From: Acidobacteriota bacterium | GTDB taxonomy: Bacteria > Acidobacteriota > Terriglobia > Terriglobales > Acidobacteriaceae | Direction of reading: 5' to 3' | Assembly: GCA_021793595.1 (NCBI GenBank) | Contig: JAJYSL010000021.1 | Location: 1 to 37,353 of the forward strand | DNA length: 37,353 nt | Part shown: positions 1 to 37,353 of the stretch, in pieces | How positions within the stretch are numbered: the first letter of the stretch is position 1 | Layout of the letters: each line of letters begins with the position of its first letter | The notes under the pieces: generated by a model | The model's database searches: none | What the model was told of the DNA's origin: nothing | What the model saw: the letters and a program-made list of their open reading frames with translations, nothing else | Program-made: the position numbers and the translations under genes

Positions 1-106
1 AAGATGCGCGCATTATATTGCGTATGCCAGTGCGTTTGTTTAACCAACTATAGAAACGTGCTGGCATCTTCTTCTGCGGGATATCGGCCTTCACTGGTTC
101 ATCCAC
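1..106 (-). CDS. Cytochrome b of a bc-type complex, N-terminal fragment (cut by window edge)
   Basis: This is the start of a gene that leaves the window at its left edge; only about 35 residues are present. The translation from a GTG at 106-104 contains the segment RFYSWLNKRTGIRNIMRAS, which resembles the amphipathic N-terminus that precedes the first membrane helix of cytochrome b/b6 (seen motif, inferred family). The GTG is supported by an AGGTGA ribosome-binding site about five bases upstream and by an in-frame stop at 130-128 that excludes a longer start. It begins 8 bases after the Rieske gene on the same strand, the usual order in bc operons, where cytochrome b carries the quinol sites and two b hemes in the inner membrane. 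The heme ligands lie outside the window, so the call rests on the N-terminus and context. Confidence 0.72.
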   Translation of the reverse strand, partial: MDEPVKADIPQKKMPARFYSWLNKRTGIRNIMRAS

Positions 107-114
107 AAGGTCAC

Positions 115-669
115 CTAGCTTAACACTTCACGGTTGGGAACATTCTCACGGAAGTACTCGAACTTCACCATGAGCTTTCCGTCCACAATTTTGTGCGGAA
201 GCGGATCCATCCCGCGTGGCGCCGGGCCGGAAACATGCTTTCCATCAGGATTAAAAACACTTCCATGGCAGGGGCAGAAAAACTCACCCTGGGCTTTCTG
301 CCAGGCGACGGCACACCCCAGATGAGGGCAGATGTCGGAGAGCACAGTCAGTGCTCCATCCGCGCCCTTGGTCACATAGACGGTCAGGGAGGAATCGACC
401 TCACGCCACCCATCCACTTGCTTGAGGAGGAGATGTTTTAGTATCGGCTGCGATAGGTTGGAAAACTCATCCATGGAGCCTATGGGAGACCATGTGCTCT
501 TGGACTTTGCATAGAGAGGATATAGGACGTAGCGAAGAACGGGAACTGCCAGCAATGCTCCCATGCCAGCTCCACCGATGCCAAGCAGAACCCCAAAAAA
601 AGAGCGGCGGTCGATGACGATGACGTCTTTATTTGAAACATTTTTTTGGATCTCTTCCTGCTGCTCCAT
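115..669 (-). CDS. Rieske [2Fe-2S] iron-sulfur protein of a cytochrome bc complex
   Basis: The 184-residue protein passes electrons from quinol to a cytochrome in a bc-type complex. Both cluster-binding boxes are intact: CPHLGC (C114, H116, C119) and CPCHGS (C132, C134, H135), giving two Cys and two His ligands plus the disulfide Cys pair. A GPAPR-type loop follows near residues 148-152. The N-terminus has an RRSFFG twin-arginine-like motif (21-26) before a single hydrophobic span (about 24-46), as expected for a Tat-inserted, membrane-anchored Rieske protein facing the periplasm. The start at 669 has an AGGAG site whose first bases overlap the stop of the upstream cytochrome-porin gene; cytochrome b follows 8 bases downstream. 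One co-transcribed unit is therefore likely. Length is normal for the family. Confidence 0.93.
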   Translation of the reverse strand: MEQQEEIQKNVSNKDVIVIDRRSFFGVLLGIGGAGMGALLAVPVLRYVLYPLYAKSKSTWSPIGSMDEFSNLSQPILKHLLLKQVDGWREVDSSLTVYVTKGADGALTVLSDICPHLGCAVAWQKAQGEFFCPCHGSVFNPDGKHVSGPAPRGMDPLPHKIVDGKLMVKFEYFRENVPNREVLS

Positions 670-678
670 TCTTCTCTC

Positions 679-1998
679 CTAAAAAACCAGCCACAAAGCC
701 AGATACACGGTGTTGTTGTCGGAAGCGTTTCTCTGCGCGCCGTCGTAATTGCTGCTGGCTCCATTGAATTTGAAATAGCCTGAGTAATTGACGTCGATGT
801 CAATGTTTTGTACCGGCCAGTACCCAAACTGCGCAATGTAACCGCTGGTGTCGGGGTTACCGTTATTGCTGCCCGTAAGCGGCGCTGGTGCATACAGCAG
901 CGCGTCAGCGTTCCCTGTCGTGGAGAATAGCGCCCCAGTTGCGCTGTATTTATTGGCCCAGTGATAGGTACTGTCCAGTTTGAAAGTGTTCAGATGGTTG
1001 GACGCCGTACTTGCTCCGCCGGCAGCATATGTAGCGTCCAGATTCGAATTCTCATGAATATATGTTCCATGAATGTCCAACAGGTTAGGGCCGAAGGGCC
1101 GCTCATATTGAAAGTCGATCGAAGGGTCCAAATATGTGTCTTCCGGGCCAGACACTGCGTTGGGAAAGGACTTGACGTAGATCCCGTAGGTCCCAACTTC
1201 AAGGTAATTGCTGCCCCAGGTCTGTTGCCAAGCCGCTCTCCAATAGGGAGCGACTCCGGAAATATTGTATGATTGGCCGGTCCCGGTTACTGGCGTTGGT
1301 GCGCCAGCGTGCTCAGAGCGATACGCGGTAACATCCGCGTACAAATGGTTATCCCACATGCCGAAGCCACCCACTCCCGCCACATCCTGTCCAAGACTGC
1401 CGTTGATGATGGGGGAGGCGATTGGATCTACGCCGGAGGAGGTTGAGATCCACGGAAAACCCCAGGCGGGTGTGCTATTCCATAAATCTTCTACGGTGGG
1501 ATTGTTGTTGAGGTCAATGCCGTATTCCCAGTCTTTGCCGCCCAGCGTCCCCTGATTGGCGTAGCGCAGATCGGTGTTGTCCATGCTGAAGTGATCATCG
1601 GAATGTGTGTAGGTAAACTGGGCCATGCCGCCAAAGTGCGAGGCATAAGCACCCGCAAGAAAAATGCTCAATTGTTGCGGAAAGCCTGCGGAGTTATTCT
1701 GCGTGTCCGGCTGATTTGCTTGGAAGGACGTATTGGAGAGCAGTATCATGGCCGACAGCGGAATGTACTTGGAGAGAAGCAGGTCTCTCGAGTTCCCCAC
1801 TTTGTCCTTCGCTGTCATGTCTGTCAGCACATAGCCTCGCAGCTTGAAATTGCGTCCGAAGGCCGTCAGTTCCGGAGGGTTGCTGTGACACACGTTGCAT
1901 GAGAGCCCCGTTTGTCTTGCAAAACTTGGGACCGCATAGGCGCGATTCAAGCTCAAAAGAAGGGATACCACGACCGCCATTCGCATCAGTTTTTGCAT
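679..1998 (-). CDS. Cyc2-like monoheme c-type cytochrome fused to an outer-membrane beta-barrel
   Basis: The 439-residue protein has a signal peptide (1-22, ending AYA), then at once FARQTGLSCNVCH with one CxxCH heme site (C34, C37, H38), followed by LTAFGRNFKLRGY. The remaining ~370 residues are rich in Gly, Asn, Ser and aromatics in an alternating pattern and end in an aromatic strand with terminal Phe, typical of an outer-membrane beta-barrel. A short N-terminal monoheme domain fused to a porin is the plan of Cyc2, the outer-membrane iron-oxidising cytochrome of Acidithiobacillus and neutrophilic iron oxidisers, and the motif around the heme resembles that family (inference from memory). 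Nine bases separate it from the Rieske gene, suggesting electron exchange with the bc-type complex. The start at 1998 has an AAGGTGG site. Alternatively it is an uncharacterised cytochrome-porin with another extracellular partner. Confidence 0.75.
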   Translation of the reverse strand: MQKLMRMAVVVSLLLSLNRAYAVPSFARQTGLSCNVCHSNPPELTAFGRNFKLRGYVLTDMTAKDKVGNSRDLLLSKYIPLSAMILLSNTSFQANQPDTQNNSAGFPQQLSIFLAGAYASHFGGMAQFTYTHSDDHFSMDNTDLRYANQGTLGGKDWEYGIDLNNNPTVEDLWNSTPAWGFPWISTSSGVDPIASPIINGSLGQDVAGVGGFGMWDNHLYADVTAYRSEHAGAPTPVTGTGQSYNISGVAPYWRAAWQQTWGSNYLEVGTYGIYVKSFPNAVSGPEDTYLDPSIDFQYERPFGPNLLDIHGTYIHENSNLDATYAAGGASTASNHLNTFKLDSTYHWANKYSATGALFSTTGNADALLYAPAPLTGSNNGNPDTSGYIAQFGYWPVQNIDIDVNYSGYFKFNGASSNYDGAQRNASDNNTVYLALWLVF

Positions 1999-2024
1999 GG
2001 ACCACCTTGTTCACTAGAAATTAG

Positions 2025-2030
2025 ATTATA
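2025..2030 (-). promoter_or_regulatory. Candidate -10 box for the cytochrome-porin/Rieske/cytochrome b operon
   Basis: The minus strand reads TATAAT here, a perfect -10 hexamer, 26 bases upstream of the cytochrome-porin start codon. That would give a leader of roughly 20 bases containing the ribosome-binding site. No good -35 hexamer is found at 16-18 bases spacing, so the promoter may need an activator or may be a chance match. Confidence 0.4.
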
Positions 2031-2035
2031 GCGGC

Positions 2036-2921
2036 TAAGTACTTCCGCTCGCACGCATACGCATGTCAGACTGCCGTCGGGAGCGCCATCCAGCGTATCG
2101 ATCACTCCCATGCTTGTCGCGTCTGTCGGCTTCTTCAACCGGAGCGTCAGCAACAACCTTATGATCGCATCGAAGGTTGGACCGCAACTGTGATGGGCGT
2201 CACAAAAATTGCCAATGCGAACGGTCGCCAGGAACAGACTGAGCAGCGCGAAGCTGTGCTCCGCAGTATATTTCGGCCAACCAGAGTTGTCGGGCGCGGT
2301 TTCCTCCGCTCCTTTTGGATAAGCGCTATTTCGGAAAACGTTCCGAGACAAATTCCACCCCGCAAAGCTCTTCAACCTATTCGTTCGCGTGCGCTGATGG
2401 GCAGCGTCGTAGCTGAGAGCTCCGGAAATATACAACTGTCTTCTTTGATGCACAAATTTAGAAAGCGCTCAACAATGGCGTCACTCGGGCATTAGGGGGA
2501 GCGGATAGAAGATGGTCGTAACAGCTTCCGGAACTGCGTTTATGTATTGATTGGAGAGAGTCGTAAAGCGGATCTGTGGCAGATCACGCTGCAGAATGCG
2601 GACATGGCAGAGAATCTCCATGCTGGGATCGCTGCCTGATGTGCACTTGCTGCAGTTCGACACCACAGCGCCGCAGGCCGTTGTGTATCTGGAGAACAAT
2701 CTGGATTGCACCCAGTCTGCGATTGTCACTTCGTTGAATGGCCACTGCAACAGCAGGCTTACAGTGGTCGGGTCGCGAACCAAGACCGCGTACCAATTCA
2801 GTGCCGCTGCTGGTGCCAGTTTCGCGGGTGGCTCGAAAAACTTTCGATCTCCGTCAGTGGTTCCAGATCACGCGCGATAGAAATTCCGCCAACAAGAATA
2901 AAAGAAGTGATGTAATGGGCC
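2036..2921. other. Stretch without a recognisable gene
   Basis: This stretch of nearly 0.9 kb separates the divergent respiratory operon and the L,D-transpeptidase gene. Open frames of 68-155 codons exist on both strands, but none has a convincing ribosome-binding site, signal peptide, domain or consistent codon bias. The best candidate is a 100-codon minus-strand frame (2783-2481), which I could not assign to any family. The region could hold upstream control sequences for the flanking genes or a decayed gene. No tRNA-like fold or strong terminator was seen. Confidence 0.45.
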
Positions 2922-4631
2922 ATGCTCCCAGCATCCCGTCGGACCTACGTGCGGACGCTCGCTTTTTTGTTGTGTGTGGCAGCATCGTTTGGTGTTGTGA
3001 AGAGTCTTGAGCAACCGCAGCCGGCAGTCACCTCGCCCAGTGCTACACCGCTGTCGGTCCGCCTGCAGGAAATTGCTGCTTCTGGCAAACTTGCCGACTT
3101 GCACTGGCCCAACTTCTCTGACTATCGCGCAGATTTTCTGCAACTGTATCAGACGTCCAACTTTTCTCCACTTTGGCTGAGGGTCAACGGGCAGCCGACG
3201 CCGCAGGCACTTGCAATCATCCAGGCCCTGGAAAGCAGCCGGCAAAAAGGGTTGATCCCGGAAGACTACGATGCTGCGCGCTGGCAGGGTCGTCTTGCCG
3301 CGCTGAATACCACAGCAGACCCGGCAACCCAAGCCAATTTTGAAGCGGCGCTCACGGTGTGCACGCTGCGCTACATCTCTGACCTGCACATCGGCCGCCT
3401 CAATCCGAAACATTTCAGTTTCGATATCGAAATTCAGAACAAGAAATACAATCTGCCGCAATTTGTCACCCAAAATGTGATTCATGCCGCGAACGTGCAG
3501 GTCATCCTGAATGACGTGGAGCCTCCCTACGCCGGATACAGGCGAACAGAGGTCGCACTACAGCGATATCTGCAGCTCGCTGCGAAAGGCGATGGCCCGC
3601 TGCTTCCTGAAGTGGCAAAGACAGTAGCTCCGGGCGACACATACCCTGGAACCGCGCAACTTGCGCAGCGATTGGAACTGCTCGGCGACGTTTCTCCGAC
3701 CGCGTCAGTGAGCGCCGACTCCCATCTCTATACCGAGGTGTTGGTGGATGGAGTGAAGCTGTTTCAGGATCGTCATGGTCTGGTGGTGGACGGCAGGCTG
3801 GGCAAGCAGACCATACACGAACTGAACGTGCCATTGTCGTTTCGGGTACAGCAGTTGGATGCTGCTTTGGAGCGTTGGCGCTGGCTGCCGCCCTCTTTCC
3901 CGCAGCCGCCAATAGTTGTCAATGTGCCGGAATTCGTTCTGCGAGTATTTTCCGCGGATCACAAGGTCGCGTTGAAAATGAAGGTCGTAGTCGGAAAGGC
4001 TGTCCGACATCAGACCCCCGTGTTTGCGAAAGACATGAAGTACATTGTGTTTCGCCCTTACTGGAATGTTCCCAGGAGCATCGTGCGCAGCGAAATTGTT
4101 CCCGCGATCGTGAAAAACAGAAATTACATCGCGAAGAAGAATTTTGAAGTTGTCACCTACAGCGGCACGGTGGTGACAAGTGGGCCCATCACTGACGATG
4201 TACTCGCGCAATTACGCGCCGCAAAACTCACAGTACGGCAGAAGCCCGGTCCGGACAATGCTCTCGGGCTGGTGAAATTCCTGTTCCCGAATGAACACAG
4301 CGTGTATCTGCACGGCACACCGGCACAACAACTATTTTCGCAGTCTCGGCGGGACTTCAGTCACGGTTGTATTCGAGTGCAACAGCCAACGGAACTGGCT
4401 GCCTATCTGCTGCGCGATCAGCCGTCGTGGACGCCGGAGAAAGTGCGAGCCGCCATGGAGACTGGCCCGAACAATCGTCAGGTCGACTTGCAGGTGCCGA
4501 TTCCAGTGCTGATTCTCTATATCACCGCGGTTGTTGAAGAAGACGGCTCAGTGCATTTCTTCAATGATATCTACGGCCGGGACAGATCGCTGAAGGCATT
4601 GCTGGCAAAGGGTCCGCCTTACCCAGGTTAG
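2922..4631 (+). CDS. YcbB/LdtD-type L,D-transpeptidase with peptidoglycan-binding domain
   Basis: The 569-residue exported enzyme makes 3-3 (meso-DAP to meso-DAP) crosslinks in peptidoglycan. Layout: signal peptide or anchor (1-28), a scaffold domain (about 45-235), a PG_binding_1 domain (about 268-308, with VKLFQDRHGL and GRLGKQT), and a YkuD catalytic domain (about 328-497). The catalytic box SHGCIRV is intact (S480, H481, G482, C483, R485), as is the upstream HG pair (H464, G465). Long LDTs with this order are the YcbB/LdtD class. The ATG at 2922 has only a distant AAGAAG site, but the adjacent signal sequence supports it. It converges on the MepK-like gene with 5 bases between stops; ycbB and ycbK are also neighbours in E. 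coli (established). A carboxypeptidase-type YkuD is a less likely alternative. Confidence 0.93.
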   Translation: MLPASRRTYVRTLAFLLCVAASFGVVKSLEQPQPAVTSPSATPLSVRLQEIAASGKLADLHWPNFSDYRADFLQLYQTSNFSPLWLRVNGQPTPQALAIIQALESSRQKGLIPEDYDAARWQGRLAALNTTADPATQANFEAALTVCTLRYISDLHIGRLNPKHFSFDIEIQNKKYNLPQFVTQNVIHAANVQVILNDVEPPYAGYRRTEVALQRYLQLAAKGDGPLLPEVAKTVAPGDTYPGTAQLAQRLELLGDVSPTASVSADSHLYTEVLVDGVKLFQDRHGLVVDGRLGKQTIHELNVPLSFRVQQLDAALERWRWLPPSFPQPPIVVNVPEFVLRVFSADHKVALKMKVVVGKAVRHQTPVFAKDMKYIVFRPYWNVPRSIVRSEIVPAIVKNRNYIAKKNFEVVTYSGTVVTSGPITDDVLAQLRAAKLTVRQKPGPDNALGLVKFLFPNEHSVYLHGTPAQQLFSQSRRDFSHGCIRVQQPTELAAYLLRDQPSWTPEKVRAAMETGPNNRQVDLQVPIPVLILYITAVVEEDGSVHFFNDIYGRDRSLKALLAKGPPYPG

Positions 4632-4636
4632 AACAT

Positions 4637-5179
4637 CTACCAGCGGCGCACCGGACCAACATCCACATGAACGAAATTCGACTGTTTGTAATAGCCCACG
4701 CCGCCGCGATGGAGTGCTAGCGCTGCGTCGCGAACTTTGGCCGTCGGCACTCCCGGAATGCGGATGTCGATGGCCTTGGCTTGCATGTGCTCGCTATGCA
4801 GCGCCACGCCGTGTCCATGCTCGCGCAGGTAGTTGTTGCTCCACGGAGTGCGATAGCCGCAGACGATATCAATCGTTCCGTCGGGATCGTTGAGGCGGGC
4901 CATCAAATCGTGGAGCAGGTCGAACTCTTTCAAGTCGTAATCTTTGACATCTCCGGTCCGATGATCGCGAAGAAAATGATCGAGCTCTGCCACCGCATTC
5001 GGCAGGTAGCGATCGCCTACGCGGTACACTACATCGATGTGCTCGCCCGTGTGCAGATGGTAGAGCCGTAGCCGATATTGTTCGGCAGAGGCGGCTGGAT
5101 TTCGGTTGGCCGCGTGCATCGTACCTACGAACAGGGCAGCACAGACGGTCGCAGTGGCGAAGGCTTTCCTCAAAGACAT
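4637..5179 (-). CDS. YcbK/MepK-type (DUF882, M15 family) murein endopeptidase
   Basis: The 180-residue exported protein has a signal peptide (about 1-23, ending MHA) and one M15-like domain. The zinc site is readable: SEHMQAKAID gives H131 and D138, and FVHVDVG gives H171 with D173. GYRTPWSNN (108-116) is the usual substrate-side loop of the YcbK group. E. coli MepK (YcbK) cleaves the mDAP-mDAP 3-3 crosslinks that L,D-transpeptidases make (established). The convergent L,D-transpeptidase gene next door therefore forms a plausible make-and-break pair. The start at 5179 has a strong GGGGGA site lying inside an inverted repeat, which could limit translation. Another M15 specificity cannot be excluded. 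Confidence 0.9.
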   Translation of the reverse strand: MSLRKAFATATVCAALFVGTMHAANRNPAASAEQYRLRLYHLHTGEHIDVVYRVGDRYLPNAVAELDHFLRDHRTGDVKDYDLKEFDLLHDLMARLNDPDGTIDIVCGYRTPWSNNYLREHGHGVALHSEHMQAKAIDIRIPGVPTAKVRDAALALHRGGVGYYKQSNFVHVDVGPVRRW

Positions 5180-5183
5180 GCTT

Positions 5184-5200
5184 CCCCCATTATATGGGGG
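5184..5200. repeat. Perfect inverted repeat overlapping the MepK-like gene's ribosome-binding site
   Basis: The sequence is CCCCCAT, a 3-base TAT centre, and ATGGGGG: seven perfectly paired bases per arm. On the minus strand the second arm supplies the GGGGG of the Shine-Dalgarno sequence, a few bases before the ATG at 5179. In mRNA it could form a stable hairpin masking the ribosome-binding site; in DNA it could be an operator. Function is inference only. Confidence 0.5.
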
Positions 5201-5365
5201 CGCGCGGCTTAGCCCTTTCTATCATTTGCGAATCAAAGTGGCTCCATTCGAATTTTGTTTGCCTATCGCCGGACCGATCCTGCAGATTCTCGGCACCTGA
5301 AATTTGGATGGTGCCTCCCTTGGGTCTGGTCAACAAGAAACCGCTGGGTGAGACTGGAAGAAGGC

Positions 5366-5992
5366 ATGAATGCAAGCTACGAAAATCTGCCCGGCAATGA
5401 AGGCGCTTCCAAGGGCGCGAATCCTCAGCCGTCTCAAGCTGTTCGTTCGTTGCAGCCCGCGAATGCGGAAAATTCCGGTTTTCTGCGCGGCGCTATCAGC
5501 ATTTTTATTCTGCTTAACATGATCGCGATCCTGAGTTGGGCAATTCCTTTGAACGCTTTTCCTCTGCCGCAAATCAAAGAGATAGTTCGACCGTACCTGC
5601 TGTGGACCGGCTTGTTTCAGTCATGGAATTTCTTCGCGCCGAATCCGAGACCCGTCAACTCCTATATTCAAGCGGTTTCCGTTACGCAGGAGCACCACAT
5701 GCGCGTGTTTAATTTCCCGCAGATGGAGCAACTCAGTTATGCCAAACGGTACCGCGAAGAGCGATACAGAAAATTTGCGGAAGTCCTGTGTGACTCACGA
5801 TACGCAGCGCTATGGCCGGATGTGGCGCGCCATGTCGCAAGATTGCTGGATAGCCCGACGGATCCGCCGCAGATGGTGATCCTGATGAAATTTCAGGCGC
5901 CGATCAAGTATGGGTTGACGCCAGCCCAGGAGCCTGTTCCCAAGCCGCAATTCTTCTACGAATACTATGTCAGCGGCGAGGACCTTCGATGA
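5366..5992 (+). CDS. Membrane-anchored partner protein of the HTTM gene, function unknown
   Basis: I do not recognise a named family for this 208-residue protein. It has a polar N-terminus (1-37), one clear membrane span (about 40-62), a W/F-rich segment LFQSWNFFAPNP (83-94), and a charged domain to the C-terminus. The frame is open to 5255, but the ATG at 5366 has a good GAAGAAGG site directly upstream and the added residues look non-coding, so I chose 5366. Its stop overlaps the ATG of the following HTTM protein by four bases (ATGA), which indicates translational coupling and roughly equal amounts. Small proteins with a WNxFAPNP-like segment often sit beside HTTM genes (recollection, not checked). 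It may be an accessory subunit of the HTTM protein. Confidence 0.8.
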   Translation: MNASYENLPGNEGASKGANPQPSQAVRSLQPANAENSGFLRGAISIFILLNMIAILSWAIPLNAFPLPQIKEIVRPYLLWTGLFQSWNFFAPNPRPVNSYIQAVSVTQEHHMRVFNFPQMEQLSYAKRYREERYRKFAEVLCDSRYAALWPDVARHVARLLDSPTDPPQMVILMKFQAPIKYGLTPAQEPVPKPQFFYEYYVSGEDLR

Positions 5993-6924
5993 TCCTGGCG
6001 AGGTTGCGCGAAGCATGGGAGAGGTTCTTCTTCGCGCCCCAATCTCCCACGCCGATAGCAGTCTTTCGGATTTTGTACGGAACCTGCGTCACGATGACGC
6101 TGATCCTGCTGCATTCAGAATGGTTGGATTGGTTTGGCGTTCACAGCTGGGTGACGCTCCAGACCATGCGTACAGTCGAGCCGGGTGTGCGATTGAACCT
6201 GTTTACAGTAATGCCGCAGAATGATGCCTGGATCGCGGCATTTTTCTGGGTTTTTCTGGGCTTCGCCCTCTTGCTTACAGTTGGATTCTGGACCCGTCTG
6301 AGCAGCATCGTTGTATTCATCTGCTCGACTTCCCTTCAACAGAGAAATCTTTACATTCTGCATGGCGGTGATGTCTTCCTGCGAGTCACTGGATTTTTCC
6401 TGATGTTTGCTCCTGCGGGAGCCGCATTATCGATCGATCGGCTCATACGTGTGCGCAGGAAGCTGGAGGACGCCGAAATTAGACCACGCGCTCCGTGGGC
6501 GCAGCGCATGATTCAGTTTGAACTTGCGCTGCTGTATTTTGCTTCGTTCTTATGGAAGATCAAGGGCGCGCCATGGTTGAATGGCACCGCGCTGTTTTAT
6601 GTGTTTCACATTCATGCCATCCAGCGGTTTCCATTGCCCAGTTGGACCCAGCAGCTTTGGCTTTTGAAACTTGTTACCTGGTACACGCTCGTTCTTGAGT
6701 TCAGTCTCGGTGTGTTGATCTGGTTTCGGCCATTCCGTTATCCGCTGCTCGTGCTTGGGTTGCTGTTTCATCTGTCGATTGAATATTCGCTCAACATCCC
6801 GATGTTTGAGTGGGACGTTCTGACCGCGTACGTGTTGTTTATCGACCCGGCGGATTTGCAACGCGTGGGTCGCGCCGCTCGGGAGATGCTACTTCGACGA
6901 AACCGACGTACAGCTTCGGCATAG
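5989..6924 (+). CDS. HTTM-domain (vitamin K-dependent carboxylase-like) integral membrane protein
   Basis: The 311-residue protein has about seven to eight hydrophobic spans. It begins with an amphipathic stretch followed by TPIAVFRILYG, the usual opening of the HTTM domain, which is homologous to the membrane part of vitamin K-dependent gamma-glutamyl carboxylase (established for the family). Further HTTM-like features are the HSEWLDWFG region, LHGGDVFLRV in mid-protein, and QFELALLYFASFLWKIKG before the later helices. The soluble C-terminal carboxylase domain of the animal enzyme is absent, as in most bacterial HTTM proteins, whose substrates are largely unknown. It is translationally coupled to the preceding membrane-anchored partner. 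No gene for a peptide substrate is evident nearby. Family assignment is firm; activity is not predictable. Confidence 0.85.
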   Translation: MILARLREAWERFFFAPQSPTPIAVFRILYGTCVTMTLILLHSEWLDWFGVHSWVTLQTMRTVEPGVRLNLFTVMPQNDAWIAAFFWVFLGFALLLTVGFWTRLSSIVVFICSTSLQQRNLYILHGGDVFLRVTGFFLMFAPAGAALSIDRLIRVRRKLEDAEIRPRAPWAQRMIQFELALLYFASFLWKIKGAPWLNGTALFYVFHIHAIQRFPLPSWTQQLWLLKLVTWYTLVLEFSLGVLIWFRPFRYPLLVLGLLFHLSIEYSLNIPMFEWDVLTAYVLFIDPADLQRVGRAAREMLLRRNRRTASA

Positions 6925-6980
6925 ACCGCCCACACCTTTTTAAACGTCAAAAAACCGCCGACGCAGTTGACTTGATTGGG

Positions 6981-7787
6981 CTAAGTTGAAGTAGAAGTTC
7001 CAGCCTGACGCACCATTTCCACCAGCACCTTCCGTGTTTCCTGCGGAGTCGTAACCTCCCGCGGAAAGTTGATGCGAGTGCCTTTCATGCCTTCCGCAGT
7101 CTTCAGTCGCAAAGAGAATCCTAGCCGATCCACGGATGTCATAGTCGCTTCCGAGGCGATCAGGTTGGCATGGGTTCGCGCCAGCAAAATCATGGACTCC
7201 ACGTGATCGGTATTCATATGGCTCAAGATGCCGGTCGATGCTTCCGCCAATGGATCGGGCGATGCATGCTCATACTCTGTTGCCGTAACCCAACCCATGA
7301 CGCCGAAGCCACCCACGTAGTAGACGTCGATCGGTTGCAGCCGAAAGAAATTGAAGTCGGCGAAGTCGACCCAATAGCGGCTATTCGGATGGCGTGCCAA
7401 ATATTTTTCTCGTGCGCTGGCGATGTCTTCTTGCGGTACGGGTTCGACATGCCCCAGGAGCGTGGCTCGCGCGGCGCCCAGTGGATCGCCGTCGGCACCC
7501 GTTTGCTCCACGAATAAGCTGGCTCGCGCGTCAGCTTTCAAATTCTGCGTGTGCATCGCCATATTGCTGATCAGGAAAATCGGCCGGCCGGCAATATCGA
7601 GCGCGTAGGGCATCAGCGAGCCGAACGGAAATCCCTCATGTTTCCGGGATAGCGTTGAAAGCGTGGCAATCGAAGTCAGCGAAAGCAGCGTACGCACTCG
7701 CTCGGCATAGGTCGGCTCGGGGAGTTGCGGTCCCAGGGCGGTAGTGGAGGCGTGCTGGCGCAGTGTCGCGGTTTCCATAGATGGCAT
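6981..7787 (-). CDS. HugZ-like heme-utilisation/pyridoxamine 5'-phosphate oxidase-fold protein with DUF2470
   Basis: The 268-residue cytoplasmic protein has an N-terminal split-barrel domain of the pyridoxamine 5'-phosphate oxidase type (about 26-175) and a C-terminal DUF2470 domain (about 183-263). The latter opens with the characteristic ILSHMNTDHVESM segment. This two-domain order is that of HugZ/HutZ-type proteins, which bind or degrade heme in several bacteria, and of related plant and cyanobacterial proteins. An R-ATLLGHVEPV strand (around 108-117) and FRLQPIDVYYVGGFG (148-162) fit the split barrel. The start at 7787 has a GAGGAA site six bases upstream. No heme-uptake genes are adjacent, so heme handling is inferred only; a flavin-dependent reductase role is equally possible. 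Confidence 0.85.
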   Translation of the reverse strand: MPSMETATLRQHASTTALGPQLPEPTYAERVRTLLSLTSIATLSTLSRKHEGFPFGSLMPYALDIAGRPIFLISNMAMHTQNLKADARASLFVEQTGADGDPLGAARATLLGHVEPVPQEDIASAREKYLARHPNSRYWVDFADFNFFRLQPIDVYYVGGFGVMGWVTATEYEHASPDPLAEASTGILSHMNTDHVESMILLARTHANLIASEATMTSVDRLGFSLRLKTAEGMKGTRINFPREVTTPQETRKVLVEMVRQAGTSTST

Positions 7788-7899
7788 CGAATTCCTCAGC
7801 CTTCAGGGTACGCTGGCACAGACAACACGTTCAACGACACCTTAGCGGATGCCGATGGGGAATTGGCGCCACTTCCGACTCGCGCGTCTCACGCAAGGA

Positions 7900-10800
7900 T
7901 TATCGAGTCATGGCGTAATGCACTTCCTCTTCGATGGCAGCAATCTGCAGGGAAGGTTGATGCGCCCGTTGCAACGCCGCATTCACGTTCGCCAGGTCGC
8001 TCCCTTTGAAGTGCTGCCACGCCACAATCTGAGCGTTGGCTGCGCTCTTCATTTGATCGAAAATCACGATCGCCTGTGCTGGCGCCGGTCGGTCGCCGCT
8101 TTCCACGACTCGCAAAGCCACGCCGAGGCCCTTGTTCGCATCTGCCAATCCAGTCTGTTTCTTCGACCCCTTGGCGTTGTCATCCTCTCCATTTTTTATG
8201 GACTCCAACTTTGTCAGGGCGCTGCGTAGTTCTCGCTGCAGGTCCGCGGAATTGTTGCTTTTCGACTGCATCTTGTTCAGCTGAGTTTCAACACTCTCCA
8301 ATTCCGCCATTGCTTTGCGGCTGGCGAGTGTCTCACGATAGATCGATCCTGCAAGAGCGAATTGCTCATCAAGTACTTCCGTCGTAGCCCCACTGCGCGG
8401 GTCCATCACGACATGCACGGGCCGCTCCATCGAGGTTCCATCCACAGTGAGACGAAGGGTATAGGTGCCGGGAGGTACGCGAGGTCCGGGCGGAATGCTG
8501 GCAGCGTCGATATCGTCGCCCTCCACGTCCGTTCCTGAGCCGCTGGAAGAAAGATCCCAGACAAATCGATGTTCTCCGGGACTGGTCTTCAGGGTTTGCG
8601 GTACAGGAAACCATCGCTCGGCAATCGGTAGCAGCGGGCGCTTGACCTTCGGCATGTCGGCGCTGGAGAAGTGACGCAGGACGCGACCTTGCTCATCCAG
8701 AACCTGCAACGTGACATTGCTGGCAGTGCTGCCGAGGTAGTAATCAACGATGGCTCCATTGGGCGGATTCTTGGCTTGAGGTTCCTCCGGAGGCAGGGGT
8801 GTTCCCAGGAAAGCATCATTGTCCACGCGCACCGTTGTCGGCGGTGCATAAAGATATGGCTTGGTCGCGTTGACAGCGGCGGCCTGTCGCAGCGGAGCAA
8901 TGTCGTCCAGAATCCAGAAGGAACGGCCGTGGGTCGCGACGATCAAATCGCTGTCGTGGATCGTCATATCGCGCACGGAAGTCACCGGTAGATTCTGCTG
9001 CAGCGACTGCCAGTGATCGCCGGCATCAAAGGAAACATAGATGCCGAACTCCGTGCCGGCAAACAGTAGATTGCGCTGTTTTGGATCCTCGCGCACAGCG
9101 CGAAGAAAATGCGTCGGCGCGATTCCATCGACTGACAGCTTCCAACTTTTTCCATAATCGTGGGTGATGTAGAGATACGGCTTGCGATCTCCCAGGCGAT
9201 GCCGGTCGACCGCTGCATACGCCCTTGCGGGATCGAAATGCGAGGCTTCAATCAGCGAGAGTTTGCTCCACGGCGATAGATTCGGCGGGGTGACATCGCG
9301 CCAGGTTTTCCCGCCATCCGTCGTCAAATGAATCCGTCCGGTGTCGCTGCCAGCCCAGATTTCATCCGCCTTCAACGGCGATGGCGCAATAGTAAACACA
9401 ACTCCATACCCTCGTTGGTCGGCATTTTCTGCCGTCAATTTGCCCGCGTCACTCGCACCTTCCATCGCTCCGGTCAGATCGGGGCTGATCCGCTGCCAGT
9501 GCAGGCCGCCATCAACGGTTTTCATTACGTACTGCGTCCCCAAATAGAGCGAACGCTTGTCCGCAGTCGAAAAGACGAGCACCGGCGTCCACGGATCGCG
9601 GTACTTCCTCTTGTTCGCAGCCTTGTAGAAACCGCCGAGCGGCCATGGAGTGATGGTCTGGCCAAACGAGGTTCGACGGTCGAACCGCTCCACATCTCCG
9701 TAGGTGTCGCTGGCGTAGATGATATTTTCATCTTTCGGATCGATCGCGAGATAGCCGCTCTCACTGCCACCCGGCAAAAACCAGTCGCGCATATCGATGT
9801 GTCCATGGTCGCTGCGACTGGCGATGGCGATGGAGCCGCTGTCTTGCTGCGCGCCGTATACGTAGTAGGGAAACTTATCATCCGTAGTGACGTGGTACAT
9901 CTGTGCGGTCGGCTGGTTGTACCACGTGGTCCATGTCTTGCCGCGATCCAGGCTCACAGACGCGCCTTGATCGACACCCAGCATCAGGTCATCAGAATTG
10001 CTTGGATCAATCCAGACCTGGTGATAATCGTCGCCCCCCGGTGCGCCGCGCACAATCTCGATCGTCTTGCCGCCATCATTCGTCCGATAGAGTGCCACAT
10101 TGGGAATGTACAGAACGTTCGGGTCGCTCGGATCGATCGCAAGTGAACTGAAATACCAGGCGCGGCTGGTCAGGCGCGAATCGGCATTCACCAAACTCCA
10201 GTTATCACCGCCATCGTCCGACCGGTAGAGACCCGAGTGGCCGGGGCAAACGATGGTTGCATACACCCGGCTACCGTCCGCGCTTACCGCGATACCGGTT
10301 CGTCCCCAGGATCCAGCTGGCAAGCCGTGACCTGCAATTTGTGTCCATGTAGCGCCGCCGTCGGTCGTGCGATAGAGAGCATTTCCGGGACCCTCAACGG
10401 GGGGATAGGTGGTCCACGGAGGACGATGCGCATTCCACGTAGCCGCAAACAGTACATTTGGCTTGGCACGTGCCATGGCAATATCGGCAATGCCAACGTC
10501 GGGTCCCTTGTCGAGTACTCGATACCAGTGTTGACCAGCATCTATCGATTTGTAGACACCGCGCTCATCGCTCGACCCATAGGCATGGCCAAGAACGCCA
10601 ACGTACACCTTATCGGCGTCGCTGGGATCAACCAGGGTACGACTGATCTGCTGTGAGTCTGTGAGTCCAATGTGTTTCCATGTCGATCCTCCATCGTCGC
10701 TGCGGTAGACGCCATCGCCCGATGCAAGGTCGGAGCGAATGTCAGATTCGCCCGTGCCGGCATACATCACATTCGGGTCGGAGTCCGCCACTGCCAGCGA

Positions 10801-11106
10801 GCCGATTGAGGCGACGGGGGCCTTGTCAAAGACCGGTTGCCATACCGTCCCGGCATCGGTTGTTTTCCAAACACCGCCATCCACACCGCCAAAGAAGAAT
10901 TTTCGGTGACTTCCGGGGACGCCGCTCACGGCAACCACGCGACCGGCGCGAAACGGACCGATGAGTCTCCATTGCAACCCGCTGAAGAGGGCCGGGGGCA
11001 ACGACTGCGCCGCGACGAGCGGTGCGATGCTCAGCGCGGAGAGAAGTGCGGCAAAAGTAACAACCAACGCGGAAAAGAAGCGCGAGACAGAACTAGAGAT
11101 GTTCAT
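7900..11106 (-). CDS. Exported BNR/Asp-box (sortilin/Vps10-like) beta-propeller protein, copy A
   Basis: The 1068-residue protein has a signal peptide (to about residue 33, ending VAAQ). A long beta-propeller region follows, with around eleven Asp boxes of the SxDxGxTW type (for example RSDDGGSTW, RTTDGGATW, KTVDGGLHW, TTDGGKTW). After it come the segment LIVATHGRSFWILDD, a beta-sandwich-like region (PGTYTLRLTVDG), and a helical tail. Such proteins are often labelled glycosyl hydrolase or sortilin-like, but I see no catalytic residue set, so binding, scaffolding or an unknown hydrolysis are open. It is a clear paralogue of the divergent gene at 11360 and has the same length. The ATG at 11106 follows a GAGGAG site and is preferred to the overlapping GTG at 11109. 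Confidence 0.88.
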   Translation of the reverse strand: MNISSSVSRFFSALVVTFAALLSALSIAPLVAAQSLPPALFSGLQWRLIGPFRAGRVVAVSGVPGSHRKFFFGGVDGGVWKTTDAGTVWQPVFDKAPVASIGSLAVADSDPNVMYAGTGESDIRSDLASGDGVYRSDDGGSTWKHIGLTDSQQISRTLVDPSDADKVYVGVLGHAYGSSDERGVYKSIDAGQHWYRVLDKGPDVGIADIAMARAKPNVLFAATWNAHRPPWTTYPPVEGPGNALYRTTDGGATWTQIAGHGLPAGSWGRTGIAVSADGSRVYATIVCPGHSGLYRSDDGGDNWSLVNADSRLTSRAWYFSSLAIDPSDPNVLYIPNVALYRTNDGGKTIEIVRGAPGGDDYHQVWIDPSNSDDLMLGVDQGASVSLDRGKTWTTWYNQPTAQMYHVTTDDKFPYYVYGAQQDSGSIAIASRSDHGHIDMRDWFLPGGSESGYLAIDPKDENIIYASDTYGDVERFDRRTSFGQTITPWPLGGFYKAANKRKYRDPWTPVLVFSTADKRSLYLGTQYVMKTVDGGLHWQRISPDLTGAMEGASDAGKLTAENADQRGYGVVFTIAPSPLKADEIWAGSDTGRIHLTTDGGKTWRDVTPPNLSPWSKLSLIEASHFDPARAYAAVDRHRLGDRKPYLYITHDYGKSWKLSVDGIAPTHFLRAVREDPKQRNLLFAGTEFGIYVSFDAGDHWQSLQQNLPVTSVRDMTIHDSDLIVATHGRSFWILDDIAPLRQAAAVNATKPYLYAPPTTVRVDNDAFLGTPLPPEEPQAKNPPNGAIVDYYLGSTASNVTLQVLDEQGRVLRHFSSADMPKVKRPLLPIAERWFPVPQTLKTSPGEHRFVWDLSSSGSGTDVEGDDIDAASIPPGPRVPPGTYTLRLTVDGTSMERPVHVVMDPRSGATTEVLDEQFALAGSIYRETLASRKAMAELESVETQLNKMQSKSNNSADLQRELRSALTKLESIKNGEDDNAKGSKKQTGLADANKGLGVALRVVESGDRPAPAQAIVIFDQMKSAANAQIVAWQHFKGSDLANVNAALQRAHQPSLQIAAIEEEVHYAMTR

Positions 11107-11359
11107 CACTCCTCAGATTGTGACGGTCACACGGCCACACGATCAAGCGGGAATGAAAATATACATCCAAAATCGAAATGGATGGCCGAAAATCTGACGT
11201 GGCTGCAACGGGGAAGCGTAGGATCGGCTATTCTGACTCATTGAAAGCTAGCCGCGTGGTATTTCGGCGCGAACGAAGTTCGGCCTGGTTTTGGACGTCC
11301 TCAGGAATTCCGAAGTTTGCAGTTCCCGCCGAGCTTTAGGCGACACTGAAGGGATGGAG
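11107..11359. promoter_or_regulatory. Divergent control region between the two BNR-protein genes
   Basis: About 250 bases separate the start codons of the two paralogues, so both promoters must lie here unless transcription enters from elsewhere. On the minus strand a TATATT hexamer (11163-11158) lies about 50 bases upstream of copy A. On the plus strand I found only a TTGAAA (around 11237-11242) without a matching -10. No operator repeat was identified. Confidence 0.35.
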
Positions 11360-14300
11360 ATGACGCAAAGACATTCTGCCTCTCGCTTTTTGTTGGCCAT
11401 CTTGTTATTGGCCGGCTCGTTGGTTCCCAGCACTGCTTGTTTGGCCGCGAAGCACGATAGCTCCATGCCGGATATGCATTGGCGCATGATCGGCCCATTT
11501 CGCGGAGGTCGCACACGCGCTGCCGTGGGTGTCCCGGATCAGCCGAATGTTTTCTACGTGGGACAGGTCGATGGCGGCGTTTGGAAGTCGACAGATTATG
11601 GACGCACCTGGAATCCTATTTTCGACGGACAGGATACGCAGTCGATCGGCGCGATCGCGGTGGCGCCCTCCGACAGCAATGTGGTGTACGTGGCCAGCGG
11701 CGAGGGACTCCATCGGCCCGACCTCTCTGTGGGAGATGGTATCTATCGGTCCGCCGATGCTGGAAAAACATGGGCGCATCTTGGTTTGCGCGACGGCCAA
11801 CAGATTCCCGCGATTGCCGTCGATCCCACAAACGCAAATCGGATGTTTGCGGCGGTGCTCGGACATCCTTACGGACCCAACGCGGAGCGTGGAATCTTCC
11901 GTTCGACCGATGGCGGCAAGACTTGGGAGAAAGTCTTGTATAAGGATGAAAATACCGGCGGGTCTGACGTCGTGATCGATCCAAAGAATCCGCAGATTGT
12001 GTATGCGTCACTGTGGGATGATCGGCTGGGTCCATGGGAGGATGACAACGAATACGCCACCACGAATGGCGGACTTTTCAAGTCGACCGATGGTGGAAGC
12101 ACCTGGAAGCAACTGACAAACGGTCTGCCGAAGGATCTGGTGCAGATTAACGTGGCGATTGCAGCGAGCAATCCGCAGCGCTTGTACGCGACTTTATCGA
12201 CCACGAAAGAAGGCAGCGGCTACGCCACTGATAAAGGGCTTGGCGTGTACCGCTCTGACGACGGCGGGATGAGCTGGCGGAAGATCACAGACGATCCTCG
12301 TCCGGCCATGAAGATTGGTGGCGGCGATCTGCCTGTTCCTGCGGTCGATCCGCAAAATCCTGACGTCGTGTATAGCACCAGCATTGTCACCGTCCGTTCA
12401 GAAGATGGCGGCAAAACCTGGATCAGTCTGCGTGGAGCGCCGGGTGGCGATGATTATCAGAACATGTGGATCAACCCGCGCGATCCAAAAATAATATTGC
12501 TGGTCAGCGATCAGGGCGCGCTTGTCAGCGTGAATGGCGGCGACAGCTGGAGCTCCTGGTACAACCAGCCCACTGCGCAGCTCTACCATGTTGCAGCGAC
12601 GAATAGTTTTCCTTACCAGGTGTGCGCTGGGCAGCAGGAGAGCGGTTCTGTCTGCACATTAACGCGCGGCAACGATGGCGAAATCACCTTCCGCGACTGG
12701 CATCCTGCAGGGATCATCGAGTACGGATACGCCGCCCCCGATCCGCTGCATCCCCACATCGTCTATGGCGCGGGGCGAACGGAAGTTTCGCGATACGACA
12801 TGGTGACCGGGCAGGTACAGAATGTCACTCCTTTACCGACGCATAAGAACGGATTTCGCGCTGACCGAACCGAGCCGATTGAATTTTCTCCAGTCGATCC
12901 GCACACCCTGTACTATGCCGCGAATCATTTATTTGTGACCACAGATGGGGGGCAGACGTGGCGAACTGTTAGTCCGGACCTGAGCCGGGAAAAGACGGGA
13001 GTGCTCCCTACCATCCCAACCCTGACAACGAAGCAGCAGGATGAACGTCGCGGCGTGATCTATTCGATCGCGGCTTCGTACAAAACGACGCAGACCATTT
13101 GGGCCGGAACTGACGACGGCCTGGTCTGGATTACGCGCGACGCGGGCGCGAACTGGAAGAACATCACCCCGCCGGGCGTTGCACCGTGGAGCAAGATTGC
13201 GCAGATCGACGCGTCGCGTTTCGATGATGACTCCGCCTACGTTGCCGTGAATCGCTTTCGAGTGGATGACTTGCATCCGTACGCGTACCGCACGCACGAC
13301 GGCGGAAAAACCTGGGTTTCCATTAGCGCGGGTCTTCCTGATGACGCGCCGGTGAATGCAGTTCGAGCTGATCCCGTGCAGCCAGGACTGTTGTATGCGG
13401 CAACGGAGAAATCCGTATGGGTTTCATTCGATGATGGCGACCATTGGCGTCCATTGGAATACAACCTGCCGCATACTTCCATGCGGGATCTGCTGGTGAA
13501 GGATGATGATCTGATTGTCGCGACCCATGGCCGTTCGTTCTGGATCCTCGACGACGTAAGCCCGCTGCGCCAACTCGCAGCCCATGCAGGCAAAATCGAT
13601 GCGCTGCTGTTGCCGCCGGCTCCGGCATGGCGTGTACGTCGTGACACCAATACAGATACGCCTTTGCCCGCGGATGAACCGGCCGGCGAGAACCCGCCCG
13701 ACGGCGCAATTCTCGACTACAACCTGCCGCATGCTGCCCGTGCGGTGACTCTCGAAATTTTAGATCGTAGCGGGAATGTCCTGCGCAAATACGGCGGCGA
13801 CGATCCTGTGGTTCCAACGCCGGAGGAGTTGCGCGCGGAATTGATTCCGGCATATTGGCCGAAGATGCACGGGCCCTTGCCAACCGCTGCGGGAATGCAT
13901 CGCTGGGTGTGGGATCTTCGCGCCACCGCTCCCACCGCGATCAACTACTCCTATCCCATTGCAGCGGTGCCGCACCGCACCCCGCTGGTACCACAAGGAC
14001 CGCTTGTTGTGCCGGGGACGTATACCGTGCGTTTGACCGTCGATGGCAAAAGCGAGACACAGCCCGTACGAGTAAAGATGGATCCGCGCGTCCACATGTC
14101 GCAAGCAGAGTTGGAGGCTTTGCACACGGCTCAGGTAGCGATGGCCGCTTCACTCAGCGAGCTCGCCAAAGCCGATTTGCAGGCACACTCGGTGATGGAG
14201 CAGGCCGCGGCGATGCCGGATCCTGCGCTTGCAAAACAACTCGCAACATCGAATGCCACGTTGAAGACAATCCTCGAAGGTACGGGACTGAATGCGGCGA

Positions 14301-14566
14301 AGCACTTGCCGGGCATCGATGAAGTGACCGCGGAAGCTACACTCCTATACGGCGAGTTGGAACAAGCGGATGCAAATCCGACGGCTGCCATGCTGGTCGC
14401 TGTGGCGCACGTGCAGACTGAAGGGAAGGAAGTGCTTCCACGGTGGGAGCAGTTTAAGCAGACGCAACTGCCGCAGATGAATCAGCAGATCAGGAATGCT
14501 CATCATCCCGTCATCGATCCTGAGCGCAAGCCCACCAACATGCCGCAAGCAGGAGATGAGGACTGA
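11360..14566 (+). CDS. Exported BNR/Asp-box (sortilin/Vps10-like) beta-propeller protein, copy B
   Basis: This 1068-residue paralogue of the divergent gene shares the same plan: a signal peptide (ending near CLAAK), an N-terminal WRMIGPFRGGRT segment matching WRLIGPFRAGRV in copy A, about eleven Asp boxes (KSTDYGRTW, RSTDGGKTW, RSEDGGKTW, THDGGKTW and others), the conserved LIVATHGRSFWILDD segment, a beta-sandwich (PGTYTVRLTVDG) and a helical C-terminus. The frame is open from 11291, with an ATG at 11354 that has a GAAGGG directly abutting it. The ATG at 11360 gives a better six-base spacing and a standard signal peptide, so I chose it. Known members are exported and occur in multiple copies in Acidobacteriota and Bacteroidota (recollection); biochemical function is not established. 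Confidence 0.88.
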   Translation: MTQRHSASRFLLAILLLAGSLVPSTACLAAKHDSSMPDMHWRMIGPFRGGRTRAAVGVPDQPNVFYVGQVDGGVWKSTDYGRTWNPIFDGQDTQSIGAIAVAPSDSNVVYVASGEGLHRPDLSVGDGIYRSADAGKTWAHLGLRDGQQIPAIAVDPTNANRMFAAVLGHPYGPNAERGIFRSTDGGKTWEKVLYKDENTGGSDVVIDPKNPQIVYASLWDDRLGPWEDDNEYATTNGGLFKSTDGGSTWKQLTNGLPKDLVQINVAIAASNPQRLYATLSTTKEGSGYATDKGLGVYRSDDGGMSWRKITDDPRPAMKIGGGDLPVPAVDPQNPDVVYSTSIVTVRSEDGGKTWISLRGAPGGDDYQNMWINPRDPKIILLVSDQGALVSVNGGDSWSSWYNQPTAQLYHVAATNSFPYQVCAGQQESGSVCTLTRGNDGEITFRDWHPAGIIEYGYAAPDPLHPHIVYGAGRTEVSRYDMVTGQVQNVTPLPTHKNGFRADRTEPIEFSPVDPHTLYYAANHLFVTTDGGQTWRTVSPDLSREKTGVLPTIPTLTTKQQDERRGVIYSIAASYKTTQTIWAGTDDGLVWITRDAGANWKNITPPGVAPWSKIAQIDASRFDDDSAYVAVNRFRVDDLHPYAYRTHDGGKTWVSISAGLPDDAPVNAVRADPVQPGLLYAATEKSVWVSFDDGDHWRPLEYNLPHTSMRDLLVKDDDLIVATHGRSFWILDDVSPLRQLAAHAGKIDALLLPPAPAWRVRRDTNTDTPLPADEPAGENPPDGAILDYNLPHAARAVTLEILDRSGNVLRKYGGDDPVVPTPEELRAELIPAYWPKMHGPLPTAAGMHRWVWDLRATAPTAINYSYPIAAVPHRTPLVPQGPLVVPGTYTVRLTVDGKSETQPVRVKMDPRVHMSQAELEALHTAQVAMAASLSELAKADLQAHSVMEQAAAMPDPALAKQLATSNATLKTILEGTGLNAAKHLPGIDEVTAEATLLYGELEQADANPTAAMLVAVAHVQTEGKEVLPRWEQFKQTQLPQMNQQIRNAHHPVIDPERKPTNMPQAGDED

Positions 14567-15020
14567 GGAGGATTCGCGGGGCTCCGCTGGAAAGCGCAAA
14601 TTTCACGGATTGTATACCGCAACTTCAGGGTTGATCCGCGCGTCCATCCTGAAGATTGTGGTGACCCGACATCGGTTCGGTTCGGGTGCGTCTGCCAGCG
14701 TAAACCTTCAATCAGGTGTCTCGCTCCACAGTGCGATCTGAATCGCGACGCTGAGGGGGCGAAAATGGGCTGCCCGCTGATGCGGTTTTCGGTCGAGTAT
14801 CCGAATGGCGCGGAAATAGTTTGGCGATTTGCTGGTCTACGGCGAATCGCTCATGTTCGCAAATATCGTTTCCGGTTCAGGAGCGCGGTGTGCCGCCAAA
14901 CAATAGATTTGGCGGGATGTGCCGGGCCGCTGAATGAGATTTTCGCCGGACTCGCAGACCGGCAAGATGCGATCCGAATATCATCGCATCGATTCCAAAT
15001 AAGCGCAGTCGAAAACTCCC
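14567..15020. other. Convergent intergenic stretch with one hairpin
   Basis: This stretch lies between the ends of the BNR gene (plus strand) and the three-gene vWA/tubulin-like operon (minus strand). No frame here looks like a gene: the 129-codon plus-strand frame at 14765-15154 runs antisense into the neighbouring gene and has no family features. The only structure I see is the inverted repeat at 14893-14915. Confidence 0.5.
14893..14915. terminator. Inverted repeat, possible two-way transcription stop
   Basis: Perfect 8-base arms CCGCCAAA and TTTGGCGG enclose a 7-base loop. It sits between two convergent genes, where a bidirectional terminator is expected, about 105 bases past the minus-strand stop and 325 bases past the plus-strand stop. 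There is no T-run on either side, so it is not a classical intrinsic terminator; it could also block exonucleases at an mRNA end. Confidence 0.35.
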
Positions 15021-16655
15021 TTAGCGAATGCCGACGGCGTGTACGTAATGCATCCAGTTTTGCGGAAACCATCCCGGTTGCTGCGGTTGGTTCTGATGGG
15101 CGGCAATTTCGCATTCCATGTGCACTGGATTTGGAATGGGAGACGCGAACATGAAGTCGAGCCAATCGCTGTCGCCGTTGACGCCATTGCTGCGTCTCGA
15201 CTCGCGAACTTTCGTCAGCCACTGATCGATCAGCATGCCTTCCAGCTTCTTTTCCATTTCCTGCTGCGCAGAGAGCACCTTGGTCATGGCAGAAGCCGGC
15301 GCCATTTCTCCTGTCAGAAACTGGAATGACAGGAGAGAAGGCAGCGCAAAGGTTCGCTGCAAAAGCAGGTCGCGCGCGGCATCGATCAGCGTACGGTCCA
15401 CCTTCGCCGTTTCAATGCTATCCGTCGGAATCGCCGTCTCCACTTCAGGAGCCGGCAAAGCATCCTGCAGCAACTCTGGATAACGAAGCGGCTGGATATC
15501 CTCCAGAATTCGTTCCAGCGCTGCCGCAAAGACAGGATGATGCGGTAGCTCCTGCTTTGCCTTTGACGATCCGCTCAGCGCTAGATGCATCTGCTCCGCG
15601 GGTGCAGCCGCGGGCTTGAACAGCAGATAACAGGCGGCAGCCGAAACAGTCATCAGCAGAACGCTAAGGCCGGAGTATGCCGGCTTTGGTTTGCCATTCA
15701 GCGTCGTGCCACCGGGCGCCAGCAATCCAAGCCGCTTGGGCTTGGCCGTTTCTCGTTTCAAATATTTCAGGCAGTCCAGCCAACTCTCCACGTTCGGACT
15801 GTGCGAGGCCAGCGCGTCCAACAATTCAGGAACATAGTCGCGGACATAGCGTCCCACTAATTCCAATCCTTCTGGCGAGAATGGATCCAGATCCGCCTGG
15901 CTGTCGAAGTCGGGGATTTTTTCGCGCACAAGATTCGCGAGTGTGGGAGCGCTGAGCGGCTGGCCGGTAAAACATTGCGCAATCAGTTCCCGCGCGGCCA
16001 GAAACAACGCGCACTTTCCCGCTTCAGAGTGTCCCTTCAACCGGTACGCTTCAATGCCAATGGCCCAGCCGCTTCGGTTCTGAGCGATCTCCGAGATCAT
16101 CGGCAAAGACGCTTCTGTATCCGACTTAAGCAACAGAACCGTCAACCGTTCAAGGATTGCGGAAGTATCTTCGGGGTCCAGATTGCTGCCACGCCAGAAG
16201 GGAAGCACGTGGAACAGCGTGACCGATTCATTGCCGCCAAAATCCGCGAAGAGTTTTTGCTGGCTCTCTTGCAGGTTCTCAATCTGCTGCTGTTCCAACA
16301 GCACGACCCAGAAGATGCGGTTCAAAAACGGCGTGGCCTCCAACGAGACTTCCAACTGACGTCGCGCAGTACGAATCCAATCCTGATCCTCCGACAGGCA
16401 CACGATCAGCGTGCGAAATTCCTGAAGCCGGTAATTCTTCGGCACGTAACCGCCGCGAATCAATTCCGAAAGCAGCTTCGCGGAGCGCAACTCGTGGACG
16501 GCGATAGGAATGGTGTGCTGCATCTCTTCCGCTTCGTTGATGTGCGCAAAGTAGAAGGCACGGCGTTCCTCTTCGCTGATCCAGCGGACGACCTGTTCTT
16601 TCAGTTGCTCTGCTCCGGATCCGCAGAGCAAGACTAATGTAGGCTGTAGGATCAA
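15021..16655 (-). CDS. Unrecognised single-span membrane protein, third gene of the vWA/tubulin-like operon
   Basis: I do not recognise a family. From the chosen start it has 544 residues: a cytoplasmic-looking N-terminal part opening with a hydrophobic strand and loop (LILQPTLVLLCGSG) as in a Rossmann-like fold, a helical middle, a basic stretch (KRETAKPKR), one membrane span (about 329-346), and a C-terminal domain of roughly 195 residues. Positive charges before the span place the N-terminus inside and the C-terminus outside. The frame is open to a TTG at 16691, but a second TTG at 16655 follows a GGAG site by six bases. It begins one base after the tubulin-like gene's stop (TAA-A-TTG), implying coupled translation, so I prefer 16655. 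Context suggests a membrane receptor or anchor for the tubulin-like protein. Confidence 0.82.
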   Translation of the reverse strand: MILQPTLVLLCGSGAEQLKEQVVRWISEEERRAFYFAHINEAEEMQHTIPIAVHELRSAKLLSELIRGGYVPKNYRLQEFRTLIVCLSEDQDWIRTARRQLEVSLEATPFLNRIFWVVLLEQQQIENLQESQQKLFADFGGNESVTLFHVLPFWRGSNLDPEDTSAILERLTVLLLKSDTEASLPMISEIAQNRSGWAIGIEAYRLKGHSEAGKCALFLAARELIAQCFTGQPLSAPTLANLVREKIPDFDSQADLDPFSPEGLELVGRYVRDYVPELLDALASHSPNVESWLDCLKYLKRETAKPKRLGLLAPGGTTLNGKPKPAYSGLSVLLMTVSAAACYLLFKPAAAPAEQMHLALSGSSKAKQELPHHPVFAAALERILEDIQPLRYPELLQDALPAPEVETAIPTDSIETAKVDRTLIDAARDLLLQRTFALPSLLSFQFLTGEMAPASAMTKVLSAQQEMEKKLEGMLIDQWLTKVRESRRSNGVNGDSDWLDFMFASPIPNPVHMECEIAAHQNQPQQPGWFPQNWMHYVHAVGIR

Positions 16656-16656
16656 T

Positions 16657-19314
16657 TTATTCTCCAGCCCGCATAAATTGCGGAACGCCAAGCGATCGAA
16701 GATAGGACATCATTTCCACGCGCACCTCGGATAACTGCCGTTCATACTCGCCAAGATCGTGATATTCGTTGCGCGGGTAAAAACGCTCTACCTGGTCGTG
16801 AATGAATTGCGCCCATCCTTGATTGCCTCCCAGTTCCAAAATCATCTTGTCGCGTTTTCTCTCGATGATTTCCTGAAAGTCGGGATCGACCATTCGCATG
16901 CGTGCGTGCAGGTGACGCTCCACGGGATCGGCAATCTGCGTCCGCAACGGCTTCCCATTGAATTCCAGATCTTGCCCAAAGTCGCGCAATAGGCCAAGAA
17001 TGGTCGCTAGCCCAAACCACTTGCACTGCTCCTCGGTTTCGTCATCCCCAGCAATGCTGCGGCGCTTGTGGGTTGGCAGGTCGAGAAACATCTTTTCTAC
17101 CGGATCTTTGCGCTTGGCTTCATAGGCTTGCCGCATCAACTGGACTTCATGAATGTCGGCTAGTCCAAACCGCCCGATAACACGCATAAAGGACAGCACG
17201 GAGTCATCCACGGAATCGCTGATGTTGCAGAGCGGCGAGGATTCTGATCCTTTCCACTGGTCGAACACCTGTTGCAATTGTTTGCGCAGTTCCGGATCGC
17301 GCGGCGCAAAAAGATTGTTGGTCGTGGCCTGATGCCGGCGCGGACCATTCTGCAGGTTCAGGTTCGACCAGGCCTGCATCATGCCGTTATGCAGCAGCCC
17401 CTCATCCAGCAATTGCGAGCGGGTAATTTGCTCCGAGACGTACTGCGATGTCTCCTGATAAAGCTTGTCGATATAGTTGTCACCCTGAAACTTCCAGGCA
17501 TCATCCACCACATCCTGAAGCGAAAATTTCGCGCGATACCGCTGCAGCAATCCCACTCGATCAAGTTGGTATTGGTCCTGCGGGATGTTGGCTGTACCGA
17601 TGCCAGTGTTCGAAAAGTTCAACGTGCGCGACGTGGCACGGCGGTTGGAAAGAAACTGCTCCGCTTTTCCTTGCAATTCCTTCGCAATAAACTCCCCATT
17701 GGCGATCAGGCCTCCCAGGGCGGCAGCTTCGTCGCTGAAGCGCGCGCGCAGCTTGCCCACCAGGGAACGTACCTGGCCGCGAAGTTCGCCGGCAATTTGT
17801 GATTGCGCCGCCTGCGGCAACTCTTCGCGGAAGCCTGCCATGCGTTCACTGGCCGACTTGCCGCCAAGGAACCTCTCTTCGCGGTAGGTCTTCAAGACTT
17901 CAGCTTCCGTCAGCGGGGCGGGAACCACCGCAACTGTCTCGAGAACCTGTTGCAACTGGATCAAAACCGTCTTGCAGATCTCGAACTGGCTGGCCAGCAC
18001 GCCTCGGTCGAGCGCTGTCTGCCGCTTGCGTTCCCCCAGAATCTCCCGTTCGATGGTGTCGACAATGGATGTGATTTCTGCCGTCGCCTGCTGCACCACG
18101 CGCGGGCGGATGTTCATCCAGATTTCATATTCCTTTGTGATGTTGTCGGTTGTCTGTCGCTGACCGCCGCCTTCGCCGTGGAGGAATACCTCCGTATGCA
18201 TCAGGCTTTCAATCTGGCGCAGAGCTGACAGTGATTCAAGATTGCGCAGCTCAGAAATCCGGGTGCCGCTCAGCACATCTTTGGCGCGCGCATCAAATCC
18301 CGATTGAATCGGCGCGAAGATATCTCCCAGCAATTCACGGCCGATATGCAGCACGTATTTCTCTACATAGCGTGCTTTCGGTAGCGGTATAGAGAACGAT
18401 CCAAAGGATGCGTAACTGAGGCGCGCATTGGTGACGTGGTAATCGACAATGTGTTCCTGAATCTGCGGAATTGCGACCGCCGAAAAAAGGAACTCCGCCG
18501 TCCGCTGATACAGATCCTCGGACGAAGACAGCTGCCTGCCAATTTCATCTGTCCCGCCGAGCATGAAACACATGTCGAACGGGCTGGGGCAAATGGGAAT
18601 TTCTCCCGATACCTGGTCTGCCGGGGAGGCAAGTGTCGTTTGCGAGAATGAATCGGCCATGTAGTAGTTCAGTTCCTGCAAGGCTGCGTATCCATTGGCT
18701 TCAAGGGTCGCGTATTGCGCGCTCTGGCCGAGCTGCCGAAATGTTGACGGCAGAAATAACATGCCGAACCGAACCGTCTCATAATTGTGTCGGGTAAACA
18801 GATGGTTCACCAGAAAAGCGATGTCCAAAAACATGCCGGTTCCGGTGCCGCCGCATACGGAACTGATGATGAAAACGCGGGTCTGCGCTCCGTCCACAAC
18901 ATTGGCAAACTCGCCGCTGACTTCCGCGTGGTTCAGCGTGTGCATCGCTCGTTCAATATGCGCCGCAATATCCTGGCCGCGCCAGAAATATGCAACGTGG
19001 CCCACCAGCCTCCGCATACCCGCGCCAGTGGCGACGGAAAACGCAGGCAGATCGTCGGGCAGCCAGCGAAACTGATTCCGCTTGCGAAACTGCATCACGT
19101 TAGCCGAGGTGATAACCGGATTCCCGAGATGGAGGAACTCGTGATTCTCAAGGAACGGATCGGAGCTGTCAGTTCGCTGGTTAGTGGTGTCGATCCCCAG
19201 GATCTGAATGTACTTCTGTTCCTTGTCGTAATACTTGCCGTAGTGAGTCTTGAACTTTCGCAGCAAGTCTATTCCGGTTCCACCAAGGCCAATGAGCAAT
19301 GTACGGTGAAGCAT
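16657..19314 (-). CDS. Tubulin/FtsZ-like GTPase-fold protein (Tubulin_2 type), large
   Basis: The 885-residue protein opens with a nucleotide-binding strand-loop LIGLGGTG (7-14), has IDTT (41-44) where tubulins have their T2 region, and carries SSVCGGTGTGMFLDIA (151-166), an almost complete tubulin signature (GGGTGSG in tubulin/FtsZ). These fit the Tubulin_2 ('tubulin-like') family. The protein is far longer than FtsZ (about 390 residues): after a GTPase-like half comes a helical half (from about 380) without a recognised domain. No signal peptide or membrane span is seen, so it should be cytoplasmic. Its start has an AGAAGG site, 15 bases after the stop of the vWA gene. Whether it polymerises or hydrolyses GTP is unknown. 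It is not the cell-division FtsZ, since no FtsZ tail or division genes are nearby. Confidence 0.85.
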   Translation of the reverse strand: MLHRTLLIGLGGTGIDLLRKFKTHYGKYYDKEQKYIQILGIDTTNQRTDSSDPFLENHEFLHLGNPVITSANVMQFRKRNQFRWLPDDLPAFSVATGAGMRRLVGHVAYFWRGQDIAAHIERAMHTLNHAEVSGEFANVVDGAQTRVFIISSVCGGTGTGMFLDIAFLVNHLFTRHNYETVRFGMLFLPSTFRQLGQSAQYATLEANGYAALQELNYYMADSFSQTTLASPADQVSGEIPICPSPFDMCFMLGGTDEIGRQLSSSEDLYQRTAEFLFSAVAIPQIQEHIVDYHVTNARLSYASFGSFSIPLPKARYVEKYVLHIGRELLGDIFAPIQSGFDARAKDVLSGTRISELRNLESLSALRQIESLMHTEVFLHGEGGGQRQTTDNITKEYEIWMNIRPRVVQQATAEITSIVDTIEREILGERKRQTALDRGVLASQFEICKTVLIQLQQVLETVAVVPAPLTEAEVLKTYREERFLGGKSASERMAGFREELPQAAQSQIAGELRGQVRSLVGKLRARFSDEAAALGGLIANGEFIAKELQGKAEQFLSNRRATSRTLNFSNTGIGTANIPQDQYQLDRVGLLQRYRAKFSLQDVVDDAWKFQGDNYIDKLYQETSQYVSEQITRSQLLDEGLLHNGMMQAWSNLNLQNGPRRHQATTNNLFAPRDPELRKQLQQVFDQWKGSESSPLCNISDSVDDSVLSFMRVIGRFGLADIHEVQLMRQAYEAKRKDPVEKMFLDLPTHKRRSIAGDDETEEQCKWFGLATILGLLRDFGQDLEFNGKPLRTQIADPVERHLHARMRMVDPDFQEIIERKRDKMILELGGNQGWAQFIHDQVERFYPRNEYHDLGEYERQLSEVRVEMMSYLRSLGVPQFMRAGE

Positions 19315-19329
19315 GGGGCACCTTCTGTT

Positions 19330-21273
19330 CTAGCTGTAGAGCACGTTGATCTGTATGGTCCCGTCTTCCGTAGCAAAGACTGGAACGTGGATGGACCGTA
19401 GGTCGATCTCTGCCGACTTGTGGACTTGGGGCGCAGGGGCATGGGCTGCGCGTGGACGAGCCACGATCGTCCACCTGCCACGCCTGCGCGTACTTTGTAG
19501 TGAGAGCAATTCTCGCGATTGCGGGCCGGCAATCACAGCACAGCTGGGTCCGGCACTATTGCCGACCTGCCCTTCGGAAACATGCAGTGTGCGCGTGCGC
19601 AACTGAGCTGGCAGCCGCAACCGTAAAACCTGCGTGCCATTCTGTCGCACAATCAAATCGGCCTGCAACGGACGCGGCCAGAAGTTCCACACGGCGGCGC
19701 CCACTGCGCACAGGAACAACAGTATCGCCGCCGCCCACGGCCATTTATTTCGAACCAACTCGCCAACCGTCATCTGCCGCGTAACAACTCGCAACGCACC
19801 GCGACGTGTGACTTCTGTCTTGCCGTCATTCCACGTGGCCGTGTAGTCGATCACATGCACCTGCTCCAGATCGCCTTCCAGCATCATTTTGAATTTCGAA
19901 CTTTGTCCCGCTGAAACTTGCAGGTTGTCCGGCATACGATCCGATGGACCATCCGCCGAGGCTTGAGGTCTGAACCGAAGCTTCACCGCACCTACGGGCA
20001 ACAGGGATTGAATCGTGAGCTTCTTCTGAAACCAATCCCGCGGCAAGGGATCGAAGACCCCCACCGACACCTGCTGCGGAATCGCAACCGGCATCACAAC
20101 CGCTGTCAGGTCGCCAAGGTAGGTTTCCACCTCGCCATACGGAGAATCCAAATATGCTCGCGCACGGAACGCCCCGGCACTTCGAGCCTGCAATTCGCCC
20201 GCGAATCGGCTGGGATCCACCTGCTGACTCAGCGGCACAATTTCATTGTCGCGCCCGATCAGTTCCAGGTGGGCGTTCGCACTTTGCAAAAAGAACGCGC
20301 TCTTTACCGGGCCATGAGAGCTTGTCAGGGACAAAGTGATCGGGCGGGGAGCATCGGTCAACAACGCCGAAGGGAATTCGCCATCCGCAGACAATCGCAG
20401 CGGCTCCTGAACGCACAGAAATGCGAGCCCATGACCGGACCAAGAAAGCTTTGTGTCTCCGGCGGCCGCGTCTTCCTCAGCCACGGCCACGTGTGGGGAG
20501 CGATACAGTATCTGCCCCCGCAACTGAAGAGAATTCGCATCCTCGCCGGTAAACACGACAACAACTCGGTTGGGCTTTCCTGTCCACGTCAGATTTTGCG
20601 CAGAAGAACTGCGAACGTACACTGGCAGCGCTGCGGTGCGTGCTGCGACCCGGAGAAATGCTTCGGGGAGATCGGACGCCGACGCAGCCTGAATGGAAAA
20701 TCCACTGGATGTGCGTGCCAGGCGATCAAGAAAGTCCAGGTCAAGATCGTTCCCCAGGCCAATGGTGTAGACCTTCAGCCGCCAGGCATTCTCCGCCGCG
20801 ATCGATAAAGCTTGCGAACGATCCTCATCGGCAAGGCGATTGGCCGGGTCGCTGCGACCATCCGTCAGCAGGACCAGGGAAATGTCGTTATCCTGAAAGA
20901 ACGAGGCAGGCTGCCCAACCAGATAATCTTCCACCGAGCGTAGAACCGGCGCGAAGGAAGTGTGGGCGTCTGAAGACCTAATCTTGTCCAGCAGGGAAAA
21001 ATCGAATCGGCTGCGCTCAATTGGCTTCTGCAGCCAACGAGCACTGTCGCCAAACACGATCACGCCAACCTGGTCGTTTGGATTTTCTGTGGCGGCCAAC
21101 AACCCCGCGGCTTCCACTCGGAGCCGTGCAGGATCGCTTCGCAGCATGCTGCCAGATTGGTCGAGTGCAAGCAGGATGGTCCGTTGCTTTTGCGTAGCCC
21201 AGGCAGTGGGCACAAGCAAGAACGGCATCAAAACAAGCGCGACAAAAAATAACTCGATCGTACGGCTTCGCAT
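19330..21273 (-). CDS. Exported, membrane-anchored von Willebrand factor A-domain protein
   Basis: The 647-residue protein has a signal peptide (1-26, ending AWA), then a vWA domain (about 32-215) with a complete metal-ion-dependent adhesion site: DQSGS (D38, S40, S42), T105 in HTSF, and D138 in LLTDGRSD. A beta-rich middle follows (about 215-500), then one membrane span (about 511-531). Last is a basic ~115-residue C-terminal domain (RTRTLHVSEG, STRRRGRW), perhaps a small beta domain. Signal peptide plus late span put the vWA part in the periplasm and the tail in the cytoplasm, where it could meet the tubulin-like protein encoded 15 bases downstream. vWA domains bind protein ligands through a metal ion (established); the ligand here is unknown. 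First gene of the operon; no clear ribosome-binding site precedes the ATG at 21273. Confidence 0.88.
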   Translation of the reverse strand: MRSRTIELFFVALVLMPFLLVPTAWATQKQRTILLALDQSGSMLRSDPARLRVEAAGLLAATENPNDQVGVIVFGDSARWLQKPIERSRFDFSLLDKIRSSDAHTSFAPVLRSVEDYLVGQPASFFQDNDISLVLLTDGRSDPANRLADEDRSQALSIAAENAWRLKVYTIGLGNDLDLDFLDRLARTSSGFSIQAASASDLPEAFLRVAARTAALPVYVRSSSAQNLTWTGKPNRVVVVFTGEDANSLQLRGQILYRSPHVAVAEEDAAAGDTKLSWSGHGLAFLCVQEPLRLSADGEFPSALLTDAPRPITLSLTSSHGPVKSAFFLQSANAHLELIGRDNEIVPLSQQVDPSRFAGELQARSAGAFRARAYLDSPYGEVETYLGDLTAVVMPVAIPQQVSVGVFDPLPRDWFQKKLTIQSLLPVGAVKLRFRPQASADGPSDRMPDNLQVSAGQSSKFKMMLEGDLEQVHVIDYTATWNDGKTEVTRRGALRVVTRQMTVGELVRNKWPWAAAILLFLCAVGAAVWNFWPRPLQADLIVRQNGTQVLRLRLPAQLRTRTLHVSEGQVGNSAGPSCAVIAGPQSRELLSLQSTRRRGRWTIVARPRAAHAPAPQVHKSAEIDLRSIHVPVFATEDGTIQINVLYS

Positions 21274-21322
21274 GGGGGATTTGAAGGTCCGTTGAACAAG
21301 GGTCCGGGTTGAGTTAAAAGGT

Positions 21323-21351
21323 TTGTTGAGTATAGCAGTTCAAGACATAAT
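21323..21351 (+). promoter_or_regulatory. Candidate sigma70-type promoter for the aldo/keto reductase gene
   Basis: TTGTTG (21323-21328) and CATAAT (21346-21351) are separated by exactly 17 bases, each close to consensus. The -10 ends 29 bases before the reductase ATG. The same 107-base gap must also hold the promoter of the divergent vWA/tubulin-like operon, so the two units may share control sequences. Confidence 0.5.
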
Positions 21352-21380
21352 GTCAACCAGACAAAGGAGTTTCGCATCGC

Positions 21381-22268
21381 ATGACGCAGAAAATAAAGAG
21401 CACTTCAGCCGCCGCTGCCGGCAGCGTTTCATTGGGCGATCTTTCCGTGAATCGCCTCGGGTTTGGCGCTATGCGATTGACCGGAAAAGGGATCTGGGGA
21501 CCGCCTGAGGACCGCAATGCCGCCCTGGCAACCCTGCGCCGTGCTGTCGATCTGGGCGTCAACTTCATCGATACCGCCGATTCCTACGGCCCCGGCATCT
21601 CTGAAGAGTTGATTGCAGAGGCTTTATCCCCGTATCCCAAAGGCGTGGTCGTCGCCACGAAGGGCGGTTGGGAGCGCGTCGGCCCCGGCCAGTGGATCCA
21701 TAACGCCGGTCCAAAGCACTTGCAGGAGGCAGTCGAGGGCAGTTTGGAGCGCCTTCGTCTCGACCACATTGACGTGTATTATCTGCATATTCCAGACGCC
21801 GCAGTTTCCTTCGACGCCTCGGTCGGCGCCCTCGCGCAACTCAGGGAGCAGGGCAAGATTCGCCACGTTGCGCTTTCCAACGTTACTTTAGAGCACTTGC
21901 AGCGCGCCCAAAAGATTGTCCCCATCGTCGCCGTGCAGAATCGCTACGGCTTTGCCGACCGCGAATGGGACTACCTGCTGAACCACTGCGAGCAGCACGG
22001 AATTACCTTCGTACCGTGGGCTCCGCTCGGTCAGAACCGCCTGGCGAATCAAATTCTGGAAGAAGTCGCAATGAAGTTGGGTGCGACTCCGCTGCAGGTG
22101 GCCCTCGCCTGGCTGCTGCGCCGCTCTCCGTTGATGGCTCCGATTCCAGGCACGTCCTCCGTCGCGCATCTGGAAGAAAATGTCGCCGCCGCTAGCCTGC
22201 AGCTACCCGATGAAGACTTCAAAAAGCTCTCCAACATTCCCCTCGCACCCGCCAACTACCGCGAGTGA
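21381..22268 (+). CDS. Aldo/keto reductase
   Basis: The 295-residue cytoplasmic NADPH-dependent oxidoreductase is of the (beta/alpha)8 aldo/keto reductase family. The catalytic tetrad is intact: D64 and Y69 in NFIDTADSYG, K94 in VATKGG, H136 in YLHIPD. The cofactor end (IPGTSSVAHLEENVAA) near residues 250-270 is also present. Sequence style resembles the YdbC/Tas-like group rather than aldose reductases. The start at 21381 has an AAGGAG site about 11 bases upstream, a little far, and a good promoter before it. It stands alone on its strand before the polysaccharide genes, 132 bases from the flippase start, and diverges from the vWA operon. The substrate cannot be told from sequence. Confidence 0.93.
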   Translation: MTQKIKSTSAAAAGSVSLGDLSVNRLGFGAMRLTGKGIWGPPEDRNAALATLRRAVDLGVNFIDTADSYGPGISEELIAEALSPYPKGVVVATKGGWERVGPGQWIHNAGPKHLQEAVEGSLERLRLDHIDVYYLHIPDAAVSFDASVGALAQLREQGKIRHVALSNVTLEHLQRAQKIVPIVAVQNRYGFADREWDYLLNHCEQHGITFVPWAPLGQNRLANQILEEVAMKLGATPLQVALAWLLRRSPLMAPIPGTSSVAHLEENVAAASLQLPDEDFKKLSNIPLAPANYRE

Positions 22269-22400
22269 AATCCATCCTCCAACCTGACCCACTTTGCCGT
22301 TGACACCCCTCACCCGCGATCCCGCCCGAACGAGGAAGATGCACGTGAAATCGCCCCGCCCGAACCTCCTGCTAATGTGGACGAAGGTGCAGTCGCGCCC

Positions 22401-23963
22401 ATGACCCAGGATGCACACCGGACAGCGATGAAATCTCAGGGCCCAATGACGATCGCGAAGAACTCCGTCGCGAATCTGATTCGCTTCGCCGTCAGCGTGC
22501 TCGCCGCTGCTCTGCTGCCACCCTTTCTCACCCGCCGCCTCTCCCACGACATGTACGCTGCGTGGGTGCTCATCCTGCAACTCGGCGCGTATGCCGCCAT
22601 ATTTGAGCTTGGCCTGCAGTCCGCCATCAGCAAATTCGTCGCCCAGCATCACGCCATCGAGGATCGTGCAGGCACCAGCAGCGTCGTCAGCACCGCGACG
22701 GCCCTGCTCAGCCTCAGCGCCGCGCTCGCGCTGGCTGCGGTGGGCGTGCTTGTCTGGCAAGTGCCGCATCTCTTCGTGCAACTGACGCCTCCGCTGGTCC
22801 ATCAGGTAAGGCTCGGCATCCTGTTGATTGGCGGCGCAACGGCGCTGGCTTTGCCCACGACCGCGCTGGCCAGCAGCTTCCAGGGCGTGCAGCGCTACAA
22901 CGTCCCCACGGTCATCGGCGGAGGCTCGCAACTGCTCTCCACCCTCGCCATCATTGTTGCGGTCTTCTTTCATGGCAGCCTGGTTGTTATGGGTGCCTGC
23001 GTCGCTGCCATCACGCTGGCCGCCGGACTGGTCCAGGTCGCGGCCTGGCGTCGCTATCTTACCCACATCCGGATTACTGTCTCCGGCGTCACTCGCCGCA
23101 TGACCCGCACCATCTTCAACTACTGCGCCGCCATGAGCGTCTGGTCCTTCGCCATGCTGCTGATCAGCGGTCTCGATACCGTGATCGTCGGCCATTTCGA
23201 CTTCAAGCAGACCGGCTTCTATGCCGTGGCCGCTTCCTTGACCAACTTTGTCATCCTGACCGCGGGCGCCGTATTTGGTCCGCTACTACCCGCGGCATCT
23301 GAACTGGCAGCGCTCGGCGACCACGCTGCCGTTGCCTCCCTGACCTTGCGCTCCACACGTCTCTGTGCCGTGTTGCTGGTGCTGACCAGCCTGCCGCTCC
23401 TGCTCTACGGTGAACCCATCCTGTCCCTCTGGGTCGGGGCCGATTACGCCCGCAACAGCATCCTGTTCCTGGAAATTCTCACCATCGCCAACATGATCCG
23501 TCAATGCATGCTTCCATACGCCATCATCGTGGCTGGCAACGGGCTGCAGCGAGACGCATGGTTTGCCACTCTCATGGAGGGCGCGGTTAATTTAGCCCTG
23601 AGTATCGGACTCGCATATCGCTTTGGAGCCGTAGGCGTTGCCATTGGAACCCTGGTCGGGGCTATTGTCGGCGCTTCGCTGCTCACCGTCCAAAGCATGC
23701 GCAGGACGCGGAGCGCGATTCCAGTCTCACGCGCTGACTTTCTACTCCTGGGCCTGGCTCGACCGATGGTTTGCTCGATTCCACTCTTCGCCTTTTTCTT
23801 TTTTTACAATGGAAATCTTGCGCTGCACGGTTATATACCTTCCGCGGCGGTCGTGCTGTTGACATTCGCTTTGCTTTGGACCATCGGGCTGACCCATTCG
23901 GATCGGGAAATTTTCATATCTGCAATTCGCCACTGGCGGCTCAGTCGATTCGCGCACGCATGA
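22401..23963 (+). CDS. Wzx/MATE-like polysaccharide flippase (lipopolysaccharide biosynthesis membrane protein)
   Basis: The protein (520 residues from the chosen start) has about 12-14 hydrophobic helices and the opening KNSVANLIRF...LLPPFLTRRL. This is typical of the polysaccharide-transporter family that flips undecaprenyl-linked oligosaccharide units across the inner membrane. Segments such as LGLQSAISKFVAQH (helix 2-3) and LVVMGACVAAITLAAG fit. The frame is open from a GTG at 22377; ATGs lie at 22401, 22431 and 22446. I chose 22401 because a GAAGGTG lies upstream of it, but the spacing is long and 22446 is also possible. FkbM-like methyltransferase and GT2 genes follow on the same strand, so a small surface-glycan group is likely. 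No polymerase or ligase is visible nearby. Confidence 0.87.
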   Translation: MTQDAHRTAMKSQGPMTIAKNSVANLIRFAVSVLAAALLPPFLTRRLSHDMYAAWVLILQLGAYAAIFELGLQSAISKFVAQHHAIEDRAGTSSVVSTATALLSLSAALALAAVGVLVWQVPHLFVQLTPPLVHQVRLGILLIGGATALALPTTALASSFQGVQRYNVPTVIGGGSQLLSTLAIIVAVFFHGSLVVMGACVAAITLAAGLVQVAAWRRYLTHIRITVSGVTRRMTRTIFNYCAAMSVWSFAMLLISGLDTVIVGHFDFKQTGFYAVAASLTNFVILTAGAVFGPLLPAASELAALGDHAAVASLTLRSTRLCAVLLVLTSLPLLLYGEPILSLWVGADYARNSILFLEILTIANMIRQCMLPYAIIVAGNGLQRDAWFATLMEGAVNLALSIGLAYRFGAVGVAIGTLVGAIVGASLLTVQSMRRTRSAIPVSRADFLLLGLARPMVCSIPLFAFFFFYNGNLALHGYIPSAAVVLLTFALLWTIGLTHSDREIFISAIRHWRLSRFAHA

Positions 23964-24058
23964 CGCGGAAGGATTAACGCAATGTTGTACGCCGTCTGTT
24001 CCATCGCCTGAGAACGATACAATGCAAGCGAACGAATACAGGAAACGGGAGCTTTGAA

Positions 24059-24874
24059 TTGTCAATTAAGACGAAAGTCGGGGGCTGGTTCGAGCCGTAT
24101 TTTATATCTGGCGCGGGCCTGATAGGCAGAAACCTCGTTCAGCGAACCAAGCCGGACCTCGTCCTCAGTTTGATTCACACGCTGCGGCCGGTGGATTGCG
24201 GAAAGCCGTTGATCCGTATCGGCGGGAACGCCGATGGCGGCTACCTGGTTCCGGACGATCTCGACGGCATTGAGTATTGCTTTTCACCCGGCGTCAGCAC
24301 AGTCGCGGACTTCGAAAATGAGTTGGCTGATCGCAGGATCCATTCCTTTCTTGCCGACTACTCCGTTGACAAGCCGCCCATTTCCCGGCCGGAGTTTACT
24401 TTTGACAAGAAATTCCTGGGCGCGACCGACAACGAGCAATTCATCACCCTCGCCTCCTGGAAAGACAAATATCTCAAGGATTATTCTGACGATTTGCTGC
24501 TGCAGATGGATATTGAAGGCGGCGAGTATCCGGTAATTTTCAATTCGCCAGATCAGCTGCTGCGCCAGTTTAGGATTCTCGTCGTTGAGTTCCATGACCT
24601 GGATAGACTTCTCGATCCGTTCACCTTCGAACTGCTGGCCCCGTGCTTCAACAAGGTACTGGAGCATTTTTATGTCGTGCATCTGCATCCGAATAACTGC
24701 TGCGGAAGCGTTCGCTGGGGCGACATTGAGATTCCCAGGATTATGGAGTTCACCTTCCTCAACAAAAGTCGCGCTGGTCAGGTAAAGCCGCAAAGAACAT
24801 TCCCTCATCCGCTGGATGCGCCCAATCTGTTAGAGCGAGAAGATTTACGGCTGCCTAGGTGCTGGTATTTGTGA
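24059..24874 (+). CDS. FkbM-like methyltransferase
   Basis: The 271-residue protein resembles the FkbM family of SAM-dependent methyltransferases, which O-methylate sugars in many glycan clusters. The clearest mark is LLQMDIEGGEYPVI (147-160), the family's acidic strand, followed by RILVVEFHDLD (172-182). A GGYLVPDDL segment (60-68) and FSPGVSTVADFE (75-86) fit the SAM-binding region, although the classic GxGxG loop is not obvious. The start is a TTG at 24059, supported by a GGGAG site seven bases upstream; a TACAAT hexamer (24018-24023) may be its -10. It lies between a flippase and a glycosyltransferase, which supports a glycan-modifying role. The substrate is unknown. Confidence 0.78.
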   Translation: MSIKTKVGGWFEPYFISGAGLIGRNLVQRTKPDLVLSLIHTLRPVDCGKPLIRIGGNADGGYLVPDDLDGIEYCFSPGVSTVADFENELADRRIHSFLADYSVDKPPISRPEFTFDKKFLGATDNEQFITLASWKDKYLKDYSDDLLLQMDIEGGEYPVIFNSPDQLLRQFRILVVEFHDLDRLLDPFTFELLAPCFNKVLEHFYVVHLHPNNCCGSVRWGDIEIPRIMEFTFLNKSRAGQVKPQRTFPHPLDAPNLLEREDLRLPRCWYL

Positions 24875-24894
24875 ACCAACTGAGAAAGCCAATC

Positions 24895-25788
24895 ATGGAT
24901 TATGAGTGCATTGACGACCGATTCAGCACCACCCGGAGGTTGACGAGAACTCTGACGGAGCCCGATCCGTGCCTTCAGCTGCCAGGCAAGCCCCGCCCGG
25001 CGAATACCGGAGGCCTGCGAACCCGAGGTCTCTATAAGGCAGAAGGTTCGGAGCCGATCGTCACCGTGATCACCGTCGCATACAACTGTGCATCCTCAAT
25101 AGAGGAAACTATGCTCAGCGTGCTGAATCAGACCTACTCGAACATCGAGTACGTGGTGATCGACGGCGGTTCCACCGACGGAACGCTGGAAGTCATCAGG
25201 AAATACGACCACGCCATCGACTACTGGCTCAGCGAGCCGGATCGCGGCATTTATGACGCGATCAATAAAGGCGTGCGCGCATCCACGGGCCAGTGGCTGA
25301 ATTGTATGAACGTTAAGGATGCCCTTGCGAGTGAAAACACAGTACAGACGGTTGTAGACACATACATACCGAGCAGGGCAAAGTTCATTTATTCGGACGT
25401 CCTCCTTACCCCATGCGAACCGGGGCGAGCCAGTCTAACTATACAAAAATCGGATCACACGCAGCACCTTATCAATCACCAAGCCGCCATTTATCACAAA
25501 AGCCTTCATCGCGAGTATGGCTTGTATGTGGTAGCCAAGGGGATGACGATTTCGGATTACCTTTTCTTCTGTTTGATCGACCCGAGGTATTACTTGAAGG
25601 CGGAAGAACCGATCGCAAAGTACGATATAACAGGCATTTCCCAGTCCCAGGCGTCTTTAGGGCAGATGTATATCGTTGACCATTTAATTAACGGTATGCC
25701 TCGAAATGAATTTATGGCTCGATTTGCAATTGGCTACTTTTACAGGGAAGCGAGAGCTTTTTGCTTGCGAATGTTCGGGTTGACATGA
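24895..25788 (+). CDS. Family 2 glycosyltransferase
   Basis: The protein (297 residues from the chosen start) has a GT-A fold typical of GT2. It contains VTVITVAYNCASSIEETMLSV, then NIEYVVIDGGSTDGT (D90 and the GSTDG loop) and SEPDRGIYDAINKG (113-126), a hallmark of this subgroup of inverting sugar transferases. The usual metal-binding acidic motif is represented by LNCMNVKD (135-142), where most relatives have LNSDD or LNAGD, so the metal site is atypical. The frame is open from a GTG at 24859 that overlaps the FkbM-like gene; the ATG at 24895 has a GAGAAAG seven bases upstream and is preferred. It probably adds one sugar to the glycan handled by the neighbouring flippase. Donor and acceptor are unknown. 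Confidence 0.87.
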   Translation: MDYECIDDRFSTTRRLTRTLTEPDPCLQLPGKPRPANTGGLRTRGLYKAEGSEPIVTVITVAYNCASSIEETMLSVLNQTYSNIEYVVIDGGSTDGTLEVIRKYDHAIDYWLSEPDRGIYDAINKGVRASTGQWLNCMNVKDALASENTVQTVVDTYIPSRAKFIYSDVLLTPCEPGRASLTIQKSDHTQHLINHQAAIYHKSLHREYGLYVVAKGMTISDYLFFCLIDPRYYLKAEEPIAKYDITGISQSQASLGQMYIVDHLINGMPRNEFMARFAIGYFYREARAFCLRMFGLT

Positions 25789-25835
25789 ATTCAGGCAACT
25801 TTTTGCCGGCGCGGGCGTCTGCATAGGGTGAGAAA

Positions 25836-27137
25836 ATGTGTCCAATGAGAGATTTTTCTGTGACGATCAAGGATTCCACCCCCTGCTTCGGTTCTCCGTC
25901 GTCTTTCCGGCGCAACAACGCGCGGCTGGGTCGCAATCTCGGGATCGCGGTCGTTGCGGCTGGCGTGGGCTTGTGCAGCGGCCACATGCGGGCGCAAGAA
26001 GTCACTCCGCCGCCTCCTGCAAACGCGACGCAAACCAACGCTTCGTCCACCCAGCGAGCCGACAGCGCCCTTGCCGAGGACATCAACGCGAAATTGATGG
26101 CCTCCAACACGCTGCGCCCGCTGGATTTAGGCATCTGGGTCCACGATGGCACGGCTACGTTGACCGGCACCGTCCCCACACAGGAGTTGCGCACAGAAGC
26201 CGAGGACTTGGTCAAGTCGGTTGCCGGCGTAAAGAATGTCGAAGACAAGCTCGTCATCGGGACTGTGCCCGCCGTCGCACCCGGATTCAACGGCACTCAA
26301 AATGGCGGGCGGCCCGGCAATCAGCAGGTTCCGCCGCCGCCTCCTCCGGGCTACGGACAGAATCAAAATGCACTGTCGCCGCAGTCTCCTCCGTCCCCGC
26401 CATCGCCAGGGTCGCCGCAGTCGCCTCCGCCGGGCTATGAGTCGCAGGGGCGTCCGGTCATGGTCACCGTGGCAAGCGGAACCCCGATGTACGTGATCAT
26501 GATGCAGACGATCGACACCCATCACACGGAAATCGGCACGCCGTTCAGCGGCATTCTGGTGAAGGATATCGTGCTTGAAAACGGGGCCATCGCGATTCCA
26601 CGCGGCGCGCAGGTACTGGGCACCGTGGTCGACGCTCGCGGTCCGGGGCACATCAAGGGGCGTCCGCAACTGGCGCTGCAGTTGACTGGCCTGAATGTCG
26701 CCAACACGCATTATCAGTTAAGCAGTTATGTCTGGGCGCGCGGTGGGCCCGGCAAAGGCGGCCAATCGGCGGCGAACATCGGCGGCGGGGCAGCCATGGG
26801 CGCCATTGTCGGCGGGGCGTTCGGGCGCGGTCCCGGCGCGCTGCTGGGCGGCCTGCTCGGCGGCCTGGGCGGCGCGGGAATTTCGTCGCTGTCCTCCGGT
26901 CCAAGAATTGTCATTCCCTCCGAGTCGGTGCTTACGTTTTATCTGAACGCGCCTTTGACGGTCCGCGAACCCACCCCCGGCGTGATCCGGATGCTCGGTT
27001 CGCAGGTTCCCCCCGCAGCCTACGGCCGCAGGCCGCGCGGCTATTATGCTCCCGGCTATCCGCCCCCGCCGGGTCCGATTGCGCCTCCGCCCGGATATTT
27101 CCCCCCCGGTGGGCCTCCGGGAGGATACCCGTATTGA
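25836..27137 (+). CDS. Exported BON-domain protein with proline-rich linker and glycine-zipper region
   Basis: I recognise parts but not the whole of this 433-residue protein. It has a long N-terminus with a signal-peptide-like core (about 33-53, ending MRAQ), then a BON domain (about 74-143; DLGIWVHDGTATLTG and AGVKNVEDKLVI). A linker of Pro, Gln, Ser and Gly follows (about 150-205), then a beta-rich domain (GTPFSGILVKDI, IPRGAQVLGTVVDA), a glycine-zipper stretch (about 303-349) and a Pro/Gly/Tyr tail. BON domains bind envelope surfaces or lipids (established). The IPRGAQVLGTV pattern loosely recalls TrbI/VirB10-like beta-barrels (inference). Glycine zippers often insert in membranes. The start has an AGGGTGAG site. 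It stands 47 bases after the glycosyltransferase; a role in the outer envelope is likely. Confidence 0.8.
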   Translation: MCPMRDFSVTIKDSTPCFGSPSSFRRNNARLGRNLGIAVVAAGVGLCSGHMRAQEVTPPPPANATQTNASSTQRADSALAEDINAKLMASNTLRPLDLGIWVHDGTATLTGTVPTQELRTEAEDLVKSVAGVKNVEDKLVIGTVPAVAPGFNGTQNGGRPGNQQVPPPPPPGYGQNQNALSPQSPPSPPSPGSPQSPPPGYESQGRPVMVTVASGTPMYVIMMQTIDTHHTEIGTPFSGILVKDIVLENGAIAIPRGAQVLGTVVDARGPGHIKGRPQLALQLTGLNVANTHYQLSSYVWARGGPGKGGQSAANIGGGAAMGAIVGGAFGRGPGALLGGLLGGLGGAGISSLSSGPRIVIPSESVLTFYLNAPLTVREPTPGVIRMLGSQVPPAAYGRRPRGYYAPGYPPPPGPIAPPPGYFPPGGPPGGYPY

Positions 27138-27169
27138 GTCAGCTTTGTGTCGCGCCGTTCCGGTGCATT

Positions 27170-27175
27170 TATACT
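27170..27175 (+). promoter_or_regulatory. Possible -10 box for the ppiD-like gene
   Basis: TATACT lies 85 bases upstream of the ppiD-like ATG, with TTGTGT (27145-27150) 19 bases before it. Spacing is longer than the usual 17, so this is a weak candidate, but it is the best promoter-like pair in this 123-base gap. Confidence 0.3.
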
Positions 27176-27222
27176 GAAAGCACCCTGTCCCCCGTGCAAT
27201 TCAGGGGCTGAGTCAATCCCGT

Positions 27223-27239
27223 CCGGAGCCTTGCTCCGG
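27223..27239 (+). promoter_or_regulatory. Hairpin in the ppiD-like gene's leader
   Basis: CCGGAGC, a CTT loop and GCTCCGG form a perfect seven-base stem ending about 21 bases before the ATG. A T-run does not follow, so it is not a classical terminator. It could protect the mRNA end or affect initiation. Confidence 0.35.
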
Positions 27240-27260
27240 GTGTAAGGTCGTTGCCCGCTC

Positions 27261-29225
27261 ATGATTCGTTTTCTTCAGCAAGACAGCCGCTTGGTCAAGG
27301 GCATTTTTATTGCGCTTATTTCCATCACAGCCATTTTGATGGTGATTACTCTTGTCCCCGGCATCTTTCAGGACGCCGCTTCCACTGGCGACACCTATGC
27401 CATTGTTCACAGCGACAGCCTCTTCGGACGCATGCTCGGCGGCTCCACCGATGTGCACCTGACGCAGGTTCAGCAAGTTGCGCAGCGCATGCAGCAGCAG
27501 AATAACTATCCAGATTTCGTCTTGCCGTTTCTGATGCAGCGCGCCGGACAGGCCCTGGTGGAGCGAGCTGTGCTGGTGCAGGAAGCCGGACGCATGGGTT
27601 TGACCGTGACCGACACCGACGTTCAGAACGAATTGATGCACGGTCCGTTTGCTCCCGTGCTGTTTCCTGGCGGCCAGTTTATTGGCGAAGATCGCTATGA
27701 CGACTTCGTCCAGAACAACTTCAACATGTCTCGCACGCAATTTGAGCAGCAGTTGAAAGAGGAAATCCTGATCAACCGCCTGGAGGCATTTATCACCGGT
27801 GGTTTGACGGTGTCGAACTCCACGGTTCGCGCCGAGTACCTGAAGCAGGCGACCAAAGTAAAGTTTCAATATGCCGTGCTATCGGATGCAGAATTGCGCA
27901 AGCAGATTAACCCGACGGACGCCGAGTTGAAGACGTTCTTTCAGCAGAATGCCGCTCGTTACCGCACTGCGATTCCTGAGACGCGCAAAGTGGAGTATGT
28001 GGCCTTCTCGCTGAACCAGGTTCCGGGCGGCGTTCCGCAGATCAGCGGCGCCGATGTGCAGCAGTACTACAACGAGCATCATCAACAGTTCCAGGTGCCG
28101 GAAGAAGTGCGGGTGCGGCACATTCTGATTAAAGTTCCGACCAATGCCAACGCGCAGACCGTTGCGGCTGCCAAGGCCAAGGCGGAAGACATTCTGAAGC
28201 AGTTGAAGGCGGGTGGCAATTTCGCCGAACTCGCGAAGAAGTATTCGGACGACCCCGGCAGCAAAGCGCAAGGCGGGGAACTGGGATTCATCCAGCATGG
28301 CGCTACGGTGCCGGCCTTCGATCAAGCCGCTTTCTCGCTGCAGCCGGGCCAGTTGTCCTCCGTGATCCGCACACAGTTTGGCTTTCACGTTTTGCAGGTG
28401 GAAGAAAAACAGTCGGCTCATCTGAAGCCTATAGACGAAGTCCACGATTTGATTCTGGCGAATCTGACCCAGCAGGCGCAGGCGAAGGCTGCCCAGGACT
28501 ATGCAGCCAAGTTGCAAGCGCAGGCGGCGCAGGTTGGGTTGCAAAAGATGGCGGAGCAGAATCATTTGCAGGTGGTCACGACTGACCCGCTGCAGCAGAG
28601 CGGCGTGGTTCCTGGTTTGGCGGATGGTACGCAATTGCTGAAAGGTGCATTTGCGACCAAGCCCGACGCGGCTCCGCAGAGTGCCTCCACCGGAGAAGGC
28701 TACGCAATTTATAAGGTGCTGAGCGTTGTGCCCGCGCACGCGCCGACATTCGATGCTTACAAAGCGCATATTTTGGAAAATTTTCGTGACCAGCAGATCG
28801 CATCCTTGCTGCACAGCCGTACGCAGCAGCTTGCCATCAAGGCGCATGAAGAAGGCCTGGACAAGGCAGCCAAGGAAGTCGGCGCGACCGTGTTGACCAG
28901 CGATCTGGTCGACGAAAGCGGCCAGGTTCCTCAGCTTGGAGATATGGCCACTCAGGGAGCGGTTGCCTTCACACTGCAGCCTGGCCAGATCAGCGGACCT
29001 ATCTATACCGAGCGCACTGGCGTCGTGCTGAAGCTTCTGGATAAGCAGGCGCCGACCGAAGCCCAGATCCAGCAGAACATGGACTCGACCCGCGACAAAC
29101 TGGTGCAGCAGCGCCGTGAAACCGCGTTCGCCGTGTTTGCCAGTTCGCTGGAACAGCGCTTTATTCAGCACGGATTGATCCATTACAACAAGAAAGCGTT
29201 AGCCGGGACCCAGTCCGGAATCTAG
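27261..29225 (+). CDS. ppiD: PpiD-like membrane-anchored periplasmic peptidyl-prolyl isomerase/chaperone
   Basis: The 654-residue protein has a short cytoplasmic N-terminus, one membrane anchor (about 14-36), a SurA/PpiD-type N-terminal chaperone region (about 40-240), and one parvulin (PpiC) domain (about 281-384). The latter is marked by VRHILIKV, FAELAKKYSDDPGS, GGELGF and FGFHVLQV. A degenerate second parvulin-like region (about 500-620; FTLQPGQISGPIY) and a helical tail follow. This is the architecture of PpiD, which helps newly exported proteins fold at the Sec exit in Gram-negative bacteria (established). Length is close to E. coli PpiD (623). The start is fixed by the anchor, although the AAGG site lies 13 bases away. 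It fits the envelope theme of the window. Whether isomerase activity is retained cannot be judged from motifs alone. Confidence 0.93.
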   Translation: MIRFLQQDSRLVKGIFIALISITAILMVITLVPGIFQDAASTGDTYAIVHSDSLFGRMLGGSTDVHLTQVQQVAQRMQQQNNYPDFVLPFLMQRAGQALVERAVLVQEAGRMGLTVTDTDVQNELMHGPFAPVLFPGGQFIGEDRYDDFVQNNFNMSRTQFEQQLKEEILINRLEAFITGGLTVSNSTVRAEYLKQATKVKFQYAVLSDAELRKQINPTDAELKTFFQQNAARYRTAIPETRKVEYVAFSLNQVPGGVPQISGADVQQYYNEHHQQFQVPEEVRVRHILIKVPTNANAQTVAAAKAKAEDILKQLKAGGNFAELAKKYSDDPGSKAQGGELGFIQHGATVPAFDQAAFSLQPGQLSSVIRTQFGFHVLQVEEKQSAHLKPIDEVHDLILANLTQQAQAKAAQDYAAKLQAQAAQVGLQKMAEQNHLQVVTTDPLQQSGVVPGLADGTQLLKGAFATKPDAAPQSASTGEGYAIYKVLSVVPAHAPTFDAYKAHILENFRDQQIASLLHSRTQQLAIKAHEEGLDKAAKEVGATVLTSDLVDESGQVPQLGDMATQGAVAFTLQPGQISGPIYTERTGVVLKLLDKQAPTEAQIQQNMDSTRDKLVQQRRETAFAVFASSLEQRFIQHGLIHYNKKALAGTQSGI

Positions 29226-29353
29226 TCTGTACTTGCAGAAAATAATTTTTTGTAGAGGGGAGGGTGTAGATCGCCCTTCCGGGTGCGTCTTATAGGTAGG
29301 CAAGTTTTCGACAAGGCATTCTAAGCCTTTCGACGTCCTAATACGGAGAAGCA

Positions 29354-30919
29354 ATGCTTACCGAACGCGCTTCCGGCGTCCTTCTACATCTGTCTTCTCT
29401 GCCTTCCCGGGGCGGCATCGGCGATCTGGGACCAGCGGCCTACGCCTTCGCAGATTTTCTCGCAGCCGCAAAGCAGCAATATTGGCAGGTGTTGCCGCTC
29501 AGCCCTACTGGCTTTGGCAATTCTCCGTATTCCGCGCTCTCCGCGTTCGCGGGCAATCCCTTATTCATTAGTATTGAAAAACTGGTCGAAGATGGTTGGC
29601 TTCCGGGCGATTGCCTGGGGACTCTCCCCAGTTCCGATGGGCCTGCGGACTTTGAGCGGGCGGCGGCCTGCAAGCATCCATTGCTGGAGCAGGCAGCTTC
29701 AAATTTCCTGGACTGCGCTCCGCAGGAGGCTCGGGAGCGATTTGATCTTTTCTGTGCCGACAATCACCACTGGCTGGAAGGCTATGCCAGTTTCACGATT
29801 CTGCGGGCTATGTTCAACGGTTCCATCTGGTCTGCGTGGCCGGCAGAATACGTGCATCGCGCTCCCGAGGCGATGGAGCGGTTTCGCGCCGAGCATGATC
29901 GCGAGCGAACTGTTCAGAAGGTTATCCAGTTCTTTTTCCAGGAACAATGGATACAGTTGCGTGCCTATTGTGCCGAACGGAAGATTCGTTTCATCGGCGA
30001 CATGGCGATCTTCGTCAACTACGATAGCGCAGCCGTATGGATGCGGCCGGAAATTTTTGAACTGGACGAGAATAAGAACTCGCTCCAGGTTGCCGGTGTT
30101 CCGCCGGATTATTTCAGCCCCACCGGGCAGCGATGGGGGAATCCTCTCTATCGCTGGGACGTGCTGGCCAGCACAAATTTTGCCTGGTGGGTGGCGCGTT
30201 TCCGCCGTGCCCTGGCGCTCTGCGACCTGCTGCGCCTCGACCATTTCCGCGGCTTTGAATCCTACTGGGCAATCCCGGCGGAAGATCAGACCGCAATTCG
30301 TGGCCGCTGGATGAAGGCGCTGGGAACAGAACTTTTTTCGCACCTATATAAGGAACTTGGAGATCTGCCGCTCATCGCAGAAGACCTGGGCGTCATCACT
30401 CCAGAGGTGGAGCGCATGCGAAAGAGCTTCGGCATGCCGGGCATGCGGGTGATGCAATTTGGCTTTAGCGACCGCGGCGCCCATCTGCATTTGCCTCATC
30501 GTTGCGAAGAGAACATGGTCATCTACACCGGCACGCACGACAACAACACCACGCTGGGCTGGTGGCGCCAGACGAACGAAACCGAGCGGGCCGCCATCGC
30601 TGCTTACCTCCACCCTGGTGACGACGGCATCGTGTGGGCCATGATGCGCAGCGCCGCCGCGTCAGTAGCGCGGCTTTGCCTGTTTCCCATGCAGGATGTG
30701 CTGGAGCTGGATCGCGATGCGCGCATGAACACGCCGGCGCAGCCAGAGGGAAATTGGGGATGGCGTTATCGGCAGGATGCCTTGCAGCCGTGGATTACCG
30801 AAAAATTGGCGGCTTTAACTGAGGTGACGGATCGCGATGGCTGGATCGATCCTAACAGTGCTTCGATTGCCGAATCGCTCGCCGAATCCGCCGTGAACGT
30901 CTCTGGCGAATCCACGTAG
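29354..30919 (+). CDS. malQ: 4-alpha-glucanotransferase (amylomaltase, GH77)
   Basis: The 521-residue cytoplasmic enzyme transfers alpha-1,4-glucan segments between maltodextrins and takes part in glycogen and maltose metabolism. The GH77 catalytic residues are intact: nucleophile D296 in RLDHFRGFESYW, acid/base E343 in IAEDLGVITPEVE, and transition-state D396 in YTGTHDNNTTLGW. The N-terminus (GVLLHLSSLPSRGGIGDLG) and the 250s-type loop (GVPPDYFSPTGQRWGNPLY) are also typical. Length matches the short bacterial form. The ATG at 29354 has an ACGGAGAAG site. It stands 128 bases after the ppiD-like gene, with a T-rich stretch between; no other glycogen gene is adjacent here. Identification is secure. 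Confidence 0.97.
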   Translation: MLTERASGVLLHLSSLPSRGGIGDLGPAAYAFADFLAAAKQQYWQVLPLSPTGFGNSPYSALSAFAGNPLFISIEKLVEDGWLPGDCLGTLPSSDGPADFERAAACKHPLLEQAASNFLDCAPQEARERFDLFCADNHHWLEGYASFTILRAMFNGSIWSAWPAEYVHRAPEAMERFRAEHDRERTVQKVIQFFFQEQWIQLRAYCAERKIRFIGDMAIFVNYDSAAVWMRPEIFELDENKNSLQVAGVPPDYFSPTGQRWGNPLYRWDVLASTNFAWWVARFRRALALCDLLRLDHFRGFESYWAIPAEDQTAIRGRWMKALGTELFSHLYKELGDLPLIAEDLGVITPEVERMRKSFGMPGMRVMQFGFSDRGAHLHLPHRCEENMVIYTGTHDNNTTLGWWRQTNETERAAIAAYLHPGDDGIVWAMMRSAAASVARLCLFPMQDVLELDRDARMNTPAQPEGNWGWRYRQDALQPWITEKLAALTEVTDRDGWIDPNSASIAESLAESAVNVSGEST

Positions 30920-31064
30920 ATTATGGTTTTTGCCCTACGAACAGACGATCCAGATCGCACCGTAGAGCTGCGATGTTGATTCCCTCGCCACTGAGGTTTC
31001 AGTCCGCGCGGCACCGCGCATACAGCTTACAATAAAGCCATCCATCCATTTCCAAGGAGAACCG

Positions 31065-31250
31065 ATGCCCCTAACTGGAGAAGCCATCCGCATGATGAAT
31101 TACGCCGACGATATCGGCACCACGCTGCGTCGTCTGCTGGTGGTGTTGCCCTCGTTGCCGCCCGATGAACGAACCCGTGTTCGCGAGTACATGTTGAAGG
31201 TTCAGCCCACCTTCGCGGACGTGCTCGCTGCCCTGGAAGAGAAAAAATAA
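31065..31250 (+). CDS. Small 61-residue helical protein, function unknown
   Basis: I do not recognise a family. The protein is short, soluble and mostly helical, with a TLRRLLVVLPSLPPDERTRVREYML core and an acidic-basic C-terminus (LAALEEKK). It is likely real: an excellent AAGGAG site six bases before the ATG, a TACAAT hexamer (31028-31033) about 32 bases upstream as a possible -10, and coding-like third positions. It stands alone between malQ and the convergent M1-fold gene, whose stop lies 22 bases past its own stop. A regulator or small binding protein is conceivable, but nothing in the sequence decides this. Confidence 0.7.
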   Translation: MPLTGEAIRMMNYADDIGTTLRRLLVVLPSLPPDERTRVREYMLKVQPTFADVLAALEEKK

Positions 31251-31272
31251 TTCAGCCCATCGCGCGAGCGGT

Positions 31273-33297
31273 TCAATGCGCCGTCCCTGTTGGCGGCGCA
31301 TAGGGGCGCTGCAGATAACCGCTCGCCAGCGTGACAGCGCCGGAAGTGTCGTCGTGGGTCTCAATCGCTTCACGATACTCATTGATGGCGCGGTTGCGCT
31401 GTCCAGAGGCGTCGAAGATTTTTCCCAGCTGCAGGTCACTCCACACCTCAATCCATTTGGGCATTCCATCGCCGTTCAATGCCGCTCGAAACGCGTCCTC
31501 CGCAGCTTGATAGTTCCGCTGGCGAAAATAAACTTCTCCCAGTCGAAAGCTGGCGAGTGAACTGGTGGCATCGAGCGCCAGCGCCGCGCGATACTCCGCG
31601 ATCGCTCCCCCATCGTCGTTCCCGGCCGCTTTCGCCAGTCCGCGCAGGATATGCACTCGCACCTGCAGGGCGTCGTCGTTTCTCAGCAACCAGCGTTGCG
31701 GATCGAGCGATACCTTACGCGGAATTCCAAACGTATCGATGGTGAACTGAGTCTGCGGTCCCATCACGTCCACCCGTTTGTTGACCGTTTTGCCCTCCGT
31801 TTCCACCTGCACCTCGACCGGCATCTGGAACAGATCCAGGTCCTCGTCAATTTCTCCCACAGTGCGGAATCCCTGGTTGTTGCCCAGCCGGTAGAGCGTC
31901 CACTTATCCTGGAGCGTCGGTGCACCTGTGTTATTCAGCCATTGAGTAAAAAACGGGCGCAGATTTTCGTGGGACGCCGTCTCGGCAATCTGTTCAAGCT
32001 TTGCCGAGGAGATGGATTGGTCCGCCTGCGAAAGAACCTCGTGCAGCGTCTGCTGGAACGCGGTATCGCCGATCTGCCACCGCAGCATGCGCAGGATCAT
32101 CGCGCCCTTGTCGTAGGTCATCGCCTCAAACTCACGGGAAAGCTCCCGATATCGAGCCACCCCCACCAGGGGAACACTGTTGAATGCGACCGCGCTGGCG
32201 GAAACATTCAGGATTGCGTTGGAAGTGACCGCAGGCGCAGCCGTGCGGCTAAGGTATTCGAGTTCGGCATAGCGACACATACCGTTCGTGATCCACGCGT
32301 CGTTTGGCGATGCCGGACTGACATCTTCTCCCCACCACTGATGGGCGATCGTATTCACCAACAGCCGTGCGTAATCCGCCGCTTCGAGTTGACTGCCCGC
32401 AATCGCCGCAATCTCCGGTGCCGAGACTGCGGGCAGCGTATCGTTCGGCATCTCTATGATGTTCAATTCGCCGGTCTGTGGGGGGCCAAATTGTGCGGCA
32501 AGCTCACCGTATTGCTTTGCGGCGGTCGCGGCAATCTCCTGAGCGGAAGGTTGGGCCGCTTCGCTCTTCGCGCCTGATTCTTGAACGATTCGATACACGC
32601 GAATGTGCGAGCCGGGTGCAACGACCGGTGGCTGAAATTTGCCCGCAATCACGGTTCCCGGAAAACCGGGATGCGGCCAGTTGAAGTCGAAAACAGTTTG
32701 TCCATTCGTGTCAGGGTGCGGCGCTCCGCCGGAGCCGCTCGCCAGCACCTGGTCCCCGGTTGGCACATGCACATGGATCTGCGACGTAAAGCGCTGGGTG
32801 CCGTCGCCGACGATTGGAAACCAATCTCCTCGATAAAACAGGTAGCTGACAGCATCGCCAATCGAAACCAGACGGATCGTGCCACCTGGCGTTGCATCGA
32901 GCACACCGCTATATGTAAACGTCCACGCAATATCGCTGCCCGGCGCGAGGGAACCGACAGGGGTCACGGTGATCTCTCCACCTTTCTGCGTCGCACTCAG
33001 ATTTTTCCCTGAACCATCCGTCACGCTCTCGACGCGCAGCGCTGGGTTCAATTGGAATTCAACCGTCGTCCGATTTTGTGACGTCGCGAAGTCCAACTGC
33101 GTTTTCGCGGAGAGGGAATGATGTGCCGGATTGAGGCTCAGGTCGATCGAATAGCCCCGGATTTGAACCGGAGTCCTCGCAGTTGTCGGTTGCGGGCTTT
33201 GTGCCATGCCGATCGGAGCCGCCACTCCGCAGAGAATCGTTGCGATCCTCCGCAAGAAATACCGTCGAGATGTCCACGCGCCCGGCACCGTTCTCAT
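31273..33297 (-). CDS. M1 aminopeptidase-fold protein with lost zinc site and C-terminal TPR repeats
   Basis: The 674-residue protein has a signal peptide (RRYFLRR then a hydrophobic stretch, cut near MAQS; possibly Tat) and an M1-like N-terminal beta-saddle (about 40-235). An M1 catalytic-domain-like region (about 245-480) and TPR-type helical repeats (about 545-655) follow. The HEXXH zinc motif reads NTIAH (315-319), and the NEG box, which gives the third zinc ligand, reads TNG (337-339), with H319 to N338 at the canonical 19-residue distance. First His, catalytic Glu and third ligand are thus all replaced, while the HQWWG flank and the TYDKGAMIL helix remain. It should be a non-catalytic binder or a protein with changed activity. 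Its ATG overlaps the lpxB stop by four bases, implying coupling. Confidence 0.85.
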   Translation of the reverse strand: MRTVPGAWTSRRYFLRRIATILCGVAAPIGMAQSPQPTTARTPVQIRGYSIDLSLNPAHHSLSAKTQLDFATSQNRTTVEFQLNPALRVESVTDGSGKNLSATQKGGEITVTPVGSLAPGSDIAWTFTYSGVLDATPGGTIRLVSIGDAVSYLFYRGDWFPIVGDGTQRFTSQIHVHVPTGDQVLASGSGGAPHPDTNGQTVFDFNWPHPGFPGTVIAGKFQPPVVAPGSHIRVYRIVQESGAKSEAAQPSAQEIAATAAKQYGELAAQFGPPQTGELNIIEMPNDTLPAVSAPEIAAIAGSQLEAADYARLLVNTIAHQWWGEDVSPASPNDAWITNGMCRYAELEYLSRTAAPAVTSNAILNVSASAVAFNSVPLVGVARYRELSREFEAMTYDKGAMILRMLRWQIGDTAFQQTLHEVLSQADQSISSAKLEQIAETASHENLRPFFTQWLNNTGAPTLQDKWTLYRLGNNQGFRTVGEIDEDLDLFQMPVEVQVETEGKTVNKRVDVMGPQTQFTIDTFGIPRKVSLDPQRWLLRNDDALQVRVHILRGLAKAAGNDDGGAIAEYRAALALDATSSLASFRLGEVYFRQRNYQAAEDAFRAALNGDGMPKWIEVWSDLQLGKIFDASGQRNRAINEYREAIETHDDTSGAVTLASGYLQRPYAPPTGTAH

Positions 33298-34577
33298 CCA
33301 GGCAGTTCCGCAGTGCTCGGCTCAGCCGTCACGGTCGAGGGCTCAGCGTCCGCACAATCCAGAAAATCCAGGACCCATGCGGCAGCGCGATCGATGGCCG
33401 TGCGCTCTGGAACAGAGCCGGCTTCAGTTTCTTCCGCCCTTTCGCTCACGCCGCCAGGAGAAAGTTCGGCAGCCCGTGACTCCCACTGAAGAGCTTTTCT
33501 AATGCCTCTCAACTCTTCAAGCATCTGCGACCGATAGGCGGTATCTTCAAGTAACGGTTGAAGTGTGCGCACGATGTTTTCCGGCGTGAAATCGTCCTGA
33601 ATCAGCTCTGGAACAATGCGATCGCCCGCGATCAGATTCACCATCGCGACGTGCGGCAAATCGACGAGACGACTCGCAACCGCGTAGCTGAAATTCGAGA
33701 GTCGATAGACTGCGATGAACGGGTTGCCGATCAGCGCCGCCTCCACCGTTGCCGTACCGCTGGCCACCACGCTGGCGCGCGCGTGAAACAGAGCGGCCCG
33801 TGCATCCTCCACCACGTGGATGGGAAGATCAATCCCCGGAAGCGCGTTCTGACATTGTGCGACCATTCGCCGCACCCATTCCGGATCGAGCGTGGCCGCA
33901 GCAGGCAACAGAAATTCATACGAGGCTCCGAGCAGATTCGCCGCGCCCGCCATCACCGGAAGGTTGTGCCGCAACTCTTTGCCACGGCTTCCTGGAAGCA
34001 ACGCGATCCACTCTTTCGCCGGATCCAGCTTGTATTGGCTGGCATAGTCCTTGCGCGAAATCGTCGGCAGCGGCAGATCCGCCAGCGGGTGGCCCACAAA
34101 TTCCGCGTCCACGCCGCGGTCGCGGTAGTATTTTTCCTCAAACGGAAAGATAACGAGCATCTTACTCACCCGCTCCCGCACCCATCGCACCCGATATTGC
34201 TTCCACGCCCATAGTTGGGGGCTGACAAAATACAGCACCGGAATGCCCGACTGTTTCAGTTCCTTCGCCAGGCGAAAATTCACGTCAGGAAAATCGATCA
34301 GCACCGCCAAATCCGGCTTACGCGCACGAATGCTGCGCACCAGCCGCCGATACTCCTTGTAGATGTGCGGCATGTGGCGCAGCACTTCGGTGATACCCAT
34401 GACCGCAATATCTTCGGCGCGGACGACGCGCTCGCAGCCTGCGGCCTCCATCGCCGTTCCACCCAGACCGAAGAACGCAGCGTCCGGCCGCAACGCGCGC
34501 ACCGCTTCCATCAGCATGGCGCCGTATCGTTCTCCGCTGGCCTCACCGGCGGAAATGAAAATAGTTGCAGTCGGCAT
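33294..34577 (-). CDS. lpxB: Lipid-A-disaccharide synthase
   Basis: The 427-residue cytoplasmic/peripheral membrane GT19 enzyme joins UDP-2,3-diacylglucosamine and lipid X into the lipid A disaccharide. Family marks are the N-terminal ISAGEASGERYGA (9-20), GGTAMEAAGCE, MGITEVLRHMP, LIDFPDVNFRLAK (93-105) and VSPQLWAWK (118-126). Later come FPFEEKYY and VGHPLADL, and the GTATVEAAL loop of the nucleotide site. The C-terminus carries about 50 extra residues (Glu-, Ala- and Pro-rich) beyond the usual end. No strong ribosome-binding site precedes the ATG at 34577, but alignment with known N-termini supports it. It is the first gene of a two-gene unit with the M1-fold protein; other lipid A genes are not in the window. 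It shows the cell makes lipid A and so has an LPS outer membrane. Confidence 0.96.
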   Translation of the reverse strand: MPTATIFISAGEASGERYGAMLMEAVRALRPDAAFFGLGGTAMEAAGCERVVRAEDIAVMGITEVLRHMPHIYKEYRRLVRSIRARKPDLAVLIDFPDVNFRLAKELKQSGIPVLYFVSPQLWAWKQYRVRWVRERVSKMLVIFPFEEKYYRDRGVDAEFVGHPLADLPLPTISRKDYASQYKLDPAKEWIALLPGSRGKELRHNLPVMAGAANLLGASYEFLLPAAATLDPEWVRRMVAQCQNALPGIDLPIHVVEDARAALFHARASVVASGTATVEAALIGNPFIAVYRLSNFSYAVASRLVDLPHVAMVNLIAGDRIVPELIQDDFTPENIVRTLQPLLEDTAYRSQMLEELRGIRKALQWESRAAELSPGGVSERAEETEAGSVPERTAIDRAAAWVLDFLDCADAEPSTVTAEPSTAELPG

Positions 34578-34821
34578 CGACTGTTTGATTTTAGAGCGAA
34601 TCCATCCTCTTTCCCTAGTGAGCGCGCCAAAGATGCTTACCGGTTACTTTAGGTACAAAGTTTGGCTCAAACTGGGAAAAATCTGTTAGTCTTGCCCACA
34701 TCAATCCAAGCTTCACGTTTTCCGTCGTAACTTTGAAAAATACTAGGAGTGATTTGCTCTAGCCGATTCGGGCCCAAGTCACATCCTCTTGAATCCGTCC
34801 GAATACGTTGCCGGAGAATTC
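34578..34821. promoter_or_regulatory. Divergent control region between lpxB and the GDSL lipoprotein gene
   Basis: This AT-richer gap of 244 bases must carry promoters for both flanking genes. On the plus strand TTGAAA (34734-34739) lies about 80 bases before the lipoprotein start, without a clear -10 partner. No inverted repeat or riboswitch-like structure was recognised. Confidence 0.3.
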
Positions 34822-36057
34822 ATGCTGACCTCCTTCAGTGCCTACAAGTTATTGCGTCCCGTCTTGAGCTGCCTGTCAACCCTGTTCGCTCTCTCCATGA
34901 TGCTTTCTGCCTCCGGCTGCGGCACCGCCAAGGCCACAGCATTCACCCAGCCCACAGCATCCCCGCCACCGGCCTACTCAGAAATTTACGAGTTCGGCGA
35001 TTCAATCACATTCGGAGACGGAGCAACTCCGCGTTCGATGGGATACGGAAGTTTATTGATCGCCGATTTTGCCGGAGTTGGAACGAATTTTGCCGTCGCA
35101 GGAGCTTCCTCGGCCGACGAATCGGATGTGATGCTGCGGAACTACAACCCGCAGCAAGCCAATAATCCGGCTGTCACTTCAATGATTGGGACAAATGACT
35201 TGTCTATTTACGGGGGAAACTATGGAGTGTTTCAAGCCGATGTTGCCGGCATGATGGAATGGGCCACGGTGCCCAGGAATGCCAAGGTTTTCTTCACCGA
35301 TGCGCCATGCACTGCGACCGGCACTTGGACCAACGTAACTACCTATGGGTTTCCCGGCGGTGTAGAACAATCGACCACGCCGAGTAGTACGTATACCTGC
35401 ACTGTGATTACGACCGGACCCGCTCTCTATTTTGGGTTCATGCAGGACACGGGTTGGACCGCAAGCAGTATGACTGTTCTGATTGACGGTGCGGCTCCGG
35501 CTTCGAATGCAACGATTAGCGGCTTCAACTACTTTGGGAACCAGGAGACCTACAAATTCACCACGGTTCGCTATCCGCTGGCTGCCGGCTCCCATACTTT
35601 CAAGGTGACTTCCGCCGGGACCGCGGGAGCAACAGGAACGGTCGCGCCTGTCTGGCTGGGATCTGCCTATCCGATCAGCAACAACCTGCCTCCAAGAATT
35701 TTCATCGCCGATGTTCCTGTGCAACAGGCGAACCAGAATGGCTCGCTGATTGCCACGTATAACTCAGCGTTGTTGTCCGATATCGAAGAGTTGCAGGGAG
35801 ACGGCTTGCCAATCGTCCATGTTGAGGAAAATGCGGCATCCAGTGGAAGCGGCGGTCCCTTGGGGACAGGATGGCTGAACACTGGCATCGACTTCTCAGG
35901 AGGAACCGTCCAAGGCGTCACCTGTGCGGCCTCGGACAATCTGCCTCTCCATCCAGGCAATTGCGGTCATGCCCATTTGAGGGATGCGTTTGAATACTAT
36001 ATCCAGCCTGTCTCGCAAACCGGTGTAGCCGCTTCCGATTGGATGTCGCCCGAGTAG
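34822..36057 (+). CDS. GDSL/SGNH-family hydrolase, probable lipoprotein with a large beta insertion
   Basis: The 411-residue protein has a signal sequence ending in a lipobox-like LSASGC (lipid Cys 33), so it is probably anchored to a membrane from the periplasmic side. SGNH blocks are visible: EFGDSIT (catalytic S61), a later G in the FAVAGAS region (block II), IGTND (G123, N125; block III) and a C-terminal SDNLPLHP (D372, H377; block V, with two extra residues compared with the usual DxxH). Between blocks III and V lies an insertion of about 150 residues rich in Thr, Ser and Gly, with a beta-sandwich look (around 170-300), perhaps a carbohydrate-binding module. A TTG at 34789 is in frame, but the ATG at 34822 has a GGAG site at good spacing. 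The substrate (acyl, acetyl or sugar ester) is unknown. Confidence 0.85.
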   Translation: MLTSFSAYKLLRPVLSCLSTLFALSMMLSASGCGTAKATAFTQPTASPPPAYSEIYEFGDSITFGDGATPRSMGYGSLLIADFAGVGTNFAVAGASSADESDVMLRNYNPQQANNPAVTSMIGTNDLSIYGGNYGVFQADVAGMMEWATVPRNAKVFFTDAPCTATGTWTNVTTYGFPGGVEQSTTPSSTYTCTVITTGPALYFGFMQDTGWTASSMTVLIDGAAPASNATISGFNYFGNQETYKFTTVRYPLAAGSHTFKVTSAGTAGATGTVAPVWLGSAYPISNNLPPRIFIADVPVQQANQNGSLIATYNSALLSDIEELQGDGLPIVHVEENAASSGSGGPLGTGWLNTGIDFSGGTVQGVTCAASDNLPLHPGNCGHAHLRDAFEYYIQPVSQTGVAASDWMSPE

Positions 36058-36077
36058 CCACAGGAAAAGATCGTCAG

Positions 36078-37353
36078 CTAGTCGCCGGTGACAGCAAGCG
36101 GATCGCTGGAGCGAATGACCGGGTTTGGAATCTCCTGGTCCTTATACTGCAAGCGATAAAGCTTCCAATACAGTCCCCGCTGCGCCAGCAGTTCCTGGTG
36201 GGTGCCAATCTCCCGCAGCTGCCCCTTGTGCATCACAAGGATTCGATTTGCAGTCTGGATGGTCGAAAGACGATGCGCAACAATCACGGATGTCCGCCCC
36301 GTGACCAGGCGAGTCAGCGCCGAACGCACCCTCAATTCTGTTTCCGTGTCGACGCTGGAGGTAGCCTCGTCGAGAATCAGAATTCGCGGATTGTGAGCCA
36401 GCGCCCGCGCAAAATTGATCAGCTGCTTTTGCCCGGTAGAAAGCGTGCTGCCACCTTCCCGCACCGGCTCCTGAAATCCGCTGGGAAGTGATCGAATATA
36501 GTCGCCCACATTCACCTGATCGGCGGCGCTTTCAATTTCTTCTTCCGTAATCCGGTCCGTTCCCAGACGAATATTGCTGGTGACGGTGCCGGTGAACAGC
36601 ACTGGGTCCTGCAGGACCACCGCAAATCGCTGTCGAAGTTCCTGCACGTCCCAGTCGCGTACATCGACGCCTTCCACCAGGATGGCGCCGCGCTGCACAT
36701 CGTAGAACCGCAGCATCAGGCTGCTTAGCGTCGTTTTTCCTGCGCCGGTGTGCCCAACAATCGCAGCCGTCTCTCCCGGCTCGATCGTAAAGCTCACATC
36801 GCGCAGCACCCATTCCACATCCTCTTTTTCCGGCCTCGAACTCACTCGCAGACGCTCGCGCATCGCGTCATCCAGCCGCTGATAGGTAAACCAAACATGA
36901 CGAAATTCAATCCGGCCGGAACCATCGCCGACTGCAGGGTTCGGCGGAGACACAATTTCCGGGGGCGTATCGAGCAGCTTAAAAATGCGCTCGCTGGCTG
37001 CCATCGCTGCTTGCAGAATGTTGTATTTATCGCTCAGATCCTGAATCGGCCGGAAGAAGCGCTGGGAGTACTGAATAAAGGCCACCAGGACGCCCAGCGT
37101 GACCACCCCGCGCAGCACGCCGCCGCCGCCCACCCAAATGATGATGGCGACCGCAATCGAGCTGAGAATTTCGACGACCGGATAGTACAGCGCGTAGGCC
37201 ATAATGGCGTCTTTGAACGCCTTCATGTGCTGGCGATTCACCTTCTCGAAGTCCTGAAACGCGCGCTCTTCGCGGTTGAACAGCTGTACCACGCTCATCC
37301 CGCTGACATGTTCCTGCAGGTAAGAATTGATCCGTGCAATGGCAGTAGATCGG
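36078..37353 (-). CDS. ABC exporter half-transporter (membrane plus ATPase domain), 5' end outside window
   Basis: Only the last ~425 residues are present; the gene enters from the right edge, and the residues before the internal ATG at 37298 (RINSYLQEHVSG) read on in frame. The visible part holds the end of a type IV exporter transmembrane domain (two or more helices around LYYPVVEILSSIAVAIIIWVG and a following helix). A complete nucleotide-binding domain follows: Walker A GHTGAGKTT, Q-loop QDPVLF, signature LSTGQKQL, Walker B ILILDEATSSVD and the H-loop AHRLSTI. EHVSGMSVVQLFNRE is typical of the MdlB/YheH/MsbA-like group. It converges with the GDSL gene (20 bases between stops). Proximity to lpxB makes an MsbA-like lipid role conceivable, but drug or peptide export is as likely. 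Confidence 0.92.
   Translation of the reverse strand, partial: RSTAIARINSYLQEHVSGMSVVQLFNREERAFQDFEKVNRQHMKAFKDAIMAYALYYPVVEILSSIAVAIIIWVGGGGVLRGVVTLGVLVAFIQYSQRFFRPIQDLSDKYNILQAAMAASERIFKLLDTPPEIVSPPNPAVGDGSGRIEFRHVWFTYQRLDDAMRERLRVSSRPEKEDVEWVLRDVSFTIEPGETAAIVGHTGAGKTTLSSLMLRFYDVQRGAILVEGVDVRDWDVQELRQRFAVVLQDPVLFTGTVTSNIRLGTDRITEEEIESAADQVNVGDYIRSLPSGFQEPVREGGSTLSTGQKQLINFARALAHNPRILILDEATSSVDTETELRVRSALTRLVTGRTSVIVAHRLSTIQTANRILVMHKGQLREIGTHQELLAQRGLYWKLYRLQYKDQEIPNPVIRSSDPLAVTGD

Follow-up and report, generated by a model that had tools for sequence, protein, structure and literature searches.

A conserved operon joining a vWA protein, a tubulin-family protein and a candidate eroded tubulin paralogue in Acidobacteriota

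The window, meaning here the whole analysed stretch of 37,353 nucleotides from an Acidobacteriota bacterium, carries a conserved three-gene operon that encodes a vWA protein, an 885-residue Tubulin_2 (FtsZl1-type) protein with a complete predicted tubulin fold, and a third protein that is probably a tubulin paralogue with eroded nucleotide loops. With slightly less than even confidence, we propose that the three form a trans-envelope switch made of a vWA receptor, a tubulin GTPase and an eroded, membrane-anchored partner. In the ORF listing of the window all three frames are open on the minus strand at the coordinates below, with gaps of 15 bases (vWA to Tubulin_2) and 1 base (Tubulin_2 to third gene), exactly the tight operon drawn in a preliminary description made from the letters alone. 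The third gene starts with TTG, and a longer form given by the ORF tool begins at 16691.

19330..21273, minus strand: vWA protein, 647 residues (ORF; Pfam VWA and VWA_2 over cut-off; hydropathy; dN/dS)
16657..19314, minus strand: Tubulin_2 (FtsZl1-type) protein, 885 residues (ORF)
15021..16655, minus strand: third protein, 544 residues, proposed eroded tubulin paralogue (pseudo-GTPase) with one predicted membrane span (ORF; profile test P 5.8e-4; T1 and T4 absent)

All three genes are real and under purifying selection. Across four pairwise comparisons (window–L003, window–L005, L003–L002 and L005–L006, where L numbers denote loci), dN/dS was 0.02–0.05 for the Tubulin_2 gene, the slowest-changing of the trio, 0.04–0.06 for the third gene and 0.08–0.20 for the vWA gene, the fastest, with silent sites near saturation in window–L005. 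Because these values are low in all three genes, the trio is not a chance arrangement.

The vWA protein exceeds the Pfam cut-offs for both VWA_2 (34.5 bits) and VWA (29.0 bits) and carries the MIDAS sequence DQSGS, in agreement with its earlier description as an exported vWA protein with an intact metal site. Hydrophobic stretches begin at residues 6 and 513, and the predicted layout is a signal or anchor, a periplasmic vWA domain, one C-terminal span and a cytoplasmic tail of about 115 residues.

21148..21162, minus strand: MIDAS metal site DQSGS, vWA residues 38–42
19681..19737, minus strand: C-terminal membrane span of the vWA protein, residues 513–531 (hydropathy; L003 and L005 place it likewise)

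This layout recurs: by hydropathy, a last span followed by a tail of 97–182 residues is found in 16 of the 17 upstream proteins from trio loci outside the window clade, L060 being the sole exception, which upholds the trans-envelope topology first suggested for the window. The 17 include the L109 protein, although Pfam does not call it vWA; its D-x-S-x-S motif lies at residue 201, and the same motif is present in 15/17 (missing in L114 and L120). No sequence common to the tails was detectable across lineages. An FHA-like fold was suspected in some of them and set aside when Pfam gave no support.

The 885-residue protein matches Pfam Tubulin_2 (PF13809) with 153.8 bits against a curated cut-off of 27, and both glycine motifs noted earlier were located. 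Its predicted structure has the tubulin/FtsZ fold: the alignment with CetZ covers residues 2..739, with 311 residues aligned. In this model the fold is complete, with both glycine loops and a long helical insertion, and the absence of a nucleotide pocket, which the preliminary description had named as grounds for refutation, did not come about.

19273..19290, minus strand: T1 nucleotide loop GLGGTG, residues 9–14 (G11, G12, T13 and G14 invariant in 19 rows)
18835..18852, minus strand: T4 nucleotide loop GGTGTG, residues 155–160 (G155–T159 invariant in 19 rows, G160 nearly so)
17350..18297, minus strand: mostly helical insertion of about 300 residues in the tubulin fold, residues ~340–655 (model secondary structure, CetZ alignment; boundaries approximate)
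17095..17349, minus strand: C-terminal tubulin-like domain, residues ~656–740 (model, CetZ alignment; boundaries approximate)

The modelled protein matches the whole fold of CetZ, FtsZ and the bacterial tubulins (BtubAB), but has roughly 300 extra, mostly helical residues, and its identity to CetZ, FtsZ and tubulin structures is 8–14% over aligned residues among the 50 matches listed. Solved structures searched by sequence returned a chance-level match only.

The third protein has no significant Pfam match. A hydrophobic stretch begins at residue 328 and is conserved in the window third-protein family.

15618..15674, minus strand: membrane span of the third protein, residues 328–346 (hydropathy; conserved stretch in the family alignment)
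16086..16655, minus strand: N-terminal alternating alpha/beta domain of the third protein, residues 1–190 (low-confidence model; Rossmann-like matches)

The T1 and T4 loops of an active tubulin-type GTPase are absent from all 27 rows of this family. The loss extends to other lineages: within their first 420 residues, 0/19 third genes keep T4 and only that of L060 keeps a T1-like motif, whereas the tubulins of the same loci show the T1 pattern in 16/18 and the T4 pattern in 16/18. Third proteins of four Thermaceae and of L062, L065, L069 and L104 have no hydrophobic span.

Profile comparisons point to a tubulin ancestry for these genes. A profile of Tubulin_2 N domains, from which all third genes and the near-identical window-clade loci L001–L006 were left out, picks up six third genes, with values of 3.5e-20 (L057, which exceeds Pfam's own Tubulin_2 cut-off), 2.3e-17 (L107), 8.9e-9 (L060), 5.2e-7 (L109), 4.5e-6 (L076) and 1.7e-5 (L116); in L107 the gene after the third gene also scores 1.5e-4. 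When 12 third-gene families were compared with this profile, the values were 6e-17 for L057, 7e-14 for L060, 2.5e-13 for L109, 1.8e-6 for L065+L104, 1.6e-5 for L068+L116+L117, 5.6e-4 for L076, 5.8e-4 for the window family, 0.002 for L114+L115+L120 and 0.013 for Thermaceae (both T1 on T1), 0.02 for L069, 0.13 for L062 and 0.16 for the first 400 residues of L107. Among 293 control ORFs, all single sequences, 292 lay at 0.0025 or above; the one at or under 0.002, L108, is itself a gene adjoining a Tubulin_2 gene. (From 395 ORFs, 81 that match Tubulin_2 or third genes and 21 duplicates had been excluded.) Taken as a class, the third genes are very likely to be eroded tubulin paralogues.

For the window's own third protein the profile evidence for a relation to Tubulin_2 beyond controls is modest, because the aligned stretch is short, about 60 residues, and the full-family comparison is negative. 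A different account, possible though rather doubtful in our judgement, is that the protein is an independent Rossmann-like adaptor unrelated to tubulin, so that the module would be a vWA–FtsZl1 pair with a lineage-specific partner. The AlphaFold model is poor (pLDDT 46); with it Foldseek found no useful match, and VIA-align gave generic Rossmann-like matches; that no FtsZ or tubulin chain stood among the 50 matches listed carries no weight. A search with the single sequence recovered 38 proteins, all at 67% identity or higher, and a search with the alignment added no others; profile comparison of the window family with other third-gene clusters revealed no direct relation. The adaptor account fits these results but sits poorly with the P value of 5.8e-4, which 292/293 controls, at 0.0025 or above, do not reach and which 0/40 column shuffles of the window-family alignment equal (lowest 0.0072), with the placement of the strand RTLIV on the tubulin strand leading into the T4 loop, and with the clear tubulin likeness of genes that occupy this operon position in other lineages. 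Since the full-family comparison is negative, a direct third-gene relation is lacking and the model is poor, we hold the eroded-paralogue reading of the window's protein as moderately probable. The earlier label of unrecognised membrane protein stands as regards Pfam and the one predicted span; the protein is nevertheless probably not unrelated to its neighbour.

Co-occurrence of the three genes in other genomes, on which the preliminary description had staked its case, is conserved. The order is kept in all six loci found in contigs of related genomes (L001–L006), in L001 and L004 with a vWA gene that is cut by the contig start and recognised by identity to that of the window. The named close relatives are Acidobacteriaceae MAGs, and the window itself looks like Acidobacteriaceae DNA. 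These loci share flanks in part: the upstream aldo/keto reductase is common to the window, L002, L003 and L005, and downstream neighbours are common only within the pairs window–L002, L001–L003 and L005–L006. Presence is patchy, with the third gene in 7/200 genomes searched in the family of genome G001 (one a fragment, one in two frames), a close tubulin relative in 2/399 genomes of the class of G001 and any match in 9/399.

Of 36 acidobacterial Tubulin_2 loci, 24 have a vWA match (E < 0.01) among the three nearest same-strand upstream genes, and a large third-type gene follows directly in 13 (L060, L062, L065, L068, L069, L076, L104, L107, L114–L117 and L120). L108 is a doubtful fourteenth, with a weak upstream vWA match (E 0.0018) and a downstream gene that mixes vWA and tubulin-like stretches. 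L057, whose tubulin lies close to a contig start, and L109 have a tubulin and a third gene with no vWA gene detected, the L109 upstream protein sharing the vWA-protein layout. Contig ends truncate several loci, which makes these counts lower bounds. L058 was dropped, its Tubulin_2 ORF being masked by a longer opposite-strand ORF, so that the adjacent pair in G289:C21 stands outside the counts; L112 and L113 were dropped because the large downstream gene was judged non-third-type from its first residues alone. Three Thermaceae plasmids also bear all three genes, the tubulin and third genes being separated by 2 or 3 bases. On a fourth, T. thermophilus pTthSNM3-3b, the tubulin gene is truncated at its front next to a transposase, while the third gene and brxL survive. 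On a tree of 41 Tubulin_2 N domains, several long branches of which make its details uncertain, the trio label (19/41 rows, window included) requires 6 changes, compared with 12.9 on average after shuffling, and 0/500 shuffles are as low; the tree left out L058, L061, L063, L071, L074, L105, L106, L108 and L110. In viral contigs no relative was found, and phage records held one unannotated contig.

Several of these loci stand among anti-phage genes. brxL follows the trio immediately in T. oshimai and M. taiwanensis, and with one IS element between in Allomeiothermus. HmaA, HmaB and HmaC (1675, 1582 and 1155 bits) adjoin one Thermaceae trio together with BrxL; other Thermaceae neighbours include DrmD- and DrmMI-like proteins (DISARM-like) and DruE-like (Druantia-like) and DpdF-like helicases, and type I-C CRISPR genes lie near the T. 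thermophilus copy. In Acidobacteriota, the L062 trio has beside it a ZacC-like helicase (892 bits), together with a protein that weakly resembles ZorB (33 bits) and one whose match to MotA/ExbB is sub-threshold (17.4 bits). Near L065 lies a PDC-S01-type ATPase (303 bits), HerA/TraG-like ATPases occur at L060 and at the vWA–tubulin locus L072, and the vWA–tubulin locus L075 has an RT-Cas1 gene. PADLOC gave zero matches for the window's own three proteins and for the tested flank proteins of L069, L107, L114, L116 and L117; its runs left out the flanks of the window, L068, L076, L104, L109, L115 and L120. Around the window, the 20 flanking ORFs scanned look housekeeping or are unrecognised by Pfam, and none has a defence-like family, so we rejected a plain defence label for it. 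Defence, one of the functions considered at the outset, thus gains from its context in Thermaceae and at one or two acidobacterial loci, but nothing from the window's own neighbourhood. Given the PADLOC and brxL context there and the Pfam-housekeeping flanks here, some lineages are likely to use the module in defence, a role not assigned to the window.

In the switch that we propose, the vWA protein would be the receptor, its metal-site domain lying outside the inner membrane and its single span connecting that domain to the short cytoplasmic tail. The tail would dock the cytoplasmic tubulin-family GTPase, whose fold carries the inserted helical arm. The third protein would be a membrane-anchored relative of the GTPase without nucleotide loops, making a pair of GTPase and pseudo-GTPase in which the inert partner tethers or caps the active one. 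An outside ligand or stress might then alter the assembly state of the GTPase and set off a downstream response. Where the module stands among anti-phage genes, as in Thermaceae and some Acidobacteriota, an infection-linked envelope event would be the probable input. The fullest form of this idea, a tubulin heteropair of GTPase and membrane-bound pseudo-GTPase wired to a metal-dependent vWA receptor, signalling from outside in and serving as an infection sensor before BrxL in hot-spring bacteria, is more speculative still.

Two other accounts of the module seem unlikely to us. One, published in 2010 for FtsZl1 (PMC2875224), is a membrane-remodelling machine: the tubulin-like protein would polymerise on the inner membrane and bend or vesiculate it, anchored by the vWA and third proteins. 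The tubulin fold and two predicted membrane-anchored partners suit it, but no recognisable remodelling partner occurs in the 20 flanking ORFs scanned, a recurrent exported metal-site protein better fits sensing, and a reviewer printed in that paper judged the data undecisive and suggested transport or signalling. The other is a dedicated anti-phage module in every lineage, that of the window too, where infection sensed at the envelope would set off a block or effector based on the tubulin. The gene neighbours just described, from brxL after the Thermaceae trios and after the surviving third gene of pTthSNM3-3b to the Hma, DISARM-like and Druantia-like genes, the L062 pair and the L065 ATPase, speak for it, as does a patchy presence (7/200 family genomes); the housekeeping-like flanks of the window clade, an operon without an effector in the window and the PADLOC-negative flank proteins of five loci speak against it. 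The proposed switch would in part work like Zorya, in which an envelope-spanning sensor, the ZorA/ZorB channel, relays an infection signal inward, and the weakly ZorB-like and MotA/ExbB-like genes beside the L062 trio recall that system. The window differs in having no MotA/OmpA pair among its ORFs scanned, and the transmitter here would be a tubulin.

The preliminary description named no characterised function for such a trio; the tubulin–vWA pairing was, however, already known, having been described in papers of 2010 and 2020. FtsZl1 (Tubulin_2) proteins, which occur in many bacteria and some archaea, were reported in operons with vWA genes by Makarova and Koonin (PMC2875224). Those operons share with the window the GTPase family, a vWA partner with an intact metal site and membrane-associated neighbours. 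They differ in that no tubulin-like C-terminal domain was detected there, whereas the window model has a full fold with a helical insertion, and in that most other partners were unrecognised, whereas for the window's third gene we propose an eroded paralogue; the additional files of that paper list associated families, among which third genes of this type may figure. The GAP1-N2 GTPase-centric tubulin conflict systems of Firmicutes and Actinobacteria described by Kaur et al. in 2020 (PMC7159879) likewise combine tubulin-domain proteins with membrane vWA proteins and have a predicted role in biological conflict. Those of Firmicutes have two tubulin genes, and the section devoted to them is silent on an inactive second tubulin. 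As presented in that text they centre on GTPase, GAP1 and FNIII proteins, unlike the window, whose 20 flanking ORFs scanned gave no Pfam match to a linked zinc-ribbon GTPase or FNIII protein. The main text of the 2020 paper, searched by word, mentions no Acidobacteria, Thermus, BREX or Zorya.

Judged by titles, a literature search found no experimental report on FtsZl1/Tubulin_2 proteins, and titles and abstract openings revealed no paper that treats erosion of the third gene or linkage to BrxL; the words tubulin and FtsZ were both absent when PMC12839542 (a BREX survey) and PMC10907252 were searched for them. With a full predicted tubulin fold, a seemingly dead-copy partner and a recurrent receptor layout, the trio could turn a vague membrane-remodelling idea into one testable at the bench and open up a little-studied bacterial tubulin family. 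The brxL linkage in Thermaceae offers a system for a direct check of a defence role, and a GTPase/pseudo-GTPase tubulin pair, if true, would bear on the origin of heterodimeric tubulins. In passages of other papers, Tubulin_2 proteins serve to root a tree (PMC9871819) and an FtsZ-like gene appears in some archaeal type IV pilus loci (PMC4858521).

The vWA–Tubulin_2–third-gene trio adjoins a divergent pair of genes for large Sortilin/BNR-repeat proteins in the window:

7900-11109, minus strand: large Sortilin/BNR-repeat protein, gene 1 of the divergent pair
11291-14566, plus strand: large Sortilin/BNR-repeat protein, gene 2 of the divergent pair

An 81%-identical relative of the protein encoded at 7900-11109 (minus strand) is also found near the trio of L002, a locus of the window's clade.

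Several other genes accompany the trio, or Tubulin_2 (PF13809) genes more generally, at other loci. In the acidobacterial locus L062, the vWA, tubulin and third genes are followed by two further genes (11701-14090), one with weak similarity to MotA/ExbB and one resembling OmpA/ZorB, and in the acidobacterial lineage of L120, L114 and L115 the third gene precedes one for a protein of 390-410 amino acids with four to five hydrophobic stretches. An OmpA gene accompanies Tubulin_2 on Deinococcus plasmids (L079, L080 and L087); L079 also has a gene annotated as MotA/TolQ/ExbB, whose PADLOC score is ZorA-like. Immediately upstream of the vWA–Tubulin_2 pair of L075 lies a gene for a reverse transcriptase-Cas1 fusion (2247-4559). 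The Tubulin_2 operon of L070 (382-3576) also encodes an HSP70/MreB-like domain protein, and thus places actin-like and tubulin-like folds side by side.

On the Thermus thermophilus plasmid pTthSNM3-3b (L086, 12023-16070), the front of the tubulin gene is missing next to a transposase, with the third gene and the BREX gene brxL still open. At L108 (10745-13903), a doubtful trio locus, the gene adjoining Tubulin_2 seems to encode a single protein in which a vWA domain is joined by a tubulin-like stretch. Finally, a Tubulin_2 stretch occurs in an unannotated faecal record named Bacteriophage sp. (L082, 7168-7950), which may be a bacterial contig.
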